DNA of 64,000 nt from Streptomyces sp. HmicA12 (GTDB taxonomy: Bacteria; Actinomycetota; Actinomycetes; Streptomycetales; Streptomycetaceae). The position numbers were made by a program, and so were the translations under genes. Of this stretch, positions 1-64,000 are shown piece by piece (positions within the stretch are counted from its first letter, which is position 1; the number at the start of each line of letters is the position of its first letter). The DNA lies in contig NZ_KB891797.1 of the NCBI RefSeq assembly GCF_000373565.1, positions 654,487 through 718,486 of the forward strand. Reading direction: 5' to 3'. The notes under the pieces were generated by a model, which saw nothing but the letters and a program-made list of their open reading frames with translations, had not been told where the DNA came from and did not search any database.

Positions 1-1214
1 CCGTCGAGGAGGGCCGGGTCGACGTCGACTGCGTCGCCGACGCCTTCCGCTACTTCGCCGACCTCGTGGTCGGGGAGGGCGCGGGCCGGGTCGTCGACGC
101 CGGTTCCGACGAGATCCACAGCGTCGTCGTGCACGAGCCGGTCGGCGTCTGCACGATGATCACGCCCTGGAACTACCCTCTCCTGCAGGCGAGTTGGAAG
201 GTCGCCCCGGCGCTCGCCGCGGGCAACACCTTCGTGATCAAGCCGAGCGAGATCACCCCGCTGACGACCGTCGTGCTCGTCGAGCTCCTGGTGGAGGCCG
301 GGCTGCCGGAAGGTGTCGCCAACCTCGTGACCGGTCCGGGCGCCACCGTCGGCGCGCGCCTCGCCGACCACCCCGACGTCGACCTCGTCTCCTTCACCGG
401 CGGCCTGGTCAGCGGAACCTTGGTCGCGCAGGCCGCGGCCGCGACCGTGAAGAAGGTCGCCCTCGAACTCGGCGGCAAGAACCCGAACGTCGTCTTCGCC
501 GACGCCTGCGAGACGGAGGAAGGCTTCGACACCGCCGTCGACCAGGCGCTGAACGCCGCGTTCATCCACAGCGGCCAGGTCTGCTCCGCCGGTTCGCGGC
601 TCATCATCGAGGAGTCGGTGCGCGAGCGCTTCGTCGCCGAGCTCGCCCGCCGCGCCGAGAGGATCCGCCTCGGCCGCGGCACCGAGAAGGGCGTCGAGTG
701 CGGCCCGCTGGTCAGCGAGCAGCAGCGCGACAAGACCGAGTCCTACGTCGCCTCGGCCCTGGCCGAGGGCGCCGTGCTGCGCAGCGGCGGCAAGCGCCCC
801 GCGGCGAGCGACGTGCGCCCCGCCACCGGCTGGTTCTACGAGCCGACCGTCCTCGACCAGTGCCACCGCGAGATGCGGGTCGTGCGCGAGGAGACCTTCG
901 GGCCGATCCTCACCGTCGAGACGTTCCGCACCGAGGACGAGGCCGTCGCCCTCGCCAACGACACCGAGTACGGCCTCGCCGGCGCCGTCTGGACCGCCGA
1001 CGCGGGCCGCGCCCGCCGCGTCGCCGGACGCCTGCGCCACGGCACCGTCTGGATCAACGACTTCCACCCCTACCTTCCGCAGGCCGAGTGGGGCGGCTTC
1101 GGGAAGAGCGGCGTCGGCCGGGAGCTCGGCCCCGCCGGGCTCGCCGAGTACCGCGAGACCAAGCACGTGTACCAGAACCTCGCGCCGAAGCCGGTGCGCT
1201 GGTTCGCGGGCTGA
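1..1214 (+). CDS. betB: Betaine aldehyde dehydrogenase (5' end outside window)
   Basis: NAD(P)-dependent aldehyde dehydrogenase, likely oxidising betaine aldehyde to glycine betaine in the cytoplasm. The open frame enters from the left edge (first whole codon at base 3), so about 90 N-terminal residues of a usual ~490-residue enzyme are missing. Visible family marks are PWNYP, the cofactor-site KPSE, SFTGG, the catalytic-base motif ELGGKNP, the nucleophile region GQVCSAGSR and the late motif EETFGP. The substrate is inferred from the choline-dehydrogenase-like gene 70 bases downstream and the betaine ABC transporter after it; sequence alone shows only the ALDH superfamily. It probably heads one betB-betA-transporter operon. 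Confidence 0.88.
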   Translation, partial: VEEGRVDVDCVADAFRYFADLVVGEGAGRVVDAGSDEIHSVVVHEPVGVCTMITPWNYPLLQASWKVAPALAAGNTFVIKPSEITPLTTVVLVELLVEAGLPEGVANLVTGPGATVGARLADHPDVDLVSFTGGLVSGTLVAQAAAATVKKVALELGGKNPNVVFADACETEEGFDTAVDQALNAAFIHSGQVCSAGSRLIIEESVRERFVAELARRAERIRLGRGTEKGVECGPLVSEQQRDKTESYVASALAEGAVLRSGGKRPAASDVRPATGWFYEPTVLDQCHREMRVVREETFGPILTVETFRTEDEAVALANDTEYGLAGAVWTADAGRARRVAGRLRHGTVWINDFHPYLPQAEWGGFGKSGVGRELGPAGLAEYRETKHVYQNLAPKPVRWFAG

Positions 1215-1284
1215 GCCCGCCCCGTACCCGCACGCACCCCCCACTCATTACGCGAAGTACCTTGCGACACCTTGGAGTTGACGC

Positions 1285-2825
1285 ATGCCTGAACACGACA
1301 GCGCCCTCTACGACTACGTCATCGTCGGCGGCGGCACCGCAGGATCGGTGATCGCCTCCCGGCTCACCGAGAACCCGGACGTCACCGTCGCCGTCATCGA
1401 GGGCGGCCCCAGCGACATCGACCGCGACGACGTGCTCACCCTGCGCCGCTGGCTCGGTCTGCTCGGCGGCGACCTCGACTACGGCTACACCACCACCGAG
1501 CAGCCGCGCGGCAACTCGCACATCCTGCACAGCCGCGCCAAGGTCCTCGGCGGCTGCTCCTCGCACAACACCCTGATCTCCTTCAAGCCGCTGCCCGGCG
1601 ACTGGGACGAGTGGGCCGCGGCCGGCGCCACCGGCTGGGACCACAAGGCGATGGACCCGTACTTCGGCAAGCTGCGCAACAACATCGTGGCCGTCGACGA
1701 GAAGGACCGGAACGCCATCGCCCGCGACTTCGTCGAGGCCGCGCAGGCCGCGACCGGCGTCCCGCGCGTCGAGGGCTTCAACAAGGCGCCGTTCAAGGAC
1801 GGTGTCGGCTTCTTCGACCTCGCGTACCACCCGGAGAACAACAAGCGGTCGTCCGCCTCGGTCGCGTACCTGCACCCCCACATGGAGGCGGGCGACCGCC
1901 CCAATCTCGCGCTGTTCCTGGAGACGTGGGCGCACAAGCTGGAGTTCGTCGACGGCACCCGCGCCAGTGGCGTGCACGTGCGCGGCAAGGACGGCGCGGA
2001 GCGGCTGATATCCGCGCGCCGCGAGGTCATCGTGTGCGCGGGCGCCGTCGACACGCCCCGCCTGCTGCTGCACTCCGGCATCGGCCCCAGGGCCGACCTG
2101 GAGAAGCTCGGCATCCCCGTCCTGCACGACCTGCCGGGCGTCGGTGAGAACCTGCTCGACCACCCCGAGTCGGTCATCGTCTGGGAGACGGACGGGCCGA
2201 TCCCCGACAACAGCGCCATGGACAGCGACGCGGGCCTGTTCGTCCAGCGCGACCCCGAGGCCGCGGGCCCGGACCTGATGTTCCACTTCTACCAAATACC
2301 GTTCACGGACAACCCGGAGCGGCTCGGCTACGAGAAGCCCGAGCACGGGGTGTCCATGACGCCGAACATCCCCAAGCCGAAGAGCCGTGGGCGGTTGTAC
2401 CTGACCAGCGCCGACCCCGAGGTCAAGCCCGCCCTCGACTTCCGCTACTTCACCGACGAGGACGACCACGACGGGCGGACCCTCGTCGACGGCATCCGCA
2501 TCGCGCGCGAGATCGCGAAGACCCAGCCGCTGGCCGGCTGGCTGAAGCGTGAGGTGTGTCCGGGCCCCGACGTCACCGGCGACGAGGAGCTCAGCGAGTA
2601 CGCCCGCAAGGTCGCGCACACCGTCTACCACCCGGCGGGCACTTGCCGAATGGGTGCGGTTGACGATGAACTCGCCGTGGTCGACCCCGAGTTGAGGGTC
2701 CGCGGGCTGCAGTCCATCCGTATCGCCGACGCGTCCGTCTTCCCGACGATGCCCGCGGTGAACCCGATGATCGGGGTGCTCATGGTCGGGGAGAAGTGCG
2801 CCGAGATGCTGGGTGGTGATGCGTG

Positions 2826-2826
<1 letters not shown>
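1285..2826 (+). CDS. betA: GMC-family choline dehydrogenase-like oxidoreductase
   Basis: FAD flavoenzyme of the glucose-methanol-choline family, likely oxidising choline to betaine aldehyde, which BetB then converts to glycine betaine. It has 513 residues, a normal length. The N-terminal dinucleotide motif [16 protein letters not shown] lies near residues 9-24, and the C-terminal active-site stretch [10 protein letters not shown] supplies the conserved His. The final [17 protein letters not shown] segment holds the second conserved polar residue. The ATG start has a GGAG ribosome site about 8 bases upstream. Its TGA overlaps the ATG of the transporter ATPase gene (TGATG), implying translational coupling. 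Choline is assigned from context; the family also acts on other alcohols. Confidence 0.85.
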
Positions 2827-3989
<1,163 letters not shown>

Positions 3990-5960
3990 ATGACCGCCGC
4001 CGTCTCCACCGCCCCGCTCGACCAGGACGGCGCGGGCACCCTGAGAACCCTGCACCGGCGCCACCGCGTCCTCGGCAAGCTCCTGCTGCTCGCCGTCGTC
4101 GCGGGAGTGCTCGTCCCGCTCGTCACCGCACGCTGGTCCGGCGCCGCCTGGCCGCACGCGCTCACCGTCGACGTGTCCGAACCGCTCGGCAAGGCCAGCG
4201 ACTGGATCATCGACAACCGTGACACGTCCCCGCTGTTCCTGTACTTCCTCGGCTACGTCAGCGGCGCCGTCATCGCCGCCATCCACGTTGTGTACGTGGT
4301 GCTGCTCGCCGCCGGCTGGGCGGGCGTCACCGCCGGTGCCGGACTGATCGCCTGGCGGGTGGCCGGAGCGCGCCTCGCCGCGTTCGCCGTCGTCGCCCTG
4401 CTGGCCTGCGGCGCGCTCGGCATGTGGGTGCCGACCATGCAGACGCTGGCGCTGATGGTCGTCGCCGTCCTCGTCTCGGTCGTGGTCGGCGCGCTGCTCG
4501 GCCTCGCCGCGGGCCTGAGCGACCGCATGTTCCGCGTCCTGCGCCCGGTCCTCGACACCATGCAGGTGCTGCCCGCGTACGCGTACCTGCTGCCCGTCGT
4601 GCTGATCTTCGGCATGGGCGTACCGGCCGCGGTCCTCGCCACCGTCGTCTACGCGGCCCCGCCGATGGCCCGGCTCACCGCGCTCGGCCTGCGTTCCGCC
4701 GACGGCGGCGTCATGGAGGCCGTCACCTCGCTCGGCGCCACGTTCCGCCAGCGCCTGTTCTCGGCGCGCCTGCCGCTGGCCCGCAAGGAACTGCTCCTCG
4801 GCCTCAACCAGACGATCATGATGGCCCTGTCCATGGCCGTCATCGCCTCCGTCATCGGCGCCGCCGGTCTCGGTGACCGCGTGTACCAGGCGCTCGCCTC
4901 CGTCGACGTCGGTGCCGCGCTCGCGGCCGGCATCCCGATCGTGCTGCTCGCCGTCGTCCTCGACCGGGTCACCGGCGCGGCGGGCGAGCGGGTCGGCGCC
5001 CACGAGGCCCCGGCCCGCTGGAAGTGGGGCGTCGTCGTGGTGGGCACCGTCGTCGTCGCGCTCGCGGCCCGCTTCGCCGACCGCCTCGACTGGCCGGACG
5101 CCTGGGTGGTCAACATCGCGACGCCCGTCAACGACGCCGTCGACTGGATGACCGACCACCTCTACACCGGCGTCCCGGTCGTCGGCGGCACCGCCGACTG
5201 GGCCGCGCACTTCACCACCTGGATCCTCGACCCGGTCCGCTCGGGCCTGACCTGGCTGCCCTGGTGGTCGGTGCTGCTGATCGTCGCCGCGCTCGCCTGG
5301 CTGATCGGCACCTGGCGCACCGCGCTGACCGCCACCGCCGCGATGGCCGCGATCGGCGTCCTCGGCGTGTGGAAGGCGTCCCTCGACACCCTCTCCCAGG
5401 TCCTCGCCGCGGTAGCGGTGACCCTCGTCCTCGGCTTCGCGACCGGCATCGCCGCCGCCCGCAGCAGCCGCTTCGAACGCCTGCTCCGCCCGGTCCTGGA
5501 CGTCTTCCAGACGATGCCGCAGTTCGTGTACCTGATCCCGGTCGTCGCCCTGTTCGGCGTCGGCCGCGCCCCGGCCGTCGCCGCGGCGGTCGTCTACGCG
5601 CTGCCCGCCGTCGTCCGCATCACCACGCAGGGTCTGCGCCAGGTCGACCCGGCCGCTCTGGAGGCGTCGAGGTCCATGGGCGCGACGGCGGGCCAGCAAC
5701 TGCGCCAGGTCCAACTCCCGCTCGCCCGCCCGGCGTTGCTCCTCGCCGTCAACCAGGGCGTCGTCCTCGTCCTCGCCGTCGTCATCATCGGCGGCCTGGT
5801 CGGCGGTGGCGCGCTCGGCTACGACGTCGTGTTCGGCCTCGCCCAGGGCGACCTGGCCACCGGCCTGGTCGCGGGCGCCGCGATCGTCTGCCTCGGTCTG
5901 ATGCTGGACCGGGTGACGCAGCCGACGCAGCGCCGTACTCGTACGGGAAAGGAGGCCTGA
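3990..5960 (+). CDS. proW: Betaine ABC transporter permease, two fused ProW-like modules
   Basis: Membrane component of the betaine importer. It has 656 residues, about twice a normal ProW/OpuAB permease, and holds two homologous modules. The first EAA loop reads EAVTSLGATFRQRLFSARLP and the second EASRSMGATAGQQLRQVQLP, about 310 residues apart, each within several hydrophobic segments. A single chain could therefore replace the usual permease homodimer. The ATG follows the ATPase stop directly, and the gene is preceded by GTGAGGAG. The substrate-binding lipoprotein gene begins one base after its stop. Assignment to betaine/choline rests on the betAB neighbours and the substrate-binding protein. 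Confidence 0.9.
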   Translation: MTAAVSTAPLDQDGAGTLRTLHRRHRVLGKLLLLAVVAGVLVPLVTARWSGAAWPHALTVDVSEPLGKASDWIIDNRDTSPLFLYFLGYVSGAVIAAIHVVYVVLLAAGWAGVTAGAGLIAWRVAGARLAAFAVVALLACGALGMWVPTMQTLALMVVAVLVSVVVGALLGLAAGLSDRMFRVLRPVLDTMQVLPAYAYLLPVVLIFGMGVPAAVLATVVYAAPPMARLTALGLRSADGGVMEAVTSLGATFRQRLFSARLPLARKELLLGLNQTIMMALSMAVIASVIGAAGLGDRVYQALASVDVGAALAAGIPIVLLAVVLDRVTGAAGERVGAHEAPARWKWGVVVVGTVVVALAARFADRLDWPDAWVVNIATPVNDAVDWMTDHLYTGVPVVGGTADWAAHFTTWILDPVRSGLTWLPWWSVLLIVAALAWLIGTWRTALTATAAMAAIGVLGVWKASLDTLSQVLAAVAVTLVLGFATGIAAARSSRFERLLRPVLDVFQTMPQFVYLIPVVALFGVGRAPAVAAAVVYALPAVVRITTQGLRQVDPAALEASRSMGATAGQQLRQVQLPLARPALLLAVNQGVVLVLAVVIIGGLVGGGALGYDVVFGLAQGDLATGLVAGAAIVCLGLMLDRVTQPTQRRTRTGKEA

Positions 5961-5961
5961 C

Positions 5962-6927
5962 ATGACGCGCACTCGTAAGTCCTACGCGGCTGTCGCGGCC
6001 GCCGGGGCCCTGCTCGCGGTCACCGGCTGCGGCGCGGCCGACATGACCAAGCAGGCCTCGCCGTTCGCCAACGCGCGCGGCGCCAAGACGGTGACGCTCT
6101 CCGTCCAGTCCTGGGTCGGCGCACAGGCGAACGTGGCCGTCGCCCAGTACCTCCTGGAGCACGAACTCGGCTACCGCGTCGACACCGTCCAGGTCGACGA
6201 GGTGCCCGCCTGGGACGCCCTCAGCCAGGGCCGCGTCGACGCGATCCTGGAGGACTGGGGCCACCCCGACCAGGAGGCCCGCTACATCAAGGACAAGAGG
6301 ACGATCGTGAACGGCGGCGGCCTCGGCGTCACCGGTCACATCGGCTGGTTCGTCCCGACGTACTTCGCGAAGCAGCACCCGGACGTCACGAACTGGAAGA
6401 ACCTCAACAAGTACGCGGATCAGCTCAAGACCGCCGAGAGCGGCGGCAAGGGCCAACTCCTCGACGGCTCCCCGTCGTACGTAACGAACGACAAGGCCCT
6501 CGTGAAGAACCTGGACCTGGACTACCAGGTCGTCTTCTCGGGGTCCGAGGCCGCGCAGATCACGCAGATGAAGCAGTTCGCCAAGAAGAAGAAGCCGTTC
6601 CTGAGCTACTGGTACACCCCGCAGTGGCTCACCGAGCAGGTGCCGATGACGGAGGTGAAGCTGCCGCCCTACAAGGAGGGCTGCGACGCCGACCCGAAGA
6701 AGGTCGCCTGCGCCTACCCGAAGACGCCGCTGCAGAAGTACCTCAACGCGGACTTCGCGAAGTCGGGCGGTGAGGCGGCCCGGTTCCTGAAGAAGTTCCA
6801 GTGGACGACGGAGGACCAGAACGAGGTCTCCCTCCTGATCGCCGACCAGAAGCTGTCGCCGGAGGCGGCGGCGAAGAAGTGGGTCGACGGCCACCGGTCC
6901 GAGTGGAAGGCGTGGCTGGGGGAGTAG
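5962..6927 (+). CDS. proX: Glycine betaine ABC transporter substrate-binding lipoprotein
   Basis: Extracellular lipoprotein that captures betaine or choline and delivers it to the ProVW complex (OpuAC/ProX family), 321 residues. The signal peptide ends in the lipobox LLAVTGCGAA, so Cys near residue 22 is lipidated. The mature part has the family pattern of early Trp residues in SVQSWVGAQ and ILEDWGHPDQ plus YWYTPQWL, aromatics of the kind that form the cation-binding cage. The start is clear: GGAAAGGAGG lies just before ATG 5962. It closes the operon; the next gene runs convergently and ends 9 bases away, and no obvious terminator hairpin lies between. Confidence 0.9.
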   Translation: MTRTRKSYAAVAAAGALLAVTGCGAADMTKQASPFANARGAKTVTLSVQSWVGAQANVAVAQYLLEHELGYRVDTVQVDEVPAWDALSQGRVDAILEDWGHPDQEARYIKDKRTIVNGGGLGVTGHIGWFVPTYFAKQHPDVTNWKNLNKYADQLKTAESGGKGQLLDGSPSYVTNDKALVKNLDLDYQVVFSGSEAAQITQMKQFAKKKKPFLSYWYTPQWLTEQVPMTEVKLPPYKEGCDADPKKVACAYPKTPLQKYLNADFAKSGGEAARFLKKFQWTTEDQNEVSLLIADQKLSPEAAAKKWVDGHRSEWKAWLGE

Positions 6928-6936
6928 CGGCCCGGC

Positions 6937-7728
6937 TCAGCCACTGCCCCGGCAGCCCCGGCACAGCCCGCCCGGCAGCGCCTCGGCCCGCCCCGGGCGC
7001 CCGCAGTCCGTGCACTCCATGAGTGTCCGGGGTGCGGGCGCCTGTGTGCGTGTGACCGGGATGCGTTGTGGCGGGAGCTTGTCGCGCAGGCGGCCGGCGA
7101 GGAAGGCGCGGGGTGAGTGGACGACCGCGGGCAGGCCGGTGGTCATCGCCCGGGTGAAGACCTGGGGATCGGGTTCGCGGGCCAGCCATTCCGCGGCGGC
7201 CGCTTCCAGCGTGGCGCAGTCGGCCGCCGAGAGGGTCAACCGGGGTTCTCGGAGACCGAGTTGGGCGAGGCGGTGGTACGCGTCGGAGCGGGTCCTCGGC
7301 CGCTCCGGGGCTTCCTGTTCGAGCTCCGGTACGTCACCGTCGAGGAACCGGGCCCACCAGTCGTCCCCGCGTGCGATGCGGGACCAGTAGGTGTGGAACA
7401 CCCAGCGGGTCGTGCCGTTCCCGGTGCCGAGGTCGCGGAGCCGCCGTACGCGGCGCAGGTGCCCGGCGGCGGACAGCTCGTTGAGCGCGCTGCGCACGGC
7501 CGCCTGCCCGTAGAGCGGCTGGGCCTTGGCGAGCGTCTTCGCGTCTATGGCGGCGTGCTCGGGGAGCGCGTCGATGAACCCGGCGAGGTAGCGGGCCCGC
7601 AGCGGGAGATGCGCGAAGGAGTCGCGGCGCAGGGGGCCTTGGTCGGGTGTGCCGCGTTTTCCGTAGCCGGGACTGGCCATGGGGTGTGCGGGGGAGGGCA
7701 GGGCGAAGCTAAGGTCTTCGGTAGCCAT
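6937..7728 (-). CDS. Helix-turn-helix protein with C-terminal zinc ribbon
   Basis: Putative DNA-binding protein of 263 residues, a type common in Streptomyces beside XRE/DUF397 genes. The middle (about residues 40-110, around SAAGHLRRVRR) looks like a winged helix. The C-terminus carries two CxxC pairs (CTDCGR and CRGC), a likely zinc ribbon. ATG 7728 is chosen because the residues before it read as low-complexity leader with no match to the body; the ribosome site is weak, and an upstream start at 7824 stays open. Function is unknown. A similarly built gene lies beside the second XRE/DUF397 module at 63118. Confidence 0.65.
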   Translation of the reverse strand: MATEDLSFALPSPAHPMASPGYGKRGTPDQGPLRRDSFAHLPLRARYLAGFIDALPEHAAIDAKTLAKAQPLYGQAAVRSALNELSAAGHLRRVRRLRDLGTGNGTTRWVFHTYWSRIARGDDWWARFLDGDVPELEQEAPERPRTRSDAYHRLAQLGLREPRLTLSAADCATLEAAAAEWLAREPDPQVFTRAMTTGLPAVVHSPRAFLAGRLRDKLPPQRIPVTRTQAPAPRTLMECTDCGRPGRAEALPGGLCRGCRGSG

Positions 7729-7977
7729 GGGATCGCCGTTTCGATCTTGTTGGTGAGACCTCGGTTCGGGTGTTCCAGCACCCGGCCGAGGTCGCTTCTT
7801 GTCGCGAACGGTAAGGGTTCGCAACGGTGCGTCGCAACCTGATCGCGGAAGGTCATGTCGCCTGGCAGTGGCGGCAGTTGAGCGCGCCGAGTCTGCGCGG
7901 TGGGCAGGGTGGGAGGGTGGGTCGAGACCCGACCACCCATTCCTTGAAAGCAGCGCTCGGGTTTCGGGGCTCGAAGC

Positions 7978-8319
7978 TCAGGCGGTGCGGGTGGCGCGGC
8001 GAGAGGCGCTGGGGGCGGCGCTGCGGGCGTGCGCCAGGAAGGCGTTCCAGGCGGGCGCGGCGGCACTGAAGCTGGGACTTTGGGACCCGAGCTTCGAGTC
8101 GCGGATGTGGATGAGGGTGGGGCAGGCGGCGACTTCGAGGCAGTTGCTGCCCTCGCTGTCGCTGTAGCTGGACTTCCGCCACTCCAGGGCGACTTCGAGG
8201 CAGTTACTGCCCTGGCTGTCGCTGTAGCTGGACTTCCGCCACTCCAGGGCGACTTCGAGGCAGTTGCCGCCCTGGTCGTCGCTGTAGCTGGACTTGAACC
8301 ACATCAGGCTGGCGTTCAC
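7978..8319 (-). CDS. DUF397 protein with triplicated core motif
   Basis: Small Streptomyces-type DUF397 protein (113 residues), the usual partner of XRE-DUF5753 regulators. The family core (W-K-S-S-Y-S ... NCLEVA) occurs three times in tandem at a 20-residue period, followed by the normal C-terminal part RDSK ... WNAFLA. Most family members carry one copy. The GTG start at 8319 overlaps the TGA of the upstream XRE gene (GTGA), so the two are translationally coupled; an ATG at 8304 is a secondary start. DUF397/XRE pairs are implicated in developmental or antibiotic control in Streptomyces, but this protein's role is not known. Confidence 0.85.
   Translation of the reverse strand: MNASLMWFKSSYSDDQGGNCLEVALEWRKSSYSDSQGSNCLEVALEWRKSSYSDSEGSNCLEVAACPTLIHIRDSKLGSQSPSFSAAAPAWNAFLAHARSAAPSASRRATRTA
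8167..8300. repeat. 60-bp tandem repeat inside DUF397 gene
   Basis: A 60-base unit recurs in phase, each copy encoding one WRKSSYSD...NCLEVAL motif. Copies differ by only a few bases, so the expansion is recent or kept uniform. Because 60 is a multiple of 3, copy-number change would not break the frame. Confidence 0.85.
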
Positions 8320-9122
8320 GGTTCCTGCGCCACCTTTCTGATGAACTCGGCCGAATCCTCGGGGCTGAGAGCGTGCATGAGGATCATGCCATGGGCCCGG
8401 GTGAGCGCACTGACCTTGTCCGCGTCGGCGTACAGGGTGCTGGTCTCCGGCCCTTCCACGTACGCGTAGCGCTCATGGTCGACCGTCTCCACAAGGGCAA
8501 CGGCGCCTCGGAGCGCGACACCGTAGGCCCGCCCGAAGGGCAGTACCTGAATCAACACGTTCCGCAACTCACCGACATTCAGTAGATGTTGGAGCTGCCG
8601 CCCCATCACCTCGGGCCCGCCCACCTGTGACCGCAACGCCGCCTCGAACATCACGAAGCTGAACATGACGCCCGTACGCGCGCTCAACGCCTCCTGCCGC
8701 TTCAGTCGCCCGGCAACGCGCTCCTGGACGGTCTCGTCGTCGAGCGGCGGGGAACTGGCGCTGATCAGCGCGGTCGCGTACTCCGGCGCCTGGAGCAGCC
8801 CGGGGACGAGCAGCGGCTCGTACGAACTGACGGCGATGGCGTCCTTCTCCAGCGCCATGAACTCCTGCGACCGCTGCGGATGCGGCTCGGGCTTCAGGTA
8901 CTCCTGCGCGGCGACGATCTTCCCGCCCGCGCCGCAGAGTTGGTCGGCGATCTGGAGGAGCCGGAGGGTCGGCTTGCGCCGCCCGTTCTCCATGGACTTC
9001 ACGTACTCGCAGCCGTACCCGGCTTCCTTGGCGAGTATCTCGCGGTCGACCCCCGCCTCGGTGCGCCACAGCTTGATCTGGCTACCGCAGTAGCGCCACG
9101 CGGGATTCATCTCGGTCGACAT
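8316..9122 (-). CDS. XRE-family regulator with DUF5753 domain
   Basis: Transcriptional regulator of 268 residues. An N-terminal Cro/CI-type helix-turn-helix (about residues 15-65, ILAKEAGYGCEYVKSMENGR) is followed by the DUF5753 sensor-like region with the family landmarks VPGLLQ and VLPF. ATG 9122 has GGAGG eleven bases upstream; an upstream in-frame start adds 13 residues and is less likely. It is coupled to the DUF397 gene by a 4-base overlap and diverges from a histidine-kinase-like ATPase gene across 99 bases. The regulator/DUF397/ATPase trio is a recurrent Streptomyces module. Confidence 0.85.
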   Translation of the reverse strand: MSTEMNPAWRYCGSQIKLWRTEAGVDREILAKEAGYGCEYVKSMENGRRKPTLRLLQIADQLCGAGGKIVAAQEYLKPEPHPQRSQEFMALEKDAIAVSSYEPLLVPGLLQAPEYATALISASSPPLDDETVQERVAGRLKRQEALSARTGVMFSFVMFEAALRSQVGGPEVMGRQLQHLLNVGELRNVLIQVLPFGRAYGVALRGAVALVETVDHERYAYVEGPETSTLYADADKVSALTRAHGMILMHALSPEDSAEFIRKVAQEP

Positions 9123-9221
9123 CGGCACGCACACCTCCACCAAGGGCCACGACGGGTACAACTACCCCGAGTACATGCGCCGTTACTCCCGAGCGTACGC
9201 GCGAACCGGGACGGTGAACGC
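9123..9221. promoter_or_regulatory. Divergent promoter region
   Basis: This 99-base gap separates divergent starts of the XRE regulator and the ATPase gene, so it must hold both promoters and probably the XRE operator. I see no convincing -35/-10 pair or long palindrome. Confidence 0.4.
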
Positions 9222-9695
9222 ATGCAGACGAAACCGCCGACGCAACTCCCCCGGGACATCGAGTGGCGCCTGCCGCGTCACGCACGAAGCGTGGGCCGGG
9301 CACGCCACCTGTTCCGGGAGCAGGCCGCATCCTGGGCGCTGCCCCAAGAGGTCGCGGAAACGGCGGAGTTGCTGCTCAGCGAACTGATGACGAACGCCTA
9401 CCGCCACGCGAAGACCCCGGCCGGCCGGGAGATCTGGGCCCGAGCGATCCTGACGCGGGACCGCCTACGGGTGCAGGTGACGGACGCGAGCGACGTACTC
9501 CCGGCGCCGCGCACGGCGTCGTCGGAGGAGGAGTCGGGGCGGGGGCTGGCGCTGGTGGAGATGCTGGCGGGGGAGTGGGGCGCGGAGCCCCGGCAGGAGG
9601 GGGTGGGCAAGGTGGTCTGGTTCGAGCTGGGACTCGGATCGCCGAAGTCCCCTACGGCCCCGGCCGGAACTTGGGCCGCCCCCAGGAAGCCGTGA
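9222..9695 (+). CDS. RsbW-like ATP-binding protein (anti-sigma-type kinase)
   Basis: Single-domain GHKL ATPase of 157 residues, like the SpoIIAB/RsbW serine kinases that hold sigma factors. The N box ELLLSELMTNAYRHA and G box SGRGLALVEMLAG are intact, and there is no sensor or membrane part. Streptomyces encode dozens of these next to XRE/DUF397 pairs, mostly without known targets. The ATG at 9222 follows GGGACGGTGAACGC, a poor ribosome site, so the start is moderately sure. Its 3' end overlaps the convergent gene at 9652 by 44 bases. Confidence 0.8.
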   Translation: MQTKPPTQLPRDIEWRLPRHARSVGRARHLFREQAASWALPQEVAETAELLLSELMTNAYRHAKTPAGREIWARAILTRDRLRVQVTDASDVLPAPRTASSEEESGRGLALVEMLAGEWGAEPRQEGVGKVVWFELGLGSPKSPTAPAGTWAAPRKP

Positions 9696-10134
9696 GGAAG
9701 TAGGCCCACCACACCGGATTGATGAGCTTGAGCCACTTCCCCCGATCGGACAAGTACCGCTCCCAGTAGGCATCCTGCTCCTCGACGGAGCCGACGAGGC
9801 CGGGCTCACAGTGGTCGAAGGTGGGAACCAGGTCCCGCACGGTAACCGGCCGCCACCGGTGCAGGACGTAGATCATCCAGGATCCGTACGAGGAGGCGAA
9901 CCCGGACGGCCGGACATTGGCCCGTGCCCCGTTGCAGCAGATCTTCACGGCCCGGGGCGCGAGTTCCGCACGCAGGACGCGCAGGACGTCGAAGACGTCG
10001 TCCCCCTGAGCGGAACACTCGTTCCCCGCCGGGGACCGCAGAGTGAGGACCCACGGCCCGTCCCCTTCGACAAGCAGCTTCCACTCGACGAGCCGTCCGT
10101 CGACCTGTACGCGGACGGGCAGTTCCTCGTTCAA
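9652..10134 (-). CDS. Hypothetical protein
   Basis: Protein of 160 residues without a family I recognise. It is rich in Trp and aromatics (SYGSWMIYVLHRW, WLKLINPVWWAYF) and has no signal peptide. The start is a TTG three bases after the stop of the colicin-immunity-like gene; no ATG or GTG exists near it, and the ribosome site is only GAG. It is probably the last gene of a three-gene set with the zinc-ribbon and immunity-like genes. Its neighbours suggest, but do not show, a link to toxin immunity. The 44-base convergent overlap at its end is unusual. Confidence 0.6.
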   Translation of the reverse strand: MNEELPVRVQVDGRLVEWKLLVEGDGPWVLTLRSPAGNECSAQGDDVFDVLRVLRAELAPRAVKICCNGARANVRPSGFASSYGSWMIYVLHRWRPVTVRDLVPTFDHCEPGLVGSVEEQDAYWERYLSDRGKWLKLINPVWWAYFLTASWGRPKFRPGP

Positions 10135-10137
10135 GTG

Positions 10138-10347
10138 TCACAGCTCGATGGGGCAGTAGGCGAGAGCCTGCTGCACCACTTGCTCGGCGGTGAGTTCAGG
10201 GGTGTTGTAGTAGATCAGGTCGGTGATGCGTGGATGCGGGACGCTAGATCTCAGCTCCTCGACGAGCCGGTCCTCGCGGCCCTCGGGGAGGCGTGCGTCG
10301 ATGAGCAGTTGGACCATGCTCACCAGTTCCTCGCGCGACTTGCTCAC
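10138..10347 (-). CDS. Colicin/pyocin immunity (Im)-family-like protein
   Basis: Protein of 69 residues with the architecture of Im7/Im9-type DNase immunity proteins: an acidic first half (EELVSMVQLLIDARLPEGRE, EDRLVEELRSS) followed by the family signature HPRITDLIYYNTPELT. In colicin immunity proteins the matching HP..DLIYYP segment (helix III) contacts the nuclease. GTG 10347 is chosen because it overlaps the TGA of the upstream zinc-ribbon gene by four bases; a longer frame to 10467 adds an Arg/Gly-rich leader of poor quality. No cognate pyocin-type nuclease is visible nearby, so it may be an orphan or cover incoming toxins. Family call from motif memory; a profile search for Colicin_Pyocin would settle it. 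Confidence 0.7.
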   Translation of the reverse strand: MSKSREELVSMVQLLIDARLPEGREDRLVEELRSSVPHPRITDLIYYNTPELTAEQVVQQALAYCPIEL

Positions 10348-10739
10348 GTCAGAGGGTCCGGTCGGGAGAACGCCTCGGCCAACGCCAGCCCTTCCCGCGC
10401 GGCAACGACCTGCCGCGCCCGCAGATCGGCTCGTGTGCGCGGGCGGTACCGGGGCTCCCGATCGCACCCGCAGGCCGACCGCCCTTCGTAACGCAGCCCC
10501 GCCGCCAGCACGGCGGCCACTACGGACCAGCCACGCACGTCACGTCTGCGCGGCGGCGCGAAGTCATGACCGGCGCACACGAGGGGCCGGGCGCAGTTCG
10601 GGCACGGGTGCTCCTGATGCGCGTAGGCGTGCTGCTTGAAGCTGACGCGACACGAGACGCACACGTAGTGGAGCTTGTAGGAGACCTCCGCGTAGAAGCA
10701 CACGCCGTCACCGTACTGAGCCTTCGCGCGACGGTCCAT
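10344..10739 (-). CDS. Small zinc-ribbon protein of unknown function
   Basis: Protein of 131 residues with two paired cysteines, CVSC and CPNC, about 20 apart, forming a zinc ribbon, and a second Cys cluster (CGCD) later. Similar Streptomyces proteins are often mislabelled as deoxyxylulose-5-phosphate synthase; nothing here supports that enzyme, which is far longer. The middle APPRRRDVRGW is a conserved-looking segment. ATG 10739 is the start. Its stop overlaps the start of the immunity-like gene by four bases, so the two are probably co-translated. Confidence 0.65.
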   Translation of the reverse strand: MDRRAKAQYGDGVCFYAEVSYKLHYVCVSCRVSFKQHAYAHQEHPCPNCARPLVCAGHDFAPPRRRDVRGWSVVAAVLAAGLRYEGRSACGCDREPRYRPRTRADLRARQVVAAREGLALAEAFSRPDPLT

Positions 10740-10828
10740 GCAATTTCACGCGGAGGAGCATCGGCGGAGGAGCGCGTCAGCACGCCGTTTCAAAATTTGG
10801 GCGACCGTGTTGGCCAAGTGGATGAATG

Positions 10829-11320
10829 TCAGTCTGATGACACACGCCAACGGTCAACAGCTTTCTGGCTGACATTCAGTGCGTATGTTCCAAAATTCTG
10901 GCCCAATACTTCACTGTCGTTCAGGTCTGTGTCTCCCGGGTTCCAGACGCGAATGGGATACTCGCCTTCGGTGTCCCTACTCGAAGTGTCGAGAACAATC
11001 AGACCTCCCATTCCATCGAACATTACGACGATGAACGCTGTGGGTAGGCCATGGCTTCGTGCATCCAGTGTTTCAGACACCGAACCCAGAAGCTTCTCAC
11101 CCATGCCTGGGGTCTGATAGAGGCCGATAAATTCCTCTCCCGCAATATCACAGGTTCCGACGACTGAGAGGAATTTGCGATATGAAGGCGGGAAATTCAG
11201 GCCGATCTGCTCTTCTGCTGTCGTGATCATCTCCTCGCTGCATCCGTCGGCGAAGTGTGCAATGTCATCGTTCTCGCGCATCAAGGCGATGAGCCGTTCG
11301 GTTGCTTCAGGTCCATTCAT
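10829..11320 (-). CDS. SMI1/KNR4 (SUKH) family immunity-type protein
   Basis: SUKH-superfamily protein of 163 residues. Bacterial members are typically immunity proteins encoded beside polymorphic toxins. The N-terminal signature is clear: EEMITTAEEQIGLNFPPSYRKFL, then the conserved mid-part with GLY and the late GGLIVLDTSS. It lies two genes downstream of an RHS toxin gene in the same direction. Base composition is visibly more AT-rich than flanking Streptomyces genes, which suggests horizontal gain along with the RHS 3' end. It could be the antidote for the RHS toxin or part of an immunity array; the closer candidate is the next gene upstream. Confidence 0.8.
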   Translation of the reverse strand: MNGPEATERLIALMRENDDIAHFADGCSEEMITTAEEQIGLNFPPSYRKFLSVVGTCDIAGEEFIGLYQTPGMGEKLLGSVSETLDARSHGLPTAFIVVMFDGMGGLIVLDTSSRDTEGEYPIRVWNPGDTDLNDSEVLGQNFGTYALNVSQKAVDRWRVSSD

Positions 11321-11466
11321 TGATCCGTGAATCCTTTTGCGCGCGTGACCATGGCTGTCCGGCTCTGCTTGGTCCTGCTCTCGATTCTCGGACCGGTCGT
11401 CGCGATCAGGCTGAGCGCTCCATTTTCCGCCCCGGGTGGATGTGAGATGGGGAATCTCGGTGATAC

Positions 11467-11913
11467 TCAGGCAAATTCATGTGTCACCACCCAGTATTCA
11501 TCCTCTTCCAAGGTGACGGCGCACAGGCGGCGCCCATCGGTCGAGATGGCAACGAAATCCGTATTGCCGGTTGCTGCAAAAATGCGAGACGGTAGACTGT
11601 GTCCGACTGGATCCTTTACTTTGACCCAACCGAAGGAGCTTCCGCCACTTCCAGGTGGGATAATTAGGAACGACTGGTCATCTGCATACAGTGAGTGGTG
11701 AAGCGCTTGCTCGTGCCATTCTTGATCTAGCTCCTCCGGTGGGCGAGAAGAAGTCGCGGGGATTCTTGCGGTTGGTTTAACGTCGACCCCGGTGGCAGCG
11801 TAAATGGCTGTCATTGTAGAGGTGCGCACCTGGGTTTCGAATTCGGATACGAGTTGGAGTCCACAATGCGTGATCGTGTCACGCCAGCCTTCCGTGGGTG
11901 ATTTGTGAGCCAT
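11467..11913 (-). CDS. Candidate immunity protein for adjacent RHS toxin
   Basis: Protein of 148 residues, family not recognised. It starts 27 bases after the RHS toxin stop with a strong ribosome site (GGAAGGGAG), the place normally taken by the cognate immunity gene of an RHS toxin. No signal peptide or membrane segment is visible. The C-terminal half is beta-rich (FVAISTDGRRLCAVTLEEDE, YWVVTHEF). AT-richer composition and position argue that it moved with the RHS toxin domain. The immunity role is inference from position only. Confidence 0.6.
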   Translation of the reverse strand: MAHKSPTEGWRDTITHCGLQLVSEFETQVRTSTMTAIYAATGVDVKPTARIPATSSRPPEELDQEWHEQALHHSLYADDQSFLIIPPGSGGSSFGWVKVKDPVGHSLPSRIFAATGNTDFVAISTDGRRLCAVTLEEDEYWVVTHEFA

Positions 11914-11940
11914 GCCTGCACTCCCTTCCTTCTTTTATGT

Positions 11941-14010
11941 TCATGAGCCCCATCCGTCGCGATAGAAGAGATGGTGATCGCCGCCGGGCTTATTTATCTT
12001 GGCGTACCGTTCCATATCTTCCGGATAGCCTGCCGATCCGTCGGATCGAAATACTCTCTGGTTATCCCATCCAAAGTTGACGAAGCTGCGACTGTCGTCG
12101 ACCTTAGGTTTTCCTGCGTGGAAATGTGGTCCAGCCTTGTCGAATGTGTGCTCGACGATTACGCGGGATCCCTGGTCGGTCTCAAATTGGCGAAAGTGGC
12201 CCCAGTGCTGCCATTGGCTCGAATAAGTGTATCCCGGCACGTGTTTGAGCTGTTCATTTCCAGTGACAGTCCATTCTGCCACTGGCTTCTCGCCATACGG
12301 AACCCCAGCAAGGTCGTAAGCCGCCCTTTCTGCGTCTTGGCGATTCTGGAAGGGGTTGCTGCGCTCGCCCAGAGGGCACGGGGTGAGCCCGTGCGGATCG
12401 GCCGAGGTGTGCGGGTTGCGGACGTACGTGCTGGGGTTCGGTGCGGGCGTCAGTCCCAGCGGATCAGGCGTGAGGTATCGGGCAGTCGCAGGGTCGTAAT
12501 GACGGAATAGGTTGTAGTGGAGCTGAGTTTCAGGATCGAAATACTGCCCTGGGTAGCGTATAGGCGTGTGGGTGGTCGCGGTTCGCGTCCAGACCGTGGC
12601 CCCCCAGAGCGTATTTCGGGTGCGTGCGGCAATAGTGCCGCCCTCGTCCAAGAGCTCGGTGGGGGCACCGACTAGATCGGTGACAATCGTGAAGAAGCGT
12701 TCGTCGATTTCATGCTGAGCGGCACGGGGCGCATATATTCGCTCTCGCTGCAGGAGAGGCTCGAGAGCGTTGTAGTCCCAGGTGGTTGCAAGCCCGGTGT
12801 TGCTGTCCGAGCCATGCGTAGTCTGCTCGCACAGAGTCGTACCGTCCCACGCGAACTCCACCCGCTCCAGAACCACTTCGCCGTCCCCGGCCAACCGCAG
12901 CTTCGCGATCCGCCGCCCCAGCGGGTCGTACAGATACCGCCACACCACGCCGTCAGGCGTCACGCACGCGACGAGTCGGTCCTCCGCGTCCCACGTGTAG
13001 CACCACGTGTCCGGCTTGCGGGACAAGCGCGTCTTCTGGCGGAGCGTGGTGCGGCCCGCCGCGTCGTACTCGTAGCGGATGGCGCCCGCGCGGGTGATCC
13101 GGGTGCCGATGTACTCGCGGGCGCCCGTCGCCTCCTGGCCCGGCATCGACTCCGGCCAAGTGGCCTGTGTCTGGTTGCCGGCGGCGTCGTACGCGTAGGA
13201 CTCGGACCAGTTGTGGGCCGTCACCGCCGTCACGCGACCCCGTGCGTCGAGGGTGAAGCGGCGCGGGCCGTTGAGCGCGTCGTCGATCGCGGTGAGGTTG
13301 CCGTCGGCGCGGTAGGTGTACGCGCGGTGCTGGAGGGGTTGCGCGGCGGGGCCCGTGACCTGGTGGGTCGTGAGGCGGCCCAGGGGGTCCCAGGTGCTGG
13401 TCAGGGTCAGGGCGGGGCCGAGCGTGCGCGTCAGTTCCTGGCCGAGGGCGTCGTGCGTGAAGGAAAGTGTGCGGCCGGACGCGGTCAGGGCGGTGCGGTT
13501 GCCCGCCGCGTCGTAGGACCAGGCGCTCCCGGCGCCCGTGGGCGTGGTGCGAGAGGTGCGGCGGCCGAGGGCGTCGTACGTGTAGGAGACCGTGCGGCCG
13601 TTCGTCGACTCGGAGAGTGTGCGGCCCGCCGTGTCGTACGTGTACGTGAGGACGGCGTCCGGGCCGCTGATGCGGGTGGGGCGGCCGGCCAGGTCGTACG
13701 AGTACTGGGTGACGGCCCCCGCCGCCGTCTTGGCCGTGAGGTTGCCGAGCGGGTCGTGGGTGAACTCGATCGTGTCGCCGAGCGGGGTGGTGCGGGTCGT
13801 GAGGCGGCCGGACGCGTCGTGGGCGTAGTGCTGCGTGCGGCTGTCGAAGTCCGTCTCCGCGATCAGGCGGCCCGCCGGGTCGTAGGAGTAACTGATCGTT
13901 TCAGAATGAACGCTTGGCCAGGCGGTTGTTCGCTGCGAATATGCGCTTTCGACTCGGCGGTGATGGGCAGGACGCATGATGACGCGGTGGCATCTCTTGC
14001 GAGGGGACAT
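11941..14010 (-). CDS. RHS-repeat polymorphic toxin, 5' end lost at IS junction
   Basis: C-terminal part of an RHS/YD-repeat protein, 689 codons. YD repeats (YDPAGRL, YDALGRRTSRT and similar) run from about residue 40 to 440. The RHS core ends at YLTPDPLGLTPAPNPSTYV ... DPHGL, and a variable toxin tail of about 145 residues follows. The tail (NPFQNRQDAERAAYDLAGVP, VIVEH, GPHFHAGKP, HHLFY) resembles HNH/endonuclease VII-fold toxins, a tentative reading. The first ~40 codons come from inverted-repeat DNA that begins at 13889; signal, N-terminal domain and promoter are missing and are not found beyond the element. ATG 14010 is merely the first available start. GC falls over the toxin tail. Probably silent or a reservoir cassette. 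Confidence 0.8.
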   Translation of the reverse strand: MSPRKRCHRVIMRPAHHRRVESAYSQRTTAWPSVHSETISYSYDPAGRLIAETDFDSRTQHYAHDASGRLTTRTTPLGDTIEFTHDPLGNLTAKTAAGAVTQYSYDLAGRPTRISGPDAVLTYTYDTAGRTLSESTNGRTVSYTYDALGRRTSRTTPTGAGSAWSYDAAGNRTALTASGRTLSFTHDALGQELTRTLGPALTLTSTWDPLGRLTTHQVTGPAAQPLQHRAYTYRADGNLTAIDDALNGPRRFTLDARGRVTAVTAHNWSESYAYDAAGNQTQATWPESMPGQEATGAREYIGTRITRAGAIRYEYDAAGRTTLRQKTRLSRKPDTWCYTWDAEDRLVACVTPDGVVWRYLYDPLGRRIAKLRLAGDGEVVLERVEFAWDGTTLCEQTTHGSDSNTGLATTWDYNALEPLLQRERIYAPRAAQHEIDERFFTIVTDLVGAPTELLDEGGTIAARTRNTLWGATVWTRTATTHTPIRYPGQYFDPETQLHYNLFRHYDPATARYLTPDPLGLTPAPNPSTYVRNPHTSADPHGLTPCPLGERSNPFQNRQDAERAAYDLAGVPYGEKPVAEWTVTGNEQLKHVPGYTYSSQWQHWGHFRQFETDQGSRVIVEHTFDKAGPHFHAGKPKVDDSRSFVNFGWDNQRVFRSDGSAGYPEDMERYAKINKPGGDHHLFYRDGWGS

Positions 14011-14096
14011 CCTGATCGGCGAACTCAGTGAGTACGGTTGCGATCAGCCGTTCTTCCTGGCGCGCTTCACTCCGGGGCCAGGCTGGGAGAGTGTTA
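13889..14096. repeat. 208-bp inverted repeat, left arm
   Basis: Base-by-base comparison shows this is the exact reverse complement of 15173-15380. It begins TAACTGATCGTTTCAGAATG, sharing about 19 bases with the left end of the inner IS at 14096, and ends inside a truncated copy of the 103-residue gene found at 14982-15293. Its outer edge breaks the RHS reading frame. Confidence 0.95.
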
Positions 14097-14119
14097 CTGA
14101 TCGTTTCAGAATGAGTTGA
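13976..14119 (+). pseudogene. 5' fragment of the 103-residue hypothetical gene
   Basis: The first 39 codons are identical to those of the intact minus-strand gene ending at 14982. Homology stops after GPGWESV exactly where the IS left end begins (14097); the frame then runs into IS sequence and stops at 14119. It is a non-functional remnant produced by the same rearrangement. Confidence 0.8.
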
Positions 14120-14985
14120 GCCGCGGGTCTTGCACTGGACGATCTTGGTCGGCAGGGTGTCCGGGTGCGTACTGATCTCGTTTCGGACGACATGTGGGAG
14201 CGGGTGGCCCCGCTGCTGCCACCCACTCCCGAGCGGCGCCGCCGGTATCCCGGGCGGTTGCGTGTTCCTGACCGAACAGCGCTTGCCGGAGTCCTGTTCG
14301 TGCTGCGGACCGGTGTCGCTTGGCGGGACGTCCCGGCGGAGACCGTGGGCTGTTCCGGGGTGACGGCCTGGCGTCGGTTGCGGGACTGGACGGAGGCTGG
14401 CGTGTGGCCGCGCCTGCACGCAGCCCTGCTGACCGAACTGCGCCGCGCCAATCTGCTGGACCTGGACGACTGCTCCGTGGACGGGTCGCACATCCGGGCA
14501 CTCAAAGGGGGGACCACGTAGGCCCCTCGCCCGTCGACCGCGCCCGCCCTGGCTCCAAGCACCACCTGATCGTCGACCGCCACGGAATCCCACTCGCCGT
14601 CACACTCACCGGCGGCAATCGGCACGACGTAACCCAGCTTCTGCCCCTGCTCGACGCGGTCCCGCCAATTCGGGGCCGGCGGGGACGTCCCCGCCGCAAG
14701 CCACGGCGTCTGTATGGCGACCGGGGCTACGACTTCGACAAATACCGTCGCCTGCTGTGGAAGCGTGGCATCAAGCCGTTGATCGCGCGACGCGGCGTCG
14801 CCCACGGGTCCGGACTGGGCAAGGTGCGCTGGGTGGTTGAGCGCGCCTTCGCCTGGCTGCACCAGTTCAAACGGCTCCGCATCCGCTACGAACGACGCGC
14901 CGACCTCCATCGCGGACTGCTTCAACTGGCTTGCAGTCTCATCTGTCTGCGGCGGCTCCTGCAGGCGCGCCAACCACCGCGTCAG
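14097..14985 (+). mobile_element. IS5-family insertion sequence lacking its right end
   Basis: The left end is CTGATCGTTTCAGAATGAG and the transposase frames start about 70 bases in. The matching right terminal repeat (expected to end ...TTCTGAAACGATCAG shortly after the transposase stop) is absent; instead the sequence passes directly into the 3' end of the 103-residue gene. The right boundary given here is therefore approximate. The only inverted copy of the terminal motif lies at 15360-15379, beyond that gene. Confidence 0.75.
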
Positions 14986-14988
14986 TAG
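14165..14988 (+). CDS. IS5-family transposase, two frames joined by -1 frameshift
   Basis: DDE transposase in two overlapping frames. The first frame (14165-14521) gives the N-terminal half, from MRTDLVSDDMWERVAPLLPP to DDCSVDGSHIRALKGG. The second gives DHVGPSPVDRARPGSKHHL through VVERAFAWLHQFKRLRIRYE, the catalytic C-terminal half. The switch is at AAAGGGGGG (14504-14512), a typical -1 slippery run in this IS group. The conserved D of DGSH, D of YGDRGYD and E of WVVERAF are all present. The last residues (LLQARQPPRQ) differ from the usual short C-terminus, consistent with loss of the IS right end, so mobility is doubtful. Confidence 0.85.
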
Positions 14989-15293
14989 CGGAGGCGAGCT
15001 TCGAACCCGTCGATGCGCAGCATGCAGTTCTTGAGAACCTGCAACGAGGGCTGGTGGCCATCAACCGGAACGAGTCTGAGCTCCAGATCCTGCAACGGCT
15101 TGAGCACAGCGAAAGTTCGAGCCCCGTCCGGGTCCGGCCCGCTGAGGGCCGCCGATGCCTCGAACAACGCCCTAACACTCTCCCAGCCTGGCCCCGGAGT
15201 GAAGCGCGCCAGGAAGAACGGCTGATCGCAACCGTACTCACTGAGTTCGCCGATCAGGATGTCCCCTCGCAAGAGATGCCACCGCGTCATCAT
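14982..15293 (-). CDS. Small hypothetical protein straddling the inverted-repeat arm
   Basis: Intact 103-residue frame starting MMTRWHLLRGD and ending RIDGFEARLRY. No recognised domain, signal or membrane segment. Its first 39 codons lie in the right inverted-repeat arm and are duplicated, inverted and truncated at 13976-14119. Its stop codon lies inside the last codons of the IS transposase, so a break point coincides with its 3' end. It may be an accessory protein of the RHS locus or a passenger gene; nothing in the sequence decides. Confidence 0.6.
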   Translation of the reverse strand: MMTRWHLLRGDILIGELSEYGCDQPFFLARFTPGPGWESVRALFEASAALSGPDPDGARTFAVLKPLQDLELRLVPVDGHQPSLQVLKNCMLRIDGFEARLRY

Positions 15294-15380
15294 GCGTCCT
15301 GCCCATCACCGCCGAGTCGAAAGCGCATATTCGCAGCGAACAACCGCCTGGCCAAGCGTTCATTCTGAAACGATCAGTTA
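15173..15380. repeat. 208-bp inverted repeat, right arm
   Basis: Perfect reverse complement of 13889-14096. The outer edge (CGATCAGTTA) is followed by TCAGCCGTTCTTC, 13 bases that also occur inside the arm itself (14044-14056), a possible trace of an older copy. Together the arms enclose 1,076 bases. Confidence 0.95.
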
Positions 15381-15614
15381 TCAGCCGTTCTTCGGGCCCA
15401 TGGCGGAGGGGTCACCCCGGACCCGTTCAGTGACGCCCGCGCGACCAACCGCGGCCGGAGATCAGCCCGTCGCGCCGGAACTCCTGCGTCGGCCGACCTG
15501 GAAGCGGGCCTTCCGGCCCGGCACGGTGACCGATCCGATCTCCCGGCGCCGGGCTCCGGGCGCCGGGCTCCGGGCGCCGGGCCCCGGAAGAGCGGGTGGC
15601 TCCGCTGCTCGCCG
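15381..15614. other. Non-coding stretch beyond the IS complex
   Basis: These 234 bases hold no convincing gene. No RHS sequence resumes here, so the missing RHS 5' half was deleted rather than displaced. A run of repeated GGGCGCCGGGC-like units near 15545-15590 is locally repetitive. Confidence 0.5.
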
Positions 15615-16337
15615 CTACAGCAACCCCTCCGCGATCTCCCGCACCGCCGCGACCGCCCGCCGCTGAAGCCCCGGTCCGAACGTGATCCGGGTCGCCCCCG
15701 CCTCGCCCCACTCCCGCAGTGAAGGACCGTTCGGCGGTGCGCCCACGTTGATCGGGCCGGTGATCTCGGCGCGCAGGCGGGGGAGGGCCTCGATGGGGGC
15801 GCCGATCGGGTACACGCAGTCCGCGCCCGCCGCCACGTACAGGCGGGCCCGCTCGATCGCCGCCGTGATCGGGTCGGCGGCGGTCCTGATGAACGTATCG
15901 ATACGCGCGTTCAGGACGACGGCGCCGCCCGCCTCCGCCCGCACCTCCGACAGCCAATCGGCGTGCGCGCGGGGGTCCTTGAGGCCGCCGTCGCGGGTGG
16001 AGTCCTCCAGATTGCAGCCCACCGCGCCCGTCTCCAGGAGGCGCTCCACGAGTTCCTTCGGGGCCAGGCCGTAGCCGTCCTCGATGTCCGCGCTGACCGG
16101 CACCGACACGGACCGCACGATGCGGCGCACCGCCGCGAACATCTCGTCGGCGGGCGTGGCCCCGTCCTCGTAGCCGAGCGACGCCGCGACCCCCGCGCTC
16201 GGCGTCGCGAGCGCCGGGAAGCCGGTCTCCTCGAAGACGCGGGCGCTCGCCGCGTCCCACGGGCCCGGCAGGACGAGCGCATCGCCCGGGGAACGGTCGT
16301 GGTGCAGGGCGCGGAACGCGTCGGCCTCGGTGTTCAC
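15615..16337 (-). CDS. Isocitrate lyase/PEP mutase family protein
   Basis: TIM-barrel enzyme of about 240 residues in the PEP mutase/isocitrate lyase superfamily. It has the metal-binding DIEDGYG, then NLEDS and NARIDTF, and the N-terminal PGPWDAASARVFEETGF. It lacks the KKCGH loop of true isocitrate lyases, so C-C lysis of a 2-methylisocitrate- or oxaloacetate-like substrate, or a phosphonate role, is possible but unproved. GTG 16337 overlaps the TGA of the upstream AhpD-like gene (GTGA); a GTG at 16340 is equivalent. It ends a three-gene operon read away from the MocR regulator. Confidence 0.85.
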   Translation of the reverse strand: MNTEADAFRALHHDRSPGDALVLPGPWDAASARVFEETGFPALATPSAGVAASLGYEDGATPADEMFAAVRRIVRSVSVPVSADIEDGYGLAPKELVERLLETGAVGCNLEDSTRDGGLKDPRAHADWLSEVRAEAGGAVVLNARIDTFIRTAADPITAAIERARLYVAAGADCVYPIGAPIEALPRLRAEITGPINVGAPPNGPSLREWGEAGATRITFGPGLQRRAVAAVREIAEGLL

Positions 16338-16783
16338 CACGCGGGTCCTCCCGGTGCGATGCGGCGGCTGACCATCAGCCGGTTCCAGCTGTTGATGACG
16401 GTGATCACGCCGATGAGATGGGCGAGCTCGGTCTCATTGAACTCCTTGGCGGCGGCCGCGTACACGTCGTCCGGCACGAATCCGTCCGTGAGGACCGTGA
16501 TCGCCTCGGTCAGCGCGAGCGCCGCCCGCTCCCGCGCGCTGTACAGGTCGCCGGCCTCGCGCCAGGCATTGAGCAGGGCGATCCGCTTCGCGCTCTCGCC
16601 GTTCTTCTCGACCGCCACGTCCACGTGCATGTCGAGGCAGAACGCGCACTCGTTGATCTGCGACGCCCGGATCATCACCAACTCGGCGAGGACCGGATCG
16701 TCGAGGCCCTTCTTGGCGGCGGCGGCCAGTCCGCTCATCGCCTTGAGGACCCCGGCGTCCAAGTAGCTGGTCCTGGCGCTCAC
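16334..16783 (-). CDS. Carboxymuconolactone decarboxylase (AhpD-like) family protein
   Basis: Alkylhydroperoxidase-like protein of 149 residues with the redox signature INECAFCLDMH (CxxC plus His three residues on), typical of AhpD-type peroxide-detoxifying proteins. It is about half identical to the next gene upstream, sharing ALALTEAITVLTDGFVPDDV almost exactly, so the two are tandem paralogues. The GTG start at 16783 overlaps the upstream stop by four bases, and its own stop overlaps the next gene, so the three are tightly coupled. Confidence 0.88.
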   Translation of the reverse strand: MSARTSYLDAGVLKAMSGLAAAAKKGLDDPVLAELVMIRASQINECAFCLDMHVDVAVEKNGESAKRIALLNAWREAGDLYSARERAALALTEAITVLTDGFVPDDVYAAAAKEFNETELAHLIGVITVINSWNRLMVSRRIAPGGPAW

Positions 16784-17286
16784 TTGGCACCGACCGGCTT
16801 GTAGTGGCCCGCGACCATGCGCGCGGTCACGCCGAACCGGTTCCAGGCGTTGATCGTCGTGATCGCAGCGATGAGCTGGGTCAGCTCCTTCTCGTCGTAC
16901 AGCCGCGCCGCCTCCTCGTACACGTCGTCCGGCACGAAACCGTCCGTGAGGACCGTGATCGCCTCGGTCAGCGCGAGCGCCGCGACCTCCTTCTCCGTGT
17001 AGAAGTGCTTGCTCTCGTCCCAGGCGGCCAGCTGCACGATCCGCTCCACGCTCTCACCGGCCGCCAGCGCGTCCTTGGAGTGCATGTCCACGCAGAACGC
17101 GCAGTGGTTGATCTGCGAGGCCCGGATCTTCACCAGCTCGTACGTCACCGGGTCCACACCCTGCCGCGCCGCCGCGTCGAGCCGGACCATCGCCTTGTAG
17201 ACGTCGGGGGCGTGCCGCGCCCAGTCGAGGCGGGGCGTGTGTTCGTGCACGTACTCCGGGGTGCCGCTGTTCGTGTTCGTCGTCAT
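16780..17286 (-). CDS. Carboxymuconolactone decarboxylase (AhpD-like) family protein, paralogue
   Basis: AhpD-like protein of 168 residues with INHCAFCVDMH as the thiol site. It is the first gene of the operon, starting ATG 17286, only 46 bases from the divergent MocR start, so the regulator almost certainly controls it. It has a longer N-terminus than its tandem copy downstream (PEYVHEHTPRLDWARHAPDV). A pair of unequal copies could form a mixed oligomer or act on different peroxides; that is inference. Confidence 0.88.
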   Translation of the reverse strand: MTTNTNSGTPEYVHEHTPRLDWARHAPDVYKAMVRLDAAARQGVDPVTYELVKIRASQINHCAFCVDMHSKDALAAGESVERIVQLAAWDESKHFYTEKEVAALALTEAITVLTDGFVPDDVYEEAARLYDEKELTQLIAAITTINAWNRFGVTARMVAGHYKPVGAK

Positions 17287-17332
17287 GCTTCGAGACTACG
17301 AAGGCATTAGCCCAGGAGTATGGTCCATTTCC
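17287..17332. promoter_or_regulatory. Short divergent control region (AhpD operon / MocR)
   Basis: Only 46 bases separate the two start codons. They must contain both promoters and the MocR operator; part of each must overlap coding sequence or transcripts must be leaderless. No clear palindrome is visible. Confidence 0.5.
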
Positions 17333-18748
17333 ATGTCAGGATCTTGGGCCACTTCACCGTCCGGGCAGGCGCTCGGCATCGACCTGCACATCGCGCCCGC
17401 AGACGGCTCCGGCCTGCGGCGCGGCCTGACCGACGCGCTGCGCGAGGCGGTACGCGGCGGGCGCCTCGCCCCCGGAACCCGGCTGCCCTCCTCGCGCACC
17501 CTCGCCGCCGATCTGGGCATCGCCCGCAACACCGTCGCCGACGCCTACGGCGACCTCGTCGCCGAGGGCTGGCTCACCGCGCGGCAGGGCTCCGGTACGC
17601 GCGTCGCCGAACGGCCGGTCGACGCCCCGTGTCCGGCCTCCGCCCCGGCCCGCCGCGCCACCGGTGCCCCGGCGCACGACCTGCGGCCGGGCAGCCCCGA
17701 CCTCGCCTCCTTCCCCCGCGCCGCCTGGCTCAAGGCCGCCCGCCGCGCCCTGGCCGCCGCCCCGAACGACGCCCTCGGCTACGGCGACCCGCGCGGCCGC
17801 CCCGAACTGCGCACCGCGCTCGCCGGGTACCTCGCCCGCGCCCGCGGTGTGCACGCAGACCCCGACCGCATCGTGATCTGCTCCGGGTTCGCGCACGGCC
17901 TGCAACTCCTCGGCGACGTGCTGCGCGCGCGGGGCGGGAGCCGTGACGTGGCCGTCGACTCCCTCGGCCTGCCGCCCCACTGGGACATCCTGACCCGCGC
18001 GGGCCTGCGCACCCGCCCGCTCCCGTACGACGAACTCGGCACGTGTGTCGGCGAGTTGGGTGACGCGGGCGCCGTACTCCTCACTCCCGCGCACCAGTTC
18101 CCGATGGGCGTCCCGCTCCATCCCGACCGGCGCGCGGCCGTCGTCGACTGGGCCCGGCGCACCGGCGGCCTGGTCCTGGAGGACGACTACGACGGGGAGT
18201 TCCGCTACGACCGCCAGCCCGTCGGCGCGCTCCAGGGCCTCGACCCCGAACGCGTCGTCCACCTCGGCACGACCAGCAAGTCCCTGGCCCCGGGGCTCCG
18301 GCTCGGCTGGATGGTGCTGCCGGCCGGGCTCGTACCCGAGGTCGTCGCCGCGAAGGGGGTCAGCGACTGGTCCTGCGGCGTCCTGGACCAGCTCACCCTC
18401 GCCGAGTTCCTCGCGTCCGGCGCCTACGACCGTCATCTGCGCGCCGCCCGCCTGCGCTACCGGCACCGCCGCGACCAGCTCATCGCCGCGCTCGCGGAGC
18501 GGGCACCTTCGGTGCGGGTCACCGGCATTGCGGCCGGTCTGCACGCGGTGCTCCGGCTGCCGCCCGGCACCGAGCAGTCGGTGGTGCGGGCGGCCGCCTG
18601 GCAGGGTCTGTCGCTGGTGGGGTTGTCGTCCTACCGGCACGGTGACGCGGGGGGCGCTCCGCTCGATGCCCTGGTAGTGGGGTACGGGACGCCCGCGGAT
18701 CATGGGTGGGTGGGGGCGCTGGACGCGTTGTGCCGGGTGCTGCCTTGA
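17333..18748 (+). CDS. MocR/PdxR-type regulator (GntR HTH + aminotransferase fold)
   Basis: Transcription factor of 471 residues. The N-terminal GntR winged helix spans about residues 15-80 (LPSSRTLAADLGIARNTVADAYGDL), followed by a class I aminotransferase-like domain that binds PLP. The pyridoxal lysine lies in TTSKSLAPGLRLGW. MocR proteins sense PLP or amino-group substrates and act on adjacent genes. Here the divergent AhpD/AhpD/PEP-mutase operon is the likely target. ATG 17333 is preferred: the HTH begins at the expected distance, and upstream residues would run into the divergent gene's start. Confidence 0.88.
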   Translation: MSGSWATSPSGQALGIDLHIAPADGSGLRRGLTDALREAVRGGRLAPGTRLPSSRTLAADLGIARNTVADAYGDLVAEGWLTARQGSGTRVAERPVDAPCPASAPARRATGAPAHDLRPGSPDLASFPRAAWLKAARRALAAAPNDALGYGDPRGRPELRTALAGYLARARGVHADPDRIVICSGFAHGLQLLGDVLRARGGSRDVAVDSLGLPPHWDILTRAGLRTRPLPYDELGTCVGELGDAGAVLLTPAHQFPMGVPLHPDRRAAVVDWARRTGGLVLEDDYDGEFRYDRQPVGALQGLDPERVVHLGTTSKSLAPGLRLGWMVLPAGLVPEVVAAKGVSDWSCGVLDQLTLAEFLASGAYDRHLRAARLRYRHRRDQLIAALAERAPSVRVTGIAAGLHAVLRLPPGTEQSVVRAAAWQGLSLVGLSSYRHGDAGGAPLDALVVGYGTPADHGWVGALDALCRVLP

Positions 18749-18813
18749 CGTGTTTCGGCTGCGGGCCGGTGGGGGCTTCTCGCGCCCCGCGGCGGAGCGG
18801 CTGAGCGATACAG

Positions 18814-18900
18814 CCCCGCGCCCCTGAGGCATGCGCTGCGCGCAGCCTCCCCTGAGTGAGCGGAGCTCACTTCAGGGGCGCGGGGAACTGCGCGACCAGC
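18814..18900. terminator. Nested hairpin terminator with dispersed Streptomyces repeat
   Basis: An inner hairpin at 18849-18878 has 13-base arms CCCCTGAGTGAGC / GCTCACTTCAGGGG around GGA, with one bulged T. An outer pair, CCCCGCGCCCCTGA and TCAGGGGCGCGGGG (18814-18827 and 18872-18885), can form instead. It lies between convergent genes and should stop both. The right half plus GAACTGCGCGACCAGC is an intergenic motif seen often in Streptomyces; an inverted relative sits at 49520-49545. Confidence 0.75.
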
Positions 18901-18968
18901 CACGACGCAACCCGCACCCGGCAACGCACCCCCAAGCCACCCCGAGCCCCCAAGCCCCCCGCACCAAC

Positions 18969-19817
18969 TCACCCCGAACCGACGGAGTCAGGCGGGGCCT
19001 CTCCGAAGCGGGCCAGTGCCAACGCCCCCGCCACCGCCACCACGAACCCCAGCACCGCCAGCCACCCGAGCCCCTCCCGCGTACGGTCCCCGAGCCACAC
19101 CACCCCCACCAGCGCGGGCCCGACCGTCTCCCCGACCACCATCCCCGCCGTCGCCACGGTCACCGACCCGCGCTGCAACGCCGACGTCAGCAGCAGGAAC
19201 GCCGCCCCGCCACCCACCAGCAGCGCGTACACCGCCGGATTGGCGAACAGCGCCCCCGGCGACACGTCGTCGACCAGCCGCACGCTCACCTCCACCACCC
19301 CGAACCCGAACCCCGCCCCGAGCCCCAGCGCGAGCGCCCGCGCCCGCCCCGGCAACCGGCCCGCCACCACCCCGACGAGCAGCACCCCCACCGCCACCCC
19401 GAGCATCGCGAACCGCAGCGCGTCCGACCCGGCCCGGTCCCCCTCCGCCCCCGACGCGAGACCCAGCATCGCGAGCCCGGCGCACACGGCCCCCACCGCA
19501 CCCCACTCGACCCCGCTCAACCGCACCCGCAACAGCCGCGCAGCGACCACCGCGGTCACCGCGAGACTCGCGGCGAGGGCCGCCCCCACCGCGTAGATCG
19601 GCAACGACCGCAACGCCACGACCTGCAGCACGAAACCGACCCCGTCGAGCCCGAGCCCCACGACATAACGCCACTGCCCGAGCGCCCGCACCAGCAGCGC
19701 CGGATCGACCCCCGACCCCGTACCCGGCTCGGCCGCCCGCGCTGCCATCGCCTGGAGCACGGACGCCGTGCCGAAGCAGACGGCGGAACCCAGTGCGCAG
19801 AGCATTCCAAGAGTCAC
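18969..19817 (-). CDS. DMT/EamA-type integral membrane transporter
   Basis: Membrane protein of about 282 residues with roughly ten hydrophobic helices in two halves, the layout of drug/metabolite transporter (EamA-like) permeases. The first helix reads MLCALGSAVCFGTASVLQ; the second half begins near FAMLGVAVGVLLVGVV. Substrate unknown. GTG 19817 is taken as start; ATG 19805 is a close alternative, and neither has a clear ribosome site. It points away from the lipoprotein/YgiC pair and shares the terminator region at 18814-18900 with the MocR gene. Confidence 0.75.
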   Translation of the reverse strand: MTLGMLCALGSAVCFGTASVLQAMAARAAEPGTGSGVDPALLVRALGQWRYVVGLGLDGVGFVLQVVALRSLPIYAVGAALAASLAVTAVVAARLLRVRLSGVEWGAVGAVCAGLAMLGLASGAEGDRAGSDALRFAMLGVAVGVLLVGVVAGRLPGRARALALGLGAGFGFGVVEVSVRLVDDVSPGALFANPAVYALLVGGGAAFLLLTSALQRGSVTVATAGMVVGETVGPALVGVVWLGDRTREGLGWLAVLGFVVAVAGALALARFGEAPPDSVGSG

Positions 19818-19941
19818 AAAGGGAATCTTGGGGTACTCGGGTCTACGGCCGTGGAAGGCGCTCTCTACGCTGGGCGCCGACACACGCACCACTCACGCCA
19901 CATCACACATCACACATCACGGGACACACGGGGGAACACCA

Positions 19942-20277
19942 ATGACGGACAGCACTGTCCAACGACGCCTGCGCTCCGGCACCGTCGTGCTCGGCGGCGT
20001 CGGACTCCTCGCCGCCACGCTCACGGCCTGCGACTCCGACCCGGACAAGCGCTGCGTCGACCGCGACAGCTACACCACGAGCAAGGGCTACAAGGTCGTC
20101 GACGACAAGTACTGCAAGAGCGGCTCGTCGGGCGGCAACGCCGGCTGGTACTACGGCGGCTCGAAGAGCGGCAGCCGGGTCAAGAGCGGCTCGTTCACGA
20201 AGTCGTCCGGCGGCTCCGGCGGTTCGGGTGTCTCGCGCGGCGGCTTCGGCGGCGGCAAGGGCAGCTCGGGCGGCTGA
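19942..20277 (+). CDS. Small Gly/Ser-rich lipoprotein (YgiB-like partner)
   Basis: Lipoprotein of 111 residues. A basic N-terminus and hydrophobic segment end in the lipobox LAATLTAC. The mature part starts CDSDPDKRCVDRDSY, has paired cysteines (C-V-D ... YCKSG) and ends in a long Gly/Ser tract (GGSGGSGVSRGG). It is followed after 3 bases by a glutathionylspermidine synthase-like gene, the same order as E. coli ygiB-ygiC, where a DUF1190 lipoprotein precedes the ATP-grasp gene. That analogy supports a cell-surface role of the pair but not a specific function. ATG 19942 is preceded by ACACGGGGGAACACCA. Confidence 0.75.
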   Translation: MTDSTVQRRLRSGTVVLGGVGLLAATLTACDSDPDKRCVDRDSYTTSKGYKVVDDKYCKSGSSGGNAGWYYGGSKSGSRVKSGSFTKSSGGSGGSGVSRGGFGGGKGSSGG

Positions 20278-20280
20278 GGC

Positions 20281-21468
20281 ATGCGCAGACACGTCATCGC
20301 CCCGCGCCCCGGCTGGCAGCGGACCGTCGAGGAACAAGGCCTCATCTACCCCCTGACCCGCTACCCGGACGACTCGCTGCGCCCGTACTGGGACGAGAGC
20401 GCCTACTACGAGTTCTCGCTGCCCGAGGTGGAGGCCCTGGAGGAGGTCGTCGAGGAGCTCCACGCCATGTGCCTGGCCGCGGCCGCGCACATCGTGGACG
20501 ATAACCGCTTCGCCGACCTCGGCATCACCGACCCGCGCGTCGTGCGGGCGGTCACCGAATCCTGGCGCCGCCGGGACGAACTCCCCTCCCTCTACGGCCG
20601 GTTCGACCTCCGGTACGACGGCACGGGCCCGGCGAAACTCCTGGAGTACAACGCCGACACCCCCACCTCCCTCGTCGAGGCGGCGAGCCCCCAGTGGTTC
20701 TGGATGGAAGAACGCTTCCCCGGCGCCGACCAGTGGAACTCCCTCCACGAACGCCTCGTCGACGCCTGGAAGAAGCAGGCGCCCCTGCTGCCGCCCGGCA
20801 GCCCCCTGTACTTCGCGCACTCCTCCGCCGACGAACTCGGCGAGGACCTCATGACGGTCGGCTACCTGAAGGAGACCGCGGAACAGGCGGGCCTTCCCAC
20901 CGACTGGATCTCCATGGAGGAGATCGGCTGGGACCACCTCGCGGGCCGCTTCGTCGACAACCAACTCCGCTTCATCCGCAGCTGCTTCAAGCTGTACCCG
21001 TGGGAGTGGCTGACCACCGACGAGTTCGCCGAGCACGTCCTCGACACCCTCGACAACGGCGGCGGCACCGGCAGCACCCTGTGGATCGAGCCCGCCTGGA
21101 AGATGCTGCTCAGCAACAAGGCGCTGCTCGCCGTCCTGTGGGAGCTGTACCCGGACCACCCGAACCTGCTGGCCGCCTACGTCGACGGCCCGCGCGACCT
21201 CGCCACCACCACCGGCTACGTCGCCAAGCCCCTCCTGGGACGCGAGGGCGAGGGCGTCACCCTGCACGAACCGGGTTCACCACTCGTCGCGGCGGGTGAA
21301 GAACCGTGCTGCTACCAGGAGTTGGCGCCCCTGCCCGACTTCGACGGCAACCGCACGGTCCTCGGCGCCTGGGTCGTCGACGGCGAGTCGGCGGGCCTCG
21401 GCATCCGGGAGTCCGCGGGGCCGGTCACGGACGAGTACGCCCGCTTCCTGCCCCACGTCATCCTCTGA
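20281..21468 (+). CDS. Glutathionylspermidine synthase-like ATP-grasp protein (YgiC family)
   Basis: Protein of 395 residues matching the synthetase domain of glutathionylspermidine synthase (YgiC/YjfC). It shows RFDLRYDG, KLLEYNADTPTSLVEA, LWIEPAWKMLLSNKALLAVL, KPLLGREGEGV and late CCYQELAPLP, the order of substrate and ATP-site motifs in the family. Streptomyces lack glutathione, so the peptide ligated is unknown; amide formation between a carboxylate and an amine is the family chemistry. It sits 3 bases behind the lipoprotein gene, clearly one transcript. Confidence 0.88.
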   Translation: MRRHVIAPRPGWQRTVEEQGLIYPLTRYPDDSLRPYWDESAYYEFSLPEVEALEEVVEELHAMCLAAAAHIVDDNRFADLGITDPRVVRAVTESWRRRDELPSLYGRFDLRYDGTGPAKLLEYNADTPTSLVEAASPQWFWMEERFPGADQWNSLHERLVDAWKKQAPLLPPGSPLYFAHSSADELGEDLMTVGYLKETAEQAGLPTDWISMEEIGWDHLAGRFVDNQLRFIRSCFKLYPWEWLTTDEFAEHVLDTLDNGGGTGSTLWIEPAWKMLLSNKALLAVLWELYPDHPNLLAAYVDGPRDLATTTGYVAKPLLGREGEGVTLHEPGSPLVAAGEEPCCYQELAPLPDFDGNRTVLGAWVVDGESAGLGIRESAGPVTDEYARFLPHVIL

Positions 21469-21496
21469 ACTTGCTCAGTCCGCCGCTGCCCGGGGC

Positions 21497-22720
21497 TCAG
21501 GCCCCGAGCACGGCCCGCAACTGGTCGAGCCCCCAGTCCAGATCCTCCTTGCTGATCACGAGCGGCGGCGCGATCCGGATCGTCGACCCATGGGTGTCCT
21601 TCACCAGCACCCCCCGCGCCATCAGCTTCTCGGAGATCTCCCGGCCCGTCCCGAGCGCGGGATCGATGTCGACGCCCGCCCACAGCCCACGGCCGCGCAC
21701 GGCGCTCACCTTCCCCGTCCCCACCAACAGCCCCAGTTCGGCGTGCAGATGCTCGCCGAGTTCGGTGGCGTGCTGCTGGAACTCCCCGCTCCGCAGCATC
21801 GCGACGACCTCCAGCGCCACCGCGCAGGCGAGCGGGTTCCCGCCGAACGTCGACCCGTGCTCACCCGGCCGGAACACCCCGAGCACGTCCCGGTCGGCCA
21901 CCACCGCCGACACCGGCACGACGCCGCCGCCGAGCGCCTTGCCCAGCACGTACACATCGGGCACCACGCCCTCGTGCTCGCACGCGAACGTCCGCCCGGT
22001 GCGCCCCAGCCCCGACTGGATCTCGTCCGCGATGAACAGCACCCCGCGCTCGCGCGTCAACTCCCTCACGCCCGCGAGGTATCCGGGCGGCGGAACCAGC
22101 ACCCCCGCCTCGCCCTGAATGGGTTCGAGCAGCACCGCCACCGTCTCGTCCGTGACCGCGGCCCGCAGCGCGTCCAGATCCCCGTACGGAACGATGTCGA
22201 ACCCCGGCGTGTACGGTCCGAAGTCGGCCCGCGCCTCCGGGTCGGTGGAGAAGCTGACGATGGTCGTCGTCCGCCCGTGGAAGTTGTCGCTCGCCACCAC
22301 GATCCTGGCCCGCCCGTCCGGCACGCCCTTGACCCGGTACCCCCACTTCCGGGCGGTCTTCACAGCGGTCTCCACCGCCTCCGCCCCGGTGTTCATCGGC
22401 AGCACCATGTCCTTGCCGCAGAGCTCCGCGAGCTGCGTGCAGAACTCGGCGAACCGGTCATGGTGGAAGGCTCGCGAGGTCAGCGTGACCCGCTCCAGCT
22501 GAGCCTTCGCGGCGTCGATGAGCCGCCGGTTGCCGTGCCCGAAATTGAGCGCGGAGTACCCGGCGAGCATGTCCAGATAGCGCCGCCCCTCGACATCCGT
22601 CATCCACGCCCCCTCGGCCGTGGCGACGACCACCGGCAGCGGATGGTAGTTGTGCGCGCTGTGCGCGTCGGAGGCGGTGATGAAGTCCTGCGTGGCGTGG
22701 GCGGGAGTCACAGAAGTCAC
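21497..22720 (-). CDS. rocD: Ornithine--oxo-acid aminotransferase
   Basis: Class III PLP aminotransferase of 407 residues that converts ornithine and 2-oxoglutarate to glutamate semialdehyde and glutamate in arginine/ornithine breakdown. It shows NTGAEAVETAVKTARKW, ADEIQSGLGRTG and the PLP-lysine region YVLGKALGGG, with the RocD-type start YHPLPVV. GTG 22720 has CGGAGATCCC directly upstream. It diverges from glyA across 242 bases. Other class III enzymes (acetylornithine aminotransferase) are similar, but the N-terminal pattern and full-length fit favour RocD. Confidence 0.88.
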   Translation of the reverse strand: MTSVTPAHATQDFITASDAHSAHNYHPLPVVVATAEGAWMTDVEGRRYLDMLAGYSALNFGHGNRRLIDAAKAQLERVTLTSRAFHHDRFAEFCTQLAELCGKDMVLPMNTGAEAVETAVKTARKWGYRVKGVPDGRARIVVASDNFHGRTTTIVSFSTDPEARADFGPYTPGFDIVPYGDLDALRAAVTDETVAVLLEPIQGEAGVLVPPPGYLAGVRELTRERGVLFIADEIQSGLGRTGRTFACEHEGVVPDVYVLGKALGGGVVPVSAVVADRDVLGVFRPGEHGSTFGGNPLACAVALEVVAMLRSGEFQQHATELGEHLHAELGLLVGTGKVSAVRGRGLWAGVDIDPALGTGREISEKLMARGVLVKDTHGSTIRIAPPLVISKEDLDWGLDQLRAVLGA

Positions 22721-22962
22721 GGGATCTCCGTTCGTACGGCTCTGTCCGGGACGGGCTTGTGGCCCGTTCCTATCGTGGCTTGCATCGTGGACAGGGAAAC
22801 CTCGCCCGTCGACGCGCCCGGTAATGTGAGAACCGAGCCGTGACTGGCGCGCTGGGATGGGACCGACCATCGGGGAGCGGCTCGTGAACTGTGTGCCGTG
22901 CGCCTGGGCCGACCGAGAACCGACCGCTCATCAAGCGACGACCGCGTCCGGAGGCAGCCCCC
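22721..22962. promoter_or_regulatory. Divergent promoter region rocD / glyA
   Basis: These 242 bases hold the promoters for both genes. An imperfect inverted repeat GGACGGGCTTGTGGCCCGTTCC lies at 22750-22771 on the rocD side. I saw no structure I could defend as a riboswitch. Confidence 0.4.
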
Positions 22963-24411
22963 ATGTCCCAGCACGACCTCACCCCCGAATCCACCGCGTA
23001 CCGCGCGGCCCTCGACGTCGTACGCAGCGTCGAGCCCCGCATCGCCGACGCCATCGGGCAGGAGCTCACCGACCAGCGCGAGATGCTCAAGCTGATCGCC
23101 TCCGAGAACTACGCGTCCCCGGCCACGCTGCTCGCCATGGGCAACTGGTTCAGCGACAAGTACGCCGAAGGCACCGTCGGCCGCCGCTTCTACGCCGGCT
23201 GCCGCAACGTCGACACCGTCGAGTCGATCGCCGCCGAGCACGCCCGCGAGCTCTTCGGCGCCCGCCACGCCTACGTCCAGCCGCACTCCGGCATCGACGC
23301 CAACCTGGTCGCCTTCTGGGCCGTCCTCGCCGACCGCGTCGAGGTCCCCTTCCTCGCGAAGACCGGGGTCCGGCAGATCAACGACCTCACCGACGCCGAC
23401 TGGGCCGAGCTTCGCCAGGCCTTCGGCAACCAGCGCATGCTCGGCATGTCCCTCGACGCGGGCGGCCACCTCACCCACGGCTTCCGCCCGAACATCTCCG
23501 GAAAGATGTTCGACCAGCGTTCCTACGGCACCGACCCCGTCACCGGTCTCGTGGACTACGAGGCGCTGCGCGCGCAGGCCCGCGAGTTCAAGCCGGCCAT
23601 CATCGTCGCCGGCTACTCCGCCTACCCCCGTCTGGTGAACTTCCGGATCATGCGCGAGATCGCCGACGAGGTCGGTGCCACGCTCATGGTCGACATGGCG
23701 CACTTCGCCGGTCTCGTCGCCGGCAAGGTGCTGACGGGCGACTTCGACCCGGTACCGCACGCGCAGATCGTCACGACCACCACCCACAAGTCGCTGCGCG
23801 GCCCCCGCGGCGGCATGGTCCTGTGCGACGACTCCCTCAAGGACCAGGTCGACCGCGGCTGCCCGATGGTGCTCGGCGGCCCGCTGCCGCACGTCATGGC
23901 CGCCAAGGCAGTCGCCCTCGCCGAGGCCCGGCAGCCCGCCTTCCAGGACTACGCGCAGCGCATCGTCGACAACGCCCGCGCCCTGGCCGAGGGGCTGACG
24001 CGCCGCGGCGCGACGCTGGTCACGGGCGGCACGGACAACCACCTGAACCTGATCGATGTCGCCACCTCCTATGGTCTGACCGGCCGCCAGGCCGAGTCCG
24101 CGCTGCTCGACTCCGGTGTCGTCACCAACCGCAACGCCATCCCGGCCGACCCGAACGGCGCCTGGTACACGTCCGGCATCCGCATCGGCACCCCCGCCCT
24201 CACCACGCGTGGCCTGGGCGTCGCCGAGATGGACGAGATCGCCGCCCTCATCGACCGGGTCCTGACCTCCGCCGAGCCGGGCACCACCAAGTCCGGCGCC
24301 CCCTCCAAGGCGAGCCACGTCCTGGAGCCGAAGGTCGCCGACGAGGTCGCCCACCGCGCCACCGACCTGCTGGCCGGCTTCCCGCTGTACCCGACGATCG
24401 ACCTCGGCTGA
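22963..24411 (+). CDS. glyA: Serine hydroxymethyltransferase
   Basis: PLP enzyme interconverting serine and glycine with tetrahydrofolate, 482 residues, the longer actinobacterial form (usual ~420). The family opening [27 protein letters not shown] and the PLP-lysine site [15 protein letters not shown] are intact. ATG 22963 follows CCGGAGGCAGCCCCC, a good ribosome site; an ATG at 22891 would add unrelated residues. A folate-linked one-carbon role is certain from the family. A strong hairpin follows the gene. Confidence 0.93.
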
Positions 24412-24434
24412 GATCCCGGCCCCGACCGAGATCC

Positions 24435-24465
24435 CGCCCGGCCCGCGACGCGCGTGGGCCGGGCG
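24435..24465. terminator. Rho-independent-type hairpin after glyA
   Basis: CGCCCGGCCCGCG and CGCGTGGGCCGGGCG pair around ACG with one extra base. It lies between convergent glyA and the secreted-protein gene, so it can act in both directions. No U tract, as usual in Streptomyces. Confidence 0.7.
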
Positions 24466-24484
24466 TTCGGCTCTCGCCCTCCGT

Positions 24485-25192
24485 TCACAGGTCCCGCAGT
24501 TCCTGTCGCGGGCCGGGCTCCCGGTGGCGCAGCCGCATCGACGCCACGGCCCGCGGCACCCGTGCCACCAGCGGCCGCACCAGCAGGGCGAGCGCCGCCC
24601 CCGCGACCAGCCCGGGTATCGCCCACCACCAGTCGACGCCGTCGTGGTCGCGGGCCGGTACCGCGCTTCCGTCGGTCACGCTGCCGGCGGCGGCCGGTGC
24701 CGGGTAGACGGGAGCCGCACCGCCGGGCGACGTCCTGCCCATCACACCCAGCTTGTGCAGCAGGGTCCGCAACTGGTCCGGGTGCCGGGCCCGGTGCCAG
24801 TAGCCCTCCGTCTTCGGGAGGTCCGTGGCCGTGTGGATCCAGACCTCCTTGCTCTTCGGGGTGTCCGGATAGACGCGGTCCACCCGCCATTCCTGTATGT
24901 CGTGGATCAGCCACGTCACGCTCAGCTGCCGGCCCGCTCCGACGCTCAGGCCAGGCGGCAGCTCGCTCTGTCCCGGTGCCGTGTCGCCGAGCTGTTCGCT
25001 CAGCTCCCCGTACTCCTTGTCCGTGAAGTAGAGAGCCCTGCTCTCCTTGCTCTCCGGCGACACGACGAGGGCGCTCGTGGGCCCGCCGGCCAGCGCTTGC
25101 GGCGCGCCGAGCAGGAGCAGGGCGAGGGCCGCCACCGGTGCCGTGACCAGTGCGGCCATCCTGCGAACCGTACGCATCCGAACCGTACGCAT
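24485..25192 (-). CDS. Secreted/membrane-anchored protein of ECF sigma locus
   Basis: Protein of about 235 residues with a Sec signal peptide (MAALVTAPVAALALLLLGAPQALAGG), an extracellular domain and a C-terminal anchor (WWWAIPGLVAGAALALLVRPLV). No recognised catalytic motif. The start is ambiguous because a 15-base unit (CGAACCGTACGCATC on the plus strand) is duplicated at 25164-25193 and each copy supplies an ATG; 25192 is taken, and 25177 would also serve. It lies downstream of a sigma factor and its membrane partner and may be part of that stress-response unit. Confidence 0.7.
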   Translation of the reverse strand: MRTVRMRTVRRMAALVTAPVAALALLLLGAPQALAGGPTSALVVSPESKESRALYFTDKEYGELSEQLGDTAPGQSELPPGLSVGAGRQLSVTWLIHDIQEWRVDRVYPDTPKSKEVWIHTATDLPKTEGYWHRARHPDQLRTLLHKLGVMGRTSPGGAAPVYPAPAAAGSVTDGSAVPARDHDGVDWWWAIPGLVAGAALALLVRPLVARVPRAVASMRLRHREPGPRQELRDL

Positions 25193-25303
25193 CCGAACCC
25201 CCAGCCGATCCTCGGTGCGGCCTCTCCGCACCGACTCACCTCTGGTACACCGCCCGGGCCGCCCGGGTTCCCACTTCACCGGGCCCACTTCACCGGCCCC
25301 ACG

Positions 25304-26122
25304 TCAACGGGGGTCACCTTCGGGCACCGACCGCGCGATGCGCAGCGCCTCGGCCTCCGAGCCGACGCCTTCGAGGCGCAGGGTGAAATCACCGTGCGGC
25401 CACAGCAGCGTGGGGCCCGCGGTGCGCTCCGACCGGGTCCAGCGGTCTCCGTCGTCGCCCAGCATCCAGAAGCTCAGCCGGTGGTCCCGCACGAACCACA
25501 GCCCGGTCTCCCGCCCGACCTCGACCCAACGCGGCGGCACCGGGACCGTCTTGGCGAAACCGACGTCGAGCCGCGCCGGGAACTCGTCGAGCCGGATCGT
25601 GCGGCCCTCGTCCCGCCAGCACAGGCTGAGCAGGGTGCGGTCGTGCGGCTCGCGCGCGACCGAGACCGTGTCCGGCGGCCCCAGCCCGGTCGGGATCAAC
25701 GGCTCGAAACCGGCCCGGCGCGCGGCTTCCTCCAGGGACAGGGACGTGCCGCAGCCGGGCACCCGGGCACCTGCCGAAGGGGCGCTCGACGGGTCGTGAC
25801 GCACCTCGACCCCGCCGAAGCCGAACCAGTCCGCGACGGCCGCCCGCACCGGTGACGTCAGCACGGCGACCGCCGCCACCCCGCACACCACCGCGGCGAG
25901 CACCCGCCGGCGCATCCGCGCCCAGCACCCCGCCCGGCGCAGCCACGCGCGCGGCCCTCGTGGCTCGGCCACGGGGGTGGGCACCCGCTCGGCGACGATC
26001 TGGGCGAGGACCCGCTCCGCCATGGTCGGGCCCGCGCCGTCGGGGCCCTCCATGAGGCGGCCCAGCGCCCGCAGCTCGTCGGGCAGGCCGCGCTCCTCAC
26101 CGTCCCGCTCGCGCTCACTCAT
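25304..26122 (-). CDS. Putative anti-sigma factor, single-pass membrane protein
   Basis: Protein of 272 residues encoded directly after an ECF sigma gene with an 8-base overlap, the usual place of an anti-sigma factor. A cytoplasmic N-terminal part of ~85 residues precedes one membrane helix (VLAAVVCGVAAVAVLTSP) and a ~165-residue outer domain. The zinc anti-sigma HxxxCxxC motif is absent, so it is not a ZAS-type factor. ATG 26122 is preferred over an ATG 9 bases upstream. Binding to the sigma factor is inferred from position and topology only. Confidence 0.7.
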   Translation of the reverse strand: MSERERDGEERGLPDELRALGRLMEGPDGAGPTMAERVLAQIVAERVPTPVAEPRGPRAWLRRAGCWARMRRRVLAAVVCGVAAVAVLTSPVRAAVADWFGFGGVEVRHDPSSAPSAGARVPGCGTSLSLEEAARRAGFEPLIPTGLGPPDTVSVAREPHDRTLLSLCWRDEGRTIRLDEFPARLDVGFAKTVPVPPRWVEVGRETGLWFVRDHRLSFWMLGDDGDRWTRSERTAGPTLLWPHGDFTLRLEGVGSEAEALRIARSVPEGDPR

Positions 26123-26894
26123 GTCCGGCACCCCCTCTCCCGAGCCTGCCGGACGCGCCGAGCCGCTGGGCCGGCATCGGCGCGGGCCCCTGCGCCGCGG
26201 GCAGCAGCTGCCCCAGCTTGCGCAGTGCGCGGCTCAGCCGGGACTTGACCGTCCCGCGCGGCCAGCCGAGTGCCTGTGCCGTCTCCACCTCGTCCATCTC
26301 CAGCAGATAGCGGCACGTGACGACGAGCCGATGGTCCTCGCTGAGCAGTTCGAGTGCGGCGAGCAGCTCGGCCCGGCGCTCCACCGCGAGCGCCGCGACC
26401 GCGGGATCCGCCGACTCGGGTATCCGTGGCTCCGCCTCCACCAGCGCGGCCTCTCGGCCGGCGAGGGCGCGTCGCCGACCCGCCGATCTGATTGTGTTCC
26501 TCGTCTCATTGGCGACGATCCGCAGCAGCCACGGCTTGAACGCCGAGCCGTCCCTGAAGCGTCCGAGCCCGCAGTACGCCTTGAAGAACGACTGCTGCAC
26601 CACGTCTTCCGCGTCCGCCCCCGCGCCCAGGGCGCGCGCCGCGCGCAGAGCGATGCCGGTGAAGGCGCGGACCAACTCCGCGTACGCCTCCGGCTCTCCG
26701 GCGCGCACACGGGCGATCACCGCCCCCTCGTCGACGACGCGGCCCCCCTCCAGGCCCTCTGCCCCGGCGTCCCGCAGGCCTTCCCCCTGTGCCCTCACAC
26801 CCTTGATACACCGGTCGTCAGCGATCGGTTCCCACCCGTCACCAGCCGATTCCACACTTGTCGTGGACGCGTCCCGATCCTGTCCACGGTCCAT
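26115..26894 (-). CDS. ECF-type RNA polymerase sigma factor
   Basis: Sigma-70 family protein of about 259 residues. Region 2 reads DAEDVVQQSFFKAYCGLGRF, region 4 EMDEVETAQALGWPRGTVKSRLSRALRKL. An N-terminal extension of ~55 residues precedes region 2, and a Pro/Gly-rich tail follows region 4. ATG 26894 is preferred to the TTG at 26912, with AGGTG upstream. It diverges from trpS with under 30 bases between starts and is translationally coupled to the putative anti-sigma gene. The signal it answers is unknown; the secreted third gene hints at the envelope. Confidence 0.88.
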   Translation of the reverse strand: MDRGQDRDASTTSVESAGDGWEPIADDRCIKGVRAQGEGLRDAGAEGLEGGRVVDEGAVIARVRAGEPEAYAELVRAFTGIALRAARALGAGADAEDVVQQSFFKAYCGLGRFRDGSAFKPWLLRIVANETRNTIRSAGRRRALAGREAALVEAEPRIPESADPAVAALAVERRAELLAALELLSEDHRLVVTCRYLLEMDEVETAQALGWPRGTVKSRLSRALRKLGQLLPAAQGPAPMPAQRLGASGRLGRGGAGHE

Positions 26895-26896
26895 GA

Positions 26897-27934
<1,038 letters not shown>

Positions 27935-27998
27935 GGCCGCTCGCGCTTCCCGTGGCCCGTACGACCGCCCGCCCACCACTCGACGACAGGAGTACGAC

Positions 27999-28595
27999 GT
28001 GGGGACCGTAACGATCGGTGTCTCGATCGCGGTCCCGGAGCCTCACGGCAGCCTGCTCCAGGAGCGGCGCGCGGGCTTCGGCGACGCCGCGGCGCACGGT
28101 ATCCCCACGCACATCACGCTGCTCCCGCCGACCGAGGTGGACGGCGGGCAGCTGCCCGCGATCGAGGAGCACCTCGCCGAAGTCGCCGCCTCCGGGCGGC
28201 CCTTCGCGATGCGTCTTTCGGGTACCGGCACGTTCCGCCCGCTGTCACCGGTCGTGTTCGTGCAGGTCGTGGAGGGCGCCGAGGCCTGCACCTGGCTGCA
28301 GAAGCAGGTCCGCGACGCGTCGGGGCCGGTCTCGCGCGAGCTGCAGTTCCCGTACCACCCGCATGTGACGGTCGCGCACGGCATCGACGAAGAGGCGATG
28401 GACCGTGCCTTCGAGGCGCTCGCCGACTACGAGGCGGCGTGGCCGTGCACCGGTTTCGCGCTGTACGAGCAGGGCGCCGACGGGGTGTGGCGCAGGCTGC
28501 GCGACTTCACCTTCGGCACCCCGCCCCTTCCGGCGCAGCCGAGAGGGCGGGGAGCCGCGCGCGCGGCCACCCGCACCGACCGGACGGACACCTAG
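27999..28595 (+). CDS. 2'-5' RNA ligase family protein
   Basis: Protein of 198 residues of the 2H phosphoesterase/RNA ligase family. Two HxT motifs are present: THITLLPP (about residue 40) and HPHVTVAHG (about residue 120), the catalytic pair for 2',3'-cyclic phosphate chemistry. Its start is GTG 27999 after AGGAGTACGAC. The natural substrate is unknown in actinobacteria. It follows trpS by 64 bases and may share its transcript. A charged, low-complexity tail ends the protein five bases before the convergent dprE2-like gene. Confidence 0.85.
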   Translation: MGTVTIGVSIAVPEPHGSLLQERRAGFGDAAAHGIPTHITLLPPTEVDGGQLPAIEEHLAEVAASGRPFAMRLSGTGTFRPLSPVVFVQVVEGAEACTWLQKQVRDASGPVSRELQFPYHPHVTVAHGIDEEAMDRAFEALADYEAAWPCTGFALYEQGADGVWRRLRDFTFGTPPLPAQPRGRGAARAATRTDRTDT

Positions 28596-28600
28596 AACCG

Positions 28601-29356
28601 CTACACCGGCAGGCGCCGGAACAGCGGTCGCGGCACGTGCCGCAGCCCCGCCATCACCACGCGGAGCGCTCCCGGCACCCACACCGTCTCCGAGCGGCGT
28701 CGCAGCCCGGTCTCGATGGCGACGGCCACCGCGTCCGGAGTGGTGGCCATCGGCGCCTCGGCCATCCCGGCGGTCATCTTCGAGCGTACGAATCCGGGAC
28801 GTACGACCATGACGTGCACGCCCGTGCCGTGCAGCGCGTCGCCGAGGCCCTGCGCGAAGGCGTCGAGGCCCGCCTTGCTCGACCCGTAGATGAAGTTGGA
28901 GCGGCGGGCCCGCTCGCCCGCGACCGACGAGAGCACGACCAGTGAGCCGTGGCCCTGGGACTGCAGGGCCCGCGCGCAGACGAGTCCGGCGGAGACGGCG
29001 CCCGTGTAGTTGGTCTGCGCGACGCGGACCGCGGCCATCGGGTCGCCCTCGTCGTGGGCCTGGTCGCCGAGGACGCCGAAGGCGAGCAGCACCATGTCGA
29101 TGTCGCCCTCGGTGAAGACCTTGCCGAGCGCCTCCTCGTGGGACTCGGCGTCCAGGGCGTCGAAAGCGACGGTGCGCACGTCGGCGCCGATGTCGCGCAG
29201 CCCGGCCGCGGCCTTGTCGAGCGCGGGGGAGGGGCGGCCCGCCAGCCACACCGTGCGGGTGCGGCGGGTGACGAGGCGGCGGGCCGTCGCGAGGGCGATC
29301 TCCGAGGTGCCGCCGAGGATGAGCAGGGACTGGGGGATGCCGAAGGCGTCCTTCAT
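28601..29356 (-). CDS. dprE2: Short-chain dehydrogenase, DprE2-like
   Basis: SDR oxidoreductase of 251 residues, matching the keto-reductase that completes epimerisation of decaprenylphosphoryl ribose to arabinose. The dinucleotide motif is LILGGTSEIALATAR, the second-strand FGVLGDQ is typical of DprE2, and the catalytic S...YxxxK appears as VVLSSVAGE ... FIYGSSKAG. It lies 23 bases after the DprE1-like gene in the same transcript, as in mycobacteria. With the divergent PAP2/UbiA/GtrA genes this makes the assignment strong, though the lipid and sugar in this organism are inferred. Confidence 0.82.
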   Translation of the reverse strand: MKDAFGIPQSLLILGGTSEIALATARRLVTRRTRTVWLAGRPSPALDKAAAGLRDIGADVRTVAFDALDAESHEEALGKVFTEGDIDMVLLAFGVLGDQAHDEGDPMAAVRVAQTNYTGAVSAGLVCARALQSQGHGSLVVLSSVAGERARRSNFIYGSSKAGLDAFAQGLGDALHGTGVHVMVVRPGFVRSKMTAGMAEAPMATTPDAVAVAIETGLRRRSETVWVPGALRVVMAGLRHVPRPLFRRLPV

Positions 29357-29379
29357 GGGAAGCGAACTCCAGGGAGAGG

Positions 29380-30825
29380 TCAGAGGGAGAGGCGGCGCGA
29401 CAGGTCCGAGCGGAACACGCCTTCGGGGTCGAGGCGGGCCCGCAGGGAGCGGAAGTCGGCCAGGCGCGGGTACATCGCGTCGAGCAGTTCGGGGCGCAGC
29501 CGGGAGTCCTTCGCGAGGTAGACGCGCCCGTCGGCGGCGGCGACCTCCCCGTCGAGTTCGTCGAGGAACGGGCCGAGCCCCGGCAGGTTCGCGGGGATGT
29601 CGAGCGCGAGGGTCCAGCCCGGCATCGGGAACGAGAGCCAGCCCGGGTCGCCGTCGCCGAACCGCTTGAGGACGGCGAGGAAGGAGGGGCAGCCGCGCTC
29701 CGAGATCCGCCGCACGACCCTGCGCAGGGCCTCCTCCTTCCCGTGACCGACGACGAACTGGTACTGCACGAAGCCGCCGCGGCCGTAGACGCGGTTCCAG
29801 TGCGGGACGCCGTCGAGGGGGTGGAAGAACGTGGACAGTTTCTGGATCTCGCCGGTGCGGGACCTGGGGGCCTTGCGGTACCAGAGCTCGTTGAAGAGGC
29901 CGACCGTGGTGCGGCCGAGGAGCCCCTCGGGGACGAAGGAGGGGGCCGCGGGCAGTCGGCCGGGGCGGAAGGCGAGCGGGGCGCGGCGGGTCCTGCGGGG
30001 CAGGGCGTCGAGCGGGGCGTGGTCGCCGCGGGTCAGGACGGAGCGGCCCGTCGCGGCGCCGCGCGCGAGCAGGTCGATCCAGGCGACCGAGTAGCGGTAG
30101 CGGTGATCGGTGGCGGTGAGGCGGGCCATCAGGTCGTCGAGGTCCGTGGCGCGTTCGGTGTCGACCGTCATCAACGACGTCTCCACGCGGTGCAGTCGGA
30201 TCGTGGCGGTGAGGATGACGCCGGTCAGGCCCATGCCGCCCGCGGTGGCGTCGAAGAGCTCGGTGCCCTGTTCGACGATGCGTACCTCGCCGTCGGCGGT
30301 GAGGAGTTCGAGGGCGCGGACATGCCGGGAGAAGGATCCGGCGACGTGGTGGTTCTTGCCGTGGATGTCGGCGCCGATCGCGCCGCCGACCGTGACGTAG
30401 CGGGTGCCGGGGGTCACCGGGACGAACCAGCCGAGCGGCAGCAGTACTTCCATCAGGCGGTGCAGGGAGACGCCCGCGTCGCACAGGACGGTGCCGCCGG
30501 CGACGTCGATGGCGTGGATGCGGTCGAGGCCGGTCATGTCGAGGACCGCGCCGCCCGCGTTCTGCGCGGCGTCTCCGTAGGCCCGGCCGAGGCCCCGGGC
30601 GATGCCGCCGCGTCGGCCGGTGACGGCGCACTCCCTGACCGCCGCCACCGTCTCCTCGTAGGACCGGGGGCGCACCAGATGCGCGGAGGTCGGAGCGGTG
30701 CGGCCCCACCCGGTGACCGGCACGGTGTCGTAGCCGGGGCCCGGGCGGACGGAGGGCGATGCGGTGGGTGACGCGGCGGGCGGTGCGGGGGTCTGTGCGG
30801 GGGACTGTGAAGGGGCGGCAGGCAT
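29380..30825 (-). CDS. dprE1: FAD oxidase, DprE1-like decaprenylphosphoryl-ribose 2'-oxidase
   Basis: Flavoprotein of 481 residues homologous to DprE1, which oxidises the 2'-OH of polyprenylphosphoryl ribose. The FAD site TVGGAIGADIHGKNHH, GGFVQYQFVV, PMPGWTLALDIP, YLAKDSR and the terminal FRSDLSRRLSL follow the mycobacterial order. The residue equivalent to Cys387 of M. tuberculosis DprE1, the benzothiazinone target, is Ala407 (codon 29605-29607). A Pro/Ser/Ala-rich leader of ~40 residues precedes the fold. The ATG 30825 lacks a clear ribosome site; an upstream ATG 30873 is possible. Confidence 0.85.
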   Translation of the reverse strand: MPAAPSQSPAQTPAPPAASPTASPSVRPGPGYDTVPVTGWGRTAPTSAHLVRPRSYEETVAAVRECAVTGRRGGIARGLGRAYGDAAQNAGGAVLDMTGLDRIHAIDVAGGTVLCDAGVSLHRLMEVLLPLGWFVPVTPGTRYVTVGGAIGADIHGKNHHVAGSFSRHVRALELLTADGEVRIVEQGTELFDATAGGMGLTGVILTATIRLHRVETSLMTVDTERATDLDDLMARLTATDHRYRYSVAWIDLLARGAATGRSVLTRGDHAPLDALPRRTRRAPLAFRPGRLPAAPSFVPEGLLGRTTVGLFNELWYRKAPRSRTGEIQKLSTFFHPLDGVPHWNRVYGRGGFVQYQFVVGHGKEEALRRVVRRISERGCPSFLAVLKRFGDGDPGWLSFPMPGWTLALDIPANLPGLGPFLDELDGEVAAADGRVYLAKDSRLRPELLDAMYPRLADFRSLRARLDPEGVFRSDLSRRLSL

Positions 30826-30958
30826 GAATGCGACCGTATCGCCCCATGAAGGGCGGTTTGCCCTGAATCTCATATCTCCTCACCGAAATGGGTGATTGAT
30901 GGGGTGTCATCCGAAATGGTGCGAGCTGCTGGCGCATCGGCCCCCAGAGTGAGGCCAC

Positions 30959-31477
30959 ATGGACGACATGGACCGCCGACTTCTCTCGGCACTGCGCGAC
31001 TGCGGCGACGCCCCGCGCGTGGCCGCCGCCGCCCGTGCGCTGTCCTGGGCCGGGGAGCACGGGGCGCTCTGGCTGGCGGCCGGGCTCGTGGGGGCCGCCG
31101 CCGACCGGGAGCGCCGCTCGGCCTGGCTGCGCGCCACGGCGCTGACCGCCGGGGCGCATCTGGCGAGCATGGGCGTGAAACGGGCGGTGCGCAGGCCCCG
31201 GCCCGCGCAAGGACTCGGCGTCGAACCCCTGGTGCGCACCGCCGGCCGGCACTCCTTCCCCAGCTCGCACGCGACGTCGGCGGCCGCCGCCGCGGTCGCG
31301 TACGGGGCGGTGCGGCCCGTCGGCGCCCATCTGGTGCCGCCCCTAGCCGCCGCGGTGTGCGTCTCCCGGATGGTCGTCGGCGTGCACTACCCGTCCGACG
31401 TCGCGGCGGGCGCGGCCCTCGGCGCGCTGACCGCGCGGCTCGGGGCGCGCTGGGCGAGCGGGGGAGCGGCGCGATGA
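30959..31477 (+). CDS. PAP2-family phosphatase (candidate phospho-DPPR phosphatase)
   Basis: Membrane phosphatase of 172 residues. All three acid-phosphatase motifs are present: KRAVRRPRP (KX6RP), FPSSHATS (PSGH-like) and SRMVVGVHYPSD (SRX5HX3D). In mycobacteria the Rv3807c homologue dephosphorylates decaprenylphosphoryl-5-phosphoribose beside the UbiA gene; the same adjacency holds here, since its stop overlaps the next start (ATGA). ATG 30959 follows AGAGTGAGGCCAC. Other PAP2 roles (lipid phosphate recycling) cannot be ruled out from the motifs alone. Confidence 0.85.
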   Translation: MDDMDRRLLSALRDCGDAPRVAAAARALSWAGEHGALWLAAGLVGAAADRERRSAWLRATALTAGAHLASMGVKRAVRRPRPAQGLGVEPLVRTAGRHSFPSSHATSAAAAAVAYGAVRPVGAHLVPPLAAAVCVSRMVVGVHYPSDVAAGAALGALTARLGARWASGGAAR

Positions 31478-32424
31478 CGGAGGGCACCGAGAGCACGGCC
31501 GTACTGGACCGCCCGCGCGAGGAGCGGCGCGGGCCCACCCCGCTCGGGCTGCCCGCCGGACTGCTGCGCACGGCGCGCCCCCGGCAGTGGGTGAAGAACG
31601 TCCTCGTGGTGGCCGCCCCCGCGGCGGCGGGCGAGCTGTTCTCGCGGCACGCGCTGACCCAAGTGGCGCTGGTCTTCTGCCTGTTCACGGCCGCCGCGTC
31701 GGCGGTGTACCTGATCAACGACGCGCGGGACGCCGAGGCCGACCGCGCGCACCCCGTGAAGCGGAACCGTCCGGTCGCCGCGGGGCAGGTCCCCGTACCG
31801 GTCGCCTACGCGGTCGGAGCGGTCCTCGCCGCGCTCGCGCCCACCGCCGCCGCGGCGCTGTGCAACCCGATGACCGCGGCGCTGCTCACCGCGTACGTCG
31901 GCATGCAACTGGCGTACTGCGTCAGCCTCAAGCACGTCCTCGTCGTCGACCTGGTCGTGGTGACCACCGGCTTCCTGATGCGGGCGATGATCGGCGGAGT
32001 CGCGCTCGGGATCCCGCTGTCGCGCTGGTTCCTGATCACCACCGGGTTCGGGGCGCTGTTCATGGTCTCGGCGAAGCGGTACTCCGAGGCCGTGCAGATG
32101 GCGGACAGGGACGGCGCCACGCGGGCCCTGCTGTCCGAGTACACGACCGGGTACCTGCGCTTCGTCTGGCAGTTGGCGGCCGGGGTCGCCGTGCTCGCCT
32201 ACTGCCTGTGGGCGATGGAGGAGGGCGGCGTCGCCCGCAGCAGCCTGCTGCCCTGGCGGCAGCTGTCGGTGGTGGCGTTCGTCCTGGCCGTCCTGCGCTA
32301 CGCCGTCTTCGCCGACCGGGGCACGGCCGGCGAGCCGGAGGACGTGGTGCTCAGGGACCGGGCGCTCGCCGTCATCGGCCTGATGTGGCTCGCCATGTAC
32401 GGGCTCGCGGTCGCCGACTGGTGA
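31474..32424 (+). CDS. UbiA-family prenyltransferase, DPPR synthase-like
   Basis: Integral membrane prenyltransferase of 316 residues. It matches the decaprenyl-phosphate phosphoribosyltransferase subgroup (Rv3806c) through RPRQWVKN near the N-terminus, the Asp-rich site INDARDAEADRAHPVKRNRP and the second site with KRYSEAVQ. It would transfer phosphoribose from PRPP to polyprenyl phosphate, the first committed step. About nine hydrophobic segments. ATG 31474 overlaps the phosphatase stop by four bases, and its own stop overlaps the GtrA gene, so the three are one translational unit. Confidence 0.87.
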   Translation: MTEGTESTAVLDRPREERRGPTPLGLPAGLLRTARPRQWVKNVLVVAAPAAAGELFSRHALTQVALVFCLFTAAASAVYLINDARDAEADRAHPVKRNRPVAAGQVPVPVAYAVGAVLAALAPTAAAALCNPMTAALLTAYVGMQLAYCVSLKHVLVVDLVVVTTGFLMRAMIGGVALGIPLSRWFLITTGFGALFMVSAKRYSEAVQMADRDGATRALLSEYTTGYLRFVWQLAAGVAVLAYCLWAMEEGGVARSSLLPWRQLSVVAFVLAVLRYAVFADRGTAGEPEDVVLRDRALAVIGLMWLAMYGLAVADW

Positions 32425-32897
32425 GGCGCGCACGGGAGCTGGCGCCCGAGCTGGCCGGGTTCGCGGCCGTCGGGATCTGCGCGTACGCCGCCGACCTCGG
32501 ACTGTTCGTGTGGCTGCGCGGACCGGTGGGGCTCGACCCGCTCACCGCCAAGTCGCTGTCCTTCGTGGCGGGCTGCTCGGTGGCGTACGCGGGCAACGCG
32601 CTCGGTACGTACCGCCGCAAGGCCGCGGAGGTCTCGCGGCTGCGGCAGTACGGGGTGTTCTTCGCGGTGAACGTGGCGGGGGCGGTGGTCCAGCTGTTGT
32701 GCATCGCCGTGTCGCACTACGGACTTGGGCTGACCTCGCGGCGCGCGGACACCGTATCCGGGGCGGGAGTCGGCATGGCACTGGCCACGGTGCTGCGGTT
32801 CTGGGGTACCCGGACTCTGGTCTTCGGAGCGGGTGCGATCCGTACGAGAACGGTTGAAACGGCCGAACAGGGCAGGCTTGGATCATGGACTGGCTGA
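32421..32897 (+). CDS. GtrA-family membrane protein (candidate lipid-sugar flippase)
   Basis: Four-helix membrane protein of 158 residues of the GtrA family, with FAAVGICAYAADLGLFVWL, SFVAGCSVAYAGNALGTY and a late RFWGTRTLVF. In mycobacteria a GtrA protein beside dprE1/E2 (Rv3789) is linked to re-orientation of polyprenylphosphoryl arabinose or related anchoring. The GTG at 32421 overlaps the UbiA stop (GTGA). Its 3' end overlaps the next gene start by 13 bases, so BrkB may be part of the same transcript. Confidence 0.82.
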   Translation: MRRARELAPELAGFAAVGICAYAADLGLFVWLRGPVGLDPLTAKSLSFVAGCSVAYAGNALGTYRRKAAEVSRLRQYGVFFAVNVAGAVVQLLCIAVSHYGLGLTSRRADTVSGAGVGMALATVLRFWGTRTLVFGAGAIRTRTVETAEQGRLGSWTG

Positions 32898-33805
32898 AGA
32901 AGCTCCCCGTTGTCGGCCCCTGGGCGAGCCGGCTGATGCAGACGCACGCCTGGCGGGCGTACGAGCAGCTCGACGCGGTGCACTGGGCGCGGCTCGCCGC
33001 GGCGATGACGTTCATCAGTTTCCTCGCGCTGTTCCCGCTGCTCACCGTGGCCGCGGCGATCGCGGCCGGCACGCTCTCCACCGCCCAGCAGCACACACTG
33101 CAGGACAAGATCAGCGATCAGGTGCCCGGCATCTCCGACCAGCTGGACATCCAGGCGCTGGTCGACAACGCGGGCACGATCGGCCTCGTGGCCGGTGCGC
33201 TGCTGCTGTTCACGGGCATCGGCTGGGTCGGATCGATGCGGGAGTGCCTGCGGGCCGTGTGGGAGCTGCCGGACCAGGAGGAGAACCCGGTCCTGCGCAA
33301 GCTCAAGGACGCCGGGGTGCTCGTCGGCCTCGGCGGAGCGGGGCTCGCCTCGCTCGCGGCGTCCACGGTCGCGTCCACCGCGGTGGGAGCGACCGCGGAC
33401 CAGCTCGGGATCGACAAGGAGGGCTGGGGCGGCTTCCTGCTCCAGGCACTGGCCTTCGCGATCGCGGTGCTCGCGGACTTCCTGCTGCTGCTCTACGTAC
33501 TGACGCTGCTGCCCGGGGTGGCACCGGAGCGCCGCGACCTTGTGATCGCGGCGCTCATCGGGGCCGTCGGCTTCGAGCTGCTGAAGCTGCTGCTCGGCGG
33601 CTACATGAAGGGCGTCGCCGCGAAGAGCATGTACGGCGCGTTCGGTACGCCCGTCGCGCTGCTGCTGTGGATCAACTTCACGGCGAAGCTGCTGCTGTTC
33701 TGCTCGGCCTGGACGGCGACCGGGGTCAACTCCGCTTCTGAACGGGCCACTTCTTACGAACAACGAACACCGCACCAGCCAGCACCACCAGCACACCGCC
33801 AATGA
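32885..33805 (+). CDS. YihY/BrkB-family membrane protein
   Basis: Inner-membrane protein of 306 residues of the YihY/BrkB family, with about six helices, the opening AAAMTFISFLALFPLL and the late GGYMKGVAAKSMYGAFGTPV followed by LLLWINFTAKLLLF. The family was once called ribonuclease BN; its true function is unsettled. ATG 32885 lies within the end of the GtrA gene. The last 27 codons overlap the convergent D,D-carboxypeptidase gene by 80 bases, an unusually long tail-to-tail overlap; they are polar and Pro/Gln-rich, so may be a non-conserved extension. Confidence 0.85.
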   Translation: MDWLKKLPVVGPWASRLMQTHAWRAYEQLDAVHWARLAAAMTFISFLALFPLLTVAAAIAAGTLSTAQQHTLQDKISDQVPGISDQLDIQALVDNAGTIGLVAGALLLFTGIGWVGSMRECLRAVWELPDQEENPVLRKLKDAGVLVGLGGAGLASLAASTVASTAVGATADQLGIDKEGWGGFLLQALAFAIAVLADFLLLLYVLTLLPGVAPERRDLVIAALIGAVGFELLKLLLGGYMKGVAAKSMYGAFGTPVALLLWINFTAKLLLFCSAWTATGVNSASERATSYEQRTPHQPAPPAHRQ

Positions 33806-34958
33806 TGGCGAGCGCGATGCCCATGCCGCTGGAACCGCCGGACGTGGAGACCGCCGCGTGGGCGGCCGGCTTCGCGGGGCCCGCGTCACCCTTCGGGCTC
33901 GTCGTGGCGCTCGGGGCGGTCTGCGACTTCGGCAGGACGAGGTGGCCGACCGGCGTCACCTTCCCGTCGGCGGCGAACCCCCAGTCCAGGAGGCGGGCGG
34001 TCTCCTTGTAGACCGCGTGGGACTCCTTGGCCTCGGGGTTCATGACGGTGACGAGCAGCACCTTGCCGTCGCGCTCGGCGACACCCGTGAAGGTCGCGCC
34101 CGCGTTCGTGGTGTTGCCGTTCTTGACGCCCGCGATGCCCTTGTACGGGGACAGGTCGCCCTCGCCGGTGAAGAGCCGGTTGGTGTTCTGGATCTCGAAG
34201 GTCTCGGTCGTCTTCCCCTTCTTCTGCTTCTTGGGCAGCTTCGCGGTGACCGTCGAGCAGTACTCGCGGAAGTCGTCGTTCTGCAGCCCCGCGCGGGCGA
34301 AGAGGGTCAGGTCGTACGCGGACGAGTGCTGGCCCTTCTCGTCGTAGCCGTCGGGGGTCACCACGTGCGTGTCCTCGGCCTGCAGCTCGTCGGCGTGGGC
34401 CTGCATGTCCTGGACGGTCTGCGGCACTCCGCCGTTCATCGCGGACAGCACGTGCACCGCGTCGTTGCCCGAGCGCAGGAACACACCGAGCCACAGGTCG
34501 CGGACGGTGTACGTGTAGTTCTCCTTGATGCCCGCGATGCTGGAGCCCTGGCCGACGCCCTGGAGGTCGGAGAGCTCCACCTTGTGCTTCTGCGTCTTGA
34601 GGAACTTGTGCAGCAGCGTGTCCGCGAACAGCATCTTCAGGGTGCTCGCGGGCGGCAGCTCCCAGTGGGCGTTGTGCGAGGCGAGCACGTCACCGGACTC
34701 GGCGTCCGTGACGATCCACGACTTGCCCGTCAGCTTCTCGGGGAGCACCGGGGCCCCCGCCCCCAGATTGACCTGGGTTCCCGGCTTGGCGAGCTGGTCG
34801 CCACCGATGTTCGACATCTTCGCCGGCGGCTTGTCGTCGCCCGCCCCGTCCGCCGCCACCGCGGGGGTGATCCCCACGAGCGACAGCGAGCAGGCCGCGA
34901 GGAGCAGCGCGGATTTCTTCACGTACGACGTCAAGTACGACTCATGGGTGGCAGGCAC
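33726..34958 (-). CDS. D-alanyl-D-alanine carboxypeptidase
   Basis: Serine peptidase of class S11, which trims the terminal D-Ala of peptidoglycan stem peptides outside the membrane. It has a Sec signal (KKSALLLAACSLSLVG), catalytic STLK in PPASTLKMLFAD, second site SGND and third site KNGN in place of the usual KTG. The C-terminus has a Pro/Ala linker and a membrane anchor (IALAIIGGVLVVLAGAVFVV). GTG 34958 and GTG 34922 are both plausible starts; neither has a clean ribosome site. A second copy of the same type lies at 37176, also with KNG, so the change is a subfamily trait. Confidence 0.87.
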   Translation of the reverse strand: MPATHESYLTSYVKKSALLLAACSLSLVGITPAVAADGAGDDKPPAKMSNIGGDQLAKPGTQVNLGAGAPVLPEKLTGKSWIVTDAESGDVLASHNAHWELPPASTLKMLFADTLLHKFLKTQKHKVELSDLQGVGQGSSIAGIKENYTYTVRDLWLGVFLRSGNDAVHVLSAMNGGVPQTVQDMQAHADELQAEDTHVVTPDGYDEKGQHSSAYDLTLFARAGLQNDDFREYCSTVTAKLPKKQKKGKTTETFEIQNTNRLFTGEGDLSPYKGIAGVKNGNTTNAGATFTGVAERDGKVLLVTVMNPEAKESHAVYKETARLLDWGFAADGKVTPVGHLVLPKSQTAPSATTSPKGDAGPAKPAAHAAVSTSGGSSGMGIALAIIGGVLVVLAGAVFVVRKKWPVQKRS

Positions 34959-35067
34959 GGACGAGAACGTACATGTACCGGGCCCGTAAGTCTCCGCCGA
35001 GGTGTTCTGTGTCTCCCCGGCCCCACCCCGGCGGCGGTGCGGGAGAAGCGCTGGCGATACTGAACGT

Positions 35068-35310
35068 ATGAAGCTCAGTCGCCCCGTCTCCTGGTTCCTG
35101 CTCGCCTTCGGGGTGTGGTCCTGGATCATCTGGGTCACTTTCGCCAAGAATCTGTGGAAGGACGGCAGCGGCCTCGCCTTCGACGACGCCGGGGATCCGA
35201 CCGCGTACTTCTGGGTGCACCTGACCCTCGCCGTCGTCTCCTTTGTCTTGGGGACGGTGGTAGGGGCCATCGGGTTCCGTGGCGTCCGGGCCCTGCGCGG
35301 GAACGCATAG
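35068..35310 (+). CDS. Small SCO4848-type membrane protein
   Basis: Protein of 80 residues with two membrane helices (VSWFLLAFGVWSWIIWVTF and LAVVSFVLGTVVGAIGF) joined by a polar loop. It matches a short Streptomyces membrane family named from S. coelicolor SCO4848 (from memory). It starts at ATG 35068, diverging from the carboxypeptidase gene with 109 bases between. It precedes the metallophosphoesterase gene by 11 bases, probably one operon. Function unknown. Confidence 0.78.
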   Translation: MKLSRPVSWFLLAFGVWSWIIWVTFAKNLWKDGSGLAFDDAGDPTAYFWVHLTLAVVSFVLGTVVGAIGFRGVRALRGNA

Positions 35311-35321
35311 CGGCCGCGGGC

Positions 35322-36569
35322 ATGGTCGTCGTCCTCGTACTGATCGCCGTCGCCGTGCTCGCGGCGTTCGCCGGACTGCACCACTACGCCTGGCGGCGCC
35401 TCGTCCGGGACACGACGGCCGGGCCCGGGTGGCCCAGACGGCTGGGTACCGCCGTGTTCGTGGCGGGCCCGGTGCTGATGTTCGCGGCGCTGATCGCGGA
35501 GCGGGCCGGTGCGCCGTTCCCGCTGCAGCAGGTGCTGGCGTGGCCGGGGTTCCTGTGGATGGCGTTCGCCCTCTACCTGCTGCTCGCGCTGCTGGTGGGG
35601 GAGGTCGTACGGCCGCTGCTGCGACGTGTGCTCGACCGGCGCACGCCCCCCGAGCCGAAGCCTGAGCCAGAGTCAGACCCTGAGGCGGAACCGGAACCGG
35701 AACCGGAACCGGAAACGGAACCCGAGCCCGCCCCCGTGGCGGCCCCCACCCGTCGCCTCGTCCTCGCCCGCACCGTGGGCGCCGCCTCCGCCGTCGCCGC
35801 GGCGGGCATCGTGGGCAACGGCGCGTACGGCGTGCTGCGCGGTCCGAAGGTGAAGCGGGTCACCGTCCCGCTGGCCAAACTGCCGCGCTCCGCCCACGGG
35901 TTCAGGATCGCGGTGGTCAGCGACGTCCACCTCGGGCCCGTGCTCGGCCGGGGCTTCGCCGAGCGCGTCGTCGACATCGTCAACGGCACGCAGCCCGACC
36001 TGATCGCGGTCGTCGGCGACCTCGTCGACGGAAGCGTCGAGGACCTCGCCCCGGCGGTCGCCCCGCTGGCCCGGCTGCGTTCCCGGCACGGCACCTACTT
36101 CGTCACCGGCAACCACGAGTACTTCTCCGGCGCCGACCCGTGGGTCGAGCACGTCCGCGAGATCGGCATGCGGCCGCTGGCCAACGCCCGGGTGGAACTC
36201 GGGGCGTTCGACCTCGCGGGCGTCAACGACATCACCGGCGAGAACCACGGTGAGGGACCGGACTACGCCAAGGCGCTCGGCGGCCGCGACACCTCCCGCG
36301 CGGCCGTGCTTCTCGCCCACCAGCCCGTGATGATCCACCAAGCCGTCGAACACGGTGTCGACCTCCAGCTTTCCGGCCATACACACGGCGGCCAGCTGTG
36401 GCCCGGCAACTTCGTCGCGGACGCGGCCAACCCGACCCTCGCAGGTCTGGACCGCTACGGCGACACCCAGCTCTACGTCAGCCGCGGCGCCGGCGCCTGG
36501 GGTCCTCCGGTGCGGGTCGGCGCGCCCTCCGACGTCACCGTGGTCGAGCTGGCCTCCCGCAAGGCCTGA
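35322..36569 (+). CDS. Membrane-bound calcineurin-type metallophosphoesterase
   Basis: Protein of 415 residues. Three N-terminal membrane helices are followed by a Pro-Glu rich linker (residues about 110-145, repeated EPEP), a further hydrophobic segment and a metallophosphatase domain. The metal ligands are clear: SDVHLG, GDLVDG, GNHEYF and GHTHGGQ. This is the YaeI/YkuE-like layout, whose members hydrolyse phosphodiesters or pyrophosphates at the membrane. The PE linker arises from runs of CCGGAA hexamers, prone to length change. ATG 35322 is chosen 11 bases after the previous gene; the upstream frame has no support. Confidence 0.88.
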   Translation: MVVVLVLIAVAVLAAFAGLHHYAWRRLVRDTTAGPGWPRRLGTAVFVAGPVLMFAALIAERAGAPFPLQQVLAWPGFLWMAFALYLLLALLVGEVVRPLLRRVLDRRTPPEPKPEPESDPEAEPEPEPEPETEPEPAPVAAPTRRLVLARTVGAASAVAAAGIVGNGAYGVLRGPKVKRVTVPLAKLPRSAHGFRIAVVSDVHLGPVLGRGFAERVVDIVNGTQPDLIAVVGDLVDGSVEDLAPAVAPLARLRSRHGTYFVTGNHEYFSGADPWVEHVREIGMRPLANARVELGAFDLAGVNDITGENHGEGPDYAKALGGRDTSRAAVLLAHQPVMIHQAVEHGVDLQLSGHTHGGQLWPGNFVADAANPTLAGLDRYGDTQLYVSRGAGAWGPPVRVGAPSDVTVVELASRKA

Positions 36570-36707
36570 CCGGATACCGCCCTACCTCCCGTGACGACTG
36601 TGACACGCACGGTGTCCGTGCCGCAGCATCATGTGACGGACTTGTGTTCGCGATGTGTGCGAACAGGGTTCGAGACCCCGACGAAACGGATGAGGAGGTG
36701 GCTACGT

Positions 36708-37106
36708 GTGTTGCGGCGCAGTGCGTTCCGACTGCCCCGGCACCCGGCCTCGGTGGGGCTCGCGCGGCTGCGGGTGCGCGATCACCTGGCGGTCTGGGGG
36801 CACGTGGGACCGGCCGATGCGCTCGACATCGCCGTGCTGCTCGTGTCCGAGCTGGCGACGAACGCGATCCGGCATGGTCCCGTGCGTGAGCGGGAGTTCG
36901 AGGTCGCGGTGACGGTCCTCGCGGACGGCTCGTGCTTCATCGAGGTGTCCGACGAGTCGTCCGCGGACCCCGAACTCAGACCCCCGCGCACGGTCGACGA
37001 CGAGAACGGCCGCGGCCTCCACCTGGTCGACGCGCTCTCCGAGGCGTGGGGGGTGTGGCACCGGGGTCGTTACGGCAAGACGGTCTGGGCGCTGGTGCGT
37101 TCCTGA
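36708..37106 (+). CDS. RsbW-like ATP-binding protein (anti-sigma-type kinase)
   Basis: GHKL ATPase of 132 residues with N box VLLVSELATNAIRHG and G box NGRGLHLVDALSEAWG, related to the gene at 9222. The start is GTG 36708: AGGAGG at 36693-36698 stands nine bases before it, the best ribosome site in the area. An in-frame GTG at 36591 would add 39 residues without family support. No XRE or DUF397 gene is next to it, so it is a solitary member. Its partner sigma or anti-anti-sigma factor is unknown. Confidence 0.8.
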   Translation: MLRRSAFRLPRHPASVGLARLRVRDHLAVWGHVGPADALDIAVLLVSELATNAIRHGPVREREFEVAVTVLADGSCFIEVSDESSADPELRPPRTVDDENGRGLHLVDALSEAWGVWHRGRYGKTVWALVRS

Positions 37107-37175
37107 CCGGGATCAGCAGCTTGTCCGAAGGAGTCGGGCCCTGTCCCCGCCCTCTCCGAAGTCCCGCACCCGGGC

Positions 37176-38378
37176 TCAGGCCCGCCGCCGCCCCGACGGC
37201 CGTGCCCGGCGCCGCAGCGCGACCAGGCCGCCGCCCGCGAGTGCCGCGAGCGCCGCCGAACCGCCGAGCGCCCAGCCCTCCCGGTGTTCGGTGCTCCCGG
37301 AGACCGCGGACATGGCCGCCGCCCCCGCCGCCCCCGCCGCCGGAGAGGCGGACGACTTCGGCCGCTCGCTCAGCGGCACGACCAGTTCACCGACCGCGCT
37401 CACTTTGCTCCCTGCCCGGAAGCCCCAGTCGAGCAGCGCGGCCGTCTCCTGGTAGACCGCCTCGTAACCGGACTTGGGGTGCATGACGGTGACGAGGAGA
37501 GTGCGTCCGTCGCGGGTGGCGGCGCCGGTGAAGGTGTTGCCCGCGTGCGAGGTGTAGCCGTTCTTGACGCCGATCAGGCCCTCGTACGGCGTGACGCCCT
37601 GACCGGTGAGCAGGCGGTCGGTGTTCTGGATCTGGAAGGTCTTGGAGCCGCCCGCCGGGAAGTCGGCGGTCTTCGTGGCGCAGTAGCCGCGGAAGTCGGC
37701 GTTCTTCAGCCCGGCCCGCGCGAAGAGCGTGAGGTCGTACGCGGACGAGACCTGGCCCTTGTGGTCGAAGCCGTCCGGGCTGACGACATGGGTGTCGTTC
37801 GCCTGGAGGTCCTTCGCGCGGGCCTGCATCTGCGCGACGGTCTCGTCGACACCGCCGTTCATGTGCGCGAGGACGTGCACCGCGTCGTTGCCCGAGCGCA
37901 GGAAGACGCCCTGCCACAGCTGGTGCACGGTGTACGTCGTGCCGGCCTGGATGCCGACGAGGCTGGAGCCGAGCGGGATCCCGGCCAGGTCCTCCGCCGT
38001 CACCCTGTGCTTCTCGGCGCTGTCGAACTTCGGCAGGACCGTGTCCGCGAACAGCATCTTCAGCGTGGAGGCGGGCGGCAGCGCCTTGTGCGCGTTGTAG
38101 GAGGCCAGCACCTCGCCGCTGTCGTTGTCGGCGACGACCCACGCCCTGGCGTTGAGGCCCGGCAGCTGGGGCGCCCCCGAGCCGCGGCGCACCTGCACCC
38201 CGGACGCGCCGAGCCGGGCACCGCCCACGGCGGTCGCCGCGGAGGCCGACTGTGCGGGCAGGGCGAGAGCGGCGGCCGCACCCATGCCGAGGCCGAGGGC
38301 CGCACGGCGGCTCAATCGAGGGAGCTGCTGCGACTGCGGGGGCTGCGGGGACTGCGGGGACGAGGCTGTGCCGGGCAT
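37176..38378 (-). CDS. D-alanyl-D-alanine carboxypeptidase, Tat-type signal
   Basis: Second S11 peptidase in the window (400 residues), close paralogue of 33726-34958. STLK, SGND and KNGY mark the active site. The leader LSRRAALGLGMGAAAALALP has a twin-arginine pattern, whereas the paralogue uses a Sec-type leader, so the two may be exported by different routes. The C-terminal anchor (LGGSAALAALAGGGLVAL) ends in Arg residues. ATG 38378 is preferred to a TTG at 38399. The N-terminal Gln/Pro/Ser stretch is low complexity. Confidence 0.87.
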   Translation of the reverse strand: MPGTASSPQSPQPPQSQQLPRLSRRAALGLGMGAAAALALPAQSASAATAVGGARLGASGVQVRRGSGAPQLPGLNARAWVVADNDSGEVLASYNAHKALPPASTLKMLFADTVLPKFDSAEKHRVTAEDLAGIPLGSSLVGIQAGTTYTVHQLWQGVFLRSGNDAVHVLAHMNGGVDETVAQMQARAKDLQANDTHVVSPDGFDHKGQVSSAYDLTLFARAGLKNADFRGYCATKTADFPAGGSKTFQIQNTDRLLTGQGVTPYEGLIGVKNGYTSHAGNTFTGAATRDGRTLLVTVMHPKSGYEAVYQETAALLDWGFRAGSKVSAVGELVVPLSERPKSSASPAAGAAGAAAMSAVSGSTEHREGWALGGSAALAALAGGGLVALRRRARPSGRRRA

Positions 38379-38427
38379 CCCGCGAACGTACAGGCCCAAG
38401 CTGAGGCAAAGGTAAGAGGGGCCCGGC

Positions 38428-39120
38428 TTACGCGTCCCTGGGCCGGGTCATCCCCGGCAGGAAGTCGGTGAACAGTTCGTGCACCTCCAGGACGAGCGGC
38501 CGCAGCACCCGGAACCGGGCGAGCGAGACGCCCCGCGTCGTCAGCCTGGCCCCGCGCTCGGCGAGCCGCCGGCTGCGCTCGCGCCCCTCCGACGAGTCGA
38601 AGACCCAGTACAGGACGAGCCCCATCTGCGACAGCCACATCAACTCCGGGAGGATCTCGGCGAGTTCGGCCGGCACCTTCGCCTTCGACCCGGCGAGCAC
38701 CTCCCGGTGCACGGAGATCGCGGCCTCCCGGGCGTGCTCCGACTCGGGCGAGAAGGGGCTGAGCGGCGACTCGGGGTCGGCCGCGTTCTTGAAGAACTGG
38801 GCCGCGAACTCGTGGTACGGCGTCGCGATGTCCAGCCACACCCGCAGCACGCCCGCGATCCGCGCCTCCAGATCGGTCTCCGTGTCGAGCACCGGCCGGA
38901 CCGCTGCCTGGTGCTCGGCGGCGATCCGGTCGTAGAACCCCTGGATGAGGTGTTCCTTCCCGGCGAAGTAGTAGTACGCGTTGCCGACCGAGACCCCGGC
39001 CTCCTGGGCGATGGCCCGCATCGTGGTCTTGTCGTAGCCCCGTTCCCGGAACAGCCGCATCGCGGTCTCCAGGATCAGCGCCCGCGTCTGCTCGCTCTTC
39101 ACGGTCTTGTCTGCTGCCAC
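38428..39120 (-). CDS. TetR-family regulator
   Basis: Repressor of 230 residues. The N-terminal TetR helix-turn-helix (ILETAMRLFRERGYDKTTMR, VSVGNAYYYFAGKEHLIQGF) is classical; the C-terminal ligand domain is unassigned. GTG 39120 gives the usual short lead before the HTH; a longer frame to 39168 overlaps the upstream gene. It is the last gene of an operon with the DCC protein and the small membrane protein. The promoter of that operon holds two copies of TTGAACGCGTTCAA, so autoregulation is likely. Confidence 0.85.
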   Translation of the reverse strand: MAADKTVKSEQTRALILETAMRLFRERGYDKTTMRAIAQEAGVSVGNAYYYFAGKEHLIQGFYDRIAAEHQAAVRPVLDTETDLEARIAGVLRVWLDIATPYHEFAAQFFKNAADPESPLSPFSPESEHAREAAISVHREVLAGSKAKVPAELAEILPELMWLSQMGLVLYWVFDSSEGRERSRRLAERGARLTTRGVSLARFRVLRPLVLEVHELFTDFLPGMTRPRDA

Positions 39121-39130
39121 GCCGTCGAGC

Positions 39131-39691
39131 CTAATCGGCCGCCCGGCAGCCGCCGTCACAGGCGGCATCCCGCGCCGGGGCCCCGCCTCGGGAGGCGGCG
39201 CCCCCGTACCCGTACGCCTCGTGGAACCAGCCGTGCTTCGGGTCGTACGTCCAGCCGTCCGCCCGCCGGTACGCCCCGCCGCCGGCCCGTGCGCCCCACT
39301 GGGCCTCGCGGTACTTGGCCGCGCCGAGCACCACCTGCTTGGCGATCTTCATCCCGGCGGGCGTGGCCATCCGGTGGGCGGTGGGCCGGTACTCGCGCAG
39401 CGCCCACATGCACACGACCCAGGCTGCCTGGCCGCGGTAGATCTGCCCGCCGTCCGCGATCACGGTGATCTCGCTGAGCGTCGCCGAGTGATCGAGGTCC
39501 GGGAAGAGCGCCCGGGCCCGGGAGTGCCCGGCGGGCACGAGGTCGAGCGGCACCAGCTGGCGCTGCTTGACCAGCCAGTTCCGTACGAACGTGCACAGCG
39601 AGCACTCCGCGTCGTACAGGACGGTGAGCCGGCGGACCGGGGCCACCCCCGTGCCCCGGTCCGCTTCCCTCGTGACTCCCACCGCTGTCAC
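39131..39691 (-). CDS. DCC-family thiol-disulfide oxidoreductase (DUF393)
   Basis: Protein of 186 residues with the family signature YDAECSLCTF near residue 26, a thioredoxin-like CxxC. DCC1 proteins are predicted thiol oxidoreductases, often membrane-associated; substrates are unknown. The C-terminal third is Gly/Ala/Arg rich with a further CDGGC. GTG 39691 overlaps the stop of the preceding membrane gene by four bases. Ten bases separate its stop from the TetR start. Confidence 0.82.
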   Translation of the reverse strand: MTAVGVTREADRGTGVAPVRRLTVLYDAECSLCTFVRNWLVKQRQLVPLDLVPAGHSRARALFPDLDHSATLSEITVIADGGQIYRGQAAWVVCMWALREYRPTAHRMATPAGMKIAKQVVLGAAKYREAQWGARAGGGAYRRADGWTYDPKHGWFHEAYGYGGAASRGGAPARDAACDGGCRAAD

Positions 39692-40095
39692 GCCCCGGCC
39701 ACCGGAGCGGCCCAGCCCTGCGGCGGGACCGGCGGCTGCAGCTCGCGTTCCATGACGCCGCGCCGCCGGATCTTGTTGAGGACGTAGACGTTGCCCAGGT
39801 GCATCACACCGAGCACGAGGAGCACGACGCCGAGCTTGGTGGAGAGCGCCTCGAAGATCTCGCGCGTGCTGCCGATGGTCTCGTCGCCGCTCAGGTACAG
39901 GGCCACGAAGCCGAGGTTCACCAGGTAGAACCCCACCACCAGGAGGTGGTTGACGGCGTCGGCGAGCTTCTCGTTCCCGTGCAGCACGTCGGCCAGGAAG
40001 ATCCGGCCGTTACGGCTCAGGGTGCGCGCCACCCAGATGGTCAGCCCGATGCTGACGACGAGGTAGACGGCGTATGCGACGACTGTGAGGTCCAT
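39688..40095 (-). CDS. Small membrane protein, first gene of TetR operon
   Basis: Membrane protein of 135 residues with three to four helices (TVVAYAVYLVVSIGLTIWVA, HLLVVGFYLVNLGFVALYL, LGVVLLVLGVMHLGNVYVL). No recognised domain. ATG 40095 is clear, with CAAGGAGGGTGGGGC upstream. One of the two operators lies just before this ribosome site, and the promoter lies behind it, so expression of this gene should answer directly to the TetR protein encoded downstream. Confidence 0.78.
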   Translation of the reverse strand: MDLTVVAYAVYLVVSIGLTIWVARTLSRNGRIFLADVLHGNEKLADAVNHLLVVGFYLVNLGFVALYLSGDETIGSTREIFEALSTKLGVVLLVLGVMHLGNVYVLNKIRRRGVMERELQPPVPPQGWAAPVAGA

Positions 40096-40107
40096 GCCCC
40101 ACCCTCC

Positions 40108-40167
40108 TTGAACGCGTTCAAAAACGCTGACAGGGGTGAATCTAGCCCTGTTTTTGAACGCGTTCAA
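40108..40167 (-). promoter_or_regulatory. Twin palindromic operators around a consensus-like promoter
   Basis: The exact 14-base palindrome TTGAACGCGTTCAA occurs at 40108-40121 and 40154-40167. Read on the minus strand, the upstream copy supplies a -35 box TTGAAC (40167-40162), followed by a 17-base spacer and -10 box TAGATT (40144-40139). The downstream copy lies near +11 to +24, before the ribosome site of the first gene. Binding of the operon's own TetR protein to both sites would block the promoter and the early transcript. Sequence facts are direct; the protein-DNA pairing is inference. Confidence 0.8.
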
Positions 40168-40205
40168 GCGAGAGTCGTCGTGCGGGGCCGAAGGTGACGC
40201 GGGTC

Positions 40206-40610
40206 TCAAGTGCGGGCGAGTTCGGGCCTCTTGAGGTAGTCGGTGAAGCCGATGACATTGCCCCACGGGTCGGCGAACTCCACGACGTACCCGGTGGAGG
40301 TGGAGAAGGGCGGGTCGAGCGGCTCGATCCCCGCGGCCCGCAGTGCCCCGGCCGCGGCCTTCGCGTCCGGCACCTCCAGCCACAGCCGCACCGCGGGCCA
40401 CGCGGGCGGCCGCTGCCCGAAGCCGTCCTCGGCGCGCAGCAGCAGCCCCGGCGTCTCTTTCCCCACTCCGAGCAGGGCGATCCCGGCCTCGTCGAGCCGG
40501 AACGTCACGGGGAACCCGGCGCGCTCGTAGAAGGCGACGGCCTCGGGCAGGTCCCCGACGGGGAGCAGGGCGTTGTCGAACCCGCGGATGTCCAGCTGGT
40601 CAGATGACAT
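40206..40610 (-). CDS. VOC/glyoxalase-fold protein
   Basis: Protein of 134 residues with the paired beta-alpha-beta-beta-beta units of the vicinal-oxygen-chelate superfamily: the opening DNALLPVGDLPEAVAFYERAGF and the close VEFADPWGNVIGFTDY, ending in a Glu-metal-ligand-like strand. Role could be dioxygenase, glyoxalase or antibiotic-binding; nothing decides. ATG 40610. It runs in the same direction as the neighbouring SMP-30 gene, which ends 60 bases upstream. Confidence 0.82.
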   Translation of the reverse strand: MSSDQLDIRGFDNALLPVGDLPEAVAFYERAGFPVTFRLDEAGIALLGVGKETPGLLLRAEDGFGQRPPAWPAVRLWLEVPDAKAAAGALRAAGIEPLDPPFSTSTGYVVEFADPWGNVIGFTDYLKRPELART

Positions 40611-40670
40611 ACCGTCAGATTAGGCGTGCATCAGGCAAATACGGCTCATTCCGGCCCGTCCGCGACGGTG

Positions 40671-41591
40671 TCAGATCCGTGGCGCCCCGGTCACCGCGGT
40701 CATCAGGCAGTACAGGGACGTCGACGCGGCGAGGAACATGAGGTTGTTCTTGGGGCCGCCCCAGGCGATGTTGGCTACCGGTTCCGGGGTGAGCATGCGT
40801 CCGAGGAGCGTGCCGTCGGGGTCGTAGCAGTGCACGCCGCCGTCCATGGCCGCCGCCCACAGCCGCCCGTCGTCGTCGAAGCGGATGTTGTCGAACCGGC
40901 CGAGCCCGTCCCGCGTCTCGGCGAACACCTTGCCGTCGGAGAGCGTCCCGTCCTCCCGTACGTCGAAGACGCGCAGGACGCCGCCGCGCGTGTCGGACAC
41001 GTACAGCTGACGCTCGTCGGGCGAGAACACGAGCCCGTTCGGCGCCCCGAACCCGTCGGCGGCCAGCCGCACTTCACCGCTACCGGGGTCGATCCGGTAG
41101 ACGTGGTTCGCCCCGATCTCGGACTCGGCGCGAAAACCCTCGTAGTCGCTGGTGATCCCGAAGTCCGGGTCCGAGAACCACACCGAGCCGTCCGAGCGCA
41201 CCACGGCGTCGTTCGGGCTGTTGAACCGCTTGCCCTGCCAGCGGTCGGCGAGCACGGTGATCCGCCCGTCGTGCTCGGTCCTGGTCACCCGCCGGTTGCC
41301 CTGCTCGCAACTGATGAGCCGGCCCTGGCGGTCGAGGGTGTTGCCGTTGACGTGCCCGGCGGGGGAGCGGAAGACGCCGACGGCGCCGGTGGCCTCGTCC
41401 CAGCGCAGCAGCCGGTCGTTGGGGATGTCGCTCCAGATCAGCTGGCGCCAGGCGGGCAGATAGACCGGCCCCTCCACCCAGCGGCCCTCGTTGTGCAGCA
41501 CCTGGAAGAAGTGGTCGCCGCTCGCGCAGCGTTCGGTGCGGAAGCGGTCGTCCAGGATGTCGTACGAGACGGGGACGCGCTCGATGGACAC
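40671..41591 (-). CDS. SMP-30/gluconolactonase-like hydrolase
   Basis: Six-bladed propeller protein of 306 residues. The metal ligands of the lactonase family are visible: Glu in WVEGPVYLP, Asn in SPNDAVV, Asn in GAPNGLVFS and Asp in VSDTRGG. It likely hydrolyses a sugar lactone in the cytoplasm. ATG 41591. It diverges from an Lrp/AsnC regulator across 76 bases that hold an inverted repeat, so expression is probably Lrp-controlled. Confidence 0.87.
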   Translation of the reverse strand: MSIERVPVSYDILDDRFRTERCASGDHFFQVLHNEGRWVEGPVYLPAWRQLIWSDIPNDRLLRWDEATGAVGVFRSPAGHVNGNTLDRQGRLISCEQGNRRVTRTEHDGRITVLADRWQGKRFNSPNDAVVRSDGSVWFSDPDFGITSDYEGFRAESEIGANHVYRIDPGSGEVRLAADGFGAPNGLVFSPDERQLYVSDTRGGVLRVFDVREDGTLSDGKVFAETRDGLGRFDNIRFDDDGRLWAAAMDGGVHCYDPDGTLLGRMLTPEPVANIAWGGPKNNLMFLAASTSLYCLMTAVTGAPRI

Positions 41592-41614
41592 GGTCAGCCT
41601 CCAGAAGTTCGATG

Positions 41615-41660
41615 CCGAATCTCATTCGCCTGAACTCGACTATGGCAGAACGAGATACGG
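41615..41660. promoter_or_regulatory. Inverted repeat between SMP-30 and Lrp genes
   Basis: CCGAATCTCATTC (41615-41627) and GAACGAGATACGG (41648-41660) are inverted copies matching at 11 of 13 positions, spaced by 20 bases so that centres are about three helical turns apart. This fits an Lrp-type operator between divergent genes. Confidence 0.65.
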
Positions 41661-41667
41661 TTGCGCC

Positions 41668-42129
41668 ATGGAGATCGTGGACGACATCGACCGGAAGCTG
41701 ATCGCGGCGCTGCAGCGCGACGCGACGACGGCCTACGCGGCGCTCGGCAAGGAGGCCGGCCTCTCGGCGGGCGCGGCCCACGAGCGCGTACGCAAGCTGC
41801 GTGAGCGGGGCGTCATCCGGCGCACGACCGTCGACGTGGACCCGGCGGCGCTCGGCCAGGACGTCCTCGCGTACGTGATGGTCGAGTCCTCGGCCTGGAT
41901 GGGCGAATCGGCGGCGGCCTTCGCGGCGATCCCGGAGATCGTGGAGGCCCACGTCATCGCGGGCAGCGCGTCGCTCCTGCTGAAGGTGCGATCGGCGACG
42001 CCCGGCCGACTCCAGGACGTGCTGCGGCGGTTGTACGCGATCGAGGGCGTGAGCGGGACGCAGGCGACGGTGGTCCTGGAGACGTTCTTCGAGCGGGGTG
42101 TGGCGGTGGAGGGCGGCCTGTCCGGCTGA
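41668..42129 (+). CDS. Lrp/AsnC-family regulator
   Basis: Regulator of 153 residues. N-terminal AsnC HTH (DIDRKLIAALQRDATTAYAALGKEAGLSAGAAHERVRKLRERGVI) and C-terminal RAM ligand domain (VEAHVIAGSASLLLKVRS). Start ATG 41668 is certain from the family. The inverted repeat at 41615-41660 lies directly before it. Likely targets are itself and the divergent lactonase gene; the ligand is probably an amino acid or small carboxylate. Confidence 0.88.
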   Translation: MEIVDDIDRKLIAALQRDATTAYAALGKEAGLSAGAAHERVRKLRERGVIRRTTVDVDPAALGQDVLAYVMVESSAWMGESAAAFAAIPEIVEAHVIAGSASLLLKVRSATPGRLQDVLRRLYAIEGVSGTQATVVLETFFERGVAVEGGLSG

Positions 42130-42172
42130 GGGTCCCGGCCGATTGTCAGTGGTGGCCCGTACCGTCTTCGGC

Positions 42173-42568
42173 ATGGGGATGGTGACGTTCGTCGACGAGA
42201 CGACATCAGGGGACAGGGGCGCGGCCTTCGGGCTGGAGATCGCCGAGGAGCGGCTCACCGTGCGGGAGTTGATCCGGCGGCGGGTCTTCCAGGAGGTCGC
42301 GGAGTTCAACGCGCGACCGGCTTCGCAGGTGTTCCAGGGCCTCGTGCGGCCCGAGGACACGGAGCGCGTGCTGAACGGGTACGCGCTGCGCACACCGCGC
42401 CGGATCGACCCGGAGGCGCAGACCGAGCGAGCCCTGGCGGCGTTCGCGGGGAACGGCTTCCTGGTGCTCGTCGGCGACCGCCAGGTGACGGAGCCGGACG
42501 AGGAGATCGAGCTGGCGCTCGGCGTCGAGGTGACGTTCCTCAAGCTCGTGGCGCTGGTGGGTGGCTGA
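42173..42568 (+). CDS. Conserved hypothetical protein preceding DUF4132 gene
   Basis: Protein of 131 residues; no family I recognise. Acidic and helical, with central VRELIRRRVFQEVAEFNAR and VLVGDRQVTEPDEEIELALG. Start is ATG 42173 (or 42179). Its stop is followed after two bases by the DUF4132 gene, so the two are co-translated and probably work together. Confidence 0.7.
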   Translation: MGMVTFVDETTSGDRGAAFGLEIAEERLTVRELIRRRVFQEVAEFNARPASQVFQGLVRPEDTERVLNGYALRTPRRIDPEAQTERALAAFAGNGFLVLVGDRQVTEPDEEIELALGVEVTFLKLVALVGG

Positions 42569-42570
42569 CC

Positions 42571-45039
42571 ATGGAGATGCTGATCAGTCCGGACAAGGTG
42601 CAGGGCCACGTCGCCGCGCGGGAGGCCGGTCCGCTCGCCTACGAGGCGCTGCGCGCGGCGATGAACCAGGAGGGGTTCCGGGGGTATGTGTGGGGCCAGG
42701 TCCTCGTCGTGCTGGAGAGACTCGATCCCGCGCTGCGCGCGGACGTCGCGGGGGAGTTGGGCCGGCTGTACGCCGCGTCGCGCTCCGACCGGCCGGTGAG
42801 GGTGGAGGTGCTGCGGTTGCTGCAGGAGGTGGGCGCCGATCTGCCGGGTGATCCGCTCGCGGCCGAGCGGATCACCGAGCTGGAGAAGCTCGGACTGGAG
42901 GACTCCATCTGGTGGGCCGCCGGCCTGGAGGCCGTCGCCGAGCACGAACTGGCCGCCGGCCGCCCGCTGTCCGCGCCGGTGGTGGCGTTCCTGCGCCGGT
43001 GCGCCCTGGAGGCGTACCGACGTCCGGAGATGGCGGCCCTGGCCAAGCGGCTGACGGACCCCGTGCTGAACGTGGGAGAGGCCTGGGCCGAGCGGGCCAT
43101 GGAGGAGGCCGCCGAGGAGCCGTGGCGGGCCCTGCTCGCACACGCCGCGACCGCGACGGCGGCCAAGCCCACGGCGAAGTGGGACAAGGCCGCCCTCGCG
43201 CTCATCGACCCCCTCGGCCCCGACGCCGTGCGGGCGGCGGTGCTCGGCTGGCTCCCGCTCGTCGGCCGGCCCCGCACCTTCGAGTTCACCACCGCGCGGC
43301 ACGGGCCCGACGCGAACCGCACCTTCGACCCGTACAACGCCAACGCGCTGCGCGGTCTGACCTGGATCCTCGCCCTGCTCCCCGCCCACCCGGAGACCGC
43401 CCGCACGCTCGGCGCCCTCGTCGAGACGGCGCTGAAGAAGGTCGCCGGGCTCGGCCCGGTCAACCCCAAGGTGGCCAACGCGGGGGTGAACGCGCTGGCG
43501 AGGATCGACGGCGATGCCGCGCTCGCCGAGCTGGCCCGGCTCACCACCCGCGTCACCTACAAGGCGACCGCCAAGCTGCTCGGCGCCGCCCTCGACGCCC
43601 ACGCGCGGGCCCTCGGGCTGACCCGCGAGGAGGTGGAGGAACTGGCAGTGCCCGCCTACGGACTGACCGAGGTGGGTGGCGCGACCCTCCAACTGGGCGA
43701 CACCACAGCTCTGTTGGAGGTCCACGGCACCGCGGCGGTCCTGCGCTGGCGCACCGCGGCGGGCAAGGAGATCAAGTCGGTCCCGGCCGCCGTCAAGCGC
43801 GACCACGCCGACGAGCTCAAGGAACTCAAGGCCGCCGTCAAGGACATCGGCAAGATGCTCGGCGCCCAGGTCGAGCGCCTGGACCGGCAGTTCCTCGCCC
43901 GGCGCGTCTGGACGTACGACGCCTGGCGCGAGCGCTACCTCGACCATCCGCTGGTCGGCACTCTCGCCCGCCGCCTGCTGTGGGTCGTCGACGGCACCCC
44001 GGCCGGGTACGCGGACGGCGCGCTGCGCACCCTGACGGACGACCCGGTCGAGGCGGGCCGGGAGGTCACCCTCTGGCACCCCGTCGGCCGCGAGCCCGCC
44101 GAGGTGGTCGCCTGGCGCGACTGGCTGGAGCGGCACCAGGTCACCCAGCCGTTCAAACAGGCCCACCGCGAGGTGTACCTGCTCACCGACGCGGAGCGGG
44201 CGACGGGCACGTACTCGAACCGGTTCGCCGCGCACGTCGTGCGCCAGCACCAGTTCCACTCCCTCGCGGCGGTCCGCGGCTGGCGCAACAAGCTGCGGCT
44301 CTGCGTCGACGACGAGGCGCCGCCCGCGACGCGCGAACTGTCGCAGTGGGGCCTGCGCGCCGAGTACTGGATCGAGGGCGACGGCGAGGAGTACGGCGTC
44401 GACACCACCGAGTCCGGCAGCTATCTGCGGCTGCGCACCGACCAGGTCCGCTTCTACCCGATCGACGCCCCGCAGAACTCGGCGCACTGCTACGGCGGCG
44501 AGTACCGCATGTGGCTGCGCGACGGCGCGGACCCCGTCGAGCCGCTGCCCCTGGAGGACATCCCGCCGCTCGTCCTCTCCGAAGTCCTGCGCGACGTCGA
44601 CCTGTTCGTCGGCGTGGCCAGCGTCGGCAACGACCCGACGTGGCAGGACGGCGGCCCCGGCGGCCGCTTCCAGGCGTACTGGTCCTCGTACAGTTTCGGC
44701 GAGCTGAACCAGAGCGCCGAGACCCGCCGCGTCCTGCTGGAGCGCCTCGTCCCGCGCCTGGCGATCGCCGACCGCTGCACCATCGAGGGCCGCTTCCTGC
44801 ACGTCAAGGGCGAGCTGCACACGTACAAGATCCACCTGGGCTCGGGGAACATCCTGATGACGCCGAACGACCAGTACCTGTGCATCGTCCCGAAGTCGGG
44901 CACCGGCGCGGGACCGCAGACCGGCTACCTGCCCTTCGAGGGCGACCGCACCCTGGCCGTCGTCCTCAGCAAGGCGACGCTGCTCGCCGACGACACGAGG
45001 ATCACCGACCCGACGATCCTGAGCCAGATACGCCGGTGA
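42571..45039 (+). CDS. DUF4132 domain protein
   Basis: Large protein of 822 residues, mostly helical repeats, ending in the DUF4132 region (YDAWRERYLDHPLVGTLARR, VTLWHPVG ... FKQAHREVYLL, HQFHSLAAVRGWRNKLRL). E. coli relatives (YehI/MolR-type) lack a proven function, though MoxR/WGR neighbours suggest metal or stress roles. No signal peptide or membrane segment. It is followed by a perfect hairpin shared with sdhB. ATG 42571 is two bases after the previous stop. Confidence 0.82.
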   Translation: MEMLISPDKVQGHVAAREAGPLAYEALRAAMNQEGFRGYVWGQVLVVLERLDPALRADVAGELGRLYAASRSDRPVRVEVLRLLQEVGADLPGDPLAAERITELEKLGLEDSIWWAAGLEAVAEHELAAGRPLSAPVVAFLRRCALEAYRRPEMAALAKRLTDPVLNVGEAWAERAMEEAAEEPWRALLAHAATATAAKPTAKWDKAALALIDPLGPDAVRAAVLGWLPLVGRPRTFEFTTARHGPDANRTFDPYNANALRGLTWILALLPAHPETARTLGALVETALKKVAGLGPVNPKVANAGVNALARIDGDAALAELARLTTRVTYKATAKLLGAALDAHARALGLTREEVEELAVPAYGLTEVGGATLQLGDTTALLEVHGTAAVLRWRTAAGKEIKSVPAAVKRDHADELKELKAAVKDIGKMLGAQVERLDRQFLARRVWTYDAWRERYLDHPLVGTLARRLLWVVDGTPAGYADGALRTLTDDPVEAGREVTLWHPVGREPAEVVAWRDWLERHQVTQPFKQAHREVYLLTDAERATGTYSNRFAAHVVRQHQFHSLAAVRGWRNKLRLCVDDEAPPATRELSQWGLRAEYWIEGDGEEYGVDTTESGSYLRLRTDQVRFYPIDAPQNSAHCYGGEYRMWLRDGADPVEPLPLEDIPPLVLSEVLRDVDLFVGVASVGNDPTWQDGGPGGRFQAYWSSYSFGELNQSAETRRVLLERLVPRLAIADRCTIEGRFLHVKGELHTYKIHLGSGNILMTPNDQYLCIVPKSGTGAGPQTGYLPFEGDRTLAVVLSKATLLADDTRITDPTILSQIRR

Positions 45040-45045
45040 ACGCAC

Positions 45046-45090
45046 GTGGGCCCCGCTCCCTCGTGCGGAACACGAGGGAGCGGGGCCCAC
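45046..45090. terminator. Bidirectional terminator, perfect 20-bp stem
   Basis: GTGGGCCCCGCTCCCTCGTG (45046-45065) and its exact reverse complement (45071-45090) enclose the loop CGGAA. It stands between convergent DUF4132 and sdhB stops and should end both transcripts. Confidence 0.92.
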
Positions 45091-45111
45091 GGACAGGCGT
45101 GACCCGGAAGG

Positions 45112-45888
45112 TCAGAAGCGGCGCGTGATCAGCGCGCGCTTCACTTCCTGGATCGCCTTGGTGACCTCGATGCCGCGCGGGCAGGCGTCCGTGCAGTTGA
45201 ACGTCGTGCGGCAACGCCACACACCGTCACGGTCGTTGAGGATCTCCAGGCGCTGCTCCCCGGCCTCGTCGCGCGAGTCGAAGATGAAGCGGTGGGCGTT
45301 CACGATGGCGGCCGGACCGAAGTACTGGCCGTCGTTCCAGAACACCGGGCAGGACGACGTGCACGCGGCGCACAGGATGCACTTGGTGGTGTCGTCGAAG
45401 CGGGCCCGGTCCTTGTCGGACTGGAGGCGCTCACGCGTCGGCTCGTTGCCGTTCGTGACGAGGAACGGCATGACGTCGCGGTACGCCTGGAAGAACGGGT
45501 CCATGTCCACGACCAGGTCCTTCAGGACCGTCAGGCCCTTGATGGCCTCGACCGTGATCGGCTTCTCGGGGTTGATGTCCTTGAGAAGCGTCTTGCAGGC
45601 CAGACGGTTCTTGCCGTTGATCCGCATCGCGTCGGAGCCGCAGATGCCGTGCGCGCAGGAGCGACGGAACGTCAGCGTGCCGTCCTGCTCCCACTTGATC
45701 TTGTGCAGCGCGTCGAGAACCCGCTCCTTGGGGTCCATCTCCAGCTGGAAGTCCTGCCAGGTCGACTCGTCGGAGACCTCCGAGTTGAACCGGCGCACGC
45801 GCAGCGTGATCGTGATGTACGGGGAGTCGGCGAAGCCGGGCTCGGGTGCGCCTGCCGCTTCCGCCTTGTCCATGGTCGGGGTAGCCAT
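45112..45888 (-). CDS. sdhB: Succinate dehydrogenase iron-sulfur subunit
   Basis: Electron-transfer subunit of complex II, 258 residues. The 2Fe-2S site is SCAHGICGSDAM with the later LACKTL; the 4Fe-4S and 3Fe-4S sites are CILCAACTSSCP and CRTTFNCTDACP. It passes electrons from SdhA to the quinone-binding membrane subunits. ATG 45888 shares one base with the sdhA stop (TGATG). Last gene of sdhCDAB. Confidence 0.96.
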   Translation of the reverse strand: MATPTMDKAEAAGAPEPGFADSPYITITLRVRRFNSEVSDESTWQDFQLEMDPKERVLDALHKIKWEQDGTLTFRRSCAHGICGSDAMRINGKNRLACKTLLKDINPEKPITVEAIKGLTVLKDLVVDMDPFFQAYRDVMPFLVTNGNEPTRERLQSDKDRARFDDTTKCILCAACTSSCPVFWNDGQYFGPAAIVNAHRFIFDSRDEAGEQRLEILNDRDGVWRCRTTFNCTDACPRGIEVTKAIQEVKRALITRRF

Positions 45889-47642
45889 CAGTACTTACGC
45901 TCCATCGGCTGGTAGCGGGTCTGGACGACCGGCTTGTAGTCGAGACGGATCGACTCGGAGCCGTCGTCGCCGACCTCGCGGTACGCCATGGTGTGGCGCA
46001 TGAAGTTGACGTCGTCCCGGGTCGGGAAGTCCTCGCGGTAGTGACCGCCGCGGGACTCCTTGCGGGCCAGGGCGGAGGTCGCCATGACCTCGGCCAGGTC
46101 GAGCAGGTTGCCCAGCTCGATGGCCTCAAGCAGGTCCGTGTTGAACCGCCGGCCCTTGTCCTGGATCGAGACGTTCTTGTAGCGGGCGCGCAGCTCGGCG
46201 ATCTTCTCGACGGCCGTCTTGATCGTCTGCTCGGTGCGGAACACCATCACGTTGGCGTCCATGCACTCCTGCAGCTCGTTGCGGATGACCGCGACGCGCT
46301 CGGTACCCGTCGAGTTGCGCAGCCGCTCGACCTGCTCGACGACCAGCGACGCCGGGTCCTCGGGCAGCTCGACATAGCCGGCCTTGTGGGAGTACTCGGC
46401 GGCCGCGATGCCCGCACGACGCCCGAAGACGTTGATGTCGAGCAGCGAGTTGGTGCCGAGGCGGTTGGCGCCGTGCACCGAGACGCAGGCGACCTCACCG
46501 GCGGCGTACAGACCGGGGACGACGGTGGTGTTGTCCGCGAGGACCTCACCCTCGACGTTCGTCGGGATGCCGCCCATGGCGTAGTGCGCGGTCGGCTGGA
46601 TCGGGATCGGGTCCGTGTAGGGCTCGATGCCGAGGTACGTGCGCGCGAACTCGGTGATGTCCGGAAGCTTGGCGTCGAGCTGCTCCGGCGGGAGGTGCGT
46701 GAGGTCGAGGTAGACGTGGTCGCCCTCGGGACCGCAGCCGCGGCCCTCACGGATCTCCGTGTAGATGGAGCGGGACACGACGTCACGGGACGCGAGGTCC
46801 TTCATGACCGGCGCGTACTTCTCCATGAAGCGCTCGCCGTCCTTGTTACGGAGGATGCCGCCCTCACCACGGGCGCCTTCCGTAAGGAGGATGCCCATGC
46901 GCCAGATGCCGGTCGGGTGGAACTGGAAGAACTCCATGTCCTCCAGCGGGATCCCGCGCCGGTAGCAGGCGGCCTGACCGTCGCCGGTCAGGGTGTGCGC
47001 GTTCGACGTCACCTTGAAGAACTTGCCGGTGCCGCCGGAGGCGTAGATGACCGCCTTGGCCTGGAAGACGTGGATCTCACCGGTCGCGAGCTCGTAGGCC
47101 ACGACACCGGCGGACTTCTTGACGCCGTCTTCCTCGACGATCAGCTGGTCAAGGACGTAGAACTCGTTGAAGAACTCCACGCCCTCCTTGACGCAGTTCT
47201 GGTACAGCGTCTGGAGGATCATGTGGCCGGTGCGGTCCGCGGCGTAGCAGGACCGGCGGACCGGGGCCTCACCGTGGTTGCGCGAGTGGCCACCGAAACG
47301 GCGCTGGTCGATCGTGCCGTCGGGCGTCCGGTTGAACGGCAGGCCCATCTTCTCCAGGTCGAGGACCGAGTCGATGGCCTCCTTCGCCAGGATCTCGGCG
47401 GCGTCCTGGTCGACCAGGTAGTCGCCGCCCTTGATCGTGTCGAAGGTGTGCCACTCCCAGTTGTCCTCCTCCACGTTGGCCAGCGCGGCGGCCATGCCGC
47501 CCTGCGCGGCGCCCGTGTGGGAGCGGGTGGGGTAGAGCTTGGTCAGCACGGCGGTGCGGCTGCGCTTCGTCGACTCGATGGCCGCGCGCATGCCCGCGCC
47601 ACCGGCGCCGACGATGACGGTGTCGTACTTGTGAATCTTCAC
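45888..47642 (-). CDS. sdhA: Succinate dehydrogenase flavoprotein subunit
   Basis: Catalytic FAD subunit, 584 residues, oxidising succinate to fumarate. FAD-binding start VIVGAGGAGMRAAIES, the covalent-flavin histidine in TRSHTGAAQGG, active-site HPTGIWRMG and RSIYTEIREGRG are intact. The C-terminal helical domain ends YQPMERKY. Start ATG 47642 lies 19 bases after sdhD. Length is that of the soluble-type bacterial SdhA. Confidence 0.96.
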   Translation of the reverse strand: MKIHKYDTVIVGAGGAGMRAAIESTKRSRTAVLTKLYPTRSHTGAAQGGMAAALANVEEDNWEWHTFDTIKGGDYLVDQDAAEILAKEAIDSVLDLEKMGLPFNRTPDGTIDQRRFGGHSRNHGEAPVRRSCYAADRTGHMILQTLYQNCVKEGVEFFNEFYVLDQLIVEEDGVKKSAGVVAYELATGEIHVFQAKAVIYASGGTGKFFKVTSNAHTLTGDGQAACYRRGIPLEDMEFFQFHPTGIWRMGILLTEGARGEGGILRNKDGERFMEKYAPVMKDLASRDVVSRSIYTEIREGRGCGPEGDHVYLDLTHLPPEQLDAKLPDITEFARTYLGIEPYTDPIPIQPTAHYAMGGIPTNVEGEVLADNTTVVPGLYAAGEVACVSVHGANRLGTNSLLDINVFGRRAGIAAAEYSHKAGYVELPEDPASLVVEQVERLRNSTGTERVAVIRNELQECMDANVMVFRTEQTIKTAVEKIAELRARYKNVSIQDKGRRFNTDLLEAIELGNLLDLAEVMATSALARKESRGGHYREDFPTRDDVNFMRHTMAYREVGDDGSESIRLDYKPVVQTRYQPMERKY

Positions 47643-47661
47643 GGTTTCGCTCGCCTCGGCT

Positions 47662-48150
47662 TTAACGGATGTTGGGGTCGAAGGTGAAGATCACCAGCGT
47701 GCCCAGCAGGACGGTGAAGACCGTCGCGGCGTACAGCAGGCCCTTCAGCCACATACGGGTGGTGGGGCGCTCGGCGTAGTCGTTGATCACGGTACGCAGG
47801 CCGTTGGCGCCGTGCAGCATCGCGAGCCACAGCATCAGCAGGTCCCAGCCCTGCCAGAACGGGGACGCCCAGCGGCCGGCCACGAAGGCGAAGCCGATCT
47901 TGGAGACGCCGCCGTCGAGCACGAGCTGGATCAGCAGGTGGCCGAGGACCAGGACGACGAGGACGACACCCGACAGGCGCATGAACAGCCAGGCGGCCAT
48001 CTCGAAGTTGCCGCGCGTGGAGCGCGGGGTCTTCGAGGTGCGCTTGCGCGGGGCCTCGATGTACGGCGCGGGGTTGTCGACGTCGTAGAGGGCGACGCCC
48101 TCGACGGGGCCGACGCCGCTCGTCTTGGAGAGGTTGGTGTCAGCGGTCAT
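47662..48150 (-). CDS. sdhD: Succinate dehydrogenase membrane anchor subunit
   Basis: Membrane subunit of 162 residues with three helices (LFMRLSGVVLVVLVLGHLLI, GWDLLMLWLAMLHGANGLRT, LLYAATVFTVLLGTLVIF). HGANGLRT and the first-helix His are likely haem ligands. It has an N-terminal polar leader of ~45 residues. It binds quinone with SdhC. Eight bases separate it from sdhC. Confidence 0.92.
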   Translation of the reverse strand: MTADTNLSKTSGVGPVEGVALYDVDNPAPYIEAPRKRTSKTPRSTRGNFEMAAWLFMRLSGVVLVVLVLGHLLIQLVLDGGVSKIGFAFVAGRWASPFWQGWDLLMLWLAMLHGANGLRTVINDYAERPTTRMWLKGLLYAATVFTVLLGTLVIFTFDPNIR

Positions 48151-48158
48151 GTCTGGCC

Positions 48159-48539
48159 TCAGCTCCCGAAGAGTTCACGGACGGCGTGGCCGAGGACGGG
48201 GTACAGGGCCCCGACCATCAGGACGACCCAGATGCCCACGACGGACCAGAGCATCTGCTTCTGGTAGCGCGGGCCCTTCGACCAGAAGTCGACGGCGATG
48301 ACACGCAGGCCGTTGAGCGCGTGGAAGAGGATGGCGGCGACGAGGCCGTACTCCAGCAGCGCGACGATCGGCGTCTTGTAGGTGGAGACAACATCGTCGT
48401 ACGACTCGGGCGAGACGCGGACGAGAGCGGTGTCCAGGACGTGTACGAACAGGAAGAAGAAAATGAGGACACCGGTGACTCGATGAGCCACCCACGACCA
48501 CATGCCTTCCCGGCCGCGGTACAGCGTTCCAGCCGGCAC
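48159..48539 (-). CDS. sdhC: Succinate dehydrogenase cytochrome b556 subunit
   Basis: Membrane subunit of 126 residues. SWVAHRVTGVLIFFFLFVHV contains the family motif HRxTG and a haem-ligand His; FHALNGLRVI is the second conserved site. First gene of the operon, GTG 48539 being the start. The stretch behind it contains a 12-base tandem repeat at 48677-48700. Confidence 0.92.
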   Translation of the reverse strand: MPAGTLYRGREGMWSWVAHRVTGVLIFFFLFVHVLDTALVRVSPESYDDVVSTYKTPIVALLEYGLVAAILFHALNGLRVIAVDFWSKGPRYQKQMLWSVVGIWVVLMVGALYPVLGHAVRELFGS

Positions 48540-48676
48540 GGAAGAACCCTCCGGGAGCGGGGACTGAGGGCCGCGCCGGCTTCACTGTCGGTCGGGCCCG
48601 GCCGGGTACGGTCCACCGGCCGCTCGTCATCGTATCGACGAGTTGTCGGGACACCCGCACGGGGGCCTTATGTGTG

Positions 48677-48700
48677 ATCAAACAGGCAATCAAACAGGCA
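48677..48700. repeat. Tandem 12-bp repeat upstream of sdhC
   Basis: ATCAAACAGGCA occurs twice head-to-tail, covering the stop of the OHCU gene and lying 138 bases before the sdhC start. AT-richer than the surroundings; could be a regulatory site for sdh or chance. Confidence 0.6.
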
Positions 48701-49181
48701 CGTACGGGCTATTGCCGACGGTTTCCCGGGGTGCGGCGTCCGGGGTTCCGGTTCTGCTCGCCGGAAGATTCCGGACAAGTCGCGCGATCCGGCCCCGGGC
48801 GAGTCGCCGCAGTTCCTCGGCGGCGAGCACCCGCTCCTCTTCCTGGTCGTTGCCGAGGCGGTCGCGCAGGGCGCCGAGCACGTGGTTGAGCGCCTCGCCG
48901 GGTGCCGTCTCGTCCAGGCAGACGACGAAGTCGCGGCCGAAGCGGGACCGGTAGGCGGCGTGCGCCGCGGCGAGGGCGGTGTACGCGGCGGTGTAGGCGG
49001 CCGCGTCCGGCAGCAGCGGCAGCTCTTCCCGGGTCAGGGCCTCGACGGTGTCGTCCAGCGCGAGGTCGTACGACGCCTCGTCCGCGGCCGCGAGCAGCGC
49101 GTCCAGGTCCGGGTACGGGCGGTGCGCGGCGAGCCGGTGCGCCCAGGCGTGACTGCCGCAACAGGTGAGCAGCGCCTTCAC
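48690..49181 (-). CDS. OHCU decarboxylase
   Basis: 2-oxo-4-hydroxy-4-carboxy-5-ureidoimidazoline decarboxylase, which converts the urate-oxidation product to S-allantoin in purine breakdown. Family features: LTCCGSHAWAHRL, RPYPDLDALLAAAD, LARGRIARLVRN near the end; the catalytic His is in CGSHAW or nearby. The GTG 49181 start is the only standard start available. Conserved family residues continue upstream (HFNALPQDF to about 49218) with no ATG, GTG or TTG in frame before them, so the true start may be non-standard. Tail after ~160 residues is low complexity. Confidence 0.78.
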   Translation of the reverse strand: MKALLTCCGSHAWAHRLAAHRPYPDLDALLAAADEASYDLALDDTVEALTREELPLLPDAAAYTAAYTALAAAHAAYRSRFGRDFVVCLDETAPGEALNHVLGALRDRLGNDQEEERVLAAEELRRLARGRIARLVRNLPASRTGTPDAAPRETVGNSPYVPV

Positions 49182-49218
49182 GGCGAAGTCCTGCGGCAGT
49201 GCGTTGAAGTGGGTGAGT

Positions 49219-49556
49219 CCCCCGTGCGGTCCGGACTGGACCGGTATGGCCTGGTGTCCGGGTGCGTGAGGGGGGTGGTGCGCGGGCAGCGGATGCCTCC
49301 GGCGGCTGGTGGATGTTGTGCGGAGTTTGTGTGGTGCGGCGTTTTGTTTGTGGCGTAACGCTAGCGAGGGCTGATTGCGGGTGTCCGACGGATGCGCGAA
49401 TTTCACCCGCACGGGGAGTTTGGCGGCCCGGGGTGGACAGGTGTGGGTGGGTGTCGTTGCGGGGTGCGCCTTTGCGGCGTAGCGATGATGAGCGTCGGCG
49501 GGTGCGGGTTTCGTCGTGGTAGCTCGCGCAGTTCCCCGCGCCCCTAGGGAGTTGAG
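49219..49556. other. Non-coding region before hexosaminidase gene
   Basis: 338 bases with no supported gene. It holds promoter DNA for both neighbours, a short inverted repeat around CGTAACGCTAGCGAGG (49355-49370), and near its right end GCGCAGTTCCCCGCGCCCC (49525-49543), the reverse complement of the dispersed element at 18873-18893. No clear DasR-type operator was seen. Confidence 0.5.
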
Positions 49557-51173
49557 GTGTACGTGGAGCGAGAGCGGAAGGTCCTTCTCGGTGGGGCCCT
49601 GGTCGTCGCCGGTGGAGCCGTGGTGCTCACGGCCGTGCTGTGGCCCGATGGTGAGGGCGGCTCGACGGGGGAGGCGCCCTCCGACGGGAAGTCGGCGGCG
49701 TCGGCCACGCCGTCGCCCAGCCGGTCGTACCCGCTGTCCTCGCCCCCGCGCACGATCCCCTCGGTGCGGGACTTCGCACCGGCGCACGGCCCCGGCTGGA
49801 AGCCGGGCGAGGGCGGGCGGGTCGTGGTGCGGGACGGGGAGCTCGACGACGAGGGGCGGCTGATCGCCGACGAACTGGGGCTCGCCTATGAAGGGGAGTC
49901 CGGCCGGGAGAGGGAGGCCGGGCCCGGGGACGTGGAGCTGGCGCTCGGCGGCGCGGACGGCGGGAACGGTGAGGACCCCGAGTCGTACCGGCTGACCGTC
50001 GGCGACGGGCGGGTGCGGATCGTCGCGCCGAGCGACAGCGGGGTGTTCTACGGGACGCGGACCCTCAAGCAGGAGGTGCACGGCGGGGCCACCGCGCCCG
50101 AGGGCGTCGTCGAGGACGAGCCCGCCAAGCCGCAGCGCGGGTTCAACCTCGACATCGCGCGCAAGCACTTCACGGCCGACTGGATCAAGGACCGGATCCG
50201 GGAGATCGGCGACCTCAAGTACAACCAGCTGGGTCTGCACTTCTCCGACGACCAGGCGTTCCGGATCGAGTCCGACACGCATCCCGAGATCGTCTCCGCC
50301 GACCGGCTGAGCAAGGCGCAGGTCCGGGAGATCCTGTCGCTCGCCGCGCAGCGGCACATCACCGTCGTGCCGGAGATCGACTCGCCCGGGCACCTGGGCG
50401 CCGTCATCAAGGCCCACCCCGATCTGCAGCTGCGCGACGCGGGCGGACTGCCGGCCCGCGGTGCCGTCGACATCTCGAAGCCGGCCGCCGCGGACATCGT
50501 CGACGACCTGCTGAAGGAGTACGCGCAGCTGTTCAAGGGCGCGTACTGGCATCTGGGCGCCGACGAGTACCGGGCCCTGATGAAGACGAACCCGGAGGCG
50601 TCCTACCCGCAGCTGGCGCGCGCCGCGCGGCAGAGGTACGGGGCGAACGCGCGGGTGCAGGACCTCGCCACGGGATGGCTCAACGACCGGGCGAAGACCA
50701 TGGCCCCGTACGACCGGAAGCTGAAGGCCTGGAACGACGGGTTCTTCACGGGCGGGGTCGTCGACGCGGACAAGGATGTCGAGGTCGCGTACTGGACCGG
50801 CAAGGAGTACAGCGCGCGGGAGCCGGTCTCGTACCTGAGCGCGGGCCGCAAGGTCACCAACTACAACGACGAGTACCTCTACTACGTGCTCGGGCAGCCC
50901 AACACCTTCGTCTATCCGACCGGGCAGCGGATCTACGAGAGCTGGACGCCGCTCGTCCTGCGCGGCACGACGCCGGTCCCCGCCAAGTACGACGACCAGA
51001 TCCTGGGCGGCTCCTTCGCCGTGTGGTGCGATCTCGCGCAGTCACAGACCGCGGAGCAGGTCGCGCGGGGGATCCGGATGCCGCTGCGGGCCACCGTGCA
51101 GAAGCTGTGGGACGCGCGTGAGCCCGAGCCGACGTGGGCGCAGTTCGTGGACCTCGCGGACCGCCTGGGCTGA
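49557..51173 (+). CDS. Beta-N-acetylhexosaminidase (GH20)
   Basis: Secreted or membrane-anchored glycosidase of 538 residues that releases terminal N-acetylglucosamine, probably from chitin oligosaccharides or peptidoglycan. An N-terminal hydrophobic segment (VLLGGALVVAGGAVVLTAVL) precedes a GH20b-like domain and the catalytic barrel: RGFNLDIARKHF, NQLGLHFSDDQAFR, PEIDSPGHLGA and the Asp-Glu pair in HLGADEYRAL. Substrate-assisted catalysis is known for the family. The GTG 49557 has AGGGAGTTGA upstream. Confidence 0.9.
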   Translation: MYVERERKVLLGGALVVAGGAVVLTAVLWPDGEGGSTGEAPSDGKSAASATPSPSRSYPLSSPPRTIPSVRDFAPAHGPGWKPGEGGRVVVRDGELDDEGRLIADELGLAYEGESGREREAGPGDVELALGGADGGNGEDPESYRLTVGDGRVRIVAPSDSGVFYGTRTLKQEVHGGATAPEGVVEDEPAKPQRGFNLDIARKHFTADWIKDRIREIGDLKYNQLGLHFSDDQAFRIESDTHPEIVSADRLSKAQVREILSLAAQRHITVVPEIDSPGHLGAVIKAHPDLQLRDAGGLPARGAVDISKPAAADIVDDLLKEYAQLFKGAYWHLGADEYRALMKTNPEASYPQLARAARQRYGANARVQDLATGWLNDRAKTMAPYDRKLKAWNDGFFTGGVVDADKDVEVAYWTGKEYSAREPVSYLSAGRKVTNYNDEYLYYVLGQPNTFVYPTGQRIYESWTPLVLRGTTPVPAKYDDQILGGSFAVWCDLAQSQTAEQVARGIRMPLRATVQKLWDAREPEPTWAQFVDLADRLG

Positions 51174-51244
51174 GGTAAAGTCCGCAGGTCGCGCGGCCGG
51201 GGGGCCGGAGGGAACGCGGCGGTCCCTGGGGAGGGTGCGCGGCC

Positions 51245-52084
51245 GTGCTGTGCAGAAGATGCGGGAAGAATCGGGCGCTGGTCGAGGACGGGCTGTGCTC
51301 GCGGTGCGCGGACGCCGCGTTCGCGGAGCTGACGCCCGCGCCGGGGCGCGAGCCGGTCGCGGACGCGCCGCTGCCGCCGCCGGTGCCGTCCGCGCCGTAC
51401 GACCCGACGGCCCGGTGGGCGCTGCTGCGCTCGCCGAACCGGCTCGCCACGGTGGCCGTCGCGCTGCTGTGCCTGGTCGTCGCGGCCGATCTGGTGGCCG
51501 TCGCCGCGGGCATCGGGGAGTACCGGCTGGCGTCCGACGCGACGGCCGGTGACTGGTCGGTCCTCTACGACAGCGACGCGCGGCGCCTCGACGACCTGTA
51601 CGTGTGGTCGGGCCGGATCCAGCTGCTGACGCTGGTCGCCTCGGCGGTCGGCTTCATCGCCTGGTTCCTGCGGGTGCGGGACAACGCCCATGTGTTCGTC
51701 CCGTCCGGGCAGAGCAAGGCACGGGCGTGGGTGATCTTCGGGTTCGTCGTGCCGATCGTCAGCCTCTGGTTCCCGCGCCGCATCGCGCTCGACACCTGGC
51801 ACGCCAGCGCCGGCGAGCCCGAACTCGGCCGCGCGCGGACCTGGATGGTCGAGCTGTGGTGGTTCCTGTGGCTCGGGGACCTGTTCGTGGGGCGGTTCGC
51901 GAGCCGTATGGACGGCCGTGCCGAGACCCCCGACGAGATCATGTCGGGCATCGGGCTGCTGGTCTTCAGCGACGTGCTCGACATCGTGGCCGCCATCGCC
52001 GCCATCGCCTTCGTGCGGTCCCTGACGCGGCTGCAGAACGAAAAGGTGCAGGGGTCGACCGTGCCCGGTCCGGTCGCCGCCTAG
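51245..52084 (+). CDS. DUF4328 membrane protein with N-terminal zinc ribbon
   Basis: Membrane protein of 279 residues. It opens with a zinc ribbon (MLCRRCGKNRALVEDGLCSR, CxxC twice), then a Pro-rich stretch, then four helices. DUF4328 signature parts are WSGRIQLLTLVASAVGFIAW, NAHVF and PIVSLWFPRRI. Function unknown. The GTG start at 51245 follows GGGGAGGGTGCGCGGCC. It is the only gene between GH20 and a small hypothetical gene, likely own transcript. Confidence 0.8.
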   Translation: MLCRRCGKNRALVEDGLCSRCADAAFAELTPAPGREPVADAPLPPPVPSAPYDPTARWALLRSPNRLATVAVALLCLVVAADLVAVAAGIGEYRLASDATAGDWSVLYDSDARRLDDLYVWSGRIQLLTLVASAVGFIAWFLRVRDNAHVFVPSGQSKARAWVIFGFVVPIVSLWFPRRIALDTWHASAGEPELGRARTWMVELWWFLWLGDLFVGRFASRMDGRAETPDEIMSGIGLLVFSDVLDIVAAIAAIAFVRSLTRLQNEKVQGSTVPGPVAA

Positions 52085-52169
52085 TTCGGGCCTTTTGGTG
52101 GCGAAGTCCCGTACAGCTGTGGTCTATTCGGCCTGAGTCGCGAAGAAGTACGGGGACGGGGGCACGGGC

Positions 52170-52688
52170 ATGGGCTACTGGGGCTATTACGTGGTGGCCA
52201 GAAGCGAGCACCCACTGAAGGGGCTCGACGCGCTGGGCGGCGTACGGGACGAGCTGGCGCTCCTGGAGGAGCGGGCCGACAGATGGCAGGTGTGGGAGTG
52301 CCCCGGCGGTGGCGGCGAGGGGCAGCAGACGCCGGACGTGGGGAGCATGAACACCCTTGCGGCGGAGACGGGTTCGCCCGCGCTGTTCGCCTACGTCATG
52401 GACAGCCGCTGCGCCGTCGTCGAGGCGGCCGCGCCGCACAGCGGGGCCTGGACGACGTGTCTGGGCCGCGCCGAGATGGCCGGATACCTCGGCGGGGACG
52501 AGATCGCCCTGGAGGACTACTTCCTGCCGCCGGGCGACGCCGCCGAGCGTGCTGTCGCCTGGGCCGCCGAGGGTGGGCGGACGGTCGGCGGGGCGCCGCT
52601 GCTCGACGTGCTGCGGGCCCGGCCGGAGCCGTCGGCGGAGGAGCTGTTCTTCCGCTTCCTCGACCGGCTGGGCGTGGTCGCGAGGTGA
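52170..52688 (+). CDS. Conserved hypothetical protein
   Basis: Protein of 172 residues, MGYWGYYVVARSEHPLKGLD at the start, no signal or membrane segment, acidic. The layout suggests a small alpha/beta protein specific to actinomycetes; no function can be given. ATG 52170 has ACGGGGACGGGGGCACGGGC upstream. Region 52689-52870 after it has an inverted GTGTCACGACCCCGTGTGGTGACAC (52693-52717) that can act as a terminator. Confidence 0.7.
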   Translation: MGYWGYYVVARSEHPLKGLDALGGVRDELALLEERADRWQVWECPGGGGEGQQTPDVGSMNTLAAETGSPALFAYVMDSRCAVVEAAAPHSGAWTTCLGRAEMAGYLGGDEIALEDYFLPPGDAAERAVAWAAEGGRTVGGAPLLDVLRARPEPSAEELFFRFLDRLGVVAR

Positions 52689-52692
52689 GGAG

Positions 52693-52718
52693 CTGTGTCA
52701 CGACCCCGTGTGGTGACA
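52693..52718. terminator. Hairpin after hypothetical gene
   Basis: GCTGTGTCAC and GTGACACAGC (52693-52702 and 52713-52722 approximately) form a 10-base stem around GACCCCGTGT, placed between convergent genes. Confidence 0.65.
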
Positions 52719-52870
52719 CAGCTGCTGATCGCCGCCCCGTGACCGGCCGCGCACGTGGCCCGGACCCGGCCGCCCCCTCCTGCGACCGGGGCCGTGCCCG
52801 TGGGAGGTAGTGAGTAACCCATGCGCGGGCGCCGGCGCAAGCGGGGGCGCAAATCGGGCGGGCGGGCCGG

Positions 52871-54430
52871 TCAGCCGATCCAGCGGGCCAGTGCCTCCGG
52901 CAGCCCGTCGCAGGTGTCGGTGTCCGCCGCCCACGCCACACATCCGTCGGGCCGCACGAGCAGGGCGGCCGGCGTCGGGTGACCGGGGCTCGTCGTCGTC
53001 ACGACGGTGAGGCGGCCGGGGTCGTGGTCGGCCGCGTGCTTCCGTACGGCCGCCGAGTCCGCGAGGTCGAGCAGGAGCGCGCGGCCGGTGTGCAGGTGGT
53101 CGGCGAGCCGGGTGCCGTCGGCGAGTTCGAGGTCGGGGGCGCTGCGGCCGACGAGGGGATGGTCGACCGCGTCCGGCAGGGGGCAGCGCTGCTCGACACC
53201 GGAGATCTTCTTGACGAAGTACGTGGTGCCGGTGACGGTGCCGAGCAGGTCGCCGACGACGGCGCGCAGCGCGCGGGCGTGCCGGTCCGGGCGCATGACC
53301 GCGATCTGGGCGCGGGTCCACTCCAGGACCCAGGCGCCGATGGGGTGCCGTTCGGCGGTGTACGTGTCGAGGAGGCCGGCCGGGGCGGTGCCGCGGACCG
53401 TGGCCGCCAGCTTCCAGCCCAGGTTCATGGCGTCGCCGATGCCGAGGTTGAGGCCCTGCCCGCCGAACGGGGAGTGGACGTGCGCGGCGTCGCCCGCGAG
53501 CAGGACGCGGCCCTTGCGGTAGGTGGTGGCCTGACGGGCGTTGTCGGTGAAGCGGGTCGCGGAGCGGATGGCGGTGACGGTCACGTCGACGCCGGTGACG
53601 CCCCGGATGCTCGCGGTCAACTCGGTCTCGGTGACGGGGGATTCGCGGTCGGCGGGCGGTCCGTCGAACTCGACGGTGAGGATGCGGCCCGGCATCGGGC
53701 CGTACGCGTACACGCCGGTGCAGGTGGTGTTCCAGCCGGGCCGCAGGGCCTCGCCGCCGGTCATCTCCACGAGTGCCTGGTGGCCGGTGATCTCGGGTGG
53801 GGTGCCGGGGAAGTCGAACCCGGCGAGCTTGCGCACCCGGCTGCGGCCGCCGTCGCAGCCCACGAGCCAGGACGCGCGCAGGACGGATCCGTCGGAGACG
53901 CGCACGGTGATCCCGTCGGCGGTCTCCTGAAACTCCGTCAATTCCCTTCCCCTGTACATCAGTACGCCCAGTTCACCGGCCCGGCGCTCCAGCAGCTCCT
54001 CCAGCTGGGCCTGGGCGAGGAAGCCGACGTCGGCCGCGGGTCCCTTGCCCTGGAACTCCGGGTCGCCCTCGTCGAGGAGCGCGCCGTCCAGCGGGAGCCC
54101 CGCGAAGTGTCCGGCGAACTTGGGCGGCACCTTGCGGCCGTGCTGGCCGTGCCGGTCGGAGGCGCCCCCGCTCTCGCGCAGGAACGCCCGGAAGCGCTCC
54201 ATCGCGGCGTGCTGCACGCGCTCCATCTCGGGCAGGAAGCCGCGCCGGTAAAGGGCCTCGGCGGACGGGGAGTTGATGGCCCCGGCCTTGATCGTGTGAT
54301 CGATCGCGGTGAGGCGTTCCAGTACGGCGACGCTCGCGCCGCCGAGCCTCAGTTCACAGGCGAGCAGCAGGCCGACCGGCCCGCCGCCGCACACGACTAC
54401 GTCCACAGGTGCGTCCGTGATGGCGTCCAT
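52871..54430 (-). CDS. FAD-dependent aromatic monooxygenase (rifampicin-monooxygenase-like)
   Basis: Class A flavoprotein hydroxylase of 519 residues. FAD motifs are VVVCGGGPVGLLLACELR at the start, DGGRSRVRKLAG in the middle and GRVLLAGDAAHVHSPFGGQG. The C-terminal thioredoxin-like domain is typical of the phenol/rifampicin hydroxylase group. Likely role: modification of aromatic antibiotics or polyketides. It diverges from a TetR gene, both starts flanking the 40-base palindrome, the classic layout for drug-inducible detoxification. ATG 54430 lies seven bases after a TATAGT box, suggesting a leaderless message. Confidence 0.88.
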   Translation of the reverse strand: MDAITDAPVDVVVCGGGPVGLLLACELRLGGASVAVLERLTAIDHTIKAGAINSPSAEALYRRGFLPEMERVQHAAMERFRAFLRESGGASDRHGQHGRKVPPKFAGHFAGLPLDGALLDEGDPEFQGKGPAADVGFLAQAQLEELLERRAGELGVLMYRGRELTEFQETADGITVRVSDGSVLRASWLVGCDGGRSRVRKLAGFDFPGTPPEITGHQALVEMTGGEALRPGWNTTCTGVYAYGPMPGRILTVEFDGPPADRESPVTETELTASIRGVTGVDVTVTAIRSATRFTDNARQATTYRKGRVLLAGDAAHVHSPFGGQGLNLGIGDAMNLGWKLAATVRGTAPAGLLDTYTAERHPIGAWVLEWTRAQIAVMRPDRHARALRAVVGDLLGTVTGTTYFVKKISGVEQRCPLPDAVDHPLVGRSAPDLELADGTRLADHLHTGRALLLDLADSAAVRKHAADHDPGRLTVVTTTSPGHPTPAALLVRPDGCVAWAADTDTCDGLPEALARWIG

Positions 54431-54434
54431 GCAT

Positions 54435-54474
54435 TTCACTATAGTCACTAAAACTTTGTAGTGGCTATAGTGAA
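54435..54474. promoter_or_regulatory. Symmetric operator with -10 boxes facing both ways
   Basis: Arms TTCACTATAGTCACTA (54435-54450) and TAGTGGCTATAGTGAA (54459-54474) match at 15 of 16 inverted positions around an 8-base spacer. Each arm contains TATAGT reading outward, 6-7 bases before the respective start codon, so the same palindrome gives both -10 boxes. A TetR dimer pair bound here would shut both genes. Confidence 0.85.
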
Positions 54475-54478
54475 CTCC

Positions 54479-55093
54479 GTGAGCGGCTTGAGAGAGCAGA
54501 AGAAGGCACGGACCCGGCAGCACATCACCGACACGGCGACCCTGCTGTTCAGGGAGCGCGGGTTCGACGAGGTGACCGTCGCGGAGGTGGCCCGGGAGGC
54601 CGGCGTCTCCACGATGACGGTCTTCAACCACTTCCCGCGCAAGGAGGACCTGCTGCTCGACCGCATCCCGGAGACGGTCGACCTCGTGACGCGGGCCGTC
54701 GAGGAGCGCGCCGAGGGCGAGACCCCGCTCGCCGCGCTGCGCCGCCTGATGCTCGAACTCGTCGACCAGCGGCACCCGTTGGGCGCGATCGGCGACACGT
54801 TCGTCTGGCTGTGGCGCGTCGTGCTCGGCTCGGCGGCGCTGCGGGCGAGGGCGCGGGAGGGCGTGGAGGAGGTCGAGGCCGCGCTGGCGGGCGCCCTCGA
54901 CCGGGCCGGTGAGCCGCGGGCGCGGCTGACGGCCGCGCTGGTCGTCGCGGGGTGCCGGGTGGCGTACGTGGAATCCGCCGGGCGGCAGCTGGCGGGGGAG
55001 CGGGCCGATGACGTGGTCGCGGACCACAGGGCGGCGGTCGGTGAGCTCTTCGACGTACTGCAGGGGGTACACGACAGGGCCGCGGGGGACTGA
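54479..55093 (+). CDS. TetR-family regulator of the monooxygenase
   Basis: Repressor of 204 residues with HTH ITDTATLLFRERGFDEVTVA, VAREAGVSTMTVFNHFPRKE. GTG 54479 is taken as start because an in-frame GTG at 54461 lies within the operator; the message would begin at or near the start codon. It likely represses itself and the divergent monooxygenase, with an aromatic compound as inducer. Confidence 0.88.
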   Translation: MSGLREQKKARTRQHITDTATLLFRERGFDEVTVAEVAREAGVSTMTVFNHFPRKEDLLLDRIPETVDLVTRAVEERAEGETPLAALRRLMLELVDQRHPLGAIGDTFVWLWRVVLGSAALRARAREGVEEVEAALAGALDRAGEPRARLTAALVVAGCRVAYVESAGRQLAGERADDVVADHRAAVGELFDVLQGVHDRAAGD

Positions 55094-55137
55094 GCGGCCC
55101 CCACGGCCCTGTCGGTCGATCGGTGTGAACTGCCGGG

Positions 55138-57855
55138 TTACGGCGCCAGGTTGGTGCCCAGGCGGGCGCCGGCCTTTGTGCCGAGCTGGGTGACGCCGTA
55201 GTACTTGGACGTCGACAGGCCCAGGCCGCTGCTGTTGCTCGGCACGTACAGCAGCGTGCCGTTGCCCGTGTCCTCGCCCGCGGCGCCGATCACCAGGTCG
55301 GCCCGGCCGTAGCCGGACAGGTCGGCGAGAGCCACCGAGGAGCCGAAGTTGTCGTCCGTCTCGGTCGAGCCGGGGACGCCCGGCTCGTCCTGCGAGATCG
55401 CGATCGCGCCGGTGCCGGTCAGGCCGCCGGACGAGCCCTTCAGAAGCAGCGACGTTCCGGCGTTGGAGCGGTTCGAGGTGCGGGTGATGTCCTCGTTCGG
55501 GGCGCCGGTCAGGACGTCCGCGTAACCATCGTTGTTGTAGTCGCCGACCGCGACCGAGGCGCCCATGGCGTCGCCGGCCTCGGACGCGCCGGGGACGCCG
55601 CTCGTGGACTGGTGGACCGTCGTGACGCTGGTGCCGAGGCCCGTGCCGGCCACGCCGTAGACCGCGGTGACCTGGCCGCCGGAGTGGGCGGCGGACTCGG
55701 AGGTGTAGGGCTGGCCGATGACGATGTCGTCGACGCCGTTGCCGTTGATGTCGCCGGCGGCGATGGAGCGGCCGCCCTTGACCGACAGGGTGGCCACCTT
55801 GCGCAGGCCGCCCGCGCCGCCCTTGTACCAGACGACCTTGCCGAGGCCGGCGCCGTCGCGGTAGTTGAGGGCGACGTCCGCGTAGCCGTCCTGGTTGAAG
55901 TCGCCGGACGCGGCGTCCGCGTAGGACAGGTTGTCCTCGCTGGTGGTGAGCATGCCGTCGCTGTCCCAGCCGTCGCCGTAGCGGGCGCTCCACGTGCCGC
56001 CGACGCCGGTGGACGCGGCGAACACGTCGGCCTTGCCGTCGGCGTTGAAGTCGCCGACCGCGACGGCCGAGCCGAAGCGGGCGTTCGTCAGGTCGTAGCT
56101 GCCGTCGAGGTTCACGCCGGTGCCGGTGGTGAAGTCCGGGCCGTACACGATGGTGTAGGCGCCGCGGTTCGTGTGGCCGGTGGTGTCGTCCTCGCCGGGC
56201 TGGCCGATGGCGATGTCGGCGTAGCCGTCACCGTTGATGTCGCCGGTCGCGGTGGACGCGCCGAACTCGTCGCCGCTCTCGCCCGCGCCGGGGATGTCCC
56301 CGCTGGACTGCGAGATCAGCTTCTTGCCGGTGGTCGTCGGACCGGACGCGCTGCCCGGGACGAGGGCGACCTGGCCGCCGCTGGAGCCCTTCGGGATGCC
56401 GGCGACGATGTCGGAGGTGGCGTCGCCGACGACGTTCTGGGAGGGCAGGGCGTGCGAGATGCCGGGGGTGGCGGCGAGCGTGGCGACGCGGCTCAGCTTC
56501 GGGTACAGGTTCGCGCCGGGGCACAGCGTGGAGTTGGTGTCCTTGTGGCCGAAGACGCGGGGCAGCGTGATGGACTTGCCCAGGGCGACCTTGTTGCCGT
56601 CGACGCCGAGGTCACCGTTGGACTGGAGGGTCACCGTGCCGGCCGGCGAGACGCCGTACTGGCCGAACTTCCAGGCGACGACCCGCGCGATGGCGTCGAG
56701 CGCGGCCTTGGTCGGCTTGGCCGACTCGAAGTTGCCGATGTAGGAGATGCCGACCGTGTCGGTGTTGAACCCGTAGTCGTGGGCGCCGTGCACCGGCAGG
56801 TCCATGCCGCCGCTGCGGCCTTCGAAGATCTGGCCGCAGCGGTCGACCACGAAGTTGTAGCCGATGTCGTAGTAGCCCTTGGATATGTGGTCCTGCTGGA
56901 TCTCGCGCAGTCGCTTGGCGGACTGGGAGCAGGGCACCTGGTTGTCGGAGTCGACACCCGTGTGGTGGACGACGGCGGCCTTGATCTCCGTGTCGTACGA
57001 GGGCGTGCCGTCGTAGTTGGTGCCCGCGCCCCACTGGGCCTGCGTGATGATCCTCGGCTTGACGACCGTCGACGGGCGGGGCTCGGGGACCGTCTCGGTC
57101 GGGGTGGGCGAGGCGGTGTCCGCGGGCGCTGAGGACGCCGGTGCGGAGCTCGCCGGTGCGGTGGTCTCCGGCGCGGTGGTCTCCGCATCCGTCGTGGCCG
57201 AGGCCGTGGCCGTGGCGGAGCCGGTGGTGGCCGGGGCCGTCGTCTCCTCGGAGTACGCGGCCGGCTCGATGCCGGTGCTCTTTCCCTTGGCGGAGCCGGT
57301 GCCCGGGTCGATCAGCTTGACGTCCATGCCGGACGGCAGGTCGGACGCCTTGCCGTCGGCGTCGACCACCCGCACCTCGACGCCGTCCGCGTCGGCCTTG
57401 GTCGGCACGGACGCGGTACCACCGCGGATCGCGGAGCGCTCGCGCTCGGCGCCGTCGGTGTCGTTGGTCTCCTTCGGCAGCGTCGTCCACGCGCTCCAGT
57501 CGCCCGACTCCGCGTCGCGCGAGCGGAACTGGGCCGTGCCGTCGATCTGGTCCTTGGGGTCGGCCCACGTCACCGACACGGCGCTGAAGAGCTCCGTCGA
57601 CTTCTGCGGTACGACCTTGCGGTCACTCTTCGTCCGCAGGCTCACCGAGTGCACGGCCGCTGCGCGGGCCTCGGCGGGGTGGCCCGCCGAGCTGCCCGGG
57701 TCGGCCATCGCGTACGTCACCACGCCCGCCCCACCGAGCGCGACCGCGCCGACCGTGATCCATGCCCTCCGCTTGAGACTCAGCGGCTTGTACGCATGCG
57801 TAGCGCGTGCGTCCTGCGCTTTTCCTCGCGAATGTCGCGGGCTCAAATGCCCCAC
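55138..57855 (-). CDS. Secreted N-acetylmuramoyl-L-alanine amidase (PGRP) with FG-GAP repeats
   Basis: Exported protein of 905 residues. A basic N-terminus and hydrophobic segment (SLKRRAWITVGAVALGGAGV) is followed by a beta domain, a Thr/Ala/Ser/Glu linker, the amidase_2/PGRP domain and seven FG-GAP propeller repeats. The amidase ligands appear in VVHHTGVDSDN, YDIGYNFVVDRCG and GHKDTNSTLCPG. The FG-GAP repeats have Ca-binding DxNxDGxxD loops (GDINGDGYADIAIG, GDFNADGKADVF, GDYNNDGYADVLTG). It probably cleaves peptidoglycan outside the cell while the propeller binds a surface. GTG 57855 start. Confidence 0.88.
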   Translation of the reverse strand: MGHLSPRHSRGKAQDARATHAYKPLSLKRRAWITVGAVALGGAGVVTYAMADPGSSAGHPAEARAAAVHSVSLRTKSDRKVVPQKSTELFSAVSVTWADPKDQIDGTAQFRSRDAESGDWSAWTTLPKETNDTDGAERERSAIRGGTASVPTKADADGVEVRVVDADGKASDLPSGMDVKLIDPGTGSAKGKSTGIEPAAYSEETTAPATTGSATATASATTDAETTAPETTAPASSAPASSAPADTASPTPTETVPEPRPSTVVKPRIITQAQWGAGTNYDGTPSYDTEIKAAVVHHTGVDSDNQVPCSQSAKRLREIQQDHISKGYYDIGYNFVVDRCGQIFEGRSGGMDLPVHGAHDYGFNTDTVGISYIGNFESAKPTKAALDAIARVVAWKFGQYGVSPAGTVTLQSNGDLGVDGNKVALGKSITLPRVFGHKDTNSTLCPGANLYPKLSRVATLAATPGISHALPSQNVVGDATSDIVAGIPKGSSGGQVALVPGSASGPTTTGKKLISQSSGDIPGAGESGDEFGASTATGDINGDGYADIAIGQPGEDDTTGHTNRGAYTIVYGPDFTTGTGVNLDGSYDLTNARFGSAVAVGDFNADGKADVFAASTGVGGTWSARYGDGWDSDGMLTTSEDNLSYADAASGDFNQDGYADVALNYRDGAGLGKVVWYKGGAGGLRKVATLSVKGGRSIAAGDINGNGVDDIVIGQPYTSESAAHSGGQVTAVYGVAGTGLGTSVTTVHQSTSGVPGASEAGDAMGASVAVGDYNNDGYADVLTGAPNEDITRTSNRSNAGTSLLLKGSSGGLTGTGAIAISQDEPGVPGSTETDDNFGSSVALADLSGYGRADLVIGAAGEDTGNGTLLYVPSNSSGLGLSTSKYYGVTQLGTKAGARLGTNLAP

Positions 57856-58385
57856 CCCTTGAAGAAGTTCACAAATGCCCCCCGCGTCACGCGGGTCGTT
57901 GTCCTATTCAGCGAAAGACCTTCGAAGAACGTCACACGTTGTGCGGATGTGCTGTAGGTCACTGGGTGAGCTCCGAGCCGAGTCCGGTGCCGGATGTGGT
58001 GCCCGTGGCGAAGGAACGACGGTGGTGGTCGGGCACGGGTTCTGGTCGGGGGCGTGAGATTCGCCTTCATGGGTGTCCGTTGCGTCCGCGTGGGGGCTGG
58101 CGTGGGGGCTGGCGTGCGGGCGTCTCGCGGGGCGGAGCGTGTGGGGCGCCGTCGGTGTCGCAGTGGTGGCGACCTTCGGATGCTGGTGGGTGGCGGTGGC
58201 TGTGTGCGGTGCCCCTGCGGGCTATCCCGTGAGCGTTCCGGAGTGCGCTCCGGACAACGTGCCGGGGTGGTGGCCTGCGTGGCTGCCGGTGTGACTCGGA
58301 TGCGGGGCGTCGCAGCGTCACCCTTGTGCGGGATGTTCCGGGGAACCCTCATAGTTCTCGTGGCTGCATCGCTAGCTTTGCAGCC
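57856..58385. other. 530-base non-coding stretch with dispersed repeat
   Basis: No gene is supported. 58012-58087 is a copy of a repeat also present at 60817-60894. A 12-base tandem GTGGGGGCTGGC lies at 58090-58113. The left part contains the amidase promoter, and the right part that of the toxin-antitoxin pair. Confidence 0.6.
58012..58087 (+). repeat. Dispersed intergenic repeat, copy 1
   Basis: Shares long blocks with 60817-60894: GGTCGGG-CACGGG, TCGCCTTC and TGTCCGTTG in the same order, about 80-85% identity by eye with small gaps. Both copies lie in non-coding DNA in the same orientation. Confidence 0.8.
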
Positions 58386-58661
58386 ATGGAGATGAAGACG
58401 GTCACGATAAGGCTCCGTGCGGATGAGCTCGATGCGGTGCGGCGGCGGGCGGAGGCACAGGGGAAGAGCCTTCAGGCGCACATGCATGACACCTTGCTCG
58501 CCGAGTCCGTGGAGGCTGACCGGTTGCTGCGGAGGTCGGTGCGGGATGGTGTGGCTCGGTACGCGGAGGCGTTCGCGGAGGCCGATCGTGAGAACGACCG
58601 CCGTCTCGCCGCGCGGCGGGCGGCGGACTGCGATGCGGAGTTGGAGCCCGGCGAGTGGTGA
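58386..58661 (+). CDS. Ribbon-helix-helix antitoxin
   Basis: Protein of 91 residues. The N-terminal MKTVTIRLRADELDAVRRRA, EAQGKSLQAHMHDTL is a ribbon-helix-helix DNA-binding fold; the C-terminal acidic tail would cover the toxin. ATG 58386, also ATG 58392. The stop overlaps the GTG of the downstream toxin-like gene, the normal coupling of a type II toxin-antitoxin pair, and the antitoxin normally represses the operon. Confidence 0.82.
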   Translation: MEMKTVTIRLRADELDAVRRRAEAQGKSLQAHMHDTLLAESVEADRLLRRSVRDGVARYAEAFAEADRENDRRLAARRAADCDAELEPGEW

Positions 58662-59032
58662 TCCGCATGGAACTGCCCCAGCTGCTGACCGTCGCCGAGA
58701 CGCTCCCGCGCGACCCGCAGATCGACGATCTCGGCATCCTGACAGCTGCCTGCGACCGGGCGTTCGCCGTTGCGCTGGAGCGCGAGGTCTACCCCACGCT
58801 TCGCTATAAGGCGGCCGCGCTGCTGGAGCAGTTGGCACGTCACGACGCGTTGGAGCACAGCAATCTGCAGTTCGCCTGGCTGGCCGTGTGCGAGTTCGCT
58901 CGGTTGAACGGGTACCGGCTGGACGCGGAGCCCAAGGATGCCCGGGATCTGGTGGTGGGGATCCGCGCCTACGAGGTTGATGTTCGGGACGCGGCCAGGG
59001 CGATCTCCTCCTGGTGGGAGCCAGTCGGCTGA
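58658..59032 (+). CDS. Fic/Doc-like toxin with degenerate active site
   Basis: Protein of 124 residues in the Doc (death on curing) family by overall pattern: RYKAAALLEQLARHDALE, then FAWLAVCEFARLNGYRLD, VVGI. In true Doc/Fic proteins the centre reads HPFxxGNKR; here it is HDALEHSNLQF, keeping the His and an Asn but lacking the Gly-x-Lys-Arg nucleotide-binding part. It may have lost transferase activity or use another chemistry. GTG 58658 overlaps the antitoxin stop; ATG 58667 is an alternative. Confidence 0.78.
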   Translation: MIRMELPQLLTVAETLPRDPQIDDLGILTAACDRAFAVALEREVYPTLRYKAAALLEQLARHDALEHSNLQFAWLAVCEFARLNGYRLDAEPKDARDLVVGIRAYEVDVRDAARAISSWWEPVG

Positions 59033-59172
59033 GTCCCTGGCGGCACGTCAGGCCGGGGCGTTTCATCCGGAATGTGTCGAGGGTCGCGGGCGCATCGCGG
59101 CCCGTTGTATAACCGGGCCGCTGCCGGACGCCCTGGTCCGGTGTGCCCCCGGTCCTGTCGAAGGGATGCTTC

Positions 59173-60765
59173 GTGCTGCCCGAAATACCCTGCCCCGTGG
59201 ATCCGGTGGTGCGGCCCGTCGTCGAGGCGATCGTCGCGGGTGCGCCGGACGGCTGGACGGACGCCGTGCTGCACGGTCGTACGGGGCGCGGCGGGACGTC
59301 CCTACAGGGTGGTTACAGCGCCCGGGGTACGCGACTGACGGGTGCCTTCCTGCCCAACTCCTTCGCGGAACTGATGCGGTTGGGGGAGGTGTTGCGGTCC
59401 GCGTACGGCTGGGAGCCGGTCAGCTTCGAGCTCCGCTGCACGCCGTCCGGCACGTACCGCTTCGTCGCCTTCGACGAATCGGTGACGTACGAGAACGGGG
59501 ACGGGTTCCAGGTGGTGCTCGACCCGGAGTACCGGCTGCCGCAGCCGGGGGAGCGGCAGGAGGCCGGGACCGCCGGGCCCGCGGGTGACCCGGGGCTCGC
59601 CGTGGCCCGGATGCGGGAGCTGCTCGCGCGGCGGGCCGCCCTCCTCGGGCGCCCCGACCAACTGCCGCCGCCCGCAACGGAGTCCGCGCTCCTCGACGCC
59701 GAACGCCGCATCGGGCGGCCGCTGCCCGCCGACCTGCGTGCGCTGTACGGGCAGGTCGCCGACGGGGACGACCATGCCGGGGTGTTCCGTGACGGCGACT
59801 GGCTGCCGCTCAGGAGCCTTGTCGCCGACTCCCAGGAGGGTGTGTGGGAGGGCGAACGCCCTTGGTTCGGCTGGGATTTGGAGTGGAACGCGGTCGTCCT
59901 GGACGCCGTTCCCACGGACACCGTGCGCCGCTGCGGGCACCACCGGGGCTGGCTGCCCTTCCTGACCCACTACGACGGCAACTTCGTCTCCGCCGACACC
60001 GTCCCCGCCCGCGACGGCCGCCCCGGCCAGCTCATCGGCACCGGCCGTGACCACGACGGCGGGCCCGCCTACATCGCCGACTCGGTCACCTCGCTCCTCG
60101 GCCACTATCTGGAACTCCTCGACCAGGGCGCGTACGAGCACGAAGCGGCCGGAGCGGACGGTACGGGCGGGCGGCTGACTCTGCGGCACCCGCACCACGA
60201 GGAGAGCCCGGTGCAGCACATCGGCGGCGGCATACCGGCCGAGGTGCCGGCCGGCCTCCAGGCGATCCACATCAACGACCAGGCCGAGCCCGTCGACCTC
60301 GCCCCGCTCGCCGCAGCCCCGGCCCTGCGCCTGCTGCACCTCAACCGTTCCACCGCGCTCGGTCTGACGCCCGTACGCGCCCTGCCGGTCGAGTCCCTGC
60401 GGGTCACCCTCGCCGACGGCGATCTGAGCGCGCTCGCGGGGCATCCGTGGCTCGCCGCGCTGGAGGTGACCTGCGCGGCCCCGACGGACGTGGCGGTGCT
60501 GCGCACGCTGCCCGAGCTGCGCGGACTCGACCTGTCCGGCGCTGACGTACGGCAGTTGCCCGCCCTCGGTGAGCTGTCCGGCCTGCGCTATCTCGCCCTC
60601 GGCGCGGAGCAGTGGGCGGCCCTTCTCGACGAGGGGAAGGCACCGGCCGGGCTCGCCGCCGCTCAACTGGTCGGTGCGGACGTCACGTTCGAGGAGGCGC
60701 TGCGCTGGGCCGCGCGGCTCGGACACGACACCGGCGCCGCGCTCGTGGCGGTGTCCGAGGGCTGA
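59173..60765 (+). CDS. SMI1/KNR4 domain protein with leucine-rich repeats
   Basis: Protein of 530 residues. The centre (LLDAERRIGRPLPADLRALYGQVADGDD ... DWLPLRSL, FVSADTVPAR) is an SMI1/KNR4 (SUKH) domain; the C-terminal third has leucine-rich-like repeats (LRGLDLSGADVRQLPALGEL, LRYLALGA). The N-terminal part is unassigned. SUKH domains usually bind toxins or partners in signalling; this long multidomain form is not a typical small immunity protein. GTG 59173 follows AAGGGATGCTTC. Confidence 0.78.
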   Translation: MLPEIPCPVDPVVRPVVEAIVAGAPDGWTDAVLHGRTGRGGTSLQGGYSARGTRLTGAFLPNSFAELMRLGEVLRSAYGWEPVSFELRCTPSGTYRFVAFDESVTYENGDGFQVVLDPEYRLPQPGERQEAGTAGPAGDPGLAVARMRELLARRAALLGRPDQLPPPATESALLDAERRIGRPLPADLRALYGQVADGDDHAGVFRDGDWLPLRSLVADSQEGVWEGERPWFGWDLEWNAVVLDAVPTDTVRRCGHHRGWLPFLTHYDGNFVSADTVPARDGRPGQLIGTGRDHDGGPAYIADSVTSLLGHYLELLDQGAYEHEAAGADGTGGRLTLRHPHHEESPVQHIGGGIPAEVPAGLQAIHINDQAEPVDLAPLAAAPALRLLHLNRSTALGLTPVRALPVESLRVTLADGDLSALAGHPWLAALEVTCAAPTDVAVLRTLPELRGLDLSGADVRQLPALGELSGLRYLALGAEQWAALLDEGKAPAGLAAAQLVGADVTFEEALRWAARLGHDTGAALVAVSEG

Positions 60766-61067
60766 GGGACCGGCGCCGCGTTCTTGGAAGCGTACTTCTG
60801 GGAAGTGCACTTCTGGGAATGACGGTGGCGGTGGTCGGGGCACGGGCTCCGGCCGGGGAACGTGGGACTCGCCTTCCTGGATGTCCGTTGTGTTCGGGTG
60901 GTGGCGGCTGATCGAGCGGTGCGCTCAACTCGCCGGTCAGGACGGTCGTGGGTGGGGAGGGGCTGCGGTGCTGGGGCTTTCGTCGGCGGGTGGTGATCTG
61001 AGCCCTCGCCGCCCGTTGATGGTCCGCTGGTGTGGGGCGGCTCGATAGACGGGGACGCGTTCTTTTT
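60766..61067. other. Non-coding region with dispersed repeat, copy 2
   Basis: No gene seen. 60817-60894 repeats 58012-58087. A short direct repeat, TACTTCTGGGAA and CACTTCTGGGAA, lies at 60793-60819, and a T7 tract at 61062-61068 could be part of a termination signal for the convergent gene that ends at 61068. Confidence 0.6.
60817..60894 (+). repeat. Dispersed intergenic repeat, copy 2
   Basis: Partner of 58012-58087 (see there). Includes a 3-base and a few 1-base gaps relative to copy 1. Confidence 0.8.
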
Positions 61068-61550
61068 TTAGCCGTACGGGTTGAGTGCCCAGAAGCGAAC
61101 GGTGTCGCTGCGACGGTCGAACCACAGTTTGGTGAGGTGGCCGCTGTCGGCGCGGTCGAGTTCGTGTGACCGGACCCATTGAGGGTTCTCCGGTCCCTCG
61201 CCCTGGAGCGGTTTCTCGAACCACGAAGAGAAGCCATCGGCCTCCTCGGAGAAGAAGGCGTGGGCCGCCGTCAGCTCGGCGAGTTTCCCCGGTCTCAGCC
61301 GGGCGAAGCCCGAGATCACCAGTTCCGACGACGGGACGCCCCGGTCATTGTCGCGGCTGCTCACCCACTGGGCGTCGGTGAGCGGGCCCAGCAGCGGGAA
61401 CGCCCGCTCCAGTGGAGTGGTGTCGGTGTGCCAGTCCCCCTCGTCGTGGGTCGTCGCCCTACGCAGGGCCCACCAGGCGGGCAGGACCGCCAGCCCCGCC
61501 CCGATCCCGAGCAGCTTCCGCCGCGTCGACCCGGCCCCGGCCACGTACAT
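61068..61550 (-). CDS. Exported hypothetical protein
   Basis: Protein of 160 residues. N-terminal STRRKLLGIGAGLAVLPAWW looks like a twin-arginine-type leader or single anchor; the rest is a mixed soluble domain (VISGFARLRPGKLAELTAAH, LWFDRRSDTVRFWALNPYG). No recognised family. It lies three bases after the DUF397 gene and may belong to that operon. ATG 61550. Confidence 0.68.
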   Translation of the reverse strand: MYVAGAGSTRRKLLGIGAGLAVLPAWWALRRATTHDEGDWHTDTTPLERAFPLLGPLTDAQWVSSRDNDRGVPSSELVISGFARLRPGKLAELTAAHAFFSEEADGFSSWFEKPLQGEGPENPQWVRSHELDRADSGHLTKLWFDRRSDTVRFWALNPYG

Positions 61551-61553
61551 GCC

Positions 61554-61847
61554 CTACGCCGCGTCGCTCGTGACCGCCGCCACGAACGCCGTCCACGCCC
61601 CGGCCCCGAACACGATCGCCGGACCGGTCGCGTGCTTGCTGTCGCGGACGGGGACGTGGGTGGGGCGGGCGGTGTCGTTGACCTCAAGGCAGTCGCCGCT
61701 GTCGCCGCCGCTGTACGTGGACTTGCGCCAGGCGTCGCTGACTTCGAGGCAGTCGCCGCTGCTGCCGCCGCTGTAACTGGACTTGCGCCACATCGTCAGG
61801 GCGGAGGCGTCCGGGATCGTCGCGGGCTGCTCACTCACGTTGCTCAT
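61554..61847 (-). CDS. DUF397 protein with duplicated core motif
   Basis: DUF397 protein of 97 residues. The core WRKSSYSGGSSGDCLEV is followed at a 20-residue period by a second copy WRKSTYSGGDSGDCLEV, then the common tail VPVRDSK ... WTAFVAAV. The start ATG 61847 lies 17 bases inside the XRE gene end. The same kind of internal duplication, with three copies, occurs in the gene at 7978. Confidence 0.85.
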   Translation of the reverse strand: MSNVSEQPATIPDASALTMWRKSSYSGGSSGDCLEVSDAWRKSTYSGGDSGDCLEVNDTARPTHVPVRDSKHATGPAIVFGAGAWTAFVAAVTSDAA

Positions 61848-62658
61848 GCTCGTAATCCTTTGCGATGGAACGGATCAGCGCCAGGGACTTCTGGTGCGAC
61901 AGGGCGTCGCCCATGGCGTGATCGTAGGCCGCCTGGCATTGCCGTACCACGGACGGGACTTCGAGCACCCGGCCCGTCTTCAGTCCCTCCACGTACGCGA
62001 CGGGTGGCAGGTCCTCGAACCACATCAAGGAGACGAAGCCTTCCATCAGCGCGTGGTAGCCCACGGAGAAGGGCAGTACGTGCACGCGGATGCGGTGGCT
62101 TTCGCCCAATCCGACGATGTGACAGAGCTGCTCGCACATCACTCCCGGGCCACCGACCGGGCGGCGCAGTACGGCCTCGTCGAGGAGTGTCCACACCACC
62201 GGGCTCTCGAAGTCGTCGAGAACGCGTGCGCGGCGGAGGCGTGTGACAAGGAGCTTGTCACGTGCCTCCGGGGTCTTGGGCGGGAAGCCCGACGCCAGCA
62301 CTTCCCCCGCGTAGGCGGGGGTTTGGAGGAGGCCCGGGACGAGCTTCGGCCCGTAGACCCTGATCGTCGTCGCCTGCTCCTCCAGGCGCAGCGCCTCCTC
62401 GAAGTGCTCCGCCACCGTGCCCTCGCCCTGCGTCGGCAGGAACGTCTCGAAGACGCCGCCCGTGTCGAGCACCTTGTCGAGGCGCCGGGCGTCGTCCAGG
62501 GCCGGTCTGCGCCGCCCCGCCTCGATGTGTGCGATGTGCGTGCGCGACATGACCGCGCGCACGCTCAGCTCCTCCTGCGTGAGTCCGGCCGCCTCGCGGC
62601 GCCGCCGCAGTTCCTCGCCGTAGCTGGTACGTGATCCGGGGTTGTCCTCGACAGCCAT
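61831..62658 (-). CDS. XRE-family regulator with DUF5753 domain
   Basis: Regulator of 275 residues: HTH SYGEELRRRREAAGLTQEEL, SVRAVMSRTHIAHIEAGRRR, DUF5753 landmarks LVPGLLQTPAYA, LDEAVLRRPVGG, VLPFSVGYHA. It overlaps the DUF397 gene downstream. The start is ATG 62658, divergent from a 74-residue gene. Second module of the type seen at 7978-9122. Confidence 0.87.
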   Translation of the reverse strand: MAVEDNPGSRTSYGEELRRRREAAGLTQEELSVRAVMSRTHIAHIEAGRRRPALDDARRLDKVLDTGGVFETFLPTQGEGTVAEHFEEALRLEEQATTIRVYGPKLVPGLLQTPAYAGEVLASGFPPKTPEARDKLLVTRLRRARVLDDFESPVVWTLLDEAVLRRPVGGPGVMCEQLCHIVGLGESHRIRVHVLPFSVGYHALMEGFVSLMWFEDLPPVAYVEGLKTGRVLEVPSVVRQCQAAYDHAMGDALSHQKSLALIRSIAKDYEHEQRE

Positions 62659-62769
62659 ACGTAACTCCCGTATGTGACAGATCAGTTGTCACGCGCGAAC
62701 CTCTGGCGAGCCTAGCTGCGACGACGCCACGCTGTGACCGTTTCCATGCGGAAAGTGAGGAGCGGTGCG

Positions 62770-62994
62770 ATGGGAGTTCCGTACGGCGAGGGCGCGTACG
62801 TCGCCCATGCCGAGACCGATGTCTACGGGCCGGGCAGAGTGCTGGCCGTGGAGGGCGAGTTGAGGCGGGTGCGGTTCGTGTACTTCGTCGCCACGGTGGG
62901 GGTCGAGGTGCTGCGGGCCGCGAGTGACGGCGAGGAGGCGTGGGTGCGGGCCTGGATCGCGGAGCGGCGGCAGCGGTACGGCAACCAGTGGTGA
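62770..62994 (+). CDS. Small hypothetical protein
   Basis: Protein of 74 residues, YVAHAETDVYGPGRVLAVEG at the start, FVATVGVEVLRAAS in the middle. No domain recognised. ATG 62770 has GAGGAGCGG just upstream, a good ribosome site. It takes the place held by the ATPase gene in the other XRE module. Confidence 0.65.
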   Translation: MGVPYGEGAYVAHAETDVYGPGRVLAVEGELRRVRFVYFVATVGVEVLRAASDGEEAWVRAWIAERRQRYGNQW

Positions 62995-63117
62995 TTACGG
63001 TAAGTGGCCATCCCGTGACGGAAGTTGCGCTACGGTTGCCGAAACTTAAGCGGCCCAAGACGCCGGTAGCAGCCAGCGTCGAGGGCCTTCATCCTCAGTG
63101 GAAATGAGTCCACCGGA

Positions 63118-63978
63118 ATGCTCCGCCATGCTATCCCTCCGACTGGTTCCTTCAGTCAGGTTCCGAACCACCTCATCCGGCATCCCCGGCTGAGCGCCGA
63201 CGCGCTGCGGCTGCTCCTCTGGCAGCTCTCCCTTCCGGCCGACGCCCGTGACTCCCTCTCCAAGACCGCCGAGAAGGCCGGCCTCGGCAAGTGCGCCTTC
63301 CTGCGCGCCAAGCGGCAGTTGAAGGCCGAAGGGCATCTGCACGAGTGGCGCACGCAGGGGGACCGGGGGAGGTGGGAGACCGTGCAGCTCGTGTCCAGTA
63401 CGCCGCTGAGCGCCGAGGAAGCCGTCGTCGTACGGGACGGGGAACCGGCGGGCGGCAACCCGGCGGGCGCCTCTCCGGCCGTCGGTGAGCCGACCCGCCG
63501 GGCCGTCGGCCGTCATCCAGGGCAAGATCCTGGGGACAACACCTCCAACCCTCCGGCGCCCGAAGCGGGCGAGGCGGGCGAGGTGGGCGACGGTGACCCG
63601 GCCGCTCAATTCGTCGCGGGGCTGCCGGAGTTGGACGCGCGCCTGCGCATCCCGCGCTCCATGGTCGCCGAACTCGCCGCCCGCGTGAGGGACTGGTTCG
63701 GGCGCGGGCACACGGCCGCCAGCCTGTGGCAGCACATCCGCCGCAACCTGCCGGGTCGGCTCGGCTGGATCGAGCGGCCCGGCGGACTGCTGAGGTACGT
63801 ACTCGCGGACGTTCCTCCGGTCGCCGTCGCCGAGGCCGTCCATATCCCCGTACAGCGGCAGGCTCCCGTCCCGCGCGTCTCGCGGATGCGGGAGTGCGAG
63901 GGGGACGGGCATGTGCAGGCCACGCTGTTCCTGCCGGGCGGGGACGACGAGACGCTGTGCGGGGCCTGCCGCGCGTGA
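63118..63978 (+). CDS. Helix-turn-helix protein with C-terminal Cys cluster
   Basis: Protein of 286 residues. The N-terminal winged helix (IRHPRLSADALRLLLWQLSL, AEKAGLGKCAFLRAKRQLKAEG) is like replication-initiator or conjugation-linked HTH proteins of Streptomyces; the Pro/Gly/Glu linker and C-terminal part end in CGACRA with a further CEGDGH. It parallels the gene at 6937. ATG 63118. Target unknown. Confidence 0.72.
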   Translation: MLRHAIPPTGSFSQVPNHLIRHPRLSADALRLLLWQLSLPADARDSLSKTAEKAGLGKCAFLRAKRQLKAEGHLHEWRTQGDRGRWETVQLVSSTPLSAEEAVVVRDGEPAGGNPAGASPAVGEPTRRAVGRHPGQDPGDNTSNPPAPEAGEAGEVGDGDPAAQFVAGLPELDARLRIPRSMVAELAARVRDWFGRGHTAASLWQHIRRNLPGRLGWIERPGGLLRYVLADVPPVAVAEAVHIPVQRQAPVPRVSRMRECEGDGHVQATLFLPGGDDETLCGACRA

Positions 63979-64000
63979 ACGTGGCGCCTGGCGGGTGGGG

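Follow-up and report, generated by a model that had tools for sequence, protein, structure and literature searches.

How did a perfect inverted repeat of 208 bp come to enclose an IS5-type element together with one intact and one split copy of the same gene? This question is raised by a locus of Streptomyces sp. HmicA12 that lies in a window of 64,000 nt, i.e., the whole stretch of DNA analysed (GCF_000373565.1, NZ_KB891797.1, positions 654,487–718,486 of the forward strand; coordinates given below are window positions). The genome has a size of 9.16 Mb and is available as a draft assembly of 55 contigs.

Structure of the locus

Sequence comparison of positions 13889–14096 and 15173–15380, which are separated by 1076 bp, showed that the two arms are reverse complements and identical at 208 of 208 positions, which is far above chance. 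As described in the initial annotation of this DNA, both arms open with a terminal motif, now delimited as TAA plus an 18-bp TIR (CTGATCGTTTCAGAATGA), and then enter the 5′ part of a 103-aa gene, of which the left-arm copy ends after codon 40 and the other copy (14982–15293) is intact. The recent origin proposed there is consistent with the exact arm identity. A third TIR of the same sequence is located at 14097–14114; the three TIRs are identical and adjoin the triplets TAA, TTA, and TTA. The order of the locus is TAA – (TIR, passenger codons 1–40) – TTA – (TIR, transposase, reversed passenger, TIR) – TTA, where the passenger is the 103-aa gene. The 208-bp repeat is no separate structure, but the right end plus 40 passenger codons of an IS5-type element that is present twice, and the left arm is what remains of a second copy, namely its right end in inverted orientation. 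The features are listed in Table 1.

TABLE 1. Features of the locus and their positions in the window.
Feature	Position	Strand	Evidence and remarks
3′ part of RHS/YD-repeat gene with C-terminal Tox-HNH-EHHH domain	11941–13890	-	Pfam, NCBIfam; cut by insertion
Left arm	13889–14096	-	TAA, TIR 13892–13909, 40 passenger codons from 13976 reading rightward; exact inverted repeat
TTA at left end of complete element	14094–14096	.	Sequence; inside broken passenger gene of left arm
Left TIR of complete element, CTGATCGTTTCAGAATGA	14097–14114	+	Sequence comparison
Transposase, first frame; DUF4096, start of IS5_3 model	14165–14521	+	Pfam E 5.1e-23; NF033580 94.1 bits
Transposase, second frame; DDE_Tnp_1, offset -1	14494–14988	+	Pfam E 4.7e-22; NF033580 137.8 bits
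Passenger gene, intact, 103 aa	14982–15293	-	Open frame; convergent with transposase
Right arm; comprises right end of complete element plus TTA	15173–15380	+	Exact inverted repeat
Right TIR of complete element	15360–15377	-	Beyond passenger gene
TTA at right end of complete element	15378–15380	.	Sequence
ATCAGCCGTTCTTC, 14-bp passenger-gene piece at right junction	15380–15393	+	Likely repair scar

The complete element (14097–15377, 1281 bp) consists of the left TIR, a two-frame transposase, the convergent passenger, and the right TIR, with TTA on both sides. The right end, which had initially been reported as missing, thus lies past the passenger gene, and it matches the left TIR in 18 of 18 bp, in line with the short TIRs of the IS5 family. 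The initial annotation had also considered a gene-carrying element with long ends flanked by TA. A gene is indeed carried, but the element proper is restricted to 14097–15377, and the outer flanks of the arms, TAA on the left and TTA on the right, form no matching direct repeat.

Both Pfam (DUF4096 and DDE_Tnp_1) and NCBIfam (IS5_3, NF033580) identified an IS5-type DDE transposase, as already assigned. Residues 4–103 of NF033580 were matched by the first frame, which remained below the cut-off of 110 bits, and residues 104–258 by the second frame, which exceeded it. The two frames overlap with an offset of -1, and AAAGGGGGG at 14504–14512 lies in the overlap; they are likely joined by a -1 frameshift predicted near this motif. 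The TTA triplets flanking the element correspond to a 3-bp T-N-A duplication; this evidence is weak for the window alone, and the duplication is also consistent with the gapless empty sites of two relatives described below.

Origin of the presumably nested arrangement

We assign a probability of about 0.78 to the reading that self-insertion followed by deletion has brought a complete, passenger-carrying IS5-type element next to the right end of a second copy, which is truncated and inverted. The core of the locus is in this sense ordinary, a likely nested, truncated IS copy. The left-arm passenger is interrupted at an internal TTA and, as far as it survives, does not differ from the right-arm passenger; the two element copies agree over all of the surviving 208 bp. 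In the simplest history, this TTA in the passenger gene of one copy was the insertion site of the other copy, and a later deletion removed the remainder of the outer copy together with its flank. Repair copying from an arm may have sealed this deletion, leaving ATCAGCCGTTCTTC behind. As nothing else of the outer copy is left and its far flank is lost as well, the nesting is an inference. The left and right flanks of the locus do not belong together, and the 5′ part of the RHS/YD-repeat gene was not found past the insertion. A one-step integration of a single copy into itself was rejected after its products had been worked out on paper, since with a complete inner copy two copies are required.

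Nested insertion and adjacent inversion give the same end state, and both require a later deletion. In the case of inversion, intramolecular replicative transposition would have placed an inverted second copy nearby and inverted the intervening DNA, and a subsequent deletion would have joined the passenger of the left copy to the right copy at the left end of the latter. We counted for this course that the copies are inverted, that no other copy was found in the own genome among the 40 of 110 candidates scored, and that IS6-family elements are described as causing inversions in which the target duplication is itself inverted (PMC7986276). Nevertheless, we consider it unlikely, since a second event is needed here as well, the own flanks show no inverted segment, and the loci of 15 relatives around the right-flank gene contained no RHS gene for comparison.

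A duplication of one element end during assembly would be compatible with the draft status of the genome (55 contigs) and with the exact arm identity. However, the outer flanks of the arms differ and each arm end carries a T-N-A triplet, as for a real element end, which makes such an artefact very improbable. Even less credence is given to the possibility that the arms serve as the recombination switch of a phase-variable invertible segment. A perfect inverted repeat of 208 bp would be sufficient for homologous recombination, which we counted in favor of such a switch. Furthermore, the IS5-family element ISWpi1 is reported to undergo inversion between its 23-bp TIRs (PMC3004938). On the other hand, no recognised recombinase was present among the frames around the arms (the Pfam and NCBIfam comparison covered the frames of interest), and flipping would keep one intact passenger in either state.

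With respect to the right junction, a nested insertion alone would not lead one to expect ATCAGCCGTTCTTC. This sequence occurs three times in the 9.16-Mb genome, each time within the locus described here.

Copies of the element in the own and in other genomes

Among the 40 of 110 candidates scored in the own genome, no third element copy was found, and the sole other match comprised 98 bp with 72% identity. A family of solo ends or MITEs, to which the 208-bp arm might have belonged according to the initial annotation, was rejected, as the arm occurred nowhere else in the same set of candidates. Whole units were present in other genomes for 14094–15380, i.e., the complete element with its triplets, whereas 13889–15380 was not found elsewhere as a unit. 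The TIR-to-TIR unit including the passenger recurs in S. anulatus JCM 4721 (L051 = L007), S. anulatus NRRL B-2873 (L054), and Streptomyces sp. WAC05374 (L058 = L008). In S. griseus NCTC13033 it is present twice, at sites with different flanks (L053, L055), and the two copies are 99.7% identical, with 4 mismatches over 1286 bp.

The passenger is located inside the element ends, in the interval between transposase and right TIR, as in transporter IS (tIS), a term for IS elements carrying passenger genes (PMC9330008, PMC7986276, as far as accessible). By comparison, it appears to travel with the element; this is based on the two S. griseus NCTC13033 copies at different sites and on the empty sites of two relatives whose passengers differ from that of the window. 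For the latter, ten joined-flank constructs were built, of which eight were searched in shortened form (L015 and L145 were dropped), and two candidates per genome were scored. Uninterrupted, gapless matches were obtained for two of the eight constructs and checked base by base, with the triplet counted once. The joined flanks of L014, which carries a DUF6896 gene, aligned in 164 of 189 positions to an uninterrupted site in another genome, and those of L023, which carries a GNAT gene, in 186 of 200 positions to an uninterrupted site elsewhere on the same contig. Both sites are consistent with the unit having inserted as a whole and with a duplication of 3 bp. For the other six constructs, the matches listed comprised only their own flanks or one-sided matches.

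Cargo of related elements

The survey of related elements was based on a search in which two candidates per genome were scored and whose query included the passenger. We examined 59 of the places listed (L006–L024 and L107–L146; L124 comprises two elements, L146 repeats L020, and L142–L145 were picked after an earlier analysis had pointed to them) and added L050, L053, L054, L055, and L058. If more than one end of an element qualified, preference was given to the pair whose triplets matched, and an end shifted outward by >300 bp was classified as displaced. The 63 distinct elements included 15 without a recognisable end, which were left out, 15 cargo-free, 20 right-displaced, and 13 left-displaced ones. 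Cargo-free relatives have a size of about 890 bp. Their left TIR precedes the stretch homologous to the window's transposase by about 69 bp, and their right TIR follows it at a distance of 25 bp; the cargo units of the lineage measure about 1.2–2.8 kb.

One of 15 gene sets was carried by 31 of the 48 elements with both ends found, a rate that is descriptive only, as the sample was not random. L050, L053, L054, and L055 had been reached via the passenger; without these four, the ratio is 27 of 44. L050 contains two gene sets and was counted once. Despite having both ends, L024 (a doubtful 92-aa frame) and L135 (another IS5-type transposase inside) were not counted among the gene sets. Using Pfam names where one matched, the sets code for (1) the 103-aa protein of the window, (2) DUF6896, (3) an SMI1/KNR4-like (SUKH) protein (24.8 bits, just below the Pfam cut-off of 25.4), (4) a 113-aa protein, (5) an ABM monooxygenase, (6) a GNAT enzyme (acetyltransferase), (7) a PHP_C protein, (8) a nucleotidyltransferase (NTP_transf_6), (9) a TetR regulator plus a FAD_binding_3 enzyme, (10) a 155-aa protein, (11) a second GNAT acetyltransferase, (12) another 103-aa protein, (13) a glycine-cleavage H protein, (14) a 161-aa protein, and (15) a 119-aa protein. 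Apart from the 103-aa gene, relatives of the transposase in other Streptomyces are thus associated with at least 14 further passengers, either single genes or pairs, and the family probably represents a gene-capture vehicle of very small size.

Among the relatives, 33 ends are displaced, and T-N-A triplets flank 29 of these; a control with the reversed motif gave no match in the 290,349 bases of the same stretches. Identical flanking triplets were found for 19 of 33 cargo elements vs. 7 of 15 cargo-free elements; triplet identity alone is weak evidence, being near the expectation of drawing TTA or TAA twice.

Proposed capture of cargo and change of sides

In several relatives the bypassed inner end is still visible next to the transposase. 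L009, L011–L015, L019, L128, and L141 have retained it with 2–5 mismatches in 18 positions, compared to control medians of 10–11 mismatches, and in L112 the remnant consists of the first 11 bases. For L017, L018, L021, and L023, a remnant with a 1-base deletion was recognised by eye; the ungapped comparison gave 7–8 mismatches, at about the 1% level of the control. The remaining cargo elements, including that of the window, showed no clear inner-end remnant. As the window's own type has no remnant of an inner right end (10 mismatches vs. a control median of 11), the model of capture rests on the relatives. In L128 and L141, the passenger frame stops within or directly at the inner left TIR. 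The observations fit a putative course in which the element adjoins a gene with a TIR on its far side and the outer TIR replaces the inner one. The end beside the transposase would then decay, its remnant persisting in several relatives. The transposase is predicted to mobilise all DNA enclosed by the two 18-bp TIRs, which in the window comprises the 103-aa gene, and to generate a 3-bp T-N-A duplication.

Passengers occur both to the left and to the right of the transposase. In its topology, the left arm of the window corresponds to a left-side passenger arm. In three pairs of elements, one passenger is located on opposite sides of transposase modules that are about 74–75% alike, which argues that passengers change sides and lineages. 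Compared to the window, the whole arm of L050 including the TIR is 88% identical and the transposase 75%. The corresponding values for L128 and L016 are 80% (whole arm) and 74%, and the outer TIR of L016 has 4 mismatches. For L141 and L023, they are 92% for the GNAT gene, excluding the outermost 190 bp of L141, and 74% for the transposase. Sides could be switched by TIR–TIR recombination, or by nesting and subsequent use of the outer end. In the IS5 family, inversion or recombination between the 23-bp TIRs of ISWpi1 is reported (PMC3004938).

We tentatively propose, at somewhat less than even odds, that Streptomyces possesses a minimal gene-capture system. In this system, an IS5-type element of about 890 bp with interchangeable ends would render a short gene between the element and a stray TIR mobile, and passengers would cross lineages and sides. 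Self-nesting as in the window could supply a second outer TIR and let cargo switch sides.

Relation to known mobile elements

The concept of transporter IS is already known, and the part of interest is the IS5-type lineage with interchangeable cargo. In tIS as in the element of the window, the ends enclose a transposase and a gene of other function. The tIS example in the accessible parts of PMC9330008 and PMC7986276 is a single-copy IS6-family member with a hypothetical passenger, whereas the IS5-type lineage described here has 15 gene sets, uses either side of the transposase, and retains remnants of bypassed ends. ISWpi1 shares the IS5-type DDE transposase, the short TIRs, and the T(T/A)A target, but the outward displacement of ends by passengers is a feature of the present lineage and is not reported for ISWpi1 in the available part of PMC3004938. 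A gene between two element ends is also typical of composite transposons (PMC9330008, accessible part). These have two flanking IS copies, whereas here there is one transposase-bearing copy, and the second end consists of a TIR alone or together with a passenger; the second copy in the window is a 208-bp end without transposase. A decayed composite transposon is a possible source of the outer TIR. In those parts of the literature covered by our search, no description of a passenger-carrying IS5-type lineage with interchangeable cargo in Streptomyces was found; an ISfinder entry may exist.

Should the cargo move as units, neither composite transposons nor integrons would be needed for small host genes to spread, and thanks to the remnants of bypassed ends the capture step can be tested. 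Searches expecting the right end beside the transposase would overlook such cargo units, as happened in the initial annotation.

The passenger gene

The 103-aa passenger matched no Pfam, NCBIfam, or PADLOC family. In a large protein database, 53 proteins including the passenger itself matched at E ≤ 0.001, and the named homologues stem from Streptomyces and a few Kitasatospora. Among 19 distinct loci with ≥66.7% identity, 15 have a TIR that precedes the passenger by 81–93 bp, the four loci without a TIR in place being L030, L035, L060, and L064, some of which are fragments; such a TIR was present in none of 20 more distant loci. Because the upstream TIR accompanies the close loci and is absent from the distant ones, the passenger was likely an ordinary chromosomal gene originally, which turned into cargo in one clade. 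By analogy with genes in the same slot of relatives, we may guess at a small immunity- or resistance-type role of the protein. The dN/dS ratios between the window copy and nine other copies were 0.14–0.33, and for this reason we regard the passenger as a maintained protein.

Flanking Regions of the Element

The RHS gene truncated by the insertion of the IS5-type element has an open frame whose start ATG (position 14010) lies within the left arm, the inverted end of a second element copy. The element thus provides the first residues of the truncated RHS frame, at the end of which a Tox-HNH-EHHH domain is retained.

A 14-bp piece of the passenger gene is located directly at the right junction and, within the own genome, is confined to the element locus. 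At a distance of 210 bp to the right of the element, a 20-bp stretch matches the transposase gene start of the related elements L008 and L010 (20/20) and is identical to that of the window's own element at 19 of 20 positions. This stretch is perhaps a relic of another element. Further to the right, two related genes lie side by side; they have a 252-bp stretch in common that is 73% alike, and the pair looks like a tandem duplication.

Related Elements and Passengers

The flanks of the related element L015, which carries a DUF6896 cargo, form a 469-bp inverted repeat with the element in the middle; the sole mismatch is the middle base of the triplet next to the element. At L065, an internal-deletion derivative was found in which element positions 1-529 are fused to 1118-1287; the two terminal inverted repeats are retained, with TAA on each side. 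One of the two passengers of the relative L050, a 119-aa protein, has a 69% homologue in the own genome outside the window.

Coordinates of the features described
Feature	Location	Strand
Truncated RHS frame	11941-14010	-
Passenger-gene piece	15380-15393	
Transposase-like stretch	15590-15609	
Gene pair (149 and 168 aa)	16334-17286	-
L015 element	L015, about 1502-2881	
L065 derivative	L065, 3909-4571	
Homologue of L050 passenger	G000:C52:194046-194375
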